NCBI GenBank assembly: GCA_019119265.1
Contig: DWXI01000148.1
Span: forward strand, 1-53,560
Source: Candidatus Mediterraneibacter intestinigallinarum
GTDB taxonomy: Bacteria; Bacillota; Clostridia; Lachnospirales; Lachnospiraceae
DNA: 53,560 nucleotides
Direction of reading: 5' to 3'
A program made the position numbers and the translations under genes. Positions 1 through 53,560 of the stretch are shown piece after piece (the stretch's first letter is position 1; the number at the start of each line of letters is the position of its first letter). The notes beneath the pieces are model-generated. The model was not told where the DNA came from. It saw only the letters and a program-made list of their open reading frames with translations, and made no database searches.

Positions 1-114
1 CTTATAAATCTGAGCTTTTTTCGGCGCGCTGGAATGATAAGCCATGGCGGCCTTAATCCAGTCATTTCCTTTTCTCTTGTAGAGCTTGGTTAAGAATTTT
101 GCGCTATACTCCAC
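1..114 (-). pseudogene. Fragment resembling the C-terminal part of a lytic transglycosylase (SLT-type), 5' truncated
   Basis: A minus-strand frame is open from about position 114 to the window edge and reads NVEYSAKFLTKLYKRKGNDW followed by IKAAMAYHSS. The pattern N-[IV]-x-Y-x-A-x-F-L ... W-x-x-A-x-x-x-Y-H-S is what I recall from the end of small lytic transglycosylase domains, mostly from Proteobacteria. Upstream, about 20 more plausible residues (from an ATG at 166-164) sit in a different frame, and a stop precedes them, so the gene looks frameshifted and headless. The remainder lies outside the window. The family resemblance is from memory, and a chance open frame of about 38 codons cannot be excluded. 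Confidence 0.3.
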
Positions 115-215
115 ATTTTTCCTCTTGTTTCTTGACTTTTCCCAATGCATCCCGTAGAATATACATGAGGCGCAAAGCCTTACTTTATTGTATGATTCAA
201 GGAGGGATTTTTAAA

Positions 216-449
216 ATGAAAACCGTACAGATTTCATTAAATTCAATCGACAAAGTAAAATCTTTTGTAAACGAGATCACAAAGTATGACAATGACTTTG
301 ATTTAGTATCCGGAAGATATGTTATAGATGCCAAATCAATCATGGGAATCTTCAGCCTGGATCTTTCCAAGCCAATCGACCTCAACATCCATGCTGAAGG
401 CAATGTAGATGACATCCTTGCAGCTCTGGACGCTTACATCATCAAATAG
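216..449 (+). CDS. HPr-like protein without the active-site His (Crh-like)
   Basis: This 77-residue protein has the HPr fold signature around the regulatory serine (DAKSIMGIFSLDL, Ser about residue 41) and the terminal pattern I-x-A-x-G-x-x-x-x-I-L-x-A-L. The segment that should contain the phosphorylatable His of HPr (GIHARPA type) reads LNSIDKVKSFV, so the protein cannot carry phosphate in the PTS relay. That makes it formally similar to Bacillus Crh, which keeps Ser46 but has lost His15; a regulatory role is inferred. The start at 216 is chosen because a strong AAGGAGGG site lies at about 199-206; a longer frame from 99 has none. It is a single gene, convergent with thiI and followed by a shared terminator. 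Compare the complementary HPr at 46434-46691. Confidence 0.8.
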   Translation: MKTVQISLNSIDKVKSFVNEITKYDNDFDLVSGRYVIDAKSIMGIFSLDLSKPIDLNIHAEGNVDDILAALDAYIIK

Positions 450-462
450 TAATTCCGCATAT

Positions 463-497
463 AAAAAACTGCCTCATACTGATGAGGCAGTTTTTCT
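463..497. terminator. Bidirectional rho-independent terminator
   Basis: AAAACTGCCTCAT-act-GATGAGGCAGTTTT forms a perfect GC-containing hairpin with A-rich and T-rich flanks. It lies between the HPr-like gene (+) and thiI (-), so it can serve both. Confidence 0.9.
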
Positions 498-553
498 TTG
501 CCCCGACGTATGCCTGAAATGATATTTCCGGCACTCTCATCTCCAAAATTTTC

Positions 554-1744
554 TCATTCCCCGTAAGATACTGTAATCACTTCTGTCGTTTCCAGCGCTG
601 TTGCCATCAGTTCCTCGATCTTCTCCGTAAGATTCAGTTCAGATTTTGCGATCCGGTCAACATTCGGCTTCGTCACAGGATGTTTTGCCACAAAAATCGT
701 ACAGCAATCCTCATAAGGCTGGATGGAAGTTTCGTAAGTGTTGATCTTTTCTGATATCTCCACGATTTCCTTTTTATCAAAGCCGATCAGCGGACGATAA
801 ACCGGAAGGGTACATACAGCGTTGGTCGCCGCAAGGCTCTGCATAGTCTGACTGGCCACCTGACCGATACTCTCTCCTGTGATCAACCCCAGACACCCAT
901 CCTTTTTCGCAAAATACTCTGCAATCCGCATCATATATCTTCGCATAATGATAGTCAGCTCATCATGCGGGCATTTCTCATAAATATAGAGCTGAATATC
1001 CGTGAAATTAACAATATGAAGCTTAATAGGCCCTGCATAAGCTGATACAAGCCTTGCAAGATCAATCACTTTTTCTTTCGCCCTTTCACTTGTATACGGT
1101 GGCGCATGGAAATAGACCGCTTCAATTTCCACACCTCTCTTTGCGATCATATATCCGGCTACCGGACTGTCGATACCGCCTGACAGAAGGAGCATGGCAC
1201 TGCCGTTCGTTCCCACAGGCATACCGCCCGGTCCGGGGATGATCTCTGAGTAAATATACACTTCTTCCCGAATTTCTACATTCAGCCTGACATCCGGATG
1301 GTGCACATCCACTTTCATCTCAGGATAGGCGTCGAGGACTGCCTCTCCCAGCTCGCAGTTGATCTCCATGGAATTCATAGGGTACCGCTTGTTGGCGCGT
1401 CTGGCTTCTATTTTAAAAGTTCTGTTTCCTTCCGGATACATCTGTCCTACATAGGACACAACGTCTTTCCTGAGCTCCCCGATCTCTCTCACCGGTTTTC
1501 TGACAACAGGGCAGATTCCCACAATACCGAATACTCTCTGCAGGCTTTCCACAGTATCCTCATAGTCATATTCACCTTCGCAGTCCACATAGACTCTGCC
1601 ATGGCATTTGTGTACGAGGAATTCTCCGTCTACTTCTTTTAACGCATATCTGATCTGACGTACAAGGGCGTCTTCAAACATATATCTGTTTTTTCCCTTT
1701 ATCCCTATCTCACCGTACTTGATCAAAAATGAATGAAACTTCAT
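554..1744 (-). CDS. thiI: tRNA uracil 4-sulfurtransferase ThiI (no rhodanese domain)
   Basis: ThiI adenylates U8 of tRNA and inserts sulfur to make 4-thiouridine; in many bacteria it also supplies sulfur for thiamine. The 396-residue protein has an N-terminal ferredoxin-like/THUMP region and a PP-loop ATP pyrophosphatase motif (LLLSGGIDSPVAGY, about residues 185-198). It has a C-terminal CCTIFVAKHPVTKP segment, as in the short Gram-positive form. The C-terminal rhodanese domain of the E. coli enzyme is absent. The start at 1744 follows AAAGGAG; an upstream in-frame codon at 1768 has no site. It lies 41 nt behind a cysteine desulfurase gene, the expected sulfur donor, at the 3' end of a long minus-strand operon. 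Confidence 0.96.
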   Translation of the reverse strand: MKFHSFLIKYGEIGIKGKNRYMFEDALVRQIRYALKEVDGEFLVHKCHGRVYVDCEGEYDYEDTVESLQRVFGIVGICPVVRKPVREIGELRKDVVSYVGQMYPEGNRTFKIEARRANKRYPMNSMEINCELGEAVLDAYPEMKVDVHHPDVRLNVEIREEVYIYSEIIPGPGGMPVGTNGSAMLLLSGGIDSPVAGYMIAKRGVEIEAVYFHAPPYTSERAKEKVIDLARLVSAYAGPIKLHIVNFTDIQLYIYEKCPHDELTIIMRRYMMRIAEYFAKKDGCLGLITGESIGQVASQTMQSLAATNAVCTLPVYRPLIGFDKKEIVEISEKINTYETSIQPYEDCCTIFVAKHPVTKPNVDRIAKSELNLTEKIEELMATALETTEVITVSYGE

Positions 1745-1785
1745 GATTATCTCCTTTGTCCGCCGCACTACATGCGGTTTTCAGA

Positions 1786-2940
1786 TTAATGCCGCGTATA
1801 TCTGCGCAACATCGGTATACAATTATATAGTGTTTCCAGCGTATAGTCAATTTCTTCTTTTGTTGTAAATTCCGACATACTGAATCGCAGTGTCGCATCC
1901 AGATATTCTTTTGACGCCCCAATCCCTTTAAGAACACCGCTCACCGACGGATGATTTGAGGAACAGGCTGACCCTGATGATACATAAATGCCCTTATCCT
2001 CCAGCGCATGGAGCAGGACCTCGCTTCTGACTCCCGCCACTCCCACACTGATAATATGGGGTGCGCTTCCCTCGTCAGTAAAGCCATGGATCACGGTATC
2101 GTCTATCTTTAGCACGCCCTCAATAAAGCGCGCCTTCAGCTCCCGCATGAGAGCTGTCTTCATCTCAAGATCCTGATATATCATCTTCGATGCAAGACCA
2201 AGTCCGGCGATTCCCGGAACGTTTTCCGTGCCTGACCGAATATTTTTCTGCTGCTCACCGCCGAACACGATCGGTCTGATCTTTACTTTACTGTCGATAT
2301 ACAGAAACCCCGTTCCTTTCGGGCCATGAATCTTATGCCCGCTGGCCGTCAGCAGATCGATTCCCATTCGTTTCGGCCAGATACGGTATTTCCCGTACCC
2401 CTGAACCGCGTCCGTGTGGAACAGGATGGACGGTTTATACTGTTTGACCATCCTCACAGCCTCCTGTACGGGCTGGACTGTTCCCACCTCATTATTGACA
2501 TACATGATCGATACGAGTATCGTCTCAGGACAGAGCGCTTCCTTCAATGCATCCAGCTTCACCTTTCCGCCGGAATCCACCGGCAGATAAGTCACCCGGA
2601 ATCCTTCTTCCTCCAGGTAACGCATCGTATTCAGGATCGCCGGATGTTCAATCGAAGAGGTGATCAGATGGTTTCCGTTTCTTCTGTTTGCCCTGGCGCA
2701 TCCGATCAGTGCAAGATTGTCGCTTTCTGTTCCTCCGGAAGTAAAAAAGATTTCTTTTGCATTTACTTTCAGAAGTTTTGCGATTTCCTCTTTGGCCTCA
2801 CGGATATAATGTTCCGCCTGTACACCTTTTCTGTGCATAGAAGACGGATTGCCATAATCACGGCACATCACTTTATATACTAATTCCCCTACCTCCGGAT
2901 AACACATGGTTGTAGCGGAATTGTCCAGATATACTTCCAT
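1786..2940 (-). CDS. nifS: Cysteine desulfurase (NifS/IscS family, class V aminotransferase fold)
   Basis: This PLP enzyme removes sulfur from L-cysteine as an enzyme persulfide. The 384-residue sequence shows the N-terminal YLDNSATT motif, the PLP-binding lysine in SGHKIHGPKG and the sulfur-accepting cysteine in the SSGSACSS loop, and it is normal in length. It sits directly upstream of thiI, so the likely acceptor is ThiI for tRNA thiolation rather than a general Fe-S scaffold; no IscU/SufU is present in the window. A GGAAAGGAA-type site precedes the ATG. The gene follows rsmE by 27 nt in the same operon. The partner assignment is inferred from context. Confidence 0.95.
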   Translation of the reverse strand: MEVYLDNSATTMCYPEVGELVYKVMCRDYGNPSSMHRKGVQAEHYIREAKEEIAKLLKVNAKEIFFTSGGTESDNLALIGCARANRRNGNHLITSSIEHPAILNTMRYLEEEGFRVTYLPVDSGGKVKLDALKEALCPETILVSIMYVNNEVGTVQPVQEAVRMVKQYKPSILFHTDAVQGYGKYRIWPKRMGIDLLTASGHKIHGPKGTGFLYIDSKVKIRPIVFGGEQQKNIRSGTENVPGIAGLGLASKMIYQDLEMKTALMRELKARFIEGVLKIDDTVIHGFTDEGSAPHIISVGVAGVRSEVLLHALEDKGIYVSSGSACSSNHPSVSGVLKGIGASKEYLDATLRFSMSEFTTKEEIDYTLETLYNCIPMLRRYTRH

Positions 2941-2967
2941 AGTTCCTTTCCTTTACTGTTTTCTTAC

Positions 2968-3720
2968 TTATAAAATATGACTTCTGCTCTCCAGGTGATA
3001 CATAAGGATGGACAGTACGCTTAAGCCCGCAGTCTCTGTCCGAAGAATACGCTTTCCGAGCGTCACCGTCTCTGCGCCGCTCTCCCCGGCCAGCCTGACC
3101 TCCTCTTCCTCGAAACCGCCTTCCGGTCCGATAAACACGCCCACAGACTGCCCCGGCACGATTCCCTCGATGATCCGCGCCGTTTTATCCATTCCTTCCT
3201 CCAGCTCATAGGGGATCAGCACGATGTCCAGACCGGAAGCCATCTTAAGCGCCTCCGGAAAAGTCTTTACCTGGTGTACCTTGGGTATCAGGCTCCGCCC
3301 TGACTGCTCTGCAGCGCCTTTTGCGATCGACTGCCAGCGCTCCTGTCTTTTTTTCGCCTTTTTTTCATCCAGCTTCACGATGGAACGCCCCGCCGCAAAG
3401 GGAACTACACTGTATGCCCCCAGCTCAACTGCTTTCTGCACGATCCAGTCCATCTTATCGCCTTTGGGCAGGCCCTGAAAAAGTGTGATTTTTGAAGGAA
3501 GTTCCGTGTCCGCATCCAGCTCTTTCAGGATATCAAGAACCGCTGTCTTTTCCTCATAAGCACTGATACAACAGAGATAAACCCTGCCGTTTCCGTCGCT
3601 GATCCGCACGTCTTCGCCAGGTCTCATCCGGAGGACGTTTTTGATATGATTTACGTCAGAGCCTTCCAGAAAGATCCTTCCTTCCCGAATCCATGACGGC
3701 TCTGCAAAAAACTGCTGCAT
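2968..3720 (-). CDS. rsmE: 16S rRNA (uracil(1498)-N3)-methyltransferase RsmE
   Basis: A SPOUT-family methyltransferase that modifies U1498 of 16S rRNA in the assembled 30S subunit. The 250-residue protein has the N-terminal PUA-like region (RISDGNGRVY) and the C-terminal trefoil-knot signature FIGPEGGFEEEEV followed by LGKRILRTETA, which binds S-adenosylmethionine. The start MQQFF at 3720 is preceded by AGAGGAG; an upstream in-frame extension to 3744 is unsupported. It is 32 nt behind prmA; the prmA-rsmE pair is a common Firmicute arrangement. Confidence 0.96.
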   Translation of the reverse strand: MQQFFAEPSWIREGRIFLEGSDVNHIKNVLRMRPGEDVRISDGNGRVYLCCISAYEEKTAVLDILKELDADTELPSKITLFQGLPKGDKMDWIVQKAVELGAYSVVPFAAGRSIVKLDEKKAKKRQERWQSIAKGAAEQSGRSLIPKVHQVKTFPEALKMASGLDIVLIPYELEEGMDKTARIIEGIVPGQSVGVFIGPEGGFEEEEVRLAGESGAETVTLGKRILRTETAGLSVLSILMYHLESRSHIL

Positions 3721-3752
3721 ACTGTTCTCCTCTCTTCCGGCCACTTAAAGAG

Positions 3753-4709
3753 TCAGGACGCCGCGCGGGCGGTCACACAGACCCATTCTCCCTGATAAGT
3801 GACGTCAAGCACTTCAAGCCCTGCCGCCTTTACTGCATCGACCACAGTCTGTTCTTTGTCGTCGATGATCCCGCTTGTAATATATATTCCGCCGGGCTTT
3901 AACTGACTTACGATAACCGGCGTAAGCTCTACAAGAACATCGGCAAGGATATTTGCCACAACTATGTCATAACAGCCGTATCCTACTTTGTCCTGTACTT
4001 CTTTGTCGTCGATAATGTTTCCGATCATGACCTCGTACCGGTCTTCCGGGATTCCGTTTACTTTCATATTTTCATATGTCGCTTCTATCGCGCAGGGATC
4101 AAGATCCGTTCCCACCGAGTAAGCGGCGCCGAATTTAAGTGCCAGCATACCCAGGATGCCGCTTCCGCATCCCACGTCAAGAATCTTCGTCCTGTCAGTT
4201 ACATATTTACGGATCTGACGGATGCAAAGTTGCGTTGTCTCATGCATTCCCGTTCCGAAAGCCGTGCCGGGATCGATATGGATCACCATCTTATCCTCGT
4301 CTTCCGGCTTTACCTCCTCCCAGGAAGGAATGATCAGTATATCATCCACATAGAACTGATGAAAATACTGTTTCCAGTTGTTTACCCAGTCTACATCCTC
4401 CGTCTCGGATTCTTCGATCAGGCATTCTCCCACGTTCAGATATGCCGACATTTCCTGCAATTCCCGTCTGATATCAGCCAGTACCTTATCTTTATCCTCT
4501 TCAGGCTCCAGGTAAAAGCTTAAGTACGCCACGCCGTCGTCAGCCTCGATCTCAGGAAGGATATCCACAAACATCTGCTCTTTGTCTGACTGGGTCAGAG
4601 GAACTTTGTCCTCTATCTCCACCCCCTGAATCCCCAGATCCATGAGCATACTGCTTACAATATCCTCCGCCTCTGTCGTTGTCTTTAACCGAAATTTGTT
4701 CCACTTCAT
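3753..4709 (-). CDS. prmA: Ribosomal protein L11 methyltransferase PrmA
   Basis: PrmA trimethylates ribosomal protein L11 using S-adenosylmethionine. The 318-residue sequence has an N-terminal substrate-recognition region and a class I methyltransferase domain with ILDVGCGSGILGMLAL (motif I), VGTDLDP and VANILADVL. The start MKWNKF at 4709 follows GGAGGAG. Its ATG overlaps the TGA of the upstream GH25 gene (ATGA at 4706-4709), which indicates translational coupling. Confidence 0.96.
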   Translation of the reverse strand: MKWNKFRLKTTTEAEDIVSSMLMDLGIQGVEIEDKVPLTQSDKEQMFVDILPEIEADDGVAYLSFYLEPEEDKDKVLADIRRELQEMSAYLNVGECLIEESETEDVDWVNNWKQYFHQFYVDDILIIPSWEEVKPEDEDKMVIHIDPGTAFGTGMHETTQLCIRQIRKYVTDRTKILDVGCGSGILGMLALKFGAAYSVGTDLDPCAIEATYENMKVNGIPEDRYEVMIGNIIDDKEVQDKVGYGCYDIVVANILADVLVELTPVIVSQLKPGGIYITSGIIDDKEQTVVDAVKAAGLEVLDVTYQGEWVCVTARAAS

Positions 4710-5599
4710 TGTTTCTTCTCCTCCCGAAACCAAAGATTCAGATCTACATTTGCATTAATGCCCGGCACCACGCCGCTCTCGCTGTACTGCCATATCTTAT
4801 AATCATACGGACACTGAGGGATATCGGAATAATCCGCATACCAGAAATCATACTCCGAAAGCTCTTCCATATCAAGCGTAAATGCCATCCATTCCATATT
4901 GGAGTAGATCATCGGATCATATCCCGCATGGCTGACCGTATCGCAGAATACCTTGCAGTAGTTCGTAAACTCCTGTTTTGTATTCTGATCTGTACGGGCG
5001 CTATCCCATTTGATCTCCTCCGTATCGTATACGACGGGGCCGGTGATATCATATTTTTTCACATTTTCCAGAACGAACTCCGCCTCCTCTACAGCTTCTG
5101 CCGCGCTGATCGCCTGGGAGAAAAAGTACACGCCCACGTCAAGACCTGCATCCAGGGCTCCTTCCATATTCTGTTCATACATGGCATCCATAACCAGATC
5201 GCCGGACTCCCCGTACGCTCTGTAGCCAAGCCGGATGATAGCAAATTCAACTCCGCTTTTCTTTACCCGTTTCCAGTCAATCTCCTCTCCCTGAAACTCG
5301 GAAACATCGATTCCCATATATGCCGTGACCCCGTTCTTCTCATCATAGAACCTCTTGTATCCCGTATCCTTATCGGTCTTAAGACAGGAAAAATCATATT
5401 TACATTTCGGAACATTATTCAAAAGAGGTGCTTTAAATTTTTCACCCTCCATATTCTGAAATGTATAATAGACTCCATCATCCGTAACGTGTATATTTTC
5501 ACCACCTGCTACGGTTTCGTCTGTCCTGGCCGCGCAGCCTGACAGGGGCAGAATGAGCGATGCGGCTAAGAGGATTGCCAGGCTTCTGAACTTACTCAT
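4706..5599 (-). CDS. Secreted GH25-family muramidase-like lipoprotein
   Basis: Glycoside hydrolase family 25 enzymes cut the MurNAc-GlcNAc bond of peptidoglycan. The 297-residue protein starts with a lipoprotein signal peptide (hydrophobic stretch ending LSGC, acylated Cys about residue 22). It then has a linker and a GH25 barrel from about residue 92, with the active-site Asp in GIDVSEFQGEEIDW and the D-x-E pair in VVYDTEEIKW. It probably acts outside the membrane on the cell's own wall. It overlaps the MOSC gene by 8 nt at its start and prmA by 4 nt at its end, so it is embedded in an operon of cytoplasmic housekeeping genes. Confidence 0.9.
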   Translation of the reverse strand: MSKFRSLAILLAASLILPLSGCAARTDETVAGGENIHVTDDGVYYTFQNMEGEKFKAPLLNNVPKCKYDFSCLKTDKDTGYKRFYDEKNGVTAYMGIDVSEFQGEEIDWKRVKKSGVEFAIIRLGYRAYGESGDLVMDAMYEQNMEGALDAGLDVGVYFFSQAISAAEAVEEAEFVLENVKKYDITGPVVYDTEEIKWDSARTDQNTKQEFTNYCKVFCDTVSHAGYDPMIYSNMEWMAFTLDMEELSEYDFWYADYSDIPQCPYDYKIWQYSESGVVPGINANVDLNLWFREEKKQ

Positions 5600-6029
5600 G
5601 GGCAGCCACCTTCATCTCATCTCCGGACCGGATGATCCCGCCCCGGACAACTTTCGCGAATACGCCCTCCCTGGGCATGATACATTCTCCCATTTTTTGG
5701 AAAATCGCACACCCGTGATGGCACTCCTTGCCGATCTGCGTCATCTCAAGCACCACGTCGCCGCATATAAGCCTTGTGCCCACAGGCAAAGTCCGAAAAT
5801 CTATACCTTCCACCACCAGATTCTCACCGAAAGCGCCGTCTTCAACTTCCGCACCCTTTTCGCGGAATGCCTGAATCTTATCATAAGAGAGCAGACTTAC
5901 CTGCCGGTGCCATTTTCCTGCATGAGCATCTCCCTCTATCCCATAATCCTCTATAAACACAGCTTCATTCACATTTGTTTTCTGCGTGCCCTTTGACGGG
6001 CTGGCGCAGACTGCGATTACTGTTCCCAT
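5592..6029 (-). CDS. Stand-alone MOSC-domain protein
   Basis: MOSC domains bind molybdenum cofactor or its sulfurated form. This 145-residue protein is essentially one MOSC domain, with the family motifs GIEGDAHAGKWHRQVSLL near residue 30 and DGAFGENL near residue 65. The cysteine at about residue 107 (GKECHHGC) may be the sulfur-carrying residue of the family. It directly follows moaA (9 nt gap), so a role in cofactor transfer or maturation is likely. In related bacteria the domain is often fused to a MogA domain; here it is separate. Confidence 0.88.
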   Translation of the reverse strand: MGTVIAVCASPSKGTQKTNVNEAVFIEDYGIEGDAHAGKWHRQVSLLSYDKIQAFREKGAEVEDGAFGENLVVEGIDFRTLPVGTRLICGDVVLEMTQIGKECHHGCAIFQKMGECIMPREGVFAKVVRGGIIRSGDEMKVAAHE

Positions 6030-6038
6030 GCTTTTCTG

Positions 6039-7025
6039 TTATCCTCCAATCTGAGACATATCCTTTGTCTCAAATTTCTGTTCTTCATATATAGATGGAT
6101 CTGCAAAATGATGACAGGCCGGTTTTTCATAAATGACCCTGCTCATCACCTGTTTTATCTGTCCGTCTTCCGCTCCGGTCCTCAGAAGTTTCCTCAGATC
6201 CGCGCCTGTCTCGTACTGGAGGCAGGCTTTCAGATACCCCTCGGACGTCAGACGGATCCGGTTGCATTCACTGCAGAACTGGTGTGTCACAGCGGATATA
6301 AAGCCGATCTTCCCCTGAAATCCCGGGAAACGCACATATACCGCCGGACCGTTTCCAAACTGTCCGGTACATTTCTCCGCCCTGCCAAACCGCTCTGTCA
6401 GCATACTGTATATTTCGTTTCCGTTTACTCCGGTGAAATCTCTTCCTGATCCGATCGGCATCATCTCAATAAAGCGGACGTCGATATCTCTGTCTTTTGC
6501 CAGCAGCGCAAGCTGTATATATGTCTCCGCCGGCATATCTTTCATAGGTACGCAATTAACTTTCAGCTTTAAAGACGGATAAACAAGCGCGCTTTCCATT
6601 CCGTCAAAGACGTCCTGAAGATTCCCGCCGCGGGTTATCTCATGATATCGGACCGGATCCGTAGTATCAACACTGATGTTAACGGAATCCAGTCCTTTGG
6701 AAACTAATTCATTTACTTTTTCTTTTAAAAGTGTGCCATTCGTCGTCAATGTAACCTGTTCTATTCCGGGTGTACCATTAAGCATCCCGACAAGATCCGG
6801 CAGATTGCAGCGCACGAGGGGCTCGCCGCCGGTGAGTTTGATCCTGGTGATACCAAGCTCCGATCCGATCCTGCATATTCTCCGGATTTCATCATATGTA
6901 AGAATGTCGCTATGACTGACACATGGAACGCCTTCCTCCGGCATACAATAGATGCAGCGCAGATTACATCTGTCGGTTACGGAGATCCGCATATATTCGA
7001 TATTTCTGCCAAAACGATCTCTCAT
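6039..7025 (-). CDS. moaA: GTP 3',8-cyclase MoaA (radical SAM)
   Basis: MoaA carries out the first step of molybdenum cofactor synthesis, turning GTP into 3',8-cyclo-7,8-dihydro-GTP. The 328-residue protein has the radical-SAM cluster motif CNLRCIYC near its N-terminus and GGEPL. A C-terminal second cluster motif contains CSECNRIR plus a third Cys in LKACLQ, and the protein ends in the Gly-Gly needed for activity. The ATG at 7025 overlaps the mogA stop (ATGA) and has GGAGAG upstream; a GTG three codons earlier is less likely. It works with MoaC, encoded two genes upstream. Confidence 0.96.
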   Translation of the reverse strand: MRDRFGRNIEYMRISVTDRCNLRCIYCMPEEGVPCVSHSDILTYDEIRRICRIGSELGITRIKLTGGEPLVRCNLPDLVGMLNGTPGIEQVTLTTNGTLLKEKVNELVSKGLDSVNISVDTTDPVRYHEITRGGNLQDVFDGMESALVYPSLKLKVNCVPMKDMPAETYIQLALLAKDRDIDVRFIEMMPIGSGRDFTGVNGNEIYSMLTERFGRAEKCTGQFGNGPAVYVRFPGFQGKIGFISAVTHQFCSECNRIRLTSEGYLKACLQYETGADLRKLLRTGAEDGQIKQVMSRVIYEKPACHHFADPSIYEEQKFETKDMSQIGG

Positions 7026-7522
7026 CGGGCACACTCTCCGTCTCTGCCGCTCAGGATCGCCAGCCCGTGATCCAGTGCAGGCAGGATCACTTCAAGATTC
7101 TCCCTCACGGCTTTCGGGCTTCCGGGAAGGTTCACGATCAGCGTCTTTCCACGGATCACGGATACGCCGCGGCTCAGCATCGCCCTGGGCGTCACCTGCA
7201 TCGAAGCCATACGCATCGCCTCGGCAATCCCGGGAACGTTCCGCTCCGCCACCGCCATTGTCGCCTCGGGCGTACAGTCGCGGGGAGAAAATCCCGTACC
7301 GCCTGTCGTAAATATAACATCTACTTTATCAGTATCACATAATTTACATAGACATTTTTCTATTTCTTTTTGTTCGTCTGGCAATAAAATTGTTTCTTTC
7401 ACTTCATATCCTGCCTCCGTGATCATCTCACAGAGAAGAGGTCCACTTTTATCTTCCCGTTCACCGGCATACCCTTTATCGCTCAGGGTTATTACCGCCG
7501 CTTTCCATCTGTATCCTTCCAT
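7022..7522 (-). CDS. mogA: Molybdopterin adenylyltransferase (MogA/MoaB family)
   Basis: This family adenylates molybdopterin before metal insertion. The 166-residue protein has the family motifs [25 protein letters not shown] and [13 protein letters not shown], which form the molybdopterin-binding fold. It overlaps the 3' end of moaC by 31 nt and the start of moaA by 4 nt, so the three are surely co-transcribed. MogA and MoaB cannot be separated by sequence alone. No moeA or molybdate transporter is in the window. Confidence 0.93.
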
Positions 7523-7986
7523 TTTACATCCCCGCTTTTGCCTCCGGTTTTGCTAAGGAGGTGGATTTCTCCGATCTCCATAGACTTATCCATAGCCTTA
7601 CACATATCATAAATCGTCAGGAGCGCCACGCTCACTCCTGTTAGCGCTTCCATCTCTACTCCAGTCTTTCCCGTGACTTTCACTTTACACCTGCAGTAAA
7701 TAGCGCACTCATCTTCATCCATTTCAAAATCCACTTTACAATTGGTGATCGGAAGAATATGACACATGGGAATCAGCTCGGAAGTCCGCTTTGTTCCCAT
7801 GATCCCCGCTGTTGCTGCTACTCCTAACACGTCGCCTTTTCTGACAGTTCCTTCTTTTACTGCCCGGAACACCTCTCTGTTTACGACAATCTTTCCTTCC
7901 GCCACAGCTTCTCTTACAGTATCCTTTTTCGCCGTCACATCCACCATGACCGCCTTACCATTCTCATCAAAATGTGTAAAGCTCAT
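7492..7986 (-). CDS. moaC: Cyclic pyranopterin monophosphate synthase MoaC
   Basis: MoaC converts the MoaA product into cyclic pyranopterin monophosphate. The 164-residue protein has the conserved [14 protein letters not shown] and the helix [20 protein letters not shown] containing the catalytic Asp/Lys region (next residues CKAMDK). Length and ends are normal. It is the first gene of the minus-strand operon that runs to thiI; a candidate promoter lies at 8068-8096. Confidence 0.96.
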
Positions 7987-8067
7987 AACATCAGTTCCTA
8001 TCTTTTTATTTTCAGTTCACGCCATCCGTTAAACCATATTTTCTGCTTCTGGCGCAGACACATATAT

Positions 8068-8096
8068 AGTATATCCTCTCAGGCCGGCAGCGGCAA
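8068..8096 (-). promoter_or_regulatory. Candidate sigma-A promoter for the moaC...thiI operon
   Basis: Reading the minus strand, TTGCCG is followed after 17 nt by TATACT. This would start transcription about 75 nt before the moaC ATG. The leader contains only a small TCTGC/GCAGA hairpin and is too short for a Moco riboswitch. Confidence 0.5.
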
Positions 8097-8144
8097 GCAT
8101 GAGTTTCGACTTTTAGTGTTTTAACTATCGGCAGGCATTTTCCG

Positions 8145-8570
8145 TTATCTCAGATCATCCGGACCAAATCCCAGCGGAAGAAGTTCTTTTAATGTATAAA
8201 TCTTATAACTGCCGTCTCCGGCCGTCAGGATAATATTGAACATATCCGGATCACAGAATTCCATCATGACCTGTCTGCAGACTCCGCAGGGCGCTGTATA
8301 TCCTGTCATCGCGCCGTCTTTCCCGCCGACAATGCAGATTGCTCTGAATTTTCTGTGCCCTTCGCCGACAGCCTTAAAAAAAGCGTTTCGCTCAGCGCAG
8401 ATCGTAGGGGTGTAAGCTGCATTTTCAATGTTGCATCCGGTGTAAAACTCTCCATCGTCGGTAAGAAGGACTGCCCCCACTTTAAATCCAGAATAGGGAG
8501 CGTATGAGTATTTCATCTGATTCTTGGCCATCCTGATCATTTCTTCAACAAGTTTTTTATCCATCTGCAT
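8145..8570 (-). CDS. cdd: Cytidine deaminase
   Basis: This zinc enzyme deaminates cytidine and deoxycytidine to the uracil nucleosides. The 141-residue homotetrameric-type protein has the catalytic and zinc motifs [10 protein letters not shown] (His replaced by Cys as in tetrameric Cdd) and PCGVCRQVM. The start at 8570 follows GAGGAGG; a second ATG lies two codons on. It overlaps the end of deoC by 14 nt and is the last gene of a udp-deoC-cdd salvage operon. Confidence 0.96.
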
Positions 8571-9222
8571 GTGTTCCTCCTCTCACCAGCTTTATGATCC
8601 TGCTCGTGCCGAGACGATCCGCTCCCAGCACCAGGAACTTCTCCGCATCTTCGAGCGAATTAATTCCTCCCGCCGCTTTTATCTTCACATCCGGACCTAT
8701 ATTTTGCGCAAAAAGCTTAATGTCTTCAAATGTAGCTCCTGACGTGGAAAATCCTGTAGAAGTTTTGATATAATCAGCGCCGGCTTCCGTCACGATCCGG
8801 CACATTTTCACCTTTTCCGCCTCCGTCAGAAGGCAGGTCTCTATGATCACTTTCAGAATCTTCTCCCCGCATATTGTTTTTAACAAACGTATCTCATCTC
8901 TGATCAGATCATACTTTCCATCTTTGAGCCAGCCAATGTTGATAACCATATCAATTTCAGACGCTCCGTCTGCAATAGCGTCTTCTGTCTCAAACGCCTT
9001 GGTCTTGGTGGTCGCATATCCGTTTGGGAATCCGATCACAGTGCAGACCGGCATCTTTCCCTCCAGGTATTCACACGCCTGCCGCACATATGCCGGAGGA
9101 ATACAAACCGACGCTGTCCGATAGCTGACCGCTTCATCACAGATCTGTCGTATTTCCTCCCACACAGCTGTCTGTAATAAAAGTGTATGGTCAACATGTC
9201 TTAATATCTCATTTACTTTCAT
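8557..9222 (-). CDS. deoC: Deoxyribose-phosphate aldolase
   Basis: DeoC splits 2-deoxyribose-5-phosphate into acetaldehyde and glyceraldehyde-3-phosphate, feeding nucleoside sugar into glycolysis. The 221-residue TIM-barrel sequence has HTLL near the start, VIIETCLL and the Schiff-base lysine region [15 protein letters not shown]. The start MKVNE at 9222 has GGAG upstream; an in-frame extension to 9264 would overlap udp. It is placed between udp and cdd. Confidence 0.96.
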
Positions 9223-9236
9223 TCCCTTTTCTCCAT

Positions 9237-10022
9237 CTATTCCTTCTTTTTTCCATCTGTCCATATCAGGTTCCTGACAGCTTCTACCGCCACCTGGACA
9301 GCCATATCCGTATCATGCACGACAGGATTGTCCAGCCCCAGCTTTTCCCTCTCCTGATTAGCAAGAACAAGAAAACAGGACCCGACTCTGACTTTAAGGC
9401 AGCTTGCCACCACAAACAGCGCCGCCGATTCCATCTCAGAGGCAAGGCATCCCAGCTTTTTCCATGCCTCCCACTTATTCAGCAGTTCATATCCCACCGG
9501 CTTTGCCTCCGGCTCATGCTGTCCGTAGAAAGAATCCTTGCACTGCACCACACCCGTATGGAACGGATATCCTTTCTTCTGCGCGGCATCAACCAGCGCA
9601 TTCGTTACTGTAAGATCCGGAACCGCAGGAAATTCTATGGGCGCATACTCCCTGCTTGTTCCCTCCATGCGAATCGCTCCTGTGGCAATCACAATATCTC
9701 CGCTCTTTACCTCCGGTTGCATACCGCCGCACGTACCTATCCGTATAAATGTATCTGCCCCGCAGCGATACAGCTCTTCCATGGCGATCGAAGCTGACGG
9801 GCCGCCGATGCCTGTAGAAGTCACGCTGACTGCCACTCCGTCAAGCGTACCGGTATAGGTAATGTATTCTCTGTTGTCCGCCATCAAAACAGGATCGTCA
9901 AAGTACTTGGCGATCATCTTGCACCTTTTCGGATCTCCCGGCATGATAACATACCGGCCCGCTTCGCCTTTTGCCACCTGGATATGATACTGTCTTCCCG
10001 GGTCTTCTGAATAGTTTTTCAT
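9237..10022 (-). CDS. udp: Uridine phosphorylase-like nucleoside phosphorylase (NP-I family)
   Basis: NP-I enzymes cleave nucleosides with phosphate to free base and (deoxy)ribose-1-phosphate. The 261-residue protein has [10 protein letters not shown], the phosphate-binding region [19 protein letters not shown] and the nucleoside-site EMESAALF. Context with cdd and deoC favours uridine/deoxyuridine as substrate, although the family also contains purine-active members. The start MKNYSED at 10022 follows AAAGGAG; a longer frame to 10088 has no site. It is the first gene of its operon. Confidence 0.88.
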
Positions 10023-10055
10023 ACTGGTTCTCCTTTCTTTTAACTGTCGCTTTTT

Positions 10056-10064
10056 ATTATAACA
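10056..10064 (-). promoter_or_regulatory. Candidate extended -10 promoter of udp
   Basis: On the minus strand TG-T-TATAAT forms an extended -10 box about 34 nt before the udp ATG. No good -35 hexamer is visible, as is common for extended -10 promoters. Confidence 0.45.
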
Positions 10065-10160
10065 TATCTGAACAGCTGCGTAGAGCATATGATGATACTC
10101 CTCGGAGTATCTACTTTCGCACTATGCTCGAAAACACCTCGCCAAGTGCTCAATGCATCG

Positions 10161-10273
10161 CTGTAGGGCGTCCGCCCTATGCAGGCGCAGGCCGCACTCC
10201 TGCCATCCGATCAGACCTCAGCTCGATTCCGCGCTTTGCGCTTCATCTCCCTGTAGGGCGTCCGCCCTATGCA
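10161..10273. repeat. Intergenic repeat module (family B), with 23-bp direct repeats
   Basis: Two identical 23-bp copies (10161-10183 and 10251-10273) each contain the palindrome TAGGGCG-tc-CGCCCTA. Between them, CTCGATTCCGC (10222-10232) and GCTTCATCTC (10240-10249) recur at 40296-40320. At both loci the module directly abuts a long hairpin. It fills the gap between the udp promoter and the ABC exporter terminator. No protein-coding function is apparent. Confidence 0.6.
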
Positions 10274-10274
10274 T

Positions 10275-10326
10275 GATAAAAAGGGTGCGGCCTACTGTAA
10301 GCTACGCTTACAAGGCTGCACCCTTT
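10275..10326 (-). terminator. Terminator hairpin of the ABC exporter operon
   Basis: A 14-bp stem (10280-10293 with 10313-10326) encloses an inner GTAAGC/GCTTAC hairpin and is followed on the minus strand by TTTTTATC. It begins three bases after the exporter stop codon. Confidence 0.75.
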
Positions 10327-10329
10327 CCA

Positions 10330-12150
10330 TCATGCGCAGGTCTGATCTGTTGATTCAAATTGACTGTTATACAGATCGGCGTAGAAGCCGTTTTGGGCAA
10401 GCAGATCTTCGTGGGTTCCCTGTTCAACGATGTCGCCGTCTTTCATTACAAGGATCAGGTCTGCATCGCGGATCGTTGAGAGCCGGTGAGCGATGATAAA
10501 ACTTGTTCTGCCTTTCATCAGGCTGTCCATGGCTTTCTGGATCAGCACTTCTGTCCTTGTATCAACAGAGCTGGTAGCTTCGTCGAGAATCAGGATCTTT
10601 GGATCTGCCAGGATTGCGCGCGCAATCGTAAGAAGCTGCTTCTGCCCCTGTGAAACGTTGCTTGCCTCTTCGTTTAGTTCCATGTTATAACCGCCCGGCA
10701 GTGTCTGTACAAAGCGGTGTACGTGGGCTGCCTTTGCCGCCTGGATTACTTCCTCGTCCGTAGCTTCAAGCCTTCCGTAACGCAGGTTTTCCATAATCGT
10801 TCCGTGGAAAAGCCATGTATCCTGAAGTACCATACCAAACATCTGTCTCAGTTCATTCCGGTTGAAGTCTCTGATATCATGTCCGTCAATCTTGATTGCA
10901 CCACTGTTTACATCGTAAAAACGCATGAGCAACTTGATCATTGTCGTCTTTCCGGCTCCTGTCGGACCCACAATGGCAATCTTCTGTCCTTCTTCTACTT
11001 TAGCGGAAAAATCATTGATAATGATCTTATCCGGATTATAGCCGAAATGCACGTGGTCAAATTCCACTTTTCCCCTTAATCCTTCTGCAGATACCGGATT
11101 CTCCACGGTCTGCACTTCCTCGTCTTCCTCAAGGAACTCAAAGACTCTCTCCGAAGCGGCCGCGGTGAGCTGCAACATATTGGTGACCTGCGCCACCTGC
11201 TGGATCGGCTGGGTGAAGTTTCTCACATACTGGATAAATGACTGAATATCGCCCACTTCGATCACATTGCGGATTGCCAGGAAGCCCCCGAGAATCGCCA
11301 CTCCGACATAACCGAGATTTCCGATAAACTGCATCACCGGCATCATCATTCCGGAGAAGAACTGTGATTTCCATGCGGAATCATAGAGCTTTCCGTTCGT
11401 CTCATTAAAAGTTTTTATCACATCTTCTTCCTTATTAAAAGCTTTAATGATGTTATGACCGCTGTAGATCTCCTCCACCTGTCCATTTACATTTCCAAGA
11501 TATGCCTGCTGCCCACGGAAATATTTCTGTGAATGTTTCATCACAAACGAGATCAGGATCACAGAAATCGGAAGGATCAGAATTGCGATCAGCGTCATAA
11601 GAGGACTGATGGAGAGCATCATGATCAACACACCGATCAGCGTGGTAATGGATGTGATCATCTGTGTCGCGCTCTGATTCAGGCTCTGTCCAAGAGTATC
11701 AACGTCATTTGTCACACGGGAAAGAACCTCTCCCACCGGTTTTGTATCAAAGTAATTCATCGGCATACGGTTTATTTTCTCTGATATTTCTTTTCTCAGC
11801 CTGTAAGTCGTCTTCTGTGATACTCCGGTCATAATGATTCCCTGTATAAAAGTACACAGTGCACTGATCAGATAAAGTCCTAATGTCAGCAGGAGAATCT
11901 CTCCCACCTTTCCAAAATCAATTCCGCTTCCGCCTGACACCTTGCTCACAAGTCCGTTAAATATCTCTGTAGTCGCTTTTCCGAGAATCTTTGGTCCGGC
12001 AATGTTAAAGATAGTTCCGCAGATTGCAAATACTGCTACAAACAGCATATGGAATTTAAAAGCACTCATATACCGGATCAGCTTTTTGATCGTTCCTTTA
12101 AAATCTTTTGCTTTTTCTCCTGCCGCATTACGGCCGTGCATTCCAGGCAT
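10330..12150 (-). CDS. ABC exporter subunit with canonical ATPase site (heterodimer partner)
   Basis: This is a half-transporter of 606 residues: an N-terminal six-helix exporter domain (about residues 30-330) and a C-terminal ATPase domain. The ATPase has VGPTGAGKTTMIKL (Walker A), signature SQGQKQLL, Walker B LILDEATSSVD with catalytic Glu, and IIAHRLST with the switch His. Together with the subunit encoded just upstream it should form a multidrug or peptide exporter of the LmrCD/BmrCD type. Start 12150 is chosen because AAAGGAGGT lies 8 nt upstream; the next upstream ATG falls before this site. It overlaps the previous gene by 23 nt. The substrate cannot be read from sequence. Confidence 0.92.
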   Translation of the reverse strand: MPGMHGRNAAGEKAKDFKGTIKKLIRYMSAFKFHMLFVAVFAICGTIFNIAGPKILGKATTEIFNGLVSKVSGGSGIDFGKVGEILLLTLGLYLISALCTFIQGIIMTGVSQKTTYRLRKEISEKINRMPMNYFDTKPVGEVLSRVTNDVDTLGQSLNQSATQMITSITTLIGVLIMMLSISPLMTLIAILILPISVILISFVMKHSQKYFRGQQAYLGNVNGQVEEIYSGHNIIKAFNKEEDVIKTFNETNGKLYDSAWKSQFFSGMMMPVMQFIGNLGYVGVAILGGFLAIRNVIEVGDIQSFIQYVRNFTQPIQQVAQVTNMLQLTAAASERVFEFLEEDEEVQTVENPVSAEGLRGKVEFDHVHFGYNPDKIIINDFSAKVEEGQKIAIVGPTGAGKTTMIKLLMRFYDVNSGAIKIDGHDIRDFNRNELRQMFGMVLQDTWLFHGTIMENLRYGRLEATDEEVIQAAKAAHVHRFVQTLPGGYNMELNEEASNVSQGQKQLLTIARAILADPKILILDEATSSVDTRTEVLIQKAMDSLMKGRTSFIIAHRLSTIRDADLILVMKDGDIVEQGTHEDLLAQNGFYADLYNSQFESTDQTCA

Positions 12151-14422
12151 GAACCGGCACCTCCTTTCCATTGTCCGCAGACTGCTGGCCTCTGTCGTTT
12201 TCCGAAGAGCGGCTGTTCTTTCCTGCTCTCAGTTCTGATTCAGAAAGCTGCGAAGCTGCTATCTGTTGGTATACCTCACAATTCTCCAAGAGTTCCTGGT
12301 GAGTTCCAATTCCGGCGATTTTCCCGTCGTCAAGCACGATAATCTGCTCAGCATTAAGAATTGTGCTGATCCTCTGTGCCACGATCAGCACTGTACTGTT
12401 CTTCGTTCTCTTTTTCAGGGCTTTTCGCAGAGTCACATCTGTCTTAAAGTCCAGTGCCGAGAAACTGTCGTCAAATATAAACACTTCCGGATGCTTTGCA
12501 ATTGCGCGGGCAATGGAAAGTCTCTGTTTCTGTCCTCCCGAAACATTCGATCCGCCCTGCGCGATCGGGCTTTTGTATCTTTCCGGTTTCTGGTCAATAA
12601 ATTCTGTTGCCTGTGCGATCTCCGCCGCCTCGGTCATTTCCGCTTCGCCCCCGTCCGGATTTCCGAACATGATATTTGAGGCGATGTCCCCTGAGAACAA
12701 GATTCCTTTCTGCGGAACATATCCGAGCTTCTCCCGCAGTTCGTGCTGGGAGACATTGCGAATATCCACACCGTCAAGCGTAATGCTGCCCTCCGTCACA
12801 TCATAAAAACGCGGGATCAGGTTCACAAGTGTAGACTTACCGCTTCCGGTGCTTCCAATGATGGCTGTCGTCTCTCCCGGACGTGCCGTAAATGAAATAT
12901 CGTGGATTACATTCTCGTCCGCACCCGGATAACGGAAGGATACATGGTCAAATTTAAGCAGCCCTTTTTCATTTTCAGAGAATTTCTCCGCATGTTCCGG
13001 ATCAAGGATCACCGTCTGGCTGTCAAGTACTTCCTGCACGCGGTCTGCAGCAACCGCCGCCCTCGGCAGCATGATAGAAAGCATACAAAGCATCAGGAAT
13101 CCCATAATGATCTGCATGGTATACTGGATAAAGGCCATCATGTCTCCGACCTGCATTTCTCCGTTATCGATTCCGTGTGCTCCGTTCCACATAATAAGTA
13201 CCGAGATGCCATTCATAACAAGCATCATAACCGGCATCATAAATGTCATGGCACGGTTTACAAACAGATTTGTTCTCGTCAGATCCCGGTTTGCCTTGTC
13301 AAAACGCTCTTCCTCATATTTCTGCGTACTGAATGCACGTATGACCGACAGACCGGTCAGGATCTCTCTCATGACCAGATTGACCTTGTCAACCAGGCTC
13401 TGCATGATCCTGAATTTCGGCATAGCTACAAGAAACAGTACGAGAATCACCAGACCGATCAGCACAACGGCCAGACCTATAATCCACGACATTGATACAT
13501 TTGTCTGAAACACCTGAATAATACCGCCGATAGCAAGGATCGGAGCATAAAGCACGATCCGGAGCAGCATAACGATGATAAGCTGGATCTGCTGAATATC
13601 ATTAGTACTTCTGGTAATAAGTGAGGCTGTAGAGAAATGGTCGAACTCGTTATTAGAGAACCCCACAACCTTATGGAACACCCTGCCTCGCAGATCACGT
13701 CCTGTCGCAGCGCCCACCCGGGATGCCATAAATCCTACCAGAATGCTTGCCGCCATCCCAAGAAATGCCAGTCCGGTCATCTTCCCTCCGGTAGTCAGGA
13801 GATAGTGAATCTGTATATCATCCATATTCATTCCCAGATTTTCATAGACTGTACCGACATAGCTTACTGCCGCCTGATCAAGAATCGTATCCGGCATATC
13901 CCCCGTCTGCGCTTCCATAGAATCCATCATTGCTTCTCTCTGATCTTCTGGCATCATCTTCAGAATATCAAACACGGTCATGTCATCCGTCACGGTTCCG
14001 GCCGGAAGAGACGTTTTCAACTGCTCCTCGATCTGGGCAGTCATATCGCTTCCGGACTCAAATCCTGCGGTCATCATCATCGGATATGCCAGGATATCCT
14101 CCAGACTGCTGATATCATCCTCTGAAATATCTTCTTTCATAACATAAGCATCTACATCATAAGTTCTGTTGTCCTCTTCGTATGCGTCAAGCACGGTGTC
14201 CTGATCCTCCGACGGCACAAACAGCAGCAGACGGTTCATCTCATCCGCTGATATCGCCTCAGGCACCTGATCCTCCACTCCGCCCTGCTGGATACCTACA
14301 TTGACGATATCCGAGGTATAGGCCGGAAGTGAAAGATCGCAGTACGCCTGTATAAACAGCACGATAATGATAGCGATCAGAGTCGTCCAGTGCTCCGCCG
14401 CATATTTAAATAAGTTCTTCAT
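12128..14422 (-). CDS. ABC exporter subunit with degenerate ATPase site (heterodimer partner)
   Basis: This 764-residue half-transporter is longer than its partner because of an extra extracytoplasmic acidic segment between the first two membrane helices (about residues 40-210). The ATPase domain has IIGSTGSGKSTLVNL and SGGQKQRLSIARA. Walker B ends FIFDDSFSALD, with Asp in place of the catalytic Glu, and the switch His is replaced by Gln (IVAQRIST). That is the asymmetric, non-hydrolysing site pattern of heterodimeric exporters. It is the second gene after marR and surely co-expressed with the next subunit. Confidence 0.92.
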   Translation of the reverse strand: MKNLFKYAAEHWTTLIAIIIVLFIQAYCDLSLPAYTSDIVNVGIQQGGVEDQVPEAISADEMNRLLLFVPSEDQDTVLDAYEEDNRTYDVDAYVMKEDISEDDISSLEDILAYPMMMTAGFESGSDMTAQIEEQLKTSLPAGTVTDDMTVFDILKMMPEDQREAMMDSMEAQTGDMPDTILDQAAVSYVGTVYENLGMNMDDIQIHYLLTTGGKMTGLAFLGMAASILVGFMASRVGAATGRDLRGRVFHKVVGFSNNEFDHFSTASLITRSTNDIQQIQLIIVMLLRIVLYAPILAIGGIIQVFQTNVSMSWIIGLAVVLIGLVILVLFLVAMPKFRIMQSLVDKVNLVMREILTGLSVIRAFSTQKYEEERFDKANRDLTRTNLFVNRAMTFMMPVMMLVMNGISVLIMWNGAHGIDNGEMQVGDMMAFIQYTMQIIMGFLMLCMLSIMLPRAAVAADRVQEVLDSQTVILDPEHAEKFSENEKGLLKFDHVSFRYPGADENVIHDISFTARPGETTAIIGSTGSGKSTLVNLIPRFYDVTEGSITLDGVDIRNVSQHELREKLGYVPQKGILFSGDIASNIMFGNPDGGEAEMTEAAEIAQATEFIDQKPERYKSPIAQGGSNVSGGQKQRLSIARAIAKHPEVFIFDDSFSALDFKTDVTLRKALKKRTKNSTVLIVAQRISTILNAEQIIVLDDGKIAGIGTHQELLENCEVYQQIAASQLSESELRAGKNSRSSENDRGQQSADNGKEVPVHAWNARP

Positions 14423-14460
14423 TATCTGTCTTTCCTTTCATCTATTTTGCCTTGAACTTT

Positions 14461-14895
14461 TTATTTTTTATCCAGATTCTCACTGATCTGAAAAAGCAAA
14501 CGTTTAAAAAGCATGATCTCCTCTCTCGTCATCCCCCGGAACATAAGCTCTTCCATCTGCTCTGCCACTGCGTAAACACCTTTGATACAGGATCTCCCTT
14601 TTTCCGTCAGTGTCAGACGCATCACCCGCTGATCCTCAGGATCCGGATGTCTCGTCAGATATCCGTCTCTCTCCATCTTCTGTATGGAAGAAGTGATAGA
14701 CGGCGGCGTCACATTCAGACGGGCTGCCAGTTCCTTCTGAGACATGGAATCGCTTCGATGAAGGGCAAACAGGATGCCCGCCTGGCTTTTATTCAGATCA
14801 AACTCATGATACATTCCTTTCGCCCGATTCATCATCTTATGCATCAGAATACCCATCAGGCCGAATGCCGGTATATCTTTTTCTTCACACTGCAT
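14461..14895 (-). CDS. MarR-family transcriptional regulator
   Basis: A 144-residue winged-helix protein with the MarR pattern: SQKELAARLNVTPPSITSSI as recognition helix-turn-helix and a wing GYLTRHPDPEDQRVMRLTLT. It lies directly upstream of the two exporter genes on the same strand. Its own promoter carries palindromes, so it is probably an autorepressor that also controls the exporter, releasing DNA on binding of a small molecule. The ligand is unknown. Confidence 0.92.
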   Translation of the reverse strand: MQCEEKDIPAFGLMGILMHKMMNRAKGMYHEFDLNKSQAGILFALHRSDSMSQKELAARLNVTPPSITSSIQKMERDGYLTRHPDPEDQRVMRLTLTEKGRSCIKGVYAVAEQMEELMFRGMTREEIMLFKRLLFQISENLDKK

Positions 14896-14918
14896 GTCAT
14901 ACCCCTTTCCATATTTGT

Positions 14919-14970
14919 AATTAGTTAGTTAACTAAACGATAGTTTAGTACTATTAGACAAAACGGTCAA
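14919..14970 (-). promoter_or_regulatory. marR-exporter promoter with palindromic operators
   Basis: On the minus strand TTGACC (14970-14965), a 17-nt spacer and TAAACT (14947-14942) form a promoter. The perfect palindrome TTAGTTAACTAA (14925-14936) covers the predicted transcription start, and TAGTACTA (14946-14953) overlaps the -10. Both fit MarR-type operators. The 200 bases further on (to 15193) show no other clear signal. Confidence 0.75.
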
Positions 14971-15193
14971 GGAAAAACTATATGATTTCACAGTTTTTTT
15001 ATACTTTATTCACAATTTTTTATATTGACACTATTCATCTGTTTTTAACAAAATCAGGTCTGTCGTATCGCCGGTAGCACCTGGTTTCTCGTCTGAAGTT
15101 CCTGGCCTGCCGGTATCTTCCGGCTGTTCCCTTATTCGTCCGAACATCCTTTCAGAATCAATGAACGGTCTTGTTGCGTTACCTGCGATAAAT

Positions 15194-15790
15194 TTACCCC
15201 AGCCCGATCAGACCGCCTTTCTCCTCATAGCCCGTATCCCACAGATCTTTGAGCAGAAATGTATATGACTCACCGTATGTCGCGACCGTAATCCACAGCC
15301 CTTCTTCCCGTTCTTCATATCCGTAGCACAAAAACCAGTGCCACACAAAATCCTTATAGTATGCTTTCCTGTGACGCAGCATGAGATAAGGCACCGGATA
15401 TCCGTTGTCAATCTGCTGTCTTATAAAAAGTTCTGCCTTCCGGAAGTCTTCTCTTCCAGGCAGTTCTCTCATCTTAAGACCATTCTCCCCGATATCTTTC
15501 AGATAATTTTCAAAGCCCTCCGTAAACATCCAAAGCCTATTGACTCCGTTCACCCTGGGTCTGAGATACGGCTTCATCTTCATGGAAAAGTCGATATAGT
15601 CCTGCTTCGTCAAAGCATGGACATTATACGGATACAAATGCGCCATATTCCGGCGCAGCGCCAGATAGATACAGCAGTCACAGGCTGTCGCCGCGGCGCA
15701 GCCGCCAATATACATAACTACATTTTTAAACCACTCCTGGTTTCCACCAACTGCCCCGTCTATTGAAAAATAATCCAGTATTTTCTTCAT
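15194..15790 (-). CDS. Uncharacterised protein with a papain-like Cys/His pattern
   Basis: I do not recognise this 198-residue protein by family name. Its N-terminal third has YIGGCAAATACDCCIYLA, a Cys at the head of a helix as in C39-like and other papain-fold peptidases. A His lies near residue 155 in VWHWFLCYGYEE, followed by a strand with a polar residue (WITVATYGE), the usual order of such catalytic residues. There is no signal peptide. A peptidase-like or transglutaminase-like fold is an inference. ATG 15790 is preferred over a GTG at 15799 because of spacing from AGAAGGA. Past the stop, another frame (FIAGNATRPFIDSERM and onward) stays open to about 15030. Confidence 0.6.
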   Translation of the reverse strand: MKKILDYFSIDGAVGGNQEWFKNVVMYIGGCAAATACDCCIYLALRRNMAHLYPYNVHALTKQDYIDFSMKMKPYLRPRVNGVNRLWMFTEGFENYLKDIGENGLKMRELPGREDFRKAELFIRQQIDNGYPVPYLMLRHRKAYYKDFVWHWFLCYGYEEREEGLWITVATYGESYTFLLKDLWDTGYEEKGGLIGLG

Positions 15791-15827
15791 TCTTTTCACA
15801 TCCTTCTTTTATTTACAACTGTTTTTA

Positions 15828-15856
15828 TTGTACATATTTTCCCCTGGCGATATAAT
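15828..15856 (+). promoter_or_regulatory. Sigma-A promoter of the GNAT gene
   Basis: TTGTAC, 17 nt, TATAAT. The start would lie about 26 nt before the ATG at 15889. Confidence 0.75.
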
Positions 15857-15888
15857 GATAAAGTGAATAATGAAAGGAGAGAGTTACA

Positions 15889-16401
15889 ATGAAAGTACGC
15901 CTGGCAGAAGAAAGAGACATCCCACAGATCCACAACCTGCTCTCGCAGGTAGCTCTCGTGCATCACAGAGGGCGACCCGATCTGTTTAAGTATGGACAAA
16001 GGAAATATACGGATGACCAGTTAAAGGTAATCCTTCATGATAAACAAAGGCCCATCTTTGCCGCTGTAGATGAAAACGACTGTCTGCAGGGATATGCATT
16101 CTGCATCTTCCAGCAGCATTTAAATGATAATATATTGACCGATATCAAGACTCTGTACATCGACGATCTCTGTGTGGACGAGACCAAACGCGGCATGCAT
16201 ATCGGTAAGACGATCTATGAGGCAGTCCTTGATTTTGCAAAAGAACAGGGATGTTATAATGTGACACTGAATGTATGGAGCTGCAATGAGAGCGCAATGA
16301 AGTTTTATCAGAGCTGCGGTCTGAGGCCCCAGAAAGTCGGAATGGAAGTTATCCTCGATACTGCAAAACAGCAGGAGATGGCATCACACGCATCAAATTA
16401 A
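15889..16401 (+). CDS. GNAT-family N-acetyltransferase
   Basis: A 170-residue acetyl-CoA-dependent acyltransferase. The GNAT core is clear: LYIDDLCVDETKRGMHIGKTI (the pantetheine-binding R/G-x-x-G/A turn near residue 105) and the C-terminal NVTLNVWSCNESAMKFYQSC strand-helix. The acceptor substrate is unknown. GAAAGGAGAG precedes the ATG and a good promoter lies just upstream. It is a single-gene unit, divergent from the Cys/His protein and closed by a shared terminator. Confidence 0.9.
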   Translation: MKVRLAEERDIPQIHNLLSQVALVHHRGRPDLFKYGQRKYTDDQLKVILHDKQRPIFAAVDENDCLQGYAFCIFQQHLNDNILTDIKTLYIDDLCVDETKRGMHIGKTIYEAVLDFAKEQGCYNVTLNVWSCNESAMKFYQSCGLRPQKVGMEVILDTAKQQEMASHASN

Positions 16402-16408
16402 AATAAAC

Positions 16409-16470
16409 ACCGAAGAAGCAGGAATCATTTTGAAAGCACTTATATTATTTCCTGTCTCTTCGGTATTTTT
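16409..16470. terminator. Bidirectional terminator
   Basis: ACCGAAGA...CAGGAA pairs with TTCCTG...TCTTCGGT, closed by A/T runs on both sides. It lies between the GNAT gene (+) and the DUF4317 gene (-). Confidence 0.8.
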
Positions 16471-16472
16471 GT

Positions 16473-17651
16473 TTAATATTCTTCTGTCAGGCCGGATACG
16501 TCTCCGCCTGCCAGGCTGCTCTTCCGACTGATCGTCCTTACATTGATTCCGTTCACTTCAATATGATCGTCCACCGGGATCACCAGGCACTGACGTCCGT
16601 CTATGATCCGTGTCTCGACCAGATCTGCGCGGTCAGGATTGACTTTGATCACCACATCCGGCGTCTCAATATTGAATTTCTTCGTCTCTGTGATATTTGA
16701 TGCCAGAAGCGTCGCCTTTTCTCCCGCATTTTCTTCGAAATTGCGTTCAAAGTTTTCCATCTTCTCTGCATCCACACCGCTCTGTTCAAAAACTTTCTTC
16801 ATCTCCGTCATGTCCAGGGCAAGCGGTTCAGGCTCTTCTTTATGCTCCTCGATCAGATCATTTAACGTCTCATGGATGTTGCGGACTGTCTCATAGTCTC
16901 CTTCCTCGCCAAGTGTGTCTTCAATGATCATCTGGAAGGACTCTTTCTGATCGTCAGCAGACATCGGCGTCTTGGCACCGAGGAGCTGATCGATCATCTC
17001 CGGCTGCAGATCCGATGATTTCTTCGTATAGTAGAGCATACTGTGGAGATCCGTACTCCGGTCATTGAATGCAGGAAACAGAAAACCCTTATCCGGCATA
17101 TCCACGATCCAGTCCCTGATCCGGTCCTCGATCCGGTTGTCCTCTGCATTATAGCAGAGCCCTGCCTTAGACAGAGATACCGGACAGATACTCATGAGCA
17201 GATATTCGTACACTTCGTCAGATGCGTCAAACATCTCAAGATCGTCAGATGTTTTTCCCGGGACATCATACATCGCATGGATCAGGATAATATAATAATT
17301 CTCGGCATACTCATATGTAGCGATCACCTTGTCATAGAACTCCTCCAGAAGCATATCGTCTTCCAGCTTGCTGTTGCGCAGTTTCAGAAGGAACTCCTGC
17401 GTTCCGCCGGGCATCTCCGCATCGATCGGAAATTCCATGTTCAGCATGTTCTTTCCCACAGTTCCTGAAAGTGTTTTCTTAAAGATATCAAAATATTTAA
17501 AAGCTTCCTCCTCTGGAAGAGAAAGAAATGCGTCTTTCGACTCCAGCTTTTTATTCTTTTCGTGATCCACATAGCACCCGCAGATCCTGGTGATCGCGCA
17601 GTTGGCAGGTGTGAACTGCTTACGGATCTCAAGTATTTCTTTCTTGTTCAT
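16473..17651 (-). CDS. DUF4317-family protein
   Basis: A 392-residue cytoplasmic protein matching what I recall of DUF4317, found widely in Lachnospiraceae and other Clostridia. Recognisable traits are the N-terminal MNKKEILEIRKQFTP with CAITRICGCYVD, the middle EDRIRDWIVDMPDKGFLFPAFNDR, and a C-terminal segment ending in a small beta-rich region. No catalytic motif or membrane segment is visible and no function is known to me. GAGAGGAG precedes the ATG; it is monocistronic with its own promoter. Confidence 0.85.
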   Translation of the reverse strand: MNKKEILEIRKQFTPANCAITRICGCYVDHEKNKKLESKDAFLSLPEEEAFKYFDIFKKTLSGTVGKNMLNMEFPIDAEMPGGTQEFLLKLRNSKLEDDMLLEEFYDKVIATYEYAENYYIILIHAMYDVPGKTSDDLEMFDASDEVYEYLLMSICPVSLSKAGLCYNAEDNRIEDRIRDWIVDMPDKGFLFPAFNDRSTDLHSMLYYTKKSSDLQPEMIDQLLGAKTPMSADDQKESFQMIIEDTLGEEGDYETVRNIHETLNDLIEEHKEEPEPLALDMTEMKKVFEQSGVDAEKMENFERNFEENAGEKATLLASNITETKKFNIETPDVVIKVNPDRADLVETRIIDGRQCLVIPVDDHIEVNGINVRTISRKSSLAGGDVSGLTEEY

Positions 17652-17680
17652 AGCTATACTCCTCTCTTGAAATCTTATTT

Positions 17681-17709
17681 ATCATACCGCAGAACTCAGA
17701 TTAAGTCAA
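17681..17709 (-). promoter_or_regulatory. Sigma-A promoter of the DUF4317 gene
   Basis: TTGACT, 17 nt, TATGAT on the minus strand, about 30 nt before the ATG. Confidence 0.8.
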
Positions 17710-17767
17710 AGAGAGACGTTGATAATTATTTATTAGTTTATTTAGTCAGGCAAAGTTTTTATTTTTA

Positions 17768-17818
17768 AGCGAAAAAAGGGAGACACTGCATCTCTTAGTA
17801 CAGTATCTCCCTTTTTCC
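17768..17818 (-). terminator. Terminator downstream of the Rpn pseudogene
   Basis: AAAAAGGGAGA pairs with TCTCCCTTTTT around an inner CTG/CAG loop. It lies just after the stop at 17822 on the minus strand. Confidence 0.75.
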
Positions 17819-17821
17819 GCA

Positions 17822-18650
17822 TCACTGTTTTACCTGTCCGAGCAATTCACGTATCTGTTCCTCCGGAAGATCGCAGCAGGTTGATATCTCCTCCACAGTT
17901 TTTCCCTCCCGGAAAAGCCGGAAGATCGTCTCCGCAAGTTTCAGCCCGGAAATCTGACCTTCTTTCAGTCCGGAAGCACGGCCTTCCTTCAACCCGGAGG
18001 CTCTGCCCTCCTCCCAGGCTTCTTCTCTTTCCTGTCTGATATGTTTCTCTTGATCGTACTCAAAAATGCTCATCGCTTTCGCCTCCGCCCTATGCTTCGT
18101 CAGGAAATCCTTCAGGACGTCTTCTGCAATGCACTCATCGATCGCCCTCTCCACCGCTTCCGCCAATGGCTGTTTGACCCTGAAATATTGAGCATCACTG
18201 CTTCTAACTCCAGTTTCGGGTCCTCCATCTTCAACCTGTACATATCCGACAGCCTCAGGGGCATCTCCTCGGGCATATCTTTTTCCCCATTGTAGAAGAT
18301 AACAAACTCCGGCGGCGGGATCTGTACCGTCTTTGCTCCGTACAGATTCTCATTCCTTGTCATCCCTGCATAAAGCTGGGAAATATAGATAAGAAAACGC
18401 AGCGGAAGATTCGGGTTGTAAGTGGACTGATGCTCATACAGGGAAAGTCTCCCGTCGATCAAAAACGACAGATCATTCTTCATCGACATATAAACAGCAT
18501 TCTCAAGTGTGTTATCTCTAATTGTTCCGGATCTGTGTAGTGCTTTCCTGTCATTGCATTGTACAGTTCCAGCAGGTTTCGCTTGTCTTCGAATACCATA
18601 ATAAACACGGTGGACTTAAAAGTCCTGTTCACAGTAGTTCCATTTGCCAT
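17822..18650 (-). pseudogene. Broken Rpn-family nuclease / PD-(D/E)XK transposase-like gene
   Basis: The family comprises restriction-like-fold recombination-promoting nucleases with a coiled EGR/GLKEG-rich tail. The intact reading would start at ATG 18650 (RBS GGAGGC) with MANGTTVNRTFKSTVF. A 1-nt loss near 18510-18520 shifts the frame into YMSMKNDLSF at 18489. A further deletion and shift near 18175 loses roughly 25 family residues and leads into FRVKQPLAEAVERAID. The tail has tandem EGRASGLK repeats typical of the family. With two frame breaks it is unlikely to give full-length protein. Confidence 0.8.
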
Positions 18651-19021
18651 ACATTAGCCTCCTTTTTCTGTTGTAGTACAGAGAGGCTGTCTCATTCTTT
18701 CTTACGATTTGGAAACCTCTCCGCTATATTAATGGGGAATAAAAGCATCGAGATTTTCCTGAATGTAATTAGAAATGATGAAATGGCGAAATGCCTTTCA
18801 GAAACAAAAACATGCTGGAATGTATTAATGCTTTGGAAATATCATAACACAGGATCGATTGGGATGCCAGATAAAAATTTTCTCGGTTATGCAGTCAAAG
18901 AGAGAAACAAGAAAGCAATTGAATCTCCCGTCATTCTGTGGTAACATAGCCACGCATCATATTGTCCGGATTGTCTGAAACAGGACAGGTGAAATTTTTA
19001 TTATTTCATGGAGAAAATATC
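18651..19021 (+). other. Gap before the MATE gene; no confident gene
   Basis: A plus-strand frame of about 70 codons (from 18733) ends at 18944, but it has no ribosome binding site and no recognisable family. A short TGTCC/GGACA hairpin lies at about 18963-18987. No convincing -35/-10 pair was found, although the MATE promoter must lie here. Confidence 0.4.
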
Positions 19022-20362
19022 ATGTCTGTAACATCCAATAAAACAAATAACGATTTGAATACATCATCAGCAGCAAATCCTTCTGTCTTTTCTCTCTTTC
19101 TGAAATATGTATCAGCAAATGTTCTCGGTATGATCGGTTATTCATGCTACATCCTTGCCGACACTTTTTTCATTGCAAGAGGAATCGGTTCTGATGCTCT
19201 CGCGGCGCTGAACCTTGTGCTTCCCGCATACAGCCTGATGAACGGCACCGGCTTAATGATCGGTATGGGCGCTGCTTCAAGATATACGATCTCGTCAACC
19301 AAACCTGAGGGCACACTGCACCGCACGATCTTTACTCATGCATTGTATCTCATTGTGTTCGCTGCTGTGATCTTTTCCTCGTCCGGGATACTGTTTCCTG
19401 ACAAGATTGCCTCGGTTCTCGGTGCGGATGCAGATACGATCAGTTATGCAACTGACTACATCCGTATCCTGCTGATGTTTTCCCCGCTGTTTCTGGGAAA
19501 TAATCTGCTGCTCAGTTTCGTGCGGAATGATGGTGCGCCTCGTCTTTCCATGACCGGAATGATCGTCGGAAGCCTCACAAATATCGTCCTGGATTATGTC
19601 TTCATCTATCCGCTGGGGATGGGAATGACCGGAGCCGCTCTTGCGACTGCGACCGCCCCGGTCATAAGCATGCTGATTATGTCTGTGCATTTTATAAAGA
19701 AAAGAAATCACTTCCGGCCTGTACGGACTAAACCTTCGCTTATCCGCTGGAGAGATATCTGCACACTGGGAGTTTCCTCTCTGATCACAGAATTATCATC
19801 CGGCGTCGTGATCATTGTATTTAATTACCTGATCCTGGGATTAAACGGAAATACAGGCGTGGCAGCATACGGCATTCTGGCCAATATCGCTCTTGTACTC
19901 GTATCCATCTACACCGGGATCGGACAGGGCGTCCAACCGATCGTAAGCCGGTATGCAGGGAAAAACGGAGAACGGCAGCGCCGGGATCTCCGCAGGTATG
20001 CACTGACCTGTTCCCTGATCTTCGCCCTGCTCTCCTATTTACTGATCGCTATTTTTGCTGTGCCGCTTGCAGAGCTGTTCAACCGCGAACATGATCCGAT
20101 CCTCACTGATATCGCCTCCAGCGGAATGCGGATCTATTTTATCAGCCTGTTCTTCTCAGGCATCAATATTGTCGCCGCTGCATTTTTAAGTTCCATCGAC
20201 CGGCCGAAACAGGCTTTCGCTGTTTCCATCCTCCGAGGATTCGTGCTTATTATCCCGGTCGCCTGGCTCATGTCCGTACTTTTCGGACTTACCGGCATCT
20301 GGATGGCAGTTCCTGTGACAGAGGCATGCGTCTGCGCGCTGGCGCTCATTTTTCTAAAATAA
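19022..20362 (+). CDS. MATE-family efflux transporter
   Basis: A 446-residue integral membrane protein with about 12 helices in two homologous halves. Helix 1 carries ILADTFFIARGIGSDALAAL, the MATE signature, and the second half has IGQGVQPIVSRYAG. Such proteins export drugs or metabolites using a Na+ or H+ gradient; the substrate is unknown. The start MSVTSN at 19022 has GGAGA upstream; a longer frame to 18962 is not supported. It is a single gene, convergent with pflA. Confidence 0.93.
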   Translation: MSVTSNKTNNDLNTSSAANPSVFSLFLKYVSANVLGMIGYSCYILADTFFIARGIGSDALAALNLVLPAYSLMNGTGLMIGMGAASRYTISSTKPEGTLHRTIFTHALYLIVFAAVIFSSSGILFPDKIASVLGADADTISYATDYIRILLMFSPLFLGNNLLLSFVRNDGAPRLSMTGMIVGSLTNIVLDYVFIYPLGMGMTGAALATATAPVISMLIMSVHFIKKRNHFRPVRTKPSLIRWRDICTLGVSSLITELSSGVVIIVFNYLILGLNGNTGVAAYGILANIALVLVSIYTGIGQGVQPIVSRYAGKNGERQRRDLRRYALTCSLIFALLSYLLIAIFAVPLAELFNREHDPILTDIASSGMRIYFISLFFSGINIVAAAFLSSIDRPKQAFAVSILRGFVLIIPVAWLMSVLFGLTGIWMAVPVTEACVCALALIFLK

Positions 20363-20382
20363 AGTAGACCTCCAAACTTCAA

Positions 20383-20432
20383 AAGGACAGGTCCAATCTG
20401 AGGAGCGTATCAATCTCTCATGGTCCTGTCCT
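20383..20432. terminator. Weak hairpin terminator between MATE gene and pflA
   Basis: AAGGACAG (20383-20390) pairs with CTGTCCTT (20425-20432), with a long loop and only a short T-run. Confidence 0.45.
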
Positions 20433-20437
20433 TAATC

Positions 20438-21166
20438 TCATTGTCCTGTATGCAGTATCCTGTTTGCGTTTTCAATCCGCTCTTTCGACGGCGGCTCGAT
20501 TCCTGCCAGCGGATACTCATATCCGAGCTCTTTCCACTTATATTCTCCAAATGTATGATAGGGAAGCACTTCTACCTTCTGCACATTTTTTAATGTACTG
20601 ACGAAACCATATAATTTCTCAAGACATTCATCATTGTCATTTCTCTCCGGAACCAGAACGTGCCGGATCCACACCGGTTTCCCGATATCAGACAGATAAC
20701 GTGCCATATCCAGAATATTTTCATTGGTGCGGCCTGTCAGGATCTTGTGCTGCTCGCCGTCGATATGTTTGATATCAACAAGCAGCAGATCCGTGTACTT
20801 CATCAGCTCATTAAACTTGCTGAAAAACGGCTCCTCCCTTGTAAACGGCGCACCGCTTGTATCAAGCGTCGTGTTGACGCCCTTTTCTTTTGCCTTTCTG
20901 AAAAGCTCGATCATGAAATCCATCTGCATGAGAGGCTCGCCGCCGCTTACAGTGATCCCGCCGCCGTCTTTCCAGTAGGATTTATAGCGCATCGCCTGCG
21001 CAAGAAGCTCATCAGCATTCCGCTGCTCTCCTACCTGCATATTCCAGGTATCCGGATTGTGACAGAACTGACAGCGCATCGGACATCCGGCGACAAAAAT
21101 GACGAAACGCACGCCCGGTCCGTCGACTGAACCGAAACTTTCGGTTGAATGAATATATCCGTTCAT
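20438..21166 (-). CDS. pflA: Pyruvate formate-lyase activating enzyme
   Basis: This radical-SAM enzyme installs the glycyl radical on PflB under anaerobic conditions. The 242-residue protein has the diagnostic CPMRCQFCH cluster motif after GPGVRFVIFVAG, the GGEPL motif and the TNENILDMARYL region. Length is normal. A GGAGATAT site precedes the ATG. It lies downstream of pflB on the same strand, but the two are separated by a palindrome-ended element of about 233 bp, which could affect their relative expression. Confidence 0.96.
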   Translation of the reverse strand: MNGYIHSTESFGSVDGPGVRFVIFVAGCPMRCQFCHNPDTWNMQVGEQRNADELLAQAMRYKSYWKDGGGITVSGGEPLMQMDFMIELFRKAKEKGVNTTLDTSGAPFTREEPFFSKFNELMKYTDLLLVDIKHIDGEQHKILTGRTNENILDMARYLSDIGKPVWIRHVLVPERNDNDECLEKLYGFVSTLKNVQKVEVLPYHTFGEYKWKELGYEYPLAGIEPPSKERIENANRILHTGQ

Positions 21167-21176
21167 ATATCTCCTT

Positions 21177-21409
21177 TCGGGGACGTAGTGTAATTCGATT
21201 TGTCTACGTCCCGAATTAAAAACAGCCCTGTTCCTCTTTTAACTTTCCCCTGGCCCCTTTGTAAAAATTACTAAAACCATCAACAAACAATGTGGTTAAA
21301 TCGTTTGTCTTTTGTGCAACTTTCCAACGGGAACAGAGTAATTCTGAAAAAGGAACAGGGTAAATCCTAATCGGGGACGTAGTGAAATCCGATTTTACTA
21401 CGTCCCCGA
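21177..21409. mobile_element. Putative non-autonomous palindrome-ended element (REP/PATE-like) between pflB and pflA
   Basis: Two related palindromes bound the element. At 21177-21214, TCGGGGACGTAG pairs with CTACGTCCCGA; at 21371-21409, TCGGGGACGTAGT pairs perfectly with ACTACGTCCCCGA. Inside, CCCTGTTCCTCTTTT (from 21226) is inverted relative to AAAAAGGAACAGGG (21347-21360). There is no transposase. The design recalls IS200/IS605-type ends or REP doublets moved by REP-associated transposases. It fills the whole space between the pflB stop and the pflA ribosome binding site. Confidence 0.6.
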
Positions 21410-21414
21410 ATATA

Positions 21415-23673
21415 TTACATTCTATCGTGGCAAGTTCTTGCAATTACGTCAAGCTGCTGCTCTCTTGTCAGGTCGATGAACTTAACAGCGTATCCTGATA
21501 CACGGATCGTGAAGTTTGCATACTCTTCTTTCTCCGGATGCTCCATAGCATCGATCAGCTTCTCTGTGCCGAATACATTCACGTTCAGATGATGCGCTCC
21601 CTGATCGAAGTATCCGTCCATTACATGGACAAGGTTGTTCTTACGCTCGTTATCATCGTGTCCCAGTGCTCCCGGGCTGATTGTCTGTGTATTTGAGATT
21701 CCGTCAAGTGCCTGCTCGTACGGCAGTTTTGCCACGGAGTTCAGGGAAGCAAGAAGTCCGTTCTTCTCTGCGCCGTAAGACGGGTTAGCTCCCGGGGCCA
21801 GCGGCTCGCCTGCTTTTCTTCCGTCCGGAAGAGATCCTGTAGCCTTACCATACACAACGTTGGATGTAATCGTAAGAATAGATGTCGTCGGCTCGGAGTT
21901 TCTGTATGTGTGGCACTTCTTCAGCTTGCTCATGAATGTACGGAGCAGCCATACTGCAATCTCGTCTGCGCGGTCGTCGTCATTTCCATATCTCGGGAAA
22001 TCACCCTCAACTTCAAAGTCTGTTGCCACGCCGTCCTCATCACGAACCACTTTTACCTTTGCGTATTTGATCGCGCTTAAGGAATCAACTACGTGTGAGA
22101 ATCCTGCGATACCTGTCGCAAATGTACGTCTTACATTTGTGTCGATAAGCGCCATCTCAGCAGCTTCATAATAATATTTGTCATGCATGTAGTGGATCAT
22201 GTTCAGTGTATCTACATACAGCTTGGACAGCCATTCCATCATCTGGTCATATTTCTCCATGACCTCATCATAGTCAAGGTACTCGGATGTAATCGGTCTG
22301 TACAGCGGAGATACCTGCTGTTTTGTCTTCTCGTCAACACCGCCGTTGATCGCGTACAGAAGGCATTTTGCAAGGTTTGCACGAGCTCCAAAGAACTGGA
22401 TTTCCTTACCTGTCTCTGTCGCGGATACACAGCAGCAGATGGAGTAATCGTCGCCCCATACCGGACGCATTACATCGTCGTTCTCGTACTGAATGGAGCT
22501 TGTCTTAACAGAAATATAAGCCGCATATTTCTTGAAGTTCTCCGGCAGGTGTGAAGAGTACAATACTGTCAGGTTCGGCTCCGGTGACGGTCCCATGTTC
22601 TCCAGTGTGTGGAGGAAACGATAGTCATTCTTTGTTACCATGTGACGTCCGTCCATTCCGATTCCTGCCATCTCCAGTGTAGCCCATACCGGGTCTCCGG
22701 AGAACAGCTCGTTGTAGGACGGGATTCTTGCGAACTTCACCATTCTGAACTTCATTACCATGTGGTCGATGAGCTCCTGAGCCTGCTCCTCTGTCAGGAT
22801 GCCTTTCTCCATATCTCTCTGGATATAGATGTCAAGGAATGTAGAAATACGTCCTACGCTCATTGCAGCTCCGTTCTGAGTCTTGATTGCTGCAAGATAT
22901 CCGAAGTACAGCCACTGTACTGCCTCTTTTGCATTTGTAGCCGGTTTGGAAATATCATAGCCGTAAGACTCTGCCATTTCTTTCATACCGTTAAGTGCAC
23001 GAATCTGATCGGCAATTTCTTCACGGAGACGGAAATCTGTTCCTTTCATTCCATGTCTCTCATACTCAACAAAATCAGACTGTTTCTTCTCAATCAGATA
23101 GTCGATACCATAGAGAGCCACACGACGGTAGTCGCCTACGATACGTCCTCTTCCATATGTATCCGGAAGTCCTGTTATGATCTTATTGTGACGTGCCTTC
23201 TTCATCTCAGGTGTGTAAATATCAAACACAGCCTGATTGTGTGTTTTATGGTATTTTGTAAAGATTTCATGCAGTTTTTCACTCGGAGTATATCCATAAG
23301 TAGTACATGCCTGCTCCGCCATCTTGATTCCACCATACGGCATGAATGCACGTTTCAGCGGCTTATCTGTCTGGAGTCCTACTACCTGCTCCATATCCTT
23401 CATATCTTCATTAATATATCCCGGTCCATATGCTGTCAATCCGGAAACCACTTCTGTCTCCATATCAAGAACGCCGCCCTTGGCACGCTCCTCTTTCTGC
23501 AGTTTCTGAAGTTCTCCCCAGAGTTTATTTGTCGCCTCTGTGGGGCCTGCAAGGAAAGACTCATCTCCGTCATACTGTGTATAATTGTGCTGGATGAAAT
23601 CACGTACATTGACTTCCTCTTTCCAGAGATGTCCGCCAAAACCTTCCCACTGGTCAAAATTTACTTTTGCCAT
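21415..23673 (-). CDS. pflB: Formate C-acetyltransferase (pyruvate formate-lyase)
   Basis: The glycyl-radical enzyme converts pyruvate and CoA to acetyl-CoA and formate, a central fermentation step. The 752-residue protein has the active-site cysteine pair in [12 protein letters not shown] and the C-terminal glycyl-radical motif [10 protein letters not shown] about 30 residues from the end. The start MAKVNFDQW at 23673 follows AGAGGAGG; an upstream in-frame extension lacks a site. A third adjacent cysteine (CCC) is a small departure from the ACCVS form I know. It is activated by PflA, encoded next. Confidence 0.97.
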
Positions 23674-23722
23674 TTTCTGAAAACCTCCTCTGAAATCTTT
23701 GAATCTCTTATTGCCATGCGCT

Positions 23723-23751
23723 AGTATATCATCACAAATGTAAAAAAGCAA
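23723..23751 (-). promoter_or_regulatory. Sigma-A promoter of pflB
   Basis: TTGCTT, 17 nt, TATACT on the minus strand, giving a leader of about 43 nt. Confidence 0.75.
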
Positions 23752-23759
23752 GTCTTATT

Positions 23760-23776
23760 ATGATAATAGTTATCAT
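23760..23776. promoter_or_regulatory. Fur/PerR-like inverted repeat upstream of pflB
   Basis: ATGATAA-TAG-TTATCAT is a perfect 7-3-7 palindrome. The inner 15 bases TGATAATAGTTATCA match the 7-1-7 Fur box TGATAATNATTATCA at all but one position. It lies 9 nt upstream of the pflB -35 and 28 nt upstream of the -35 of the divergent GNAT gene. Confidence 0.5.
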
Positions 23777-23803
23777 TTCTGTCTATGTATTTAATTTTAT
23801 ACA

Positions 23804-23832
23804 TTGCTACTATTTTCACATTCTGTTATAAT
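23804..23832 (+). promoter_or_regulatory. Sigma-A promoter of the second GNAT gene
   Basis: TTGCTA, 17 nt, TATAAT. The leader of about 95 nt can fold with GCAGA/TCTGC (23843-23886) around TGTGA/TCACA (23852-23874); no T-box or known riboswitch motif was seen. Confidence 0.7.
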
Positions 23833-23935
23833 ACATCGAGGGGCAGACAGCTGTGAGTTCCTGGAAAGTTCACACATGCTTTCTGCAGATGTATCTATTT
23901 TATTTTAACGCAATCTGAAAGGCAGTAAAATCAGT

Positions 23936-24421
23936 ATGAAAATACGAAAAACCCATCCAGATGAACTGGAATTGCTCGTAAAAATGTATGAAAATGCACG
24001 ACTGTTCATGGCCGGTCATGGCAATCCCTCTCAATGGGAACAAAACTATCCGAAAAAGACTCTTATTGCGACAGATATCGAATCCGGTTGCTCATATGTC
24101 TGTGAAGAGCACGGACAGATCATCGCTACTTTCTATTATAAAGAGGGGCCTGACGACACTTACCGTCGTATCTACAGCGGTGAATGGCTGAACGAGCGCC
24201 CCTACGGTGTTGTACACCGCATCACCTCAAACGGCACCGTAAAAGGCGCCGCTTCATTCTGCCTGAACTGGGCGTTTGAACAATGCGGCAATTTAAAGAT
24301 CGACACACATCAGGATAACCGGATCATGCAGCATCTTCTAGACAAGAACGGCTTTACATACTGCGGGATCATCTATACGGATAACGGCAGTGAACGCATG
24401 GCATACCAAAAGGCGGAGTGA
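23936..24421 (+). CDS. GNAT-family N-acetyltransferase
   Basis: A 161-residue GNAT-type protein beginning MKIRKTHPDELELLVKMYE, with GVVHRITSNGTVKGAASFCL in the acetyl-CoA-binding position and LKIDTHQDNRIMQHLLDKNG, the common C-terminal signature of small acetyltransferases. The acceptor is unknown. The ribosome binding site is weak (AAAGGCAG). It is monocistronic and divergent from pflB across a shared regulatory region. Confidence 0.88.
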   Translation: MKIRKTHPDELELLVKMYENARLFMAGHGNPSQWEQNYPKKTLIATDIESGCSYVCEEHGQIIATFYYKEGPDDTYRRIYSGEWLNERPYGVVHRITSNGTVKGAASFCLNWAFEQCGNLKIDTHQDNRIMQHLLDKNGFTYCGIIYTDNGSERMAYQKAE

Positions 24422-24446
24422 TATTTACTCCGCCCTTTTCCTTTTT
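24410..24446. terminator. Bidirectional terminator
   Basis: GGCGGAGT-gatattt-ACTCCGCC followed by CTTTTCCTTTTT. It overlaps the GNAT stop codon and faces the end of the L,D-transpeptidase gene. Confidence 0.85.
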
Positions 24447-24457
24447 ATAACATCATC

Positions 24458-25873
24458 TTAGTAATGGATCACAACCGGCGTTCCCACTTCCAGCATATCA
24501 TACAGCGCCGCCGCCTGATCAAGAGGCATATTGATACAGCCGTGAGATCCTATTCCCGGCGTCTGATTCAAAGCACCGCCGAATGCCGACTGCCATGTAG
24601 CGTCATGAAGACCGATCCCGCTCCATGTCACCCTCATCCAATAGCTGACCGGCGTACGGTATGAAGGTTGTCCGGTAGAAGGATTTATCGCACCGGTCAG
24701 CACCTGATTTCTTCCTTTCTCCAGTATCGAATAAGTACCTTCCGGCGTGATTTTCTCCGGGATCGGCTCTCCGGTCACTACATCTGTCTCCAACGCGATA
24801 CTTCCGTCCACCACATACCACATATGCTGCTCGCTCAGATCCACATCCACATATGTATCTCCCCAGTCCGGCATAGCATGTGTCGCCGCTGTTCCTCCAA
24901 TATAGTATTCCGGCTCTCTTTCCAGCGTCTTCCCGTTTTTAATCGCATCCACGATCACGTCATACTCTGCGATTTCATTGATCGACCATCCGTATGTTCC
25001 GCCATTTACTTTTGTCTCTCTTCCTGCGGGAGTCGTAAAAGTCCTTGTTGTTCCCATTGTGTCATATTTATCGCCGAACTCTTCCAGCCACTTCCTGACA
25101 GCCGCCTCGCTGATCGTGACCTTCATCTTGTCATCCACAGAAAGCCAGCCCGAAATAACAGAAGCATCCACCACCACTTCCTCTGTCATTGGATAGACAA
25201 TCTTTGCTTTACAGTATTGGTTCATCAGATCGCATGCTGACTGCACTTCAGCAGATTCAGATGTATACGGCGGTTCCGCATAACATTTCTCAGCCTCGAG
25301 ATTAAGGGTATCCTGGAAATTTTCAATCGCCGACGCAATCTTCTCTTCCAGGATATCTCTCTGGATGGCCGTACCGTACTGCTCCGGCTCAATCACATAC
25401 TGCTCCCCGTCAAACTTCGGATAAGCCGAAACAGCCGGGGTCTGCTCGCCCGTAACCGCCTGCAGCGAATCAATCTTCTCCGTCAGCTTATCCGCATCAT
25501 AAGACACCTCTATCTTCGCCTCATCCGCATGATTCCCGAAAAAAGCTCCGGGCCATAAAAAGCTTCCCTGCCCGTTCAGGATTCTCTCCAGTTCCGCTGC
25601 GCTTTCAAACTTCAATCCGATATCTGCTCCCTCAATGGTTTCACTGTTTCCTCCGATTTCCTCCAGTTCCAGCTCAAACCGTGCGACATCATCTTTCAGA
25701 AGCTGTTCCGCCTGCCGCACTGTTTTTCCTGAAACATCATGCCCGTTTATTTCCGTATTAAAAAGATAGTGGCTCCTGAAATAGAATGCAATCCCCAGAT
25801 ATACAAGCACGATTGCTGCCAGACAACCCGCCGCTATGTAAAGGATCCTCCTAAACTTTCCCTTCTTTTCCAT
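24458..25873 (-). CDS. Membrane-anchored L,D-transpeptidase (YkuD domain)
   Basis: L,D-transpeptidases form 3-3 peptidoglycan crosslinks outside the membrane. The 471-residue protein has a short cytoplasmic tail, one membrane helix (about residues 9-31), and a stalk with two repeated peptidoglycan-binding type domains (NGHDVSGKTVRQAEQLL begins the first). A C-terminal YkuD catalytic domain has HDATWQSAFGG and the catalytic Cys in GSHGCINMP. The domain order is that of the clostridial enzymes I know. It has its own promoter. Confidence 0.94.
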   Translation of the reverse strand: MEKKGKFRRILYIAAGCLAAIVLVYLGIAFYFRSHYLFNTEINGHDVSGKTVRQAEQLLKDDVARFELELEEIGGNSETIEGADIGLKFESAAELERILNGQGSFLWPGAFFGNHADEAKIEVSYDADKLTEKIDSLQAVTGEQTPAVSAYPKFDGEQYVIEPEQYGTAIQRDILEEKIASAIENFQDTLNLEAEKCYAEPPYTSESAEVQSACDLMNQYCKAKIVYPMTEEVVVDASVISGWLSVDDKMKVTISEAAVRKWLEEFGDKYDTMGTTRTFTTPAGRETKVNGGTYGWSINEIAEYDVIVDAIKNGKTLEREPEYYIGGTAATHAMPDWGDTYVDVDLSEQHMWYVVDGSIALETDVVTGEPIPEKITPEGTYSILEKGRNQVLTGAINPSTGQPSYRTPVSYWMRVTWSGIGLHDATWQSAFGGALNQTPGIGSHGCINMPLDQAAALYDMLEVGTPVVIHY

Positions 25874-25921
25874 TTTCCCGCCCTCATTTCCTGTTATTCA
25901 CTGAATGCAGTTTATATCCCT

Positions 25922-25950
25922 ATCTTATAAATATATGGCGGATAATTCAA
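25922..25950 (-). promoter_or_regulatory. Sigma-A promoter of the L,D-transpeptidase gene
   Basis: TTGAAT, 17 nt, TAAGAT on the minus strand, with a leader of about 42 nt. Confidence 0.65.
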
Positions 25951-26039
25951 GCCAATTTACACAAAAAAGGAAATTCATGTTTGTTGGACAGATGGCGCTG
26001 CGGTAGTAAAAGTAAAGATATACTAATCGAATAAAGGAC

Positions 26040-26138
26040 GCAGAAAAAGAAGATACTGCCGCGCTATGCCGACCCACTTTACCTCATCCCCTCGAATCCA
26101 TACCGATGCATAGCTTATGCAGTATCTTCTTTTTCTGC
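26040..26138 (+). ncRNA. Candidate small RNA: long hairpin with C-rich loop
   Basis: A perfect 20-bp inverted repeat (26040-26059 and 26119-26138, beginning GCAGAAAAAG) encloses a second helix, GCTATGC with GCATAGC. The loop contains ACCTCATCCCCTCG. C-rich UCCCC loops are the seed of several known Firmicute regulatory RNAs. A TATACT box lies at 26019-26024 on the plus strand, without a good -35. Whether it is transcribed, and from which strand, is not known; a simple inverted repeat or terminator is the alternative. Confidence 0.3.
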
Positions 26139-26217
26139 TGTCTCATCCGGTCAGTACATTTAAACTCAGCCGTGGCATTATCTTTCAACAAGCACTCATA
26201 CAAGCCGGAAGAAGTCG

Positions 26218-26237
26218 GAACTTTGTCGACAAAGTTC
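26218..26237. repeat. Perfect 20-bp palindrome
   Basis: GAACTTTGTCGACAAAGTTC is fully self-complementary. It lies alone in non-coding DNA between two larger hairpins; it could be an operator, but no gene starts nearby. A smaller ACCGGA/TCCGGT hairpin follows at about 26273-26293. Confidence 0.5.
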
Positions 26238-26315
26238 ACCCTTTCGAATAATTTTTCTGTAATTTTTGAGATTACCGGAGAGTCACTTCCGGTTAGATGA
26301 ATGTAGAAAATCAGT

Positions 26316-26580
26316 CGGATACAGCCCTGTTGATGAACCTTACGGAACGGGCGGGGATGGGATGCTGCCGGTGACTGTGAAGGGGTACTAGATATAGTTA
26401 AAGCCTGCGGTGCGGCGTTGATCAGGGAAAGGATGTTGTCTGAACGAAGTGAGTTCTTCCTTTCCCTGATTGCTTTTAGCCGTATCGCAGGCCTGTTACT
26501 ATATCTTATGCCCTGTAACCGGAGCCGGAAGCATTACAATCCCGCCTAATCCGAATACGTAAGTTATTCCACTGTATCCG
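26316..26580. other. Large (~265 nt) nearly complete imperfect hairpin
   Basis: The two halves pair almost throughout. CGGATACAG (26316) pairs with CTGTATCCG (26572), GCGGG with CCCGC, CCGGT with ACCGG, and AGATATAGT with ACTATATCT. GCCTGCGG... (26403-26416) pairs with 26479-26492 over 14 bp, and ATCAGGGAAAGGA with TCCTTTCCCTGAT over 13 bp, ending in a GAAC/GTTC loop near 26442-26456. No coding frame is convincing. It starts about 50 nt beyond the stop of the kinase-like gene at 26632. It may be a structured RNA, an unusual terminator or a palindromic mobile remnant. Confidence 0.55.
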
Positions 26581-26631
26581 AGTGATTATCGGACGATTTA
26601 TCATAGGATGCCTTTCCGGAAAACACAAATC

Positions 26632-27255
26632 TTACTCTCCAAAACGAATCTTCTTATACGCCTTGATCTCCTCCACACATTTTTCAAATCCGAGCTTTCC
26701 GCTGTCCAGACACAGGTCATAGTTTCTTGCGTCCACCCACTCATGCCCGGTATGATAGCGGTAAAAATCTCCCCTGTATGCATCGGTCTTTTCGATGAAC
26801 TTCTGCATTTCTTTCTCGGTCATGCTATGCCGTTCCATAGACCTGTCCAGGCAAAACTTTTTATCTGCATGGATGAATACGCTCATTACATTCGGATAGT
26901 CCTGCAGCACATAGTCAGCACATCTTCCGACAATGACACAGGATTCTTTTGCAGCCAGGTTCTTAATTATCTTTGCCTGATAGTTAAACAGATTGTCATC
27001 CGAAGTAAATCCCTTGTCTTCCGGCGGAAGGAGTTCTCCGTCATAAGGGCGGTTCAGGATACGGAACCATCCTGCATGGCGGATCTTCTCATCCGACATA
27101 CCGAAGAGCCGCTCATTGATGCCGCTGTCCTCCGATGCCATTCTCAGGATCTCACGACTATAGCAGTTGATGCCGAGATCTTTCGCGAGCATCGCGCCGA
27201 TTGTCTTCCCACCGCTTCCGTACTGTCTTGAAATCGTAATGACGATATTTTTCAT
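26632..27255 (-). CDS. Cytidylate-kinase-like P-loop protein (copy 1)
   Basis: A 207-residue protein of the cytidylate-kinase-like family that is widespread in Clostridia. It has an atypical P-loop in ITISRQYGSGGKTIG and a central IVGRCADYVL segment. Near the C-terminus is a substrate or lid region (YRYHTGHEWVDARNYDLCLD). True Cmk has a different architecture, so the phosphate acceptor is unknown. It lies 26 nt behind livF and is probably the last gene of the liv operon. A paralogue lies on the other side of that operon (31163-31795). Confidence 0.85.
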   Translation of the reverse strand: MKNIVITISRQYGSGGKTIGAMLAKDLGINCYSREILRMASEDSGINERLFGMSDEKIRHAGWFRILNRPYDGELLPPEDKGFTSDDNLFNYQAKIIKNLAAKESCVIVGRCADYVLQDYPNVMSVFIHADKKFCLDRSMERHSMTEKEMQKFIEKTDAYRGDFYRYHTGHEWVDARNYDLCLDSGKLGFEKCVEEIKAYKKIRFGE

Positions 27256-27281
27256 AGATGCACCTCCTCAAACCATAGCTG

Positions 27282-27992
27282 TTACTCGCCCAGATAAGCT
27301 TTCTTTATCGAATCATCCTCCAGAAGATCTTTTGCATTGCCTTCGAGCACAATCTTTCCTGTCTCGAGCACATAAGCTCTGTCGGCGATCGCAAGCGCCT
27401 TTTTTGCATTCTGTTCCACGAGGAGAACCGTAGTTCCGCTCTCGCTCACAGCGCGGATAATATCGAAAATCTCGTTGACCAGAATCGGTGAGAGACCCAT
27501 GGACGGTTCATCCATCAGGATGATCTTTGGTTTTGACATAAGAGCCCGGCCCATTGCAAGCATCTGCTGTTCACCGCCGCTCAATGTTCCTGCCATCTGA
27601 TTCTTTCTCTCTTCCAGACGCGGGAAACGTTTATACACATTTGCCAGACTCTCTTCAATCTCATTCTTGTCTTTTCGCGTATAAGCCCCCATCCTCAGAT
27701 TTTCATACACACTCAGCTCGGCAAACACGCGTCGTCCTTCCGGAACATGCGCCATTCCCATGGAAACGATCTTATGGGCCGGCACTTTTGTAATGTCTTT
27801 GCCCTCGAAGATCACATGACCCTTTTTAGGGGAAATAAGTCCTGTGACCGTATGGAGAGTTGTTGTCTTCCCCGCACCGTTTGCGCCGATCAGTGCGATG
27901 ACCTCTCCTTTATTTACTTCAAATGAAATGCCCTTGATTGCCTGGATGACTCCGTAATATACTTCCAGATCTTTTACTTCAAGCATTGCCAT
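27282..27992 (-). CDS. livF: Branched-chain amino acid ABC transporter ATPase LivF
   Basis: One of the two ATPases of the high-affinity branched-chain amino acid importer. The 236-residue protein has LIGANGAGKTTTLHTVTG (Walker A), signature SGGEQQMLAMGRAL, Walker B ILMDEPSMGLSP and the LivF-type C-terminus AYLGE. The start at 27992 (MAMLEV) follows AGGAGG; the upstream in-frame ATG at 28016 lies inside livG before this site. It follows livG with a 13-nt gap. Confidence 0.93.
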   Translation of the reverse strand: MAMLEVKDLEVYYGVIQAIKGISFEVNKGEVIALIGANGAGKTTTLHTVTGLISPKKGHVIFEGKDITKVPAHKIVSMGMAHVPEGRRVFAELSVYENLRMGAYTRKDKNEIEESLANVYKRFPRLEERKNQMAGTLSGGEQQMLAMGRALMSKPKIILMDEPSMGLSPILVNEIFDIIRAVSESGTTVLLVEQNAKKALAIADRAYVLETGKIVLEGNAKDLLEDDSIKKAYLGE

Positions 27993-28005
27993 AACCAGTT
28001 TCCTC

Positions 28006-28764
28006 CTATTCTCCAAGATATGCCGTAATGACCTGCGGGTCGTTCAGCACGTTCGATGTACTGCCCTGACAGAGTACTTCACCAAAGTTCAGCACAGTCA
28101 GTTTCTCGCAGATACCGCTTACCAGCTTCATATCATGTTCGATCAGGAGGATCGTCATATGGAATTCCTCGCGCACAAAGCGAATCATATCCATCAGTTC
28201 CCCTGTCTCATTCGGATTCATTCCCGCAGCCGGTTCATCCAGAAGCAGAAGCTTCGGCTCCGTCGCCAGCGCTCTTGCAATCTCCAGGCGTCTCTGCTGA
28301 CCGTAAGGAAGATTCGACGCTTTTCTGTAAGCAGCTTCTTCCAGATTAAACACTTTCAGCAGCTCCATGGCCTGCTCATCCATTTCTTTCTCCACTTTCC
28401 TGTATCTCGGGAGACGCAGGATTCCCTCGACAGTGGAATAATGATGCTTATTGTGAAGCCCCACTTTTACATTATCCAGAACACTCAGATCTTTAAAGAG
28501 ACGGATATTCTGGAATGTTCTTGCGATGCCTGCTTTACTGATATCGATGGTCTTTTTCCCTGTGATATCTTTCCCGTCCAGGATCACCTTTCCTGTATCC
28601 GGTCTGTAAACTCCTGTCAACAGGTTAAAGACAGTTGTCTTACCCGCTCCGTTGGGACCGATCAGCCCGTAAAGTTCTTCTTTTTCGATTGAAATATCAA
28701 ATGCATTCACCGCACGGAGACCGCCGAACGAAATGCCCAGGTTTTTTACTTCCAGTAATGCCAT
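28006..28764 (-). CDS. livG: Branched-chain amino acid ABC transporter ATPase LivG
   Basis: The second ATPase of the importer. The 252-residue protein has LIGPNGAGKTTVFNLLTG, the LivG-type region GIARTFQNIRLF, signature PYGQQRRLEIARAL and Walker B LLLDEPAAGMNP. Start MALLEV at 28764 shares one base with the livM stop (TAATG) and has AAAGGAGG upstream. Confidence 0.94.
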   Translation of the reverse strand: MALLEVKNLGISFGGLRAVNAFDISIEKEELYGLIGPNGAGKTTVFNLLTGVYRPDTGKVILDGKDITGKKTIDISKAGIARTFQNIRLFKDLSVLDNVKVGLHNKHHYSTVEGILRLPRYRKVEKEMDEQAMELLKVFNLEEAAYRKASNLPYGQQRRLEIARALATEPKLLLLDEPAAGMNPNETGELMDMIRFVREEFHMTILLIEHDMKLVSGICEKLTVLNFGEVLCQGSTSNVLNDPQVITAYLGE

Positions 28765-29825
28765 TATTTCACAGCCTCCTTTTTCTTTCTGTGGAAGGAG
28801 AGGTGTTTTTCTCTCCACTCGATCGCCTTCGGCGCCCAGTTAAAGAGCATCATGGCAATCAGCACGATCGCATAGATCAACATACGATAATCCTCCAGAC
28901 CTCTCAAAAGCTCCGGGAGAAGTGTCAGGATTACGGCTGCAATAATTGAACCTCTGATATTTCCGATGCCGCCCAGCACAACAAATACAAGAATCATGAT
29001 CGACTGGTTATATCCGAAGTTATTCGTATTCGCTGTCAATGTAGACAGGTTATGTGCATAGAGCACTCCCGCCCCTCCGGCCAGTGCCGCTGAAACAGTA
29101 AATGCCATCAGTTTATATTTTGTAATATTAATTCCTACAGACTCTGCTGCAATCCTATTATCGCGAATCGCCATGATCGCACGTCCGTCTCGGGAATTGA
29201 TCATGTTGAGCACGATAAATAGTGTAATAAGAATCATAATAAAGGCGATCAGGAATGTAGAATCCTGCGGCGTACCCGTTATCCCCTGAGGCCCGTTTAC
29301 AATAACAGTTCCATCCGGTTCCATATTCAGACCCATCACATCCTTCGTGGAGAAATGGAATCCGTTGGAATCTTTGCCGATAAACAGCACATTAACAAGA
29401 TTCTTGATAATCTCACCGAATGCCAGTGTAACAATCGCAAGATAGTCTCCCTTTAAGCGGAGTACAGGGATACCGATAATGATGCCGAAAATCGCTGCCA
29501 CGGCAATACCGATCAGCATTGCAAGCAAAAAACGCAGAAATCCGTTTTCGATCACATCTCTCATACATTTTGAGAAAAATGCACTTGAAAATGCTCCTAC
29601 GCACATAAAGCCCGCGTGTCCGAGGCTCAGTTCTCCGAGGATACCTACCACGAGATTCAGAGAAACCGCCATGATCACATAAATACAGACCGGCACCATG
29701 ATACCTTCCAGCAGGCTGGAAATACTTCCTGTAGCGATCAGTGTCTGCATAATGATAAAGGCAATGATCACCATACCATATGTGATAAGATTACTTTTTG
29801 TATTTTTATTCATTTTCTTCAACAT
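28764..29825 (-). CDS. livM: Branched-chain amino acid ABC transporter permease LivM
   Basis: A membrane permease of about 353 residues with about 8-10 helices. Family marks are LVVGILGELSLGHAGFM near residue 60 and LRLKGDYLAIVTLAFGEI near residue 125, followed by NGPQGITG and the cytoplasmic NSRDGRAIMAIRDNRIAAES coupling loop. The start is uncertain: ATG 29825 (AGGTGG upstream) is preferred over the GTG at 29834. It follows livH by 9 nt. Confidence 0.93.
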   Translation of the reverse strand: MLKKMNKNTKSNLITYGMVIIAFIIMQTLIATGSISSLLEGIMVPVCIYVIMAVSLNLVVGILGELSLGHAGFMCVGAFSSAFFSKCMRDVIENGFLRFLLAMLIGIAVAAIFGIIIGIPVLRLKGDYLAIVTLAFGEIIKNLVNVLFIGKDSNGFHFSTKDVMGLNMEPDGTVIVNGPQGITGTPQDSTFLIAFIMILITLFIVLNMINSRDGRAIMAIRDNRIAAESVGINITKYKLMAFTVSAALAGGAGVLYAHNLSTLTANTNNFGYNQSIMILVFVVLGGIGNIRGSIIAAVILTLLPELLRGLEDYRMLIYAIVLIAMMLFNWAPKAIEWREKHLSFHRKKKEAVK

Positions 29826-29834
29826 ACCGCCCAC

Positions 29835-30719
29835 CTACACTTTCTCCTGAATCTTCTTGCCTAAAAGACCCGTAGGTTTCACTAAAAGTACGACGATAAG
29901 CACTGCAAATACCAGGGCGTCTGCCATCTGAGATGTAATGTATGCCCGTCCGAAGATCTCGATGATTCCAAGAAGGAGCCCGCCGATAAATGCGCCCGGA
30001 ATCGAACCGATGCCGCCGAATACCGCTGCCACGAATGCCTTGATGCCCGGCATTGCTCCTGTATACGGCGTCACACTTGGATAAGCTGAGCAGTACAGTA
30101 CACCTGCAATCGCTGCCAGAGCTGAGCCAATGGCAAACGTCAGAGCGATCGTTCCATTTACGTTGATTCCCATAAGCTGTGCGGCGCCTTTGTCCTCAGA
30201 CACAGCGCGCATCGCCTGACCGGGTTTTGACTTCTGTACAAATGCAACAAGTACGATCATAATGACAATACAAACTCCGATCGTAACGATCGTAACACCT
30301 GAAATGCTGAGCTGTCCTCCCGCCAGCGTGATTCCGCTCCACTTGATAACTGACGGGAAAGTCTTTGCGTTAGATCCAAAGGCAAGCAGCGCGATATTCT
30401 GCAGCAGATAGCTGACGCCGATCGCGGTGATCAGGACTGACAACGATGATGTTGCGTTTCTCAATGGTTTGTATGCGATCCTCTCGATCACGACTCCAAG
30501 CAAAGTACATACTACAATCGCGATCAGCACCGCGATGACCGGAGACAATCCTGCCTGCGACATAGCGATCAACGCCATATATGCCCCGATCATGATAACA
30601 TCTCCGTGCGCAAAGTTCAGCATTTTCGCAATACCATAGACCATGGTATATCCGAGAGCGATGATCGCATAGACGCTCCCCAGACTTAATCCGTTGATTA
30701 AATACGATATAAAGCTCAT
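29835..30719 (-). CDS. livH: Branched-chain amino acid ABC transporter permease LivH
   Basis: A permease of about 294 residues and first gene of livHMGF. It shows NGLSLGSVYAIIALGYTMVY and LNFAHGDVIMIGAY near the start, the coupling loop KPGQAMRAVSEDKGAAQLMG and FVAAVFGGIGSIPGAFIGG, all typical of LivH. ATG 30719 is best spaced from GAAGGGA; in-frame ATGs at 30725 and 30740 are alternatives. No LivJ/LivK binding protein is in the window; it must be encoded elsewhere. Confidence 0.93.
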   Translation of the reverse strand: MSFISYLINGLSLGSVYAIIALGYTMVYGIAKMLNFAHGDVIMIGAYMALIAMSQAGLSPVIAVLIAIVVCTLLGVVIERIAYKPLRNATSSLSVLITAIGVSYLLQNIALLAFGSNAKTFPSVIKWSGITLAGGQLSISGVTIVTIGVCIVIMIVLVAFVQKSKPGQAMRAVSEDKGAAQLMGINVNGTIALTFAIGSALAAIAGVLYCSAYPSVTPYTGAMPGIKAFVAAVFGGIGSIPGAFIGGLLLGIIEIFGRAYITSQMADALVFAVLIVVLLVKPTGLLGKKIQEKV

Positions 30720-30763
30720 ATCCATTCCCTTCCATTCCATGCTTTACTATAATAGATCATCTG

Positions 30764-30793
30764 ATTATACCACAGGTATACGACAGTAATCAA
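30764..30793 (-). promoter_or_regulatory. Sigma-A promoter of the liv operon
   Basis: TTGATT, 18 nt, TATAAT on the minus strand, about 45 nt before the livH start. Confidence 0.75.
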
Positions 30794-30827
30794 CAAAAAA
30801 ATCGAGCACACTCGGTTTTGTAATAAC

Positions 30828-30980
30828 AGTTCAGCCATGGAGCTGGCCGGGAGAGAAAATCATGCTCGCATGATTTTTCGAGCGGACTGTTCCATGAGAT
30901 GAGCGCCTGTCAATGAGTAAAACAGCGGCGGCAGCCGCAGTAAGCACGAAGTGCGGTTTTACGAATGGCGCGGCTGAACT
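30828..30980. repeat. Structured intergenic element, family A copy 1 (153 bp, terminal inverted repeats)
   Basis: The element begins AGTTCAGCC and ends GGCTGAACT, a 9-bp terminal inverted repeat. Inside are a 10-bp hairpin (30856-30877, AAAATCATGC-tc-GCATGATTTT) and a three-way-junction core. In the core, GTAAAAC (30917-30923) pairs with GTTTTAC (30956-30962), enclosing hairpins GCGGC-ggca-GCCGC and GCAC-gaa-GTGC. Further out, GCGCC pairs with GGCGC. It is almost identical to 31961-32113 and shares its core architecture with 35063-35330. Confidence 0.8.
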
Positions 30981-31094
30981 GTGGACGCACAGAAAGCACG
31001 ATAGTGCGGCTTTGCGAATGGCGCGAGCTGAACTGTGGACGCAACGTAAGCACGAAGTGCGACTTTGCGAATGGCGCGGCTGAACTGTGGACGC
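30981..31094. repeat. Tandem partial units of the family A element
   Basis: Two further ~52-bp units repeat the last part of the element, each with an AAGCAC...GTGC hairpin followed by TTTGCGAATGGCGCG, GCTGAACTGT and GGACGCA. They diverge slightly (GATA for GAA in one loop), so they are old duplications. Only the second hairpin and right end of the element are repeated. Confidence 0.7.
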
Positions 31095-31098
31095 ACTG

Positions 31099-31150
31099 AA
31101 AAGGAGAGGCAGGAAAAGCTTACACATACATTTTCCCGTCTCTCCTTTTT
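31099..31150 (-). terminator. Terminator of the second cytidylate-kinase-like gene
   Basis: AAAAGGAGAGGCAGGAAAA pairs imperfectly with TTTTCCCGTCTCTCCTTTT, 12 nt beyond the stop at 31163. Confidence 0.7.
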
Positions 31151-31162
31151 ATTTCTCATCTG

Positions 31163-31795
31163 TCACTCGCGCGTCTCCCACTTCCGATAGATTGCTTCCA
31201 GGGCATCTACCACTCCTTCAATGCCTAGCAGGCTTGCATTGAACATCATGCTATTTGCATCAATGCCTCCCCACTCTCTTTTCGTACGCGCTTCATAATA
31301 GTTTTTCCTGTCGCGGTCTGTTTTCCTAATCTTGTCAGCCGCCTGCTTTTCATCCAGTTTATAGAGTTTCATGATCCGGCGGATCCGATCCTCTTTATAT
31401 GCATATATAAACGTATTAATGCAATTCGTATAATCCCCGAGCACATAGTCGGCGCATCTTCCTACAAAGATCCCCGGCCCCTCCTCTGCCAGCTTGCGTA
31501 TGATAGCCGACTGTCTTTCAAACACCCGGTCTGTCAGCGTCTTCCCTGACTCGTCACTGTTCATGAATACGCGGTATTCAAGACTGCTTGATGCATAGGC
31601 TGACAGAAATCTTCCAAGAATCGTCTCATCCACCTTTGTCGCATCTTCATTGCTGATGCGCAGCTCCTGTGCCGCCATGCGGATCAGATTATGATCATAC
31701 AGCGGAATGTCGAGTCTCTCCGCCAGTTTGTTTCCGATCTCGTGTCCGCCGCTTCCAAACTGTCTGCCGATCGTGATGATCGTATGCTGCATCAT
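31163..31795 (-). CDS. Cytidylate-kinase-like P-loop protein (copy 2)
   Basis: A 210-residue paralogue of the protein at 26632-27255. It has ITIGRQFGSGGHEIGNKLAE, LYDHNLIRMAAQE, the shared FVGRCADYVLGDY and a basic lid region (KTDRDRKNYYEARTKREWGG). The acceptor is unknown. The start at 31795 (ATG ATG) follows AAGGAG at good spacing; a GTG at 31804 is too close. It is a single gene between two copies of the family A element. Confidence 0.85.
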   Translation of the reverse strand: MMQHTIITIGRQFGSGGHEIGNKLAERLDIPLYDHNLIRMAAQELRISNEDATKVDETILGRFLSAYASSSLEYRVFMNSDESGKTLTDRVFERQSAIIRKLAEEGPGIFVGRCADYVLGDYTNCINTFIYAYKEDRIRRIMKLYKLDEKQAADKIRKTDRDRKNYYEARTKREWGGIDANSMMFNASLLGIEGVVDALEAIYRKWETRE

Positions 31796-31896
31796 ATCCG
31801 TCACTCCTTCCTGTGAAACACTACATGAGCGCTGTATTTATCGTACCGGGAATCCGCAGCCGCTGCCCGAGCCCCCGGACTTTTATTCACAGTTAG

Positions 31897-31924
31897 ATTA
31901 TATCATCATTATGCACAAATTGAA
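31897..31924 (-). promoter_or_regulatory. Candidate promoter of the second kinase-like gene
   Basis: TATAAT (31902-31897) on the minus strand with a weak TTCAAT 16 nt upstream. The leader of about 95 nt includes a GC-rich CCGGG/CCCGG hairpin at about 31838-31878. Confidence 0.45.
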
Positions 31925-31960
31925 CAGCATTTTGAGGATATTTTTGTAAATTTTTGTGAT

Positions 31961-32113
31961 AGTTCAGTCATGGAGCTGACCAGGAGAGAAAATCATGCTC
32001 GCATGATTTTTCGAGTAGGCTGTTCCATGAGCTGAGCGCCTGTCAATAAGTAAAACAGCGGCGGCAGCCGCAATAAGCACGAAGTGCGGTTTTACGAATG
32101 GCGCGGCTGAACT
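31961..32113. repeat. Structured intergenic element, family A copy 2 (153 bp)
   Basis: It has the same length as copy 1, begins AGTTCAGTC and ends GGCTGAACT. The hairpin AAAATCATGC-tc-GCATGATTTT and the three-way-junction core (GTAAAAC 32050-32056 with GTTTTAC 32089-32095) are conserved. Changes fall mostly in unpaired or weakly paired positions. TCATGGA pairs with TCCATGA around the first hairpin. It ends two bases before the stop codon of the Bce-type permease. Confidence 0.8.
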
Positions 32114-32114
32114 A

Positions 32115-34190
32115 TTATAGACTTTTCTCTTTTCCGCTGACAATTGTATAGTATCCTTTCGACGTGATGATATAAACGATCACGTAGAAAAGAGCAAATA
32201 CAAGGTAGCAGCATACTGTCACGATAATGAGCAGGCTCTCTTCGGCTGCCCATATCAGGAGCAGTATCTTGGAGATCAGCGGGAATGCAAACGTCAGGTG
32301 GATTCCCGCCATGACAAGCGGCAGGAAGAACACGGTCAGCACCTGCGAGTTAATGCTCTGCTTTACTTCCTTCCGGGTCATGCCTACTTTCATTAGGATA
32401 TCAAAACGATCCTGATCTTCATATCCTTCCGAGATCTGTTTGTAATACATGATGAGTACCGTTCCGAAGAGAAATACTGCCCCCAGCATCACGCCCAGGA
32501 AGAAAAGCCCGCCGTTAATAGCTATGGTATCCGCTCTTCCGCCCGCCTTGGAATCGATATAATAGTGGGGATAATCCACGGTCGTCTGTGCTCCGTCCGT
32601 TTCCTCTCCATCCGAAGCGGTCAGCGCTCCGATTCGTTCCAGGATTGTATTATAGATATCGATCTGTTTCTCATCTCCACACGTCAGGTCAAATCCATAG
32701 TTCTCTTCTATATAGGCAACCGCTATACTCTCGTCTTCCTTTGCAAGCGAATTTCTGTACTCCTCAATCTGACGGATCACAGACATATCTTTCGCGACAA
32801 TAAAGTACGCTCCCATTACATTTGCCTGTGCAGTTCCCACAGGAAACGGCTGCTTATCCAGAAGCTTTACATCCCACGAACCGCAGCCTGTGATCGACAG
32901 TGTATCATAATCATAATCTGCTTTGAATGGATAGAGCAGAAGTTCGCCGTCTGAGAGCTCCGCGCTTTCTCCGGATAGTCGGTTGTAATCTTCCAGGCTG
33001 ATCATATAGATACTCCGGATAGATTCCACGTCGCCCGTTCCTGTTCCAGCAGTTCCTCCTGCACTCAGTGTGAACTCATCCCGCAGCTGGAATCCCGCCA
33101 TACTGTAGATATGAAAATCCTCAATATTCTCCGAATTTTCACCGTATTCTGCCAGCACTTCATCTACGATCGCCTTGTACGGCTCTGTCTCGCTGTAGTC
33201 GTCAGATCTGAGTTCCATCGTAATATCATGGGGATATCTCTTCTGTATGCCGTCCTCCGTCTGGGCGTAAAGGCACACTGTGGACGACAGCGTGACCAAT
33301 ACCATAGTAGACAGGATACAGATCGATGCAAGCCCCGCGCCGTTACGTTTCATCCGGTAGACCATAGATGAAAGGGAAACAAAATGTTTTGTTCTATAGT
33401 AATATTTCTTATTCTTCTGGAGCAGTTTGCACAGCGCTACAGATCCCGAGATAAAAAGCAAATACGTAGCGATGATCACCATGACAACCGCGACAAAGAA
33501 CATGAGCATCGCCGACAGGGGATCGATGACCGCCACTGCCAGATAATACGCCCCGGCCAGCAGCGCCGTTCCTATGATCGCCAGAATCCAGTTTGCCTTC
33601 GGCGGTTTCTCGCCTACATTCTCACTCTTCAGCATTTCTACCGGGCGCAGCCGGAAGATGTAGAAGATCATCCGCAGCATGATGAGGAGAAAAATACCCA
33701 GAAAAAGAACTGTTGTTACTATGATCGGCTGCGGCTCTACCCTGATCGCAAATCCTGTCTGCCCGCCAAGGATACGGATCGCGGCAAGCTCCGCCAGCTT
33801 GGAAAAAAGAATGCCCAGAAGAAGGCCCGCCGCAATGGAGAGCACCGCTGTCAGCACATTCTCCCACACGAGGATTTTGACCAGATTGTGTTTTCCCATC
33901 CCGAGGATGTTGTAAAGTCCGAATTCTTTCTGCCTTCTGCGGATCAGAAATGAATTCGTATAATACAGAAAAATCAGGGAGAAGATCGCTATGACAAACA
34001 CCCCCAGGCTGAGGAAGGACTGGAGCATATCTCCTCCCCGCACCGACGTAAAGTCAGCAGAAAACCCAAGATAGTAAATAATGTAGAACATCATGATCAT
34101 GCAGATGCAGGTGAGGATATACGGAAAGTATAGTTTCCTGTTCTTCACGATCCCGTCTTTTGCCAGTCTGATATAAAATCCGCCCTTCAT
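32115..34190 (-). CDS. BceB-type ABC transporter permease (FtsX family)
   Basis: A 691-residue permease of the peptide-antibiotic sensing and resistance type. An N-terminal helix is followed by an FtsX core, including RRRQKEFGLYNILGMGKHNL, the conserved cytoplasmic segment. A large extracellular domain (about residues 310-570) sits between helices and would bind the antimicrobial peptide, and a C-terminal helix bundle follows. It is translationally coupled to its ATPase (ATGA at 34187-34190). With the adjacent kinase and regulator it should form a flux-sensing module. The peptide recognised is unknown. Confidence 0.92.
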   Translation of the reverse strand: MKGGFYIRLAKDGIVKNRKLYFPYILTCICMIMMFYIIYYLGFSADFTSVRGGDMLQSFLSLGVFVIAIFSLIFLYYTNSFLIRRRQKEFGLYNILGMGKHNLVKILVWENVLTAVLSIAAGLLLGILFSKLAELAAIRILGGQTGFAIRVEPQPIIVTTVLFLGIFLLIMLRMIFYIFRLRPVEMLKSENVGEKPPKANWILAIIGTALLAGAYYLAVAVIDPLSAMLMFFVAVVMVIIATYLLFISGSVALCKLLQKNKKYYYRTKHFVSLSSMVYRMKRNGAGLASICILSTMVLVTLSSTVCLYAQTEDGIQKRYPHDITMELRSDDYSETEPYKAIVDEVLAEYGENSENIEDFHIYSMAGFQLRDEFTLSAGGTAGTGTGDVESIRSIYMISLEDYNRLSGESAELSDGELLLYPFKADYDYDTLSITGCGSWDVKLLDKQPFPVGTAQANVMGAYFIVAKDMSVIRQIEEYRNSLAKEDESIAVAYIEENYGFDLTCGDEKQIDIYNTILERIGALTASDGEETDGAQTTVDYPHYYIDSKAGGRADTIAINGGLFFLGVMLGAVFLFGTVLIMYYKQISEGYEDQDRFDILMKVGMTRKEVKQSINSQVLTVFFLPLVMAGIHLTFAFPLISKILLLIWAAEESLLIIVTVCCYLVFALFYVIVYIITSKGYYTIVSGKEKSL

Positions 34191-34951
34191 CGTCTGTCAC
34201 CACCTGTCGCCAATATCGTGAGTGTGTCAGATATCTTCTGATAGAGCTGCTCATCCGACATATTTCCTCTGTAGACCTGATGGTATACTTCCCCGTCACG
34301 GATAAAGAGTACCCGGCCCGCTTTGCTCGCAGCTTTGACCGAATGAGTCACCATAAGGATCGTCTGTCCTTTCTGGTTGATCTTTGCAAAGAGTGCCAGA
34401 AGTTCATCCGTTGATCGGGAATCAAGGGCCCCTGTAGGCTCATCGGCAAGAATGATCCGCGGATCTGTGATCAGCGCCCTTGCAGCCGCCACTCTCTGTT
34501 TCTGCCCTCCGGAAATCTCATAAGGATATTTTTCCAGCAAAGGTGCGATCCCCAGTTCTTTGGCTATCGGCATAAGTTTCTTCGTCATCTCCTTGTATGT
34601 CTCGCCTTTGAGTACAAGCGGCAGGAGAATGTTATCCTTTACATTAAATGTATCGAGGAGATTAAATTCCTGAAACACAAATCCCAGATTGTCCCGCCTG
34701 AACTCCGAGATATTCTTATCTTTTATCCCCGAGAGCGGCTTCCCGTCCAGATAAACTTCACCTTCTGTCGGCTTATCCAGCGCCGCAAGCATGTTCAGGA
34801 GCGTTGTCTTACCGCTTCCGCTCTCGCCCATGATCGCCACATACTCTCCCTCCTCCACGGAAAAATTTACACATGAGAGCGCCTGCACCTGAGTCCCGCC
34901 AAACCGGGTACGGTATATTTTCTTCAAGTTTTTTACTTCCAAAACAGTCAT
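34187..34951 (-). CDS. BceA-type ABC transporter ATP-binding protein
   Basis: A 254-residue ATPase of the LolD/BceA group: IMGESGSGKTTLLNMLAALD (Walker A), FQEFNLLDTFNVKDNILLPL (Q-loop region), SGGQKQRVAAARAL, Walker B IILADEPTGALD and the switch His in MVTHSVKAA. It powers the BceB-like permease encoded next. Start MTVLEV at 34951 follows AAGGAGGT; an ATG at 34969 lies before that site. A regulator-dependent promoter lies upstream. Confidence 0.93.
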   Translation of the reverse strand: MTVLEVKNLKKIYRTRFGGTQVQALSCVNFSVEEGEYVAIMGESGSGKTTLLNMLAALDKPTEGEVYLDGKPLSGIKDKNISEFRRDNLGFVFQEFNLLDTFNVKDNILLPLVLKGETYKEMTKKLMPIAKELGIAPLLEKYPYEISGGQKQRVAAARALITDPRIILADEPTGALDSRSTDELLALFAKINQKGQTILMVTHSVKAASKAGRVLFIRDGEVYHQVYRGNMSDEQLYQKISDTLTILATGGDRR

Positions 34952-34982
34952 GAAACTGACCTCCTTCATGTTTTCTGGACTC

Positions 34983-35059
34983 AGTATATCAAAACCGGTC
35001 GGAATGCCGACATCGAATCCTGTGACATTCCGACCGGTCCATGTGACACTATTGTCACA
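34983..35059 (-). promoter_or_regulatory. Regulated promoter of the Bce-type transporter, with BceR-like operator
   Basis: A -10 box TATACT (34988-34983) has no good -35, as expected for an activator-dependent promoter. Upstream are two inverted repeats. One is ACCGGTCGGAATG with CATTCCGACCGGT (34994-35006 and 35026-35038). The other is the perfect TGTGACA-ctat-TGTCACA (35042-35059), which fits the TGACA-N4-TGTCA pattern bound by BceR-type regulators. The regulator gene is upstream on the same strand. Confidence 0.7.
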
Positions 35060-35062
35060 CCC

Positions 35063-35330
35063 AGCTCACGCATACAGGAGAAGCGTCAGCTCTGTGCTCG
35101 CACAGGGAGCTGACGCTTCTCCTGTATGCAGGGAGCGCCGCATGATGAGCAAAACAGCCGCGTATGCGGCAATTAGTACCGCAGGTACGGTTTTGCGATT
35201 TCACAGGCGGCGCGGGTGAGCGGACCTTTCCGCATGCAGGGAGCGCCGCATGATGAGCAAAACAGCCGCGTATGCGGCAGTTAGTACCGCAGGTACGGTT
35301 TTGCGATTCCGCAGGCGGTGCGGGTGAGCG
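35063..35330. repeat. Structured intergenic element, family A' (long hairpin plus two three-way-junction cores)
   Basis: CTCACGC near 35065 is inverted relative to GCGGGTGAG near 35212-35220. A 22-bp perfect stem (35070-35091 with 35108-35129) plus 5 bp forms a long hairpin. Core 1 has GCAAAAC (35149-35155) pairing with GTTTTGC (35190-35196) around GCCGC-gtat-GCGGC and GTACC-gca-GGTAC. Core 2 repeats this at 35257-35304. Linkers (1, 5 and 1 nt) match family A exactly while the paired bases differ. Confidence 0.8.
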
Positions 35331-35355
35331 GACGGCCTCTGGACAAGAGCGCCGC

Positions 35356-36348
35356 CTACTCCGCCTGCAGTGAATACGTCTCCAGATCGACGATAAACCT
35401 GCTGCCCTTTCCCGGTTCCGACTGCGCCAGCAGCCTGTGCCCGAGCTTATCCGCTGCAGTCCTGCACAGATACAGTCCGATCCCGGTAGACTTCTTGTCC
35501 AGACGCCCGTTATACCCGGTATAGCCCTTCTCAAAGATCCGCGGAAGGTCTTCCGGTGAAATACCGATTCCTGTATCCGTGATGGAAAGCTGTTTCTTAT
35601 CATCCACTGATATCGTGACATTTCCTCCTTCCGGAGTATATTTCACCGCATTGGACAGGAGCTGTTCAATGATAAAGGATAGCCATTTCTCGTCTGTCAC
35701 CACGCGTTCGTCCGTACCAGCGTATACAAGCCGTATCTTCCTGCGGATAAACTGTCCGGCATACTTCCGCACTGCCTTCCGGATGATATCGTCCAGCTCA
35801 TACTCCTGAATGACCAGATCGGAAGCCCCCTCGCCGAGTCGAATGTAGTAAAGCGCCATCTCGGCATACTGCTCAATGCGGAATAATTCTGCCGACAGCT
35901 CTCTGTTCTCCTGGGTATCCTCCTGCTGGAGCATGACACGCATAACAGCGATCGGCGCCTTGATCTGGTGTACCCACACGGCATAATAATCATTCATATC
36001 GTTCCTGGCACTGTCCCACTCTTCTTTTCTCGCGCGGTTCGCCTCCTCTTCCCGGAGCACAAGCGCCTGATAGTCGCTCTCCGTCAGGCTGTCCGCCCGG
36101 GGAAGATACTCTGCACACGGCGCAGCCCCGGGCTGCAGCCGTTCAAGCTCCATATGCTTCCGTCTGTATCTTAAAAATCCCAGCATCAGAAAAACCAGAC
36201 CGGACAATGCAGATAAAAGAAGCGGGTACCACACCGCCTCCATCCGGATCCCGTACAGGGCAAATACACCTGCAAATATTGCTCCGCTTATCATCACCCA
36301 CAGCCACACATACCGGCAGTCATAGAGATATCTGAAAAAGCGCTTCAT
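35356..36348 (-). CDS. BceS-type intramembrane-sensing histidine kinase
   Basis: A 330-residue sensor kinase with two N-terminal membrane helices (about residues 12-60) and almost no extracellular loop. Such kinases sense through the partner transporter. The dimerisation/phosphoacceptor helix contains WVHQIKAPIAVMR (His about residue 125), the N-box is EQLLSNAVKYT, and the G-boxes are DTGIGI and STGIGLYL. Start MKRFFRY at 36348 follows AGGGGAG. It lies 4 nt behind its response regulator. Confidence 0.92.
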   Translation of the reverse strand: MKRFFRYLYDCRYVWLWVMISGAIFAGVFALYGIRMEAVWYPLLLSALSGLVFLMLGFLRYRRKHMELERLQPGAAPCAEYLPRADSLTESDYQALVLREEEANRARKEEWDSARNDMNDYYAVWVHQIKAPIAVMRVMLQQEDTQENRELSAELFRIEQYAEMALYYIRLGEGASDLVIQEYELDDIIRKAVRKYAGQFIRRKIRLVYAGTDERVVTDEKWLSFIIEQLLSNAVKYTPEGGNVTISVDDKKQLSITDTGIGISPEDLPRIFEKGYTGYNGRLDKKSTGIGLYLCRTAADKLGHRLLAQSEPGKGSRFIVDLETYSLQAE

Positions 36349-36352
36349 TCTC

Positions 36353-37042
36353 TCATCTCCCCTCTGCATCCTGTGTGATGATATAGCCTTCGCCCACCTT
36401 AGTCGTGATAAAATCCGTAAGCCCGGCTTTCTCAAGCTTCTTTCTCAATCGTGCAATATTGACCGTCAGTGTATTTTCTTCAATATAATTATCCGTCTCC
36501 CACAATTTTGTCATAAGCGTATCCCGGCTCACCAGCCTGCCTTTATTCTCCATCAGAGTCTGCAGGATACGGAACTCATTTTTCGTCAGATCGATCTTCT
36601 TCCCTTCATAGGTAAGCGACGTGTCATACAAGTTCAGGATTGCGCCTCTGTGTTCCAGAACAGGGATCTTTCCCGCCAGGTCATAGGTCCTTCTGAGCAC
36701 AGCCTGGACTTTCGCCGTCAGTACGCTTAAATCAAAGGGCTTTGCCACAAAGTCGTCCCCGCCCATATTGACCGCCATGATGATATTCATATTATCCGCC
36801 GCCGAAGAAATAAATATGATCGGCACATTGGAGATCTTCCGGATCTCGCTGCACCAGTGATAGCCGTTGTAGAATGGCAGGGTGATATCCATGAGCACCA
36901 GATGCGGATCATATGCTGTGAATGTTGTCAGTACATTCTGGAAATCCTGCACATATTCCGCCTCGTTGCCCCACATCTTCATCTCTTTTTGTATCGCCTG
37001 CGCCATGGGCAGGTCGTCTTCCACGATAAGTATTTTATACAT
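36353..37042 (-). CDS. OmpR-family response regulator (BceR-like)
   Basis: A 229-residue regulator: a receiver domain with acidic pocket IVEDD, phospho-acceptor Asp in LVLMDITLPFYNG and the K in VAKPFD, then an OmpR-type winged helix (ENTLTVNIARLRKKLEKAGL). It should bind the inverted repeat at 35042-35059 and activate the transporter genes. Start MYKILIVED at 37042 follows AAGGAGGG; an extension to 37093 is unsupported. Confidence 0.93.
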   Translation of the reverse strand: MYKILIVEDDLPMAQAIQKEMKMWGNEAEYVQDFQNVLTTFTAYDPHLVLMDITLPFYNGYHWCSEIRKISNVPIIFISSAADNMNIIMAVNMGGDDFVAKPFDLSVLTAKVQAVLRRTYDLAGKIPVLEHRGAILNLYDTSLTYEGKKIDLTKNEFRILQTLMENKGRLVSRDTLMTKLWETDNYIEENTLTVNIARLRKKLEKAGLTDFITTKVGEGYIITQDAEGR

Positions 37043-37059
37043 AAGCCCTCCTTGAACAG

Positions 37060-37131
37060 ACTGATCGGTGCACAGCGGACAAAACTCCGCCATACACCGA
37101 TCAGTATAACAAGATTCTCTTTATTCTACAA
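37060..37131 (-). promoter_or_regulatory. Promoter of the two-component genes with overlapping palindrome
   Basis: TTGTAG (37131-37126, overlapping the antiterminator stop codon), 17 nt, TATACT (37108-37103). ACTGATCGGTG (37060-37070) pairs with CACCGATCAGT (37095-37105) around GCGGA/TCCGC, so the repeat overlaps the -10 and transcription start and ends just before the Shine-Dalgarno. It could be an operator or a leader hairpin. Confidence 0.6.
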
Positions 37132-37959
37132 TGTTTCAGGCGAGATTACTCTCTGGATATGGATCGCGAGAAATCCGATTTCTTCCTTTCCCACTGGCAT
37201 TTTCAGGGTCTCGCTCATATAGGTGCACACTTTCTCTGCAACACGCCCCGTCTCAGGATAATTGCTGAAAATGAAATCATTGAAGTCCACATTGGTAGAT
37301 TCTCCGTTCCTCGCGCGTGCCACCATATAATAAAGATGGCTCATCAGTCGGGTATATGCCAGAGAATCTTCGGAAAACTTCTGCCGGAATTCATGCTCGA
37401 TCATCCGGATCCCTTCATTGATGATCCGCGTCGTATCCAGCGCTACGGACACCTGCTCATCTGACAGTCCGGCATGGATATGGAGCGTAAGAAATCCCAC
37501 CTCGTCATCCGATATCGCGTATCCCGTCATCTCTTTGATGATATCCCGGCCGCGCATCGCAACTGCATATTCCTTGGAAAAAAGCACCCGGATATCCGGG
37601 GTAAACGGATTGGGGATCTGCCGGTTTTCTTTTGCACGTTTTGCCGCAAGAGCAATATGGTCAGCCATTGGAAGAAGTATCTCGTGATTCACTTCTTTAA
37701 AGACCTTTTCCGCCTCTTCTATGATACGTCCAGACGCTTCGATAAAGCTGGGATGTATACCATTGACAACCTTGAGCACTGACTGCTGTTTCCGTCTTGT
37801 GACAAGAGAATATACTTTCGCTCCGGGCACGCTTTCAATCTGCTGTGTCGGCTTCTTTCCGAATCCGATCCCGTTCCCCATCAGGATCAGTTCCCTTCCC
37901 GTCTCATTATGATACACAAGAATTCCGTTGTTGTTCAGCACCTTTATGATTCGATACAT
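37126..37959 (-). CDS. PRD-containing transcriptional antiterminator (GlcT/LicT family)
   Basis: This 277-residue RNA-binding regulator stops premature termination at RAT sites. The N-terminal co-antiterminator domain is clear (RIIKVLNNNGILVY, GNGIGFGKKPTQQI). Two PTS-regulated domains follow, with the conserved histidines in PMADHIALA and LTLHIHAG (PRD1) and MSHLYYMV and LAIHIQRV (PRD2). It is encoded 33 nt downstream of the PTS permease whose leader carries a RAT/terminator pair, so it almost certainly controls its own operon. GlcT is the nearest functional type given the glucose-family permease. Confidence 0.92.
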   Translation of the reverse strand: MYRIIKVLNNNGILVYHNETGRELILMGNGIGFGKKPTQQIESVPGAKVYSLVTRRKQQSVLKVVNGIHPSFIEASGRIIEEAEKVFKEVNHEILLPMADHIALAAKRAKENRQIPNPFTPDIRVLFSKEYAVAMRGRDIIKEMTGYAISDDEVGFLTLHIHAGLSDEQVSVALDTTRIINEGIRMIEHEFRQKFSEDSLAYTRLMSHLYYMVARARNGESTNVDFNDFIFSNYPETGRVAEKVCTYMSETLKMPVGKEEIGFLAIHIQRVISPETL

Positions 37960-37992
37960 ACCCTCTCATAACCTTTCCGCTCAGTAACTCTC

Positions 37993-40197
37993 TTAAAAAG
38001 AAATAATCTCCGCCGCCTCATCAAGAGCATTTACCGATCCTTCTTTTGCAAGCCGGACTTCTTCACCTTCCTGAAGGCTGGTAAATACGATAATACACTC
38101 GTCCGACTTCGCGTGTTCCTTTATATATTCTATATCAAAACCGATCAGCTTGTCACCCTTTTTCACACTGTCGCCGTCTTTTACGAACGCCTCGAATCCT
38201 TCTCCATTCAAGTTAACCGTGTCAACGCCGATATGGATCAGGTACTCTACACCATCACCACCGAGCAGTCCTACCGCGTGTTTCGAGGGGAATACAAACG
38301 ATACGGTCGCGTCTTCCGGGGCATATGCCATACCTTCTGACGGTCTTACAATATATCCGTCACCCATCATCTTTCCTGCAAAGGCTTCGTCAGATGCATC
38401 TGTGATCGGTGCCGCCTCCCCGCTGACTGGTGAGCAGAGGACTTTTTTCACCTGTCCGCTGCCTGCCGGCGCACTTCCCGATGTTTTATCTGTCTTTTCT
38501 CCGGCACTTTCTGCCGCGTCTCCTGATACATCCCCATTTTCAGTTCCGTTATCCGGAATATATTCTTCATTCGGAGCAGTCTCCAGATAATCCTCAAGGT
38601 TGGATTTGATCACTGCCACCGATGGTCCGTAAATGATCTGTATGCCCTGTCCCTTTCGGATGATTCCCGACGGAGATGTAGCTTTCAGGATACTTTCACT
38701 GACCAGTTCCGGTTTCACTACCGTGCAGCGGAGTCTCGTCGCACAGCAGTCAACATCTGAAATATTTTTCTTTCCGCCAAGTCCGCGTGTGATCAGTACA
38801 CTCTTCTCATCTCCGGCTGCCGGAGCACCGTTTCCATCTGCGCCCCCGTCCTGTTTTGCACGATAATCAGCTTTCGTGTAGAGTTTCGTCTCCTCATCGT
38901 CATCTTCCCTTCCCGGAGTCTTCAGGTTAAACTTCATGATCAGGAACTTGAAGATGAAATAGTACAGGCAGAAATAGATGATTCCTGCCGGGATGATAAG
39001 CAGCCAGCTCGTCTTTTCATTGCCTTGCAGGATACCGAACAGGAGCAGATCCAGGAAACCGCCGGAGAACGTAAGTCCTACTGCAATATTAAGAATATGG
39101 GCTATCATGTAGGCAGCACCTGCCAGGATCACCTGTACAACAAACAGCATCGGCGCAACAAACAGGAAGGAGAACTCAATAGGTTCTGTGATGCCTGTCA
39201 TCATAGATGCCAGTGCTGCTGAAAGAAGAAGTCCGCCGGCCTGTTTCTTTTTCTCAGGTTTCGCGCAGCGGTACATTGCAAGAGCCGCACCCGGAAGTCC
39301 AAAGATCATAAAAATGAACTCACCGGAGAAATATCTTGTCGCGTCCGCGCTAAAGTGTACTGTATTCGGATCAGCAAGCTGTGCAAAGAAGATATTCTGT
39401 CCGCCCTGAACAACCTGACCGGCCACTTCCATCGTACCGCCCACCGCCGTCTGCCAGAATGGGAGATAGAATACATGGTGCAGTCCGAACGGGATCAGCG
39501 CACGCTTGATAATACCGAAGATCAGCGTTCCGAAGTAGCCTGTTCCTGTGACAAGTCCTCCCAAAGCATAGATTCCGTCCTGTACAAAAGGCCATACAAA
39601 ATACATTACGATACCTACACCCACATAAGTGATCGTAGATATGATCGGCACAAATCTTGATCCGCCGAAGAATGACAGCGCGTTAGGCAGCTGGATCTTA
39701 TAGAACCTGTTGTGCAACGCCGCAACACCAAGTCCGACTATAATCCCTCCGAACACACCCATCTGCAGCGACTGAATGCCGCACACACTGGTGATCGTAC
39801 CGTCCAGCACGTGTTCTGCGATCGTACCGTCCGCAAGGATATCTCCCCGGATCTCCAGCATCGCATTGATACAGATATGCATAACAAAGAACGAAATCAT
39901 CGCCGCAAGCGCTGCAACTTCTTTCTCCTTTTTCGCCATACCGATAGCCACACCCACCGCAAAGATCAGCGGAAGATTGTCAAAAATTACATTTCCCGCA
40001 CTGCTCATGATCGTAAGGAGTGCGTTCAGGATCGTTCCCTCCCCCAGAATACTCTCGAGGCCATAGGTCTCGATCATAGTAGCATTGGTAAATGAACTTC
40101 CGATTCCGAGCAGAAGTCCTGCCACAGGGAGGATTGCGATCGGAAGCATGAAGCTTCGTCCGACTCTCTGCAATACTCCGAAAATCTTGTCTTTCAT
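37993..40197 (-). CDS. ptsG: PTS permease, glucose family, EIICBA
   Basis: A 734-residue sugar phosphotransferase permease with domains C-B-A. The EIIC domain (about 1-430) has about 8-10 helices and contains GLHHVFYLPFW and GITEPIEFSFLFVAP. EIIB (about 465-540) carries the phosphocysteine in DCCATRLR, where the second Cys aligns with the catalytic one. EIIA (about 585-734) has phospho-His in YLIHIGVDTVNL and the supporting His in FPSKHAVGL. Substrate is glucose or a related sugar; the N-acetylglucosamine and maltose branches cannot be ruled out. Start MKDKIFG at 40197 follows AAGGAGG. Confidence 0.88.
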   Translation of the reverse strand: MKDKIFGVLQRVGRSFMLPIAILPVAGLLLGIGSSFTNATMIETYGLESILGEGTILNALLTIMSSAGNVIFDNLPLIFAVGVAIGMAKKEKEVAALAAMISFFVMHICINAMLEIRGDILADGTIAEHVLDGTITSVCGIQSLQMGVFGGIIVGLGVAALHNRFYKIQLPNALSFFGGSRFVPIISTITYVGVGIVMYFVWPFVQDGIYALGGLVTGTGYFGTLIFGIIKRALIPFGLHHVFYLPFWQTAVGGTMEVAGQVVQGGQNIFFAQLADPNTVHFSADATRYFSGEFIFMIFGLPGAALAMYRCAKPEKKKQAGGLLLSAALASMMTGITEPIEFSFLFVAPMLFVVQVILAGAAYMIAHILNIAVGLTFSGGFLDLLLFGILQGNEKTSWLLIIPAGIIYFCLYYFIFKFLIMKFNLKTPGREDDDEETKLYTKADYRAKQDGGADGNGAPAAGDEKSVLITRGLGGKKNISDVDCCATRLRCTVVKPELVSESILKATSPSGIIRKGQGIQIIYGPSVAVIKSNLEDYLETAPNEEYIPDNGTENGDVSGDAAESAGEKTDKTSGSAPAGSGQVKKVLCSPVSGEAAPITDASDEAFAGKMMGDGYIVRPSEGMAYAPEDATVSFVFPSKHAVGLLGGDGVEYLIHIGVDTVNLNGEGFEAFVKDGDSVKKGDKLIGFDIEYIKEHAKSDECIIVFTSLQEGEEVRLAKEGSVNALDEAAEIISF

Positions 40198-40252
40198 CTT
40201 GTTTCCTCCTTGAACTCTCATTTCCGAATCTGCCATGTGTGCCTCATACCCT

Positions 40253-40411
40253 GGTCGCGGGCTGGCGCCCTATACTTTCCAGCCGTGCTGCGCACCTCGA
40301 TTCCGCTCCCGCTTCATCTCGGTCGCGGGCTGGCGCTTCGCACCTTCCTGCCGTGCTGCGCACCTCGATTCCGCTCCCGCTTCATCTCGGTCGCGGGCTG
40401 GCGCCCTATAC
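40253..40411. repeat. 68-bp tandem repeat (2.3 copies) in the ptsG leader (family B)
   Basis: Unit 1 is 40253-40320 and unit 2 is 40321-40388. They are identical except for about 15 bases after GGTCGCGGGCTGGCGC; a partial third unit runs to 40411. CTCGATTCCGC and GCTTCATCTC also occur at 10222-10249. The repeats sit between the antitermination site and the ptsG ribosome binding site, so they are transcribed in the ptsG leader. Confidence 0.85.
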
Positions 40412-40466
40412 CTGAGTAGGAAAGCGTAATGGAAAGCAAGCTTTTCTTCCGCTTTCCTACTCAGGT
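40410..40466. other. 17-bp perfect-stem hairpin in the ptsG leader
   Basis: ACCTGAGTAGGAAAGCG pairs perfectly with CGCTTTCCTACTCAGGT, with an inner GGAAAGC/GCTTTTC helix. No T-run follows on the minus strand, so it is not an ordinary terminator. It abuts the 68-bp repeats exactly as the hairpin at 10280-10326 abuts the other family B module. Confidence 0.6.
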
Positions 40467-40488
40467 GCACGGCTTATAGTTTACGCGC

Positions 40489-40552
40489 AAAAAAGGCATA
40501 AACTTAATCCTTTTGTTTGCTGATACTGCAATTAAAAAGGATAGTTTATGCC
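40489..40552 (-). terminator. Regulated leader terminator of ptsG
   Basis: On the minus strand GGCATAAAC..ATCCTTTT pairs with AAAAGGAT..GTTTATGCC and is followed by TTTTTT. Its left arm overlaps the RAT hairpin, so the two structures exclude each other. Confidence 0.85.
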
Positions 40553-40574
40553 TGATGTTCAGTAACACACTATC
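40540..40574 (-). promoter_or_regulatory. RAT (ribonucleic antiterminator) site
   Basis: Read on the minus strand, GATAGT and ACTATC close a hairpin with the bulge sequences TGTTACTG and CAGGCATAA. These match the LicT/SacY/GlcT RAT consensus (TTGTTACTG ... CAGGCAAAA). It begins about 17 nt after the predicted transcription start and overlaps the terminator at 40489-40552. Confidence 0.88.
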
Positions 40575-40597
40575 TGACATATTCGATTTACGTACTT

Positions 40598-40627
40598 AGT
40601 ATATACAAATTTTCTTCAAATAGTCAA
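40598..40627 (-). promoter_or_regulatory. Sigma-A promoter of ptsG-glcT
   Basis: TTGACT, 18 nt, TATACT on the minus strand, placed just upstream of the RAT site. Confidence 0.8.
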
Positions 40628-40682
40628 CTCAGAAATATTGACTAATTTTACACAAGAAAATTGTGCAGTTTATACAGAATCA

Positions 40683-41105
40683 TTACTCTTCCAGGATTTT
40701 CATCGCGATATCTCCGTCACCGCTGATAGAAAACCCGACTTTCTCATAAAATCCCGCCATCAGTTCATGATACTGGTCCGGACCGGTATAGCCAAGCGGC
40801 GCCAGTTCATAACCGGTCGGCGCAGTGATTAGCGTGACGCTTTTTTTGCTCAACTGGTCTGCTATCTCATTCATACATACTGTTCCATACCCTTTTCCGC
40901 GCAAAGCAAAGTCTGTAAGATAGAACTCTATAATATCTGCTTTTGTTTTGCTCTCAAGAATATATTCCATATGAAATACCTGATATCCTTCTTCAAAGAC
41001 ATCAACTGTCTGAGGGCGGTATTGAAATTCCAGTATATGTGCGCTCTTATCTTTGATCGTGACAGCACGGAAATATTCTTTTCTTATGTATACTGCTATT
41101 GACAT
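40683..41105 (-). CDS. Small GNAT-like acetyltransferase
   Basis: A 140-residue protein with a GNAT-type core: FYLTDFALRGKGYGTVCMNE (acetyl-CoA loop, about residues 73-92) and a C-terminal MAGFYEKVGFSISGDGDIAM typical of the fold's last strand. The substrate is unknown. The start MSIAVYIRK at 41105 is set by GACAGGAGGAG just upstream. The frame stays open 28 codons further, to a GTG at 41189, but without a ribosome binding site. Confidence 0.8.
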   Translation of the reverse strand: MSIAVYIRKEYFRAVTIKDKSAHILEFQYRPQTVDVFEEGYQVFHMEYILESKTKADIIEFYLTDFALRGKGYGTVCMNEIADQLSKKSVTLITAPTGYELAPLGYTGPDQYHELMAGFYEKVGFSISGDGDIAMKILEE

Positions 41106-41319
41106 GTCTCTCCTCCTGTCCTTGTGAAGATCTGCATCGCTGTAACCATTTGCATTTAATTCAGATTTTGTTACTATAAAGTCTAGCACATCTCTTTTTA
41201 TTTGTATAGAAAATATGCTTTCACGCCGTAAATCCCAATAGTTCAGTACTGCCAGATCTTGATAATTTAACCGTAATTACAAATTTTTATTTTCATAACA
41301 GTCTGTTCGTCTTAATATA

Positions 41320-41356
41320 TATAATGAGTTATCCATTTATCTGGCAACTCATTATA
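41320..41356 (+). promoter_or_regulatory. -10 box inside an 11-bp inverted repeat upstream of the FGGY kinase
   Basis: TATAATGAGTT (41320-41330) is inverted at 41346-41356 (AACTCATTATA). The left arm holds the TATAAT -10 box, and transcription would start between the arms. This suggests a repressor operator. No clear -35 is seen. Confidence 0.55.
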
Positions 41357-41390
41357 ACAAATAAACTATAACAGACAAAAAGGGGTCAAA

Positions 41391-42725
41391 ATGAAAAGCA
41401 TCGGAATTGATATCGGAACCACTACGCTCAGTTTCGCGATAACAGATAATGACACACTGGCTGTTATCCGAAAATGTACCATTGCCGGCAACAGTTTTAT
41501 ACAAACTGAAAATTCATGGGAAAAGATTCAGGATACAGATGTAATCTTATCCCGGATACAGCCCGTTCTTAATAAAATAATTAACTCTTACAACGACATC
41601 TCCGGCATCGGGATCACGAGCCAGATGCATGGCATCGTCTACACAGACTCCGATGGACATGCCGTCAGTCCGCTCTATACCTGGCAGGATGAACGTGGCA
41701 GTCTGCCGGAATTCGGCGGCAGAAGTATCTGCCGGATCTTATCGGAAGACATAGGCATTAACGCTGCGCCGGGTTATGGACTGGCCACTCATTTATACAA
41801 TGTAAGGAAAGGACTTGTTCCCGCAGGAGCAGCGTCTTTCTGCACGATCGGGGATTATCTCGGCATGATCCTCACAGAACGAAAAACACCGCTTGTCCAT
41901 ATCAGCCAGGCGGCCGGCATGGGTATGTTTGATATTAAAAAGCTGAAATTTATGCGCGAAAAAGTATCAGATGCAGGAATTGATCCGTCATTTCTTCCGG
42001 AAGTAACAAAAAACTTTTCAGTACTCGGTACTTTCAAAGGCATTCCGGTCTGTGTATCTATCGGTGATAATCAGGCAAGTTTCCTCGGTACTGTCACGGA
42101 TGAAGATACGGTTCTCGTCAATGTCGGAACCGGCTCCCAGGTTTCCGTAATGACCCGGCAGTATATAGAAATCCCGGAAATCGAGACCCGTCCTCTGACT
42201 GATTCAACATACCTGCTTGTAGGAGCGGCAGTCTGCGGCGGCGCTGCATTTGCTGCGCTTGAAAGATTCTTCCGTACATATGCCTCTGCTGCCGGCGCTC
42301 CTGATGTAGCTCAGTACGACGTTATGAAAAAGCTGCTGGAACTGCAGACTGAAAAGGACGATATATGGAAAGTACGAACAACATTTGCCGGAACGCGCAC
42401 CGATCCGGAAGCTTCCGGAAGCATCACCGGTATCCGGACCGATAATTTCCATCCCGCCGCCATGATCCGGGGCGTCTTAGACGGAATGGCGGAAGAACTG
42501 TATGAACTTTATCACCTGATCGAAACTGACACAGAAGAAAGCAAGACAACACTTATCGCCTCCGGCAATGCGGTGAGAAAGAACAGGGCATTTCAGCAGA
42601 TACTTGAAGAACGTTTTCATATGCCCCTTACAATAGGACAAAATGAAGAAGAGGCCGCATACGGGGCCTCTCTCTGTGCACTACTCGCTACAGGACAGCT
42701 TCCTAAACGTCAGCTTCCGCTTTAG
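41391..42725 (+). CDS. FGGY-family carbohydrate kinase (sedoheptulokinase-like)
   Basis: A 444-residue two-domain sugar kinase. It has GIDIGTTTLSFAITD (phosphate 1), GIGITSQMHGIVY, WQDERGS and SIGDNQASFLG, with VNVGTGSQVSV and ASGNAVRKN in the second domain. The TSQMHG form and compact size resemble sedoheptulokinase more than xylulokinase or glycerol kinase, but the substrate is not proven. AGGGG precedes the ATG. Its 3' end overlaps the convergent SseB gene by 23 nt. No transporter or other sugar gene is beside it. Confidence 0.85.
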   Translation: MKSIGIDIGTTTLSFAITDNDTLAVIRKCTIAGNSFIQTENSWEKIQDTDVILSRIQPVLNKIINSYNDISGIGITSQMHGIVYTDSDGHAVSPLYTWQDERGSLPEFGGRSICRILSEDIGINAAPGYGLATHLYNVRKGLVPAGAASFCTIGDYLGMILTERKTPLVHISQAAGMGMFDIKKLKFMREKVSDAGIDPSFLPEVTKNFSVLGTFKGIPVCVSIGDNQASFLGTVTDEDTVLVNVGTGSQVSVMTRQYIEIPEIETRPLTDSTYLLVGAAVCGGAAFAALERFFRTYASAAGAPDVAQYDVMKKLLELQTEKDDIWKVRTTFAGTRTDPEASGSITGIRTDNFHPAAMIRGVLDGMAEELYELYHLIETDTEESKTTLIASGNAVRKNRAFQQILEERFHMPLTIGQNEEEAAYGASLCALLATGQLPKRQLPL

Positions 42726-43494
42726 CCGGTTCAGTTTCCGCTTTTTTTCTCTTTGCAACCTGAAGCTGAACATTAACGCCCATAGGATTGATCACCACAC
42801 CCTTTGCGGCGCCGACCAGTATATCCGGAATCTTTGCAGCCGGGATGACTGCCGTCCTCATCTTCTGCCCTTTTGCAAATTTCTGAATTTCCAGCATATC
42901 TGTAAAAACAGGCTGATAAATGTCTCCATTTTTCTGTTTCAGCACCGGAATCTGCTTGTCATCCTGTATGGCAATAATAAAAGTTCCTTTACTATAATGA
43001 GCAAGCAGTTCCTCCTGAAGTTCTTTTAACTCTTCTGTCGGTTGAGGCTTCTCCTGCCGGCGCATCTCCTGCATAAAATAAATCGCCGTCAGATGCAGCG
43101 CCGGATTCTCAACCAGTTTCTTACCTTCCGGCAGCTGATCCGGATTCTTTCTTATGACCAGATCTGAAAGCTGAACACTGATCTGCGTATCTGTGCCATG
43201 ATTTACTGCCAGACAGTTCACTCCGATCGTATACAGACTTGTATAGAACGGAAGGAGCTGTTTTTCCTCCAGCTTCACAACTGCAGTCATATACTTTTCT
43301 TTTGCAAGCTCCCTTGCCTTCTCCTTGGCATCATCCGCTCTGTAGTACAGGAATATTTCGTCATCATATGTTTCTTCATCGCATTTCACAAACGGGAGTC
43401 TTGTCACTGCCGACATGATCACATAGAGTTCTCCCGGATTTCTGAGAGCCGCAAGCGTCTCCTGCTTTGTGACTGTTGTACTGTTATCGTTCAT
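42703..43494 (-). CDS. SseB-family protein
   Basis: A 263-residue protein with an SseB N-terminal-type domain repeated in two halves (FIIAIQDDKQIPVLKQKNGD and VFTDMLEIQKFA in the second). Such proteins are small and cytoplasmic, with no established enzymatic role in Firmicutes. The C-terminal 20 residues are charged and Ala/Glu-rich. GAAAGGAAAG precedes the ATG. It is the last gene of the HPr-ppa-phasin-aarF-dgkA-sseB run. Confidence 0.8.
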   Translation of the reverse strand: MNDNSTTVTKQETLAALRNPGELYVIMSAVTRLPFVKCDEETYDDEIFLYYRADDAKEKARELAKEKYMTAVVKLEEKQLLPFYTSLYTIGVNCLAVNHGTDTQISVQLSDLVIRKNPDQLPEGKKLVENPALHLTAIYFMQEMRRQEKPQPTEELKELQEELLAHYSKGTFIIAIQDDKQIPVLKQKNGDIYQPVFTDMLEIQKFAKGQKMRTAVIPAAKIPDILVGAAKGVVINPMGVNVQLQVAKRKKAETEPAKAEADV

Positions 43495-43538
43495 GTCTGT
43501 CTTTCCTTTCTATTATGCATACCTGTTCTGCTATTGTA

Positions 43539-43919
43539 TCATATCTTTTCCAACAGTTCCAATACATATGGCAGAAAGATGATGCATCCGATGATAACTG
43601 ATATGATCGCGGCAAATAAAACAGCTCCGGCGGCCGTATCTTTTGCAATCTTGGCGAGAGGCTTTTTCTCCTCCGTCACCAGATCCACCACAGCTTCAAC
43701 AGCCGTATTGACCAGCTCCAGGGCTGCCACAAGTCCAAACAGAAGCAGGCAGATACACCACTCCACTGCGCTGATCTGAAACAGTGTTCCTGCAAGTGTG
43801 ACAAAAATGATTGCGAGACAATGGATCTTCATATTGCGTTCGTTCCGTATCCCGGTCCAGATTCCTTCAAATGCATATCCAAAGCTTTCCGTGATTGGAT
43901 TCTTCTTATTGTTTTTCAT
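43539..43919 (-). CDS. dgkA: Diacylglycerol/undecaprenol kinase (DgkA family)
   Basis: A 126-residue membrane kinase with three to four helices. It carries the family motif ALELVNTAVEAVVDL with the catalytic Glu/Asn, preceded by RNERNMKIH. Gram-positive members phosphorylate undecaprenol, recycling the cell wall lipid carrier. It lies 15 nt behind the AarF-like gene. Confidence 0.93.
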   Translation of the reverse strand: MKNNKKNPITESFGYAFEGIWTGIRNERNMKIHCLAIIFVTLAGTLFQISAVEWCICLLLFGLVAALELVNTAVEAVVDLVTEEKKPLAKIAKDTAAGAVLFAAIISVIIGCIIFLPYVLELLEKI

Positions 43920-43934
43920 AGATTATTACGCACC

Positions 43935-45521
43935 TTATTTCCTTTTTGACAACAGATGTCTGATAAATACATACAGCACGATCACAAATGCCAGCATATA
44001 GCCAAAAGCCCCTAGAACAGGAATTCCCAGTATCTTCGGCGTCATATCTGTGGTACAGATAATGCTTGAACTGATGAGCAGGGCCATCACCCACAGTCCC
44101 ATAACAATGTTACGGACAAGACGTCTCAGCAGCTGAGCCAGTTCATCCGTCACCTGGAGATCCAGATTAACTTTTGCCTGTCCTTTCAGATAGCCGCTCA
44201 TCATGTCCGACACCATAGACGGAATATCAAGAGCTTTCCTGAACGAACGCAGAATGCTCTTCCCGCTGCTCTTTAACTCCTTCTTCAGATCCAGATTGCG
44301 GAAAAATTCGCCTGACATATGAGCCGTAGCGATTTCCACCATATTGATATCCGGTGCAATGTCTGCCAGAACCCCCTCCATGTGCGTCAAACCGCGCGCC
44401 AGCATTGTCAGTCCATGAGGCATTTTGATCTTATTGTTTTTCATAACATCCATAAGATCCGTCATGACGGCAGCAACATTGATCTGCCCCATCTCTGTGT
44501 TTCCATATTTCAGAAGAAGCCCTTCAATATCCTCATAAAGCTTTCTCTGATCCGGCCGTTCCTTAAACTCTCCAATGGCGAGCACTGCCTGCTCGATCAG
44601 TCCCACGTCGCTTAAAGCCACTCCCTGCACTGCTTTTCCGATCATCTCCCGGTCACGCTCCGTGAGACGTCCCATCATCCCCATATCGATCCAAATAATC
44701 TTGCCGTCTCTGATCTTTACATTTCCGGAATGCGGATCCGCATGAAAGAATCCATCGTCCATGACCTGCTTGATATAATTGTCCACTAATTTGCTTCCAA
44801 TCTCTTTCAGATCATATCCATGCTCAAGAAGCGCATCTTTATCATCAATCCCGAACCCGTCGATGTACTCCATGACCAGCACGTTGACTGTAGTATACTG
44901 CTGATAGAGAACCGGAGTTCCCACGAAATTAACTTCCTTATTTCTACGGGCAAATTCCTCCATATTCGCCGCTTCTGTAAGAAAATTCATCTCATCTCTG
45001 GTCACGGACCACATTTCATCCAGAACGAGATCCAGATCTGCCATTCCCTTGATACTGATAGGAGGCATAAGTTTCACCGCTTTGTGAAGAAGCGCAATAT
45101 CCCTCGCCATTTTCTCATAAATCCCTTTACGCTGGACTTTCACGACCACTTCTTCTCCACTGCGAAGCACCGCCCTGTGAACCTGGGCAATAGAAGCAGA
45201 GCCCTGTGGCTTCTCTTCTATGGAAGAAAACACCCTCTTCCATGAGCGGCCATAGGACCCTTCAATCACTGAGATCACTTCTTCAAACGGCATGGGAGTC
45301 ACATCTGAACGAAGCAGCATCAATTCATCACAATAGCGCTTCGGAAGAATATCCGAATGCATGGACATAATCTGGCCCAGCTTGATAAACGTCGGCCCCA
45401 GATCTTCCAGGATCGCCCGCAGCTTCTTCGGAGTAACCCCTCGCGTAATGTTATGTTTTCTCAGTACGGCAGTGATCTCACGCAGTCTCGAATTATATTC
45501 GATCGGCTCTATCGTACTCAT
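43935..45521 (-). CDS. AarF/UbiB/ABC1 family atypical kinase-like protein
   Basis: A 528-residue protein with the UbiB-family KxGQ motif (IKLGQIMSM), an Ala-rich nucleotide loop (GSASIAQVHRA), the kinase-like Lys in VVVKVQRKG, and DGFFHADPHSGN as catalytic loop. Two C-terminal membrane helices end in KRK. In respiring bacteria UbiB supports quinone synthesis; an anaerobe without quinones presumably uses it for another membrane lipid task. It is coupled by ATGA overlap (45518-45521) to a phasin-like gene upstream. Confidence 0.92.
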   Translation of the reverse strand: MSTIEPIEYNSRLREITAVLRKHNITRGVTPKKLRAILEDLGPTFIKLGQIMSMHSDILPKRYCDELMLLRSDVTPMPFEEVISVIEGSYGRSWKRVFSSIEEKPQGSASIAQVHRAVLRSGEEVVVKVQRKGIYEKMARDIALLHKAVKLMPPISIKGMADLDLVLDEMWSVTRDEMNFLTEAANMEEFARRNKEVNFVGTPVLYQQYTTVNVLVMEYIDGFGIDDKDALLEHGYDLKEIGSKLVDNYIKQVMDDGFFHADPHSGNVKIRDGKIIWIDMGMMGRLTERDREMIGKAVQGVALSDVGLIEQAVLAIGEFKERPDQRKLYEDIEGLLLKYGNTEMGQINVAAVMTDLMDVMKNNKIKMPHGLTMLARGLTHMEGVLADIAPDINMVEIATAHMSGEFFRNLDLKKELKSSGKSILRSFRKALDIPSMVSDMMSGYLKGQAKVNLDLQVTDELAQLLRRLVRNIVMGLWVMALLISSSIICTTDMTPKILGIPVLGAFGYMLAFVIVLYVFIRHLLSKRK

Positions 45522-45844
45522 TCGTCTTTATCTTCTCCTGCTGCTTCTTTCTCAGACAGTTGCTCCTTCAACGCTGCGATCTGCTCCGGCGTCATCCTTT
45601 TGAGCAGTTCTGCGATATCGCTGTCAGATACGGACTTATCCGCTTCTTTTTTCTCCGCTGTCTCTTTCACTGTCTTTTTAATGTTATGTTTCAGTTCCTC
45701 GTTGAGAACTTTCCCCTGTTCTACAGTCAGTTCGCCTTTCGCTACCATCTCATCCAGCAGATCCTTTGATTTCTCCGCTGTAACAGCTACAGCCCCGATT
45801 CCTGCCAGTATTACCTTTTTAATGTTATCGCTGAATTTTTCCAT
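45518..45844 (-). CDS. Phasin-like small coiled-coil protein
   Basis: A 108-residue protein starting MEKFSDNIKKVILAGIGAVA, a short hydrophobic/amphipathic segment. It continues as a charged helix (KGELTVEQGKVLNEELKHNI, TPEQIAALKEQLSEKE) like the PhaI/phasin-type granule proteins. Its start at 45844 follows GGAGGAAC; a longer frame to 45940 overlaps ppa. Tight translational coupling to the AarF kinase suggests the two act together at the membrane; this is inferred. Confidence 0.75.
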   Translation of the reverse strand: MEKFSDNIKKVILAGIGAVAVTAEKSKDLLDEMVAKGELTVEQGKVLNEELKHNIKKTVKETAEKKEADKSVSDSDIAELLKRMTPEQIAALKEQLSEKEAAGEDKDE

Positions 45845-45845
45845 C

Positions 45846-46394
45846 TCAAAGTTCCTCCTCTTTGCTGCCATATTTTTTCTTATATCTGTCAATGCACTCT
45901 TCGATAACCTGTACGGCGCCCAGTGCCCCGTCAAATTCATTCACCGCAGTCTTTTTTCCTTCCAGATCCTTATATACGCTGAAGAAATGTCTGATCTCAT
46001 CAAAGATATGCTTCGGCAGTTCAGAAATGTCTGTATAAGCCTCGTATGTGGGATCCGCCCACGGGATTGCAATGATCTTCTCATCTCCCGCTCCGCCGTC
46101 TGTCATCTTCATGACGCCGATAGGGTAACACCGCACCAAAGTCATTGGCTCCAGCGGTTCCGAGCACATGACAAGCACATCCAGCGGATCTCCGTCGTCG
46201 CCCAGCGTACGCGGTATAAATCCGTAATTCATCGGATAATGTGTTGATGTATACAAAACTCTGTCAAGAATGATAAGCCCTGTTTCCTTATCCAATTCAT
46301 ACTTCTTCTTACTTCCTTTAGAAATTTCGATCACAGAGATAAAATCTGTCGGAAATATTCTGTCCTCTCTGATATCATGCCATATATTCCCCAT
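45846..46394 (-). CDS. ppa: Family I inorganic pyrophosphatase
   Basis: It hydrolyses pyrophosphate to drive biosynthesis. The 182-residue protein has the metal-binding signature [23 protein letters not shown] upstream and the C-terminal [12 protein letters not shown]. Family I enzymes are less usual in this bacterial group than family II or membrane pyrophosphatases. It follows the HPr gene by 39 nt and precedes the phasin-like gene by 1 nt. Confidence 0.94.
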
Positions 46395-46433
46395 AATATC
46401 CTCCTAACGTTTGTTTCAGGCCTCTGCTTCCGG

Positions 46434-46691
46434 TCACAGTTTTTCTCTGAGCACTGATTCCATAGCCGCGCAGGCCTCCTCTTCGTCCTCCCCTGATACA
46501 GTCACACTGATCTCATCGCCGCACTTTGCCCCAAGCGACATGATCTGCATCAGATTTTTTGCATCAGCCTCTTTCTCCCCTTTGCTTACAAGGATCTCCG
46601 ACCGGTATTGCTGCGCTTCTTTCACAAGCATCCCGGCAGGTCTTGCATGGATTCCAACTCTGTCAGTGATAACATAGACAAACGATCTCAT
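46434..46691 (-). CDS. ptsH: HPr phosphocarrier protein (His15 present, position 46 Asn)
   Basis: The general PTS phosphocarrier of 85 residues. The active-site motif GIHARPAG has His at residue 15. The regulatory serine at residue 46, which HPr kinase phosphorylates in most Firmicutes, is replaced by Asn (ADAKNLMQIMSL), so HPr(Ser-P)-dependent catabolite control cannot use this protein. ptsI is not in the window. AAAGGAG precedes the ATG. It appears to head the operon leading to ppa. Confidence 0.9.
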   Translation of the reverse strand: MRSFVYVITDRVGIHARPAGMLVKEAQQYRSEILVSKGEKEADAKNLMQIMSLGAKCGDEISVTVSGEDEEEACAAMESVLREKL

Positions 46692-46780
46692 AATGTTATC
46701 TCCTTTCCTATTGTTTATTCCGGAATCCTCCGGTTCTCTCTTCTTCTATCTTAACACTATGCAGAGAAAATAGGAAGATT

Positions 46781-46818
46781 AAAAAGGCCGATCCGATACA
46801 TTTATACCGGATCAGCCT
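46781..46818 (-). terminator. Terminator of htrA
   Basis: On the minus strand GGCTGATCCG pairs with CGGATCGGCC and is followed by TTTTTAATC, 34 nt after the htrA stop. Confidence 0.85.
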
Positions 46819-46852
46819 CCACATTCTTTATTTTATATTCATGTTTTCCGCG

Positions 46853-48229
46853 TTACTGTGCGTCCTGTGCAGATCCGAGTGTAATGCTCAGTGTCTGCTC
46901 CTCATATCCGTTTTCTCCGGAACGCTGGATTGTAAGATCGACTGTCTCACCTGCCGCATAATACTGGAGCACATCCTGGAGCTGAGTCATACTGGTGATA
47001 TTTCTGCCGTCCAGCGCTGTCAGAATATCGCCTCTCTCCAGTCCCGCCTGATCAGCCGGGCTTCCCTGTACGACCTCGGCGATGACAACGCCTGACGGGA
47101 TTCCGTACAGCTCAGAGATCTGAGTAGATACATCCTGCCCCTGGATACCTATATAGGAAGCTTCACTTTCGTCTACTCTTTCCCTTGTCTCCTGGTTCAT
47201 CATCTCCTGCAGGCTGTCCTGCGCCTTATTGATCGGAATGGCAAAACCGATATTGTCTACCGACGCCCCTGATGAAGAAGATGATGATTTTGCTTCATTG
47301 ATGCCTACCAGTTCGCCTCTCATATTCAGAAGAGCGCCGCCGCTGTTTCCTGAGTTGATCGCAGCGTCTGTCTGAATAAGACCTGTTGAAGTAATAGTTG
47401 TACCGTTTGCATCCTCAAGAGTAAGATCGCGATCCAGTGCGCTTACATAACCGCTTGTCACGGACTGTCCGTATCCAAGTGCGTTACCGATAGCGACTAC
47501 CTGGTCGCCAAGCTGCAGTTCATCGGAGTCTCCGATCGTGGCTATCTTGATCTGATTCATCGTATCGTCCGGTATATCTGAAAGTTTTACCGCTACCACT
47601 GCAAGGTCGTTGTTCACATCCGTTCCCTTGATCTCAGCTTCTACACTTGTCTCGTCGATAAATCCTACAGAAAGACTGTTCGCGCCTTCTACTACATGAT
47701 AGTTTGTTGCGATCAACAGTTCGGTGTCATTTTCTCCAACGATAACTCCTGTACCTGCGCCTTCCACTTCATACTGCTGTGTACCACCGAAGAAATTCTG
47801 CATTTCTTCCACAGTCATAGTAGAAATTGTAACCAGAGACGGCATCGCATTCGCTGCCACTTCAGTTACTGTACCTGAACCACTGTCGGATGATGAAGAC
47901 GTACCTGAACTGCTGGTCGTACTCGTCTGCGCAAGCTGTACATTCGATCTTCCCGCTCCTGTAATCAGATTTCCTACCGTATTGACGCCAAACATAGTTC
48001 CGCCCGCAATCAGTCCGAACACAAGCGCCATGGACACTACAACCGCCCATTTCTTTCCCATTGTCATCGGCTTTTTTGTCTTTGGTTTTCTGCTCTCATG
48101 ATTCGGGGTACCGCTGTCAGGACCGCCTGTCGGCGGAGTATCGTTTATTACTGTCTGATTCAGCTGGTCTCCTGTAAAATGATACTCATTGTTTTTATTA
48201 TCATTATTATCAAAAAATTGTTCACTCAT
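46853..48229 (-). CDS. htrA: HtrA/DegP-like membrane-anchored serine protease
   Basis: An extracytoplasmic quality-control protease of 458 residues. A long polar cytoplasmic tail (1-58), one membrane helix (about 60-82) and a Ser-rich linker lead to a trypsin-like domain with His178 (NYHVV), Asp208 (NNDLAVV) and Ser296 (GNSGGAL). One C-terminal PDZ domain follows (about 360-450, GVVIAEVVQGSPADQAGL). AGGAGG lies upstream. It is a single transcription unit; a stress-responsive promoter is expected but none is clear. Confidence 0.95.
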   Translation of the reverse strand: MSEQFFDNNDNKNNEYHFTGDQLNQTVINDTPPTGGPDSGTPNHESRKPKTKKPMTMGKKWAVVVSMALVFGLIAGGTMFGVNTVGNLITGAGRSNVQLAQTSTTSSSGTSSSSDSGSGTVTEVAANAMPSLVTISTMTVEEMQNFFGGTQQYEVEGAGTGVIVGENDTELLIATNYHVVEGANSLSVGFIDETSVEAEIKGTDVNNDLAVVAVKLSDIPDDTMNQIKIATIGDSDELQLGDQVVAIGNALGYGQSVTSGYVSALDRDLTLEDANGTTITSTGLIQTDAAINSGNSGGALLNMRGELVGINEAKSSSSSSGASVDNIGFAIPINKAQDSLQEMMNQETRERVDESEASYIGIQGQDVSTQISELYGIPSGVVIAEVVQGSPADQAGLERGDILTALDGRNITSMTQLQDVLQYYAAGETVDLTIQRSGENGYEEQTLSITLGSAQDAQ

Positions 48230-48358
48230 AATCTTCTGCCTCTTTTCCTCCTGTGAATCCTTATCGGATCTTTTTCTTTTTTACATCTCTAAAGATAGAA
48301 GATATTTGTGACGGAATTATGAAGAAGATACTAAAAAAATGTGATTTACAGTTTTCTT

Positions 48359-48790
48359 TTATTCTATGAGTATCTCATATGCGCCCGGATTGCTTTTGAT
48401 ATCATACGTTTCTCCATCATCCGGCGGAACAAACCGGATCCTCATAGCGGATTCCTTCTCTCCTATGTCTCTTCTGTGAAAGTAGACTGTAATATCGAGC
48501 CTTTCAGGCCACCCCTGTATATCTGTCGATAACTTTATCGTCCGGAACGAATTCTCGCGGCACATCCGGAACACTTCCCTGGCAAACTGCTCCCTGTCCT
48601 CTATTTCGGAACTGTTTGCAGTCACGATCAGACGGCACTCTCTGCCATCATATGAACTGCTCACAGCATCCGGTATACCTGACTCATCATTCTTCCTGTA
48701 TTTATACAACGTCTGCAAAAGTATCAGAGCCACGATGCATACTGCGGCTGTCATCACTATACATATCTTCACTTTGTTGCGTTTTGTCAT
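48359..48790 (-). CDS. Uncharacterised single-pass membrane protein
   Basis: I do not recognise this 143-residue protein. It has a short basic N-terminus, one membrane helix (about residues 9-28) and an extracytoplasmic domain of about 110 residues with alternating strands and charged turns (CRLIVTANSSEIEDREQF, RLDITVYFHRRDIG). The start at 48790 follows AAAGGAGC. It is monocistronic with a strong promoter and divergent from an HTH regulator. Confidence 0.7.
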   Translation of the reverse strand: MTKRNKVKICIVMTAAVCIVALILLQTLYKYRKNDESGIPDAVSSSYDGRECRLIVTANSSEIEDREQFAREVFRMCRENSFRTIKLSTDIQGWPERLDITVYFHRRDIGEKESAMRIRFVPPDDGETYDIKSNPGAYEILIE

Positions 48791-48822
48791 TTCCGCTCCT
48801 TTTTGTCTCACTTTTACAACCG

Positions 48823-48851
48823 ATTATACTGTCCGATTTGTATAAAATCAA
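48823..48851 (-). promoter_or_regulatory. Sigma-A promoter of the single-pass membrane protein gene
   Basis: TTGATT, 17 nt, TATAAT on the minus strand, with a leader of about 27 nt. The divergent HTH gene is only 50 nt away, so the regulator could overlap this promoter. Confidence 0.75.
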
Positions 48852-48902
48852 TAAAAATGGTGCAAAAAATGAGACAAGCGATTAAAAGAAAGGATAATGA
48901 TC

Positions 48903-49154
48903 ATGCCAAAGCCTCGGAAAAGTACAGGAGAGAAAAATCTGATCAGCGCGAATCTGATAGAATATCGGAAACGGCGTAACTATTCTCAAAGAATGTTAGC
49001 TTACAAACTGCAGCTGAACGGTTACGACATGGATAAGAATGTCATTACCAGGATTGAGACGAATAAGAGATACGTTACTGACATTGAATTAAAAGCGCTC
49101 TGCGAAGTTCTGGAAGTTTCATATGAAGAGCTGATCGACGGCAGGAACCACTGA
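48903..49154 (+). CDS. Small XRE-family HTH regulator
   Basis: An 83-residue protein consisting of one Cro/CI-type helix-turn-helix: RKRRNYSQRMLAYKLQLNGY, then KNVITRIETNKRYVTDIELK and a final LCEVLEVSYEELI. There is no sensor domain. ATG 48903 is best spaced from AAAGGA; the ATG at 48897 is two bases from it. The target is unknown, with the divergent membrane protein gene as the natural candidate. Confidence 0.85.
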   Translation: MPKPRKSTGEKNLISANLIEYRKRRNYSQRMLAYKLQLNGYDMDKNVITRIETNKRYVTDIELKALCEVLEVSYEELIDGRNH

Positions 49155-49166
49155 AGGCTCCGGACA

Positions 49167-49219
49167 GAGAGGGCGGAAGATGTTTTACAGCTTCATCTTC
49201 CGCCCTCTCATATCTTTTT
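49167..49219. terminator. Bidirectional terminator with 16-bp stem
   Basis: GAGAGGGCGGAAGATG pairs perfectly with CATCTTCCGCCCTCTC and is followed by ATATCTTTTTG. It closes the HTH gene (+) and faces the end of pgmB (-). Confidence 0.9.
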
Positions 49220-49237
49220 GTACTCTGTTTCTATTGA

Positions 49238-49882
49238 TCAGAGATTCTCCAGATCCACCTGCATTAACCCTTCGGTACTTCCGACTACTTTTTCAGCCGC
49301 TCCCAGTATTTCCGGATTCCCGATCCCTATACATTTCATACGGCCTGCATGAGCAGCCTCTACTCCGGCTTTCGCATCTTCCACCACGATACATTTCTCA
49401 TAAGGTATTCCAAGAAGATCAGCCGCCTTTGTAAATACTTCCGGATCTGGTTTCGGTCTTTCCACAAGATTTCCGTCCACGACCACGTCAAACATCGGCA
49501 TGAGCCCCAGTTTCTCAAGGATCATTCCCCCACTCTTGCTGGCGGAACCCAGCGCAGTCTTATATCCGGCTTTTCTTATCTTTTCAAGGAACTCAGGAAT
49601 ACCTGGTAAGATTTCCGACTGATCCAGCTTCTCTATCATAGACAAATAATAACCGTTCTTCCGATCAGCCAGTTCATTTTTTTTCTCTTCCGAATATCCG
49701 GTAATACCGCCCACCTCAAGTACGATATTCAGCGACTCCATACGGCTTACCCCTTTTAATCTCTCATTATGAGCGACATCAAACTCAAATCCCAATTCCT
49801 TTGCCAGTTTCTTCCATGCCAGATAGTGATACTTTGCCGTATTTACAACGACACCGTCCAGATCAAAAATAATCGCTTTCAT
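49238..49882 (-). CDS. pgmB: Beta-phosphoglucomutase
   Basis: A HAD-superfamily enzyme of 214 residues that interconverts beta-glucose-1-phosphate and glucose-6-phosphate. Motif I is FDLDGVVVNTAKYHYLAWK (nucleophile Asp8, acid/base Asp10). The family's LKGVSRMESL cap segment, motif II SASKS and motif III/IV RPKPDPEVF and VVEDAKAGV are all present. It lies 20 nt behind the GH65 phosphorylase, which produces its substrate. Confidence 0.94.
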   Translation of the reverse strand: MKAIIFDLDGVVVNTAKYHYLAWKKLAKELGFEFDVAHNERLKGVSRMESLNIVLEVGGITGYSEEKKNELADRKNGYYLSMIEKLDQSEILPGIPEFLEKIRKAGYKTALGSASKSGGMILEKLGLMPMFDVVVDGNLVERPKPDPEVFTKAADLLGIPYEKCIVVEDAKAGVEAAHAGRMKCIGIGNPEILGAAEKVVGSTEGLMQVDLENL

Positions 49883-49902
49883 AATCCTCTCCTCTGTAAT
49901 TA

Positions 49903-52239
49903 TTAGCTGACAGCAACATTAAAACGGGAACTCTCCCGCTCCATATCCGGTTCTGCCTCTAACCTTCCCGTAAATACATATTCCTGTCCGCCAATGTTTA
50001 CATTGATCGGATGGGATATATCTGTTTCACTGAGCAAGCTCACTTTGTCCGATGTAATGTAGAATCGGATCGGCTCGCCGGCGATTTCCAGTTTAAATTC
50101 CATTGACTTCCAGCTCTCCGGCATATGCGGCTGAACATACAGGATTCCTCCTTCATAATGAATTCCGGCGAATCCGAAGATCAGGCAGTTCCATACGCCT
50201 CCAAGAGATGCGGAATGAATTCCGTCCGTACTGTCATATGGATTATCATCTATATCTATGACCAGACTTTTTGCAAAAAAGTCTTCCGCCAGATCCATTG
50301 CCCCGATCGCCGCACAGGCCTGCGCATGCGCACAGTAACTCAGCGATGAATCATGGATCGTTCTGCTCTCATAGAACAGGACATTCTTACGCACAAGGTC
50401 CTCTGAGATCATGTGAGGGAACAGGTTCAGCAACATGACGACATCCGCCTGTTTGAGCACCTGCATGTCTACGATCTCATCCCTTGAATAATCCAGAAGC
50501 ACTGCCTGCTTCACCTGGGATTTTTTATATTTTTCAATGTTTTTCAGCAACGGTTTGGAAAGGAATGTGTCATCCTGCGGGATAATCCCCTGATTATCAG
50601 GCACCGGAAGATATATGAGTTCCAGGAATTCTTTCCATGTATCGAAACGTTCATGCAGATTCAACATCTGGTCCAGTCTCTTATATACATCCGGTCTTTC
50701 CTGCCGTATATTTTCTGCATATTTTTTTGCGGTTTTCACGCAGTATGCGGCCATATAGTTCGTGTAGGCGTTATTGTCTATATGCTCTGTATATTCATCC
50801 GGACCGATAATATCATAGATACCGTATTTCTTATGATCCTCGTCCCATTTTGCGCAGGACGCCCAGAACTGTGCGGCTTCAAAAGCGATCTCATATCCGT
50901 ATCTGTCCATGAAATCCTGATCTTCCGTTACTTCATAATACTGATTCAGCGCGTATACAATATCCGCCGTCACGTGATATTCCTTGATGCCAGACCATAC
51001 TTTATTGGCTTTGCCGGTATAAATATTCAGGGCAGCATAAAGAGGCGTCTCCTCTTCTCCGGATTTCGCCGCTTCCCATGGGAACATGGCTCCGGAAAAG
51101 CCATAACTTCTTGCCTTGTTTCTCGCCCCGTCCAGTCCGTAATAACGGAATTCCAGCAGTTTTCTGGCCGTCTTCGGATATGTAAACAGCAGTGACGGGA
51201 ATATAAAAAGTTCCGTGTCCCAGAACACATGTCCTTTATATCCCTCTCCGGTAAGCCCTTTTGCAGCGATACTGCTCCTGTTTGTATGCCAGGGCGTCAT
51301 TCCCTGTATATGATACTGTGCAAAGCAGACGGCGGCTTCTTCCTCTTCTGAGATACCGTCTATCCTGAGGCTGCAGGTATCTCTATATTCGTTCATGGAG
51401 GCTGCGTGAACACGGAACAGATGATCATACCCTTCTCTCACCGCCCGGGTCACAGCCGTTTTCCGGCTTTCCTGCGATACTCCGTCCTCACTCTGGCAGA
51501 CATAAGTAATCTTTTCCACCGCCGCTTCACCGTCTTCATCCGTGCAGAGGACTGCTGATTCATGTATACATCTCCGCCCCAGCACAAAATCTGTCGAGAG
51601 GACATCCCCCTTTCTGAAAGAGCATTCGGACAGTACCGTCACAGCATTGTCAGAAAGTTCCCCCCTCATCTCCATCTGCCTTCTCTCGTATACACGGCAG
51701 TCTGCCTTGCGGAAATGAGATACTCCGCTGTTTGTCCTCTGACCATTGATGCCGGTCTTGATACTGATTTCATGCCGACCGCCGTCAGAAAACTTTATCT
51801 GAAGATCCTGAGCAAAGAGATGGATATCGTCCTTTGATGCAAATCTTCTGTTTATAATCTGTACCTTTGTTCCCGACTTCAGTTCAAACAGATAAGATAT
51901 CTGAAGTTCTCCGCTGAACAGATCCAGTTTTCTTGTACATGACAGAAGTTTTGTTCCCTCAGGATGGATCGCCTCTCCTTCAATCTCCAGCCCAAACCAT
52001 GTAAGATCAGGACAATTGACCAGCTCCGTCACTTCATCCTCATAGGCCCTGTCAAAAGCTCCGCAGAGGAACATACCGCGGTTTTCCTCCAGCACCGACA
52101 GCGGATGCGCCGCCCGCACCCCCATATACCCGTTGCACTGGGCGAATACAGATTCCGTTTTCAATTCAAAACGAGGGCAGAACTCATTTTCTTTCAGCCA
52201 GAATCTGCCATTTTGCTTTTCCGTATCATAGTGAATCAT
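49903..52239 (-). CDS. GH65-family disaccharide phosphorylase
   Basis: A 778-residue enzyme of the maltose/kojibiose/nigerose/trehalose phosphorylase family. It cleaves alpha-glucosidic disaccharides with phosphate to beta-glucose-1-phosphate and a sugar. N-terminal beta domain, linker and (alpha/alpha)6 barrel are recognisable: HVFWDTELFIFPSLLF, the catalytic acid Glu in IIGPDEYTEHIDNNAYTN and the KQADVVMLL region. Linkage preference cannot be read. Start MIHYD at 52239 is better spaced from GGAGA than the ATG at 52254. It is cytoplasmic and forms a pathway with pgmB. Confidence 0.92.
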   Translation of the reverse strand: MIHYDTEKQNGRFWLKENEFCPRFELKTESVFAQCNGYMGVRAAHPLSVLEENRGMFLCGAFDRAYEDEVTELVNCPDLTWFGLEIEGEAIHPEGTKLLSCTRKLDLFSGELQISYLFELKSGTKVQIINRRFASKDDIHLFAQDLQIKFSDGGRHEISIKTGINGQRTNSGVSHFRKADCRVYERRQMEMRGELSDNAVTVLSECSFRKGDVLSTDFVLGRRCIHESAVLCTDEDGEAAVEKITYVCQSEDGVSQESRKTAVTRAVREGYDHLFRVHAASMNEYRDTCSLRIDGISEEEEAAVCFAQYHIQGMTPWHTNRSSIAAKGLTGEGYKGHVFWDTELFIFPSLLFTYPKTARKLLEFRYYGLDGARNKARSYGFSGAMFPWEAAKSGEEETPLYAALNIYTGKANKVWSGIKEYHVTADIVYALNQYYEVTEDQDFMDRYGYEIAFEAAQFWASCAKWDEDHKKYGIYDIIGPDEYTEHIDNNAYTNYMAAYCVKTAKKYAENIRQERPDVYKRLDQMLNLHERFDTWKEFLELIYLPVPDNQGIIPQDDTFLSKPLLKNIEKYKKSQVKQAVLLDYSRDEIVDMQVLKQADVVMLLNLFPHMISEDLVRKNVLFYESRTIHDSSLSYCAHAQACAAIGAMDLAEDFFAKSLVIDIDDNPYDSTDGIHSASLGGVWNCLIFGFAGIHYEGGILYVQPHMPESWKSMEFKLEIAGEPIRFYITSDKVSLLSETDISHPINVNIGGQEYVFTGRLEAEPDMERESSRFNVAVS

Positions 52240-52256
52240 ATAAACATTCTCCAATC

Positions 52257-53297
52257 TTATTCAAGGATTACCGGTTTTCCGGTTTCAGCAGACTGATAAA
52301 GCATTCCTATCACTTTCTGTATATAGGATCCCTGTTCCGCCGTCACAAGCAGATCTGCTTCTCCCAGACATGCCTGTACAAAATTTCTGTCCAGATCCAT
52401 ATGCCAGTCTCTCATCTCCATAAAAGGATACTCCCTGTCATAGAGCTGCCCGTTTTCCTCCCCCCATATTTCCAGTGGGAATACACTTGCTCCCTGACAA
52501 GAGCCAAAGATTCTGATGCTTCTCGTATCTCGTTCTTTCTGGTTGATTGCAAAAGAGGTCTGGAGTTCCAGGCTGGTTCCGTTTTTAAATCTGATAAATC
52601 CGAAAAGACTGTCCTCGACTGTAAATTTGTCTGGATCCCAGCTTCCCATCAATCCTGCCTTCGATGTCTTTCCGATACGGTCGCTGTAAGTAGCACACAC
52701 ATAAGAGATTTCCGGATAATCCATCAGATATAAAGCGGAATCCAGCATATGAGCACCTATATCGATCAGAGGCCCGCCACCCTGTATCGCCTTATTTGTA
52801 AAGCATCCCCATCCCGGGATTCCCCTCCTTCTGTGCCATTTAACTTCAGCATGATAGATTTCTCCCATTTTACCGTCGTCAATGGCTTTTTTCAGGAAAG
52901 CCACATGCTCACTCGCGCGAAAGTGGAAACCATAGGAAAGGAGCAGTCCTTTTTCTTCCGCTTTTTTCTCCATAGCCTCCGCTTCTTCAGTGGTAATGGC
53001 AGGCGGTTTCTCGCAGAATACATGACATCCTGATTCCAGAGCATCCAGAGTGATTGATGAATGAAATTTATTAGGCACACAGATCGTCACCGCATCCGGC
53101 TTTAATTCCTCCAGCATTTTTTTATGAGAATCGTAGTAATTGGCAATATGAAATTTGTCTGCTGCAGATCTGGCCGCCTCCAGCCTTGTATCACAGATGC
53201 CTGCGATTTCAACCTCGTCCATTGACTGATAATTCGGAATATGAGTAACCTGTGCAATCTGTCCTGATCCGATAATAGCCATCCTTAACTTCTTCAT
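52257..53297 (-). CDS. Gfo/Idh/MocA-family oxidoreductase
   Basis: An NAD(P)-dependent sugar dehydrogenase-type protein of 346 residues. It has a Rossmann fold with AIIGSGQIAQVTHIP, the family EKP motif in VFCEKPPAIT and the C-terminal beta-sheet domain beginning about residue 130. A glycine-rich GGGPLIDIGAHMLD segment carries the conserved Asp/His. The substrate is unknown, presumably a sugar or its 3-keto derivative. Start MKKLRMA at 53297 follows AGGAGGAG. It is 17 nt ahead of the GH65 gene. Confidence 0.9.
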   Translation of the reverse strand: MKKLRMAIIGSGQIAQVTHIPNYQSMDEVEIAGICDTRLEAARSAADKFHIANYYDSHKKMLEELKPDAVTICVPNKFHSSITLDALESGCHVFCEKPPAITTEEAEAMEKKAEEKGLLLSYGFHFRASEHVAFLKKAIDDGKMGEIYHAEVKWHRRRGIPGWGCFTNKAIQGGGPLIDIGAHMLDSALYLMDYPEISYVCATYSDRIGKTSKAGLMGSWDPDKFTVEDSLFGFIRFKNGTSLELQTSFAINQKERDTRSIRIFGSCQGASVFPLEIWGEENGQLYDREYPFMEMRDWHMDLDRNFVQACLGEADLLVTAEQGSYIQKVIGMLYQSAETGKPVILE

Positions 53298-53384
53298 GAT
53301 GATCTCCTCCTTACGCCAGGAAAGGATGCCGCAAAAGAACTCCGGCAGCGCCAAAATCCCTTTCCCGCATCCCTCCTATTTTCA

Positions 53385-53560
53385 TTACATAAACTGTTTC
53401 ATAAAGTCTACGGATTCCTGATATACTTTCAGAGGATCTTCACCACGGATCCTTCCTTCATTTACCACCGGTCCTTCATAGCCAATCTCATGAAGGGTCT
53501 TCATATGTCTGGCCCAGTCGATAGAGCCGGTTCCCGGCTGATAACGATGATTTTCTGCAA
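53385..53560 (-). CDS. Sugar phosphate isomerase/epimerase (partial, 3' end only)
   Basis: Only the last 57 codons are inside the window. They read NHRYQPGTGSIDWARHMKTL, then GYEGPVVNEGRIRGEDPLK and end ...MKQFM. The PGxGxIDW motif and the following strand-helix are typical of the xylose-isomerase-like TIM barrel family (AP endonuclease 2 fold). Such proteins often pair with Gfo/Idh/MocA oxidoreductases in sugar modification. It is probably co-transcribed with the downstream genes. Confidence 0.8.
   Translation of the reverse strand, partial: AENHRYQPGTGSIDWARHMKTLHEIGYEGPVVNEGRIRGEDPLKVYQESVDFMKQFM

Follow-up and report, generated by a model that had tools for sequence, protein, structure and literature searches.

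A dispersed repeat of Lachnospiraceae with the marks of a mobile element and a conserved folded interior

Clostridiales-1 RNA (RF01699) is filed in Rfam as an sRNA and was rated as probably an RNA, and probably not cis-regulatory, by Weinberg 2010 (PMC2864571). The bcr1 and related repeats of Bacillus cereus are presented as MITE-like and intergenic, some of them with conserved secondary structure (PMC3446304), and a review describes MITE transcripts with stable stem-loops (PMC10969869). Two IS66 elements with 8-bp repeats are also in print (PMC3281130). Neither RF01699 nor the element reported here is described as a transposon in the titles or opening abstract lines of the open-licence matches listed in our literature search.

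We analysed a stretch of 53,560 nucleotides from Candidatus Mediterraneibacter intestinigallinarum, referred to as the window. The original prediction for this DNA had been a dispersed intergenic element with terminal inverted repeats, a variable hairpin on the left and pairing kept on a folded strand, and that description is upheld by the data below. What is new is that the repeat is a transposable element, with terminal ends and a target duplication.

The window copies and the distribution of the repeat

Four cores had been placed at 30917-30962, 32050-32095, 35149-35196 and 35257-35304. Each of them is matched by a covariance model, R1, which was built from alignment A2, comprising 28 full copies found in this genome, and to which alignments A3-A5 were fitted; the matches cover 30901-30971, 32034-32104, 35133-35213 and 35241-35312, with E-values, which are rough, from 6.6e-23 to 2.2e-10. 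The helices and loops described for these cores were reproduced by both RNA and DNA folding. When the whole stretch of the last copy (35234-35330) was compared with its shuffles, the RNA fold barely exceeded them (z -1.32, 19/200 as good) and the DNA fold gave a z of -2.69 (1/200 as good); the core helices were present in both folds alike. The element unit exceeds the core, since it spans approximately 165 nt with ends GTAAC...GTTAC and also takes in an ATGAG/CGAAT module, in which two G.A pairs face each other, and an outer helix, GCGCC/GGCGC. Its parts follow in the order GTAACAGTTCAGCC, long hairpin, GAGCGCC, ATGAG, 7-bp helix round two small hairpins, CGAAT, GGCGC and GGCTGAACTGTTAC. The window copies are composed of the following features:

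30823..30836, + strand: left terminal repeat of element 1, ATAACAGTTCAGCC, 13/14 of GTAACAGTTCAGCC
30837..30900, + strand: long hairpin of element 1, tip G-CTCG-C, in RNA and DNA folds
30901..30971, + strand: core of element 1, with GCGCC/GGCGC helix, ATGAG/CGAAT module, 7-bp helix and two hairpins; R1 99.6 bits
30972..30985, + strand: right terminal repeat of element 1, decayed, 11/14
30986..31091, + strand: two further partial 3' units of element 1; repeat families D2, D4 and D5, weak R1 matches at 30973-31017 and 31025-31070
31026-31039 and 31078-31091, + strand: right terminal repeats closing these two partial 3' units
31956..31969, + strand: left terminal repeat of element 2, 11/14
31970..32033, + strand: long hairpin of element 2, tip G-CTCG-C, in RNA and DNA folds
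32034..32104, + strand: core of element 2; R1 97.3 bits
32105..32118, + strand: right terminal repeat of element 2, 12/14
35063..35069, + strand: putative left end of element 3 (diverged), AGCTCAC, read by eye as a changed AGTTCAG
35070..35129, + strand: long hairpin of element 3, 23-bp perfect arms, tip G-CTCG-C; inverted repeat I1
35133..35213, + strand: first core of element 3; R1 50.4 bits
35216..35221, + strand: putative right end of element 3 after the first core, GTGAGC, complementary to the left end as read by eye
35241..35312, + strand: second core of element 3 (tandem unit); R1 51.0 bits, direct repeat D3

With its two extra partial 3' units element 1 reaches 31091, and the 35-kb copies are a diverged tandem pair. 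The right terminal repeat of element 2 (32105-32118) overlaps the stop codon of a minus-strand reading frame at 32115-34190. Since no clear target duplication was seen at the window copies, they are presumably old.

In the 3.11-Mb assembly of this genome, R1 gave 46 matches at E<=0.1 and 43 at E<1e-6. The diverged pair at 35.1-35.3 kb, which had been left out of the model, was recovered at E about 2e-10, and its detection is independent for that reason. Matches were obtained in 47/58 genomes of the same genus, with 0 to 55 per genome, and in 42/348 genomes of the family Lachnospiraceae, spread over 39/333 genera, where copy numbers are at least those counted among the best 14 candidates scored per genome. 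A class-wide search returned 3/391 genomes, two within the family and one outside it with a weak match (E 4e-5); searches over more than 40 genomes were run with stricter filters. The exact core pattern occurred in 48 stretches among named genomes, titled Mediterraneibacter, Lachnoclostridium, Ruminococcus and others, and in none of the viral contigs searched. Moreover, the end pattern AACAGTTCAGCC, with one mismatch allowed, was found 46 + 62 times in this genome as compared with 1 + 4 times for a reversed control. The covariance search of this genome and other Lachnospiraceae, proposed with the original prediction, has returned many copies with covarying pairs, and not the window copies alone.

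For the counts of duplications, orientation, long stems, loops and age, copies were picked by motif from retrieved loci; degenerate copies are missing from these counts for that reason, and the counts are not independent because the copies are related. The set comprised 112 copies (108 distinct), and 102 had genes, called as simple reading frames, on both sides. Among these 102, 29 lay between divergent genes as opposed to 9 between convergent genes, and 62 were opposite to the local majority gene strand as opposed to 40 along it (p 0.04). Between co-directional genes both orientations occurred (27 and 37), without sense-strand bias.

Several loci depart from the single unit. Core units stand in tandem, two or three in a row, at L154, L156, L158, L185 and L186 and at L198, L199, L201 and L203; within any one genome these units share their loops and paired changes, which are different in other genomes, a pattern resembling concerted evolution. 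One copy has a long G+C-rich insertion in its junction (L297, genome G231) and another a long insert between core and hairpin (L143, genome G000). Two further loci (L301 in G192 and L298 in G365) carry the same core between other ends, GTAAAAAGTTTTTA and GTAACAGTTCACTC respectively, which suggests that the ends change while the interior stays.

Terminal ends, target duplications and a candidate transposase

Copies of the repeat are flanked by short direct duplications. Specifically, a perfect 8-bp repeat lies outside GTAAC...GTTAC in 17/112 full copies from this genome and its genus, where re-paired flanks give an expectation of 0.06. The 8-bp flanks of 4 more copies differ at one position (0.16 with re-paired flanks), and no comparable excess was found at any other offset or length in the 112 copies. 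In other genera, ends of the same or a similar kind are bordered by a perfect 8-bp repeat in 6/28 loci, and among 10 further copies retrieved from two genomes the repeat was present in 4 of the 7 with ends found (by script, in 2/5 G341 and 5/5 G288 stretches). Shortened copies retain both ends and have lost parts of the interior, such that what remains between the ends is the long hairpin by itself, hairpin 2 by itself or next to nothing. The repeats are short (approximately 165 nt, too short for a transposase), dispersed and transposase-free, they have 14-bp terminal inverted repeats and 8-bp target-site duplications, and an autonomous element with the same ends exists in genome G047 (L238), the end also standing beside a transposase piece in genome G359. 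These are the features of a MITE, and the repeats appear to be a family of approximately 165-base non-autonomous transposable elements of Lachnospiraceae, whose mobility is well supported by their ends and flanks.

An IS66-type transposase that recognises the 14-bp ends is the most likely enzyme to move them, as suggested by the shared ends and by the length of the duplication, 8 bp, which is that of an IS66 derivative. G047, the genome with most copies (55), carries a 1,820-bp IS66-family element (L238) with an open transposase frame, the ends GTAACAGTTCAGCCTTCCGG / GTAACAGTTCACCCTTCCGA and the 8-bp duplication CGAAAAAA. Its protein matches PF03050 (IS66-family transposase) at 75.5 bits; against the NCBIfam IS66 model it scores 145.6 bits, below the cut-off of 180. 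In G359, which belongs to another genus, the same 14-bp end lies no more than 50 bp from a transposase piece that is 71% identical, and in G161 a more distant relative (32% identical) has the ends GTTACTGTTCACAC and an 8-bp duplication. Within locus L238 (100-148), the IS66-family element directly adjoins the right end of a MITE copy. PF03050 was matched at E<=1e-10 in 18/58 same-genus genomes. The remaining 40/58, among them this genome and several copy-rich ones, gave no match at that threshold, which counts against IS66; in such genomes the source may have been lost, or another enzyme may act. Two candidates in this genome for an autonomous transposon between distant inverted repeats (C219, 5.3 kb; C18, 1.8 kb) were rejected, as by eye they hold housekeeping genes and no transposase.

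The folded interior and the nature of the kept molecule

The paired changes first noticed between versions of the core recur across copies. In the 28 copies of this genome 7/23 core pairs have changed on both sides, and in 46 sequences, including 27 loci of other genera and aligned by fitting to R1, 17/23 pairs have done so in 107 cells. None of 500 shuffles reached either count, and slid controls gave at most 5 pairs in the 46-sequence alignment. The tandem G.A module is likewise retained in the core alignment. Identity among the long hairpins is only 43% over the initial 20 nt of an arm; even so, 12.1/18 positions of an arm are paired with its own partner, as compared with 8.1 for the partner of another copy. 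These data show that the interior is kept as a fold of one strand. Helices were equally intact in 21 copies whose duplication has one mismatch or none and in 78 copies that lack a duplication (at least three mismatches), in a set whose picking by motif favours intact copies: the 7-bp helix was Watson-Crick at 98.6% versus 96.7%, and the long hairpin had -0.492 versus -0.494 kcal/mol per nt.

Resident copies could be followed at the junction between rpoD and trmK (genes named by eye), which was read in 30 of 56 genomes with the locus, the rpoD end being found in 29. A full copy is present in 10/29 genomes, with its TAA as the rpoD stop codon, and G030 has a truncated copy. The element end at loci L194-L204 supplies the rpoD stop codon in 10 genomes. 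No clean empty site was found at this junction, the element-free spacers being too different for the junction to be placed by eye. Among six orthologous copies, 5/23 long-hairpin pairs have changed on both sides, and one T-G and one A-C were seen; resident copies therefore retain their pairing as well, whether through selection or through correction of one arm to the other. In the long hairpin, the bulge AAAGG/CAACT has stayed unpaired and uncorrected across the six orthologues, save for one altered pair position.

Loops and mismatches bear on whether the kept molecule is DNA or RNA. c-GNA-g is a stable DNA minihairpin, and c-GNRA-g and g-CUUG-c loops are stable in RNA too. A 2002 paper by Nakano et al. 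(via PMC8373063) names c-GNNA-g, c-GNAB-g, c-CNNG-g and g-CNNG-c in its title as stable DNA tetraloops, and for the STAXI motif Weinberg et al. 2010 leaned to RNA, UUCG loops being stabilising in RNA and not in DNA (PMC2864571). In our set, the five loop classes account for 297/321 short loops in the genus, 46/68 in other genera and 44/67 in RF01699 copies, compared with 30/675 in random genomic windows; the counting script recovered 22/28 loci of other genera and 23/30 RF01699 loci. UNCG loops numbered 0 in the genus, 0 in other genera, 0 in RF01699 copies and 6 in random windows. GNYA exceeds GNRA by 80 to 15 in the genus (76 to 23 by the alignments); outside it the loops are few: other genera gave 5 GNYA to 1 GNRA, and RF01699 copies gave one of each. 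G-U pairs make up 29/2576 standard core cells (1.1%) as opposed to 38/485 (7.8%) in 22 tRNAs from retrieved loci (p about 1e-14), and A.C was counted 19 times in core cells and 0 times in the tRNAs. Intrinsic terminators had been considered as the RNA control; the 23 found were too few (8 of the G-U type, 3 A-C), and tRNAs were used instead. Since G-U is scarce and most of the loops are of stable DNA types, we favour single-stranded DNA over RNA as the molecule under selection. In the long stems G.T exceeds A.C by 31 to 8. RNA would give this too: the excess marks one strand, and it fits RNA or single-stranded DNA and not a two-strand cruciform.

The account to which we lean, with slightly better than even confidence, is that of a MITE with an IS66-type transposase as its probable mover and with an interior kept as a one-strand fold, more likely of DNA, that favours transposition or persistence. 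The element moves as DNA and leaves the 8-bp target duplication seen in its flanks, and an IS66-type transposase would most likely act on the 14-bp ends. The kept fold, as covariation shows, consists of a stem formed by both ends, a long hairpin that is free in sequence but tipped G-CNNG-C, the tandem G.A module and a three-way junction carrying two hairpins. Whenever the strand becomes single during replication or repair, this fold might join both ends and thereby favour transposition or persistence, which is the weakest step of the proposal. A MITE of the same kind could instead be kept for an RNA, a structured top-strand transcript as has been assumed for RF01699; we judge this unlikely, though still the strongest competitor. 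The strong covariation, the one-strand mark in the long stems, the placing of RF01699 among RNAs by Rfam and by the 2010 rating, and the stem-loop transcripts known from other MITEs all speak for a transcript, whereas the shortage of G-U with its accompanying A.C, the preference for GNYA, the absence of UNCG and the lack of sense bias among the copies speak against it.

Pairing might also be restored by arm-to-arm correction, through template switching or mismatch repair in an extruded hairpin, as a mutational process without selection on function. This would suit the compensatory changes in resident copies with few intermediates, the long-hairpin arms that vary freely yet stay paired, and the likeness of tandem units within a genome. 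We nevertheless regard it as improbable, as the bulge has escaped correction in the rpoD-site orthologues but for the one position, the tandem G.A module stays in the core, and the loops keep their G and A ends while the middle varies, which correction of arms does not explain. Least credible of all, and to our minds very nearly dismissed, is an element of the REP/RAYT or IS200/IS605 type, moved as single-stranded DNA by a Y1 transposase, to which the original prediction had pointed as a lead. Hairpins and a fold of one strand would agree with it, but terminal repeats with a target duplication point to a transposon of the DDE type and are not known as features of RAYT or IS200/IS605 elements; to our knowledge Y1 elements make no target duplications, and here the same ends are found on an IS66-family element. 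That lead is accordingly unsupported. Under the IS66-moved MITE that we prefer, this is a transposon with an inner structure, besides its ends, that is open to tests of a role in movement. Compensatory evolution is usually taken as proof of a functional RNA, and here it occurs in something with DNA-like loops and scarce G-U. If the DNA reading is true, covariation alone is no proof of RNA, and loop type and the share of G-U would help to separate DNA from RNA.

Clostridiales-1 RNA and other known systems

The original prediction had found no described family that fits. For the window copies this stands: RF01699 gave no match to them at E<=1, Rfam gave none in the window at gathering score, and at E<=1 the only match within 30700-35400 was one with a plant microRNA family, whose score of 25.9 bits lies below the threshold of 76. 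It is qualified by copies from three other genera (3/5 loci scanned), to which RF01699 aligns at full length and on the same strand with 38.0, 35.6 and 30.3 bits, the best being below its gathering score of 48 bits. RF01699 itself is found in 195/348 family genomes at E<=0.01, 153 of them over threshold, and 5 times in this genome; at most 7 candidates per genome were scored in this survey, so that copy numbers are at least those counted. No symmetric repeats were seen at the Rfam model ends of 30 RF01699 copies. The copies run past the right end of the model to ...ACATC, and the true right end emerged when several copies within single genomes were compared. Both ends were found in 24 of 40 RF01699 loci (L302-L341), and identical 7-bp flanks were present in 12/24 (11/23 places, L305 and L338 being one place) compared with 0.9 expected. 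Because of these 7-bp target duplications, RF01699 also bears the marks of a MITE. Its relation to our element is suggested by alignments below threshold and by shared motifs, and the likeness could be convergence.

More broadly, and tentatively, there may be a class of transposable elements that carry a single-stranded DNA fold as cargo, kept in resident copies and distributed through Lachnospiraceae by transposons of at least two kinds (one making 8-bp and another 7-bp duplications, with unlike ends), with Clostridiales-1 RNA as one branch, a mobile DNA and no RNA gene. We hold this possibility with less than even confidence. The findings on RF01699 copies give grounds for moving this Rfam sRNA family to mobile DNA.

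Among known systems, the bcr1 repeats of Bacillus cereus resemble the element by their published description. REP sequences carry their structure on one strand and, with the RAYT transposases, share with it the dispersed hairpins; the element differs in having true terminal repeats and a target duplication. IS66-family insertion sequences, as represented by L238, have the same 14-bp end GTAACAGTTCAGCC, the 8-bp duplication and a PF03050 transposase, while L238 is unlike the MITE in its length of 1,820 bp, its transposase frame and its lack of the MITE interior. RF01699 is like the element in its outer stem, its long hairpin tipped UGCUUGCA, its AUGAG...CGAAU module, its dispersal and its target duplications, and unlike it in that its junction has a single hairpin and a further hairpin lies on the right. 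Its ends are GAT[AG]CC... with 7-bp duplications, whereas the element has GTAACAGTTCAGCC with 8 bp; given these differences in ends and duplication length, it seems that related folds are found in mobile elements of two different kinds.
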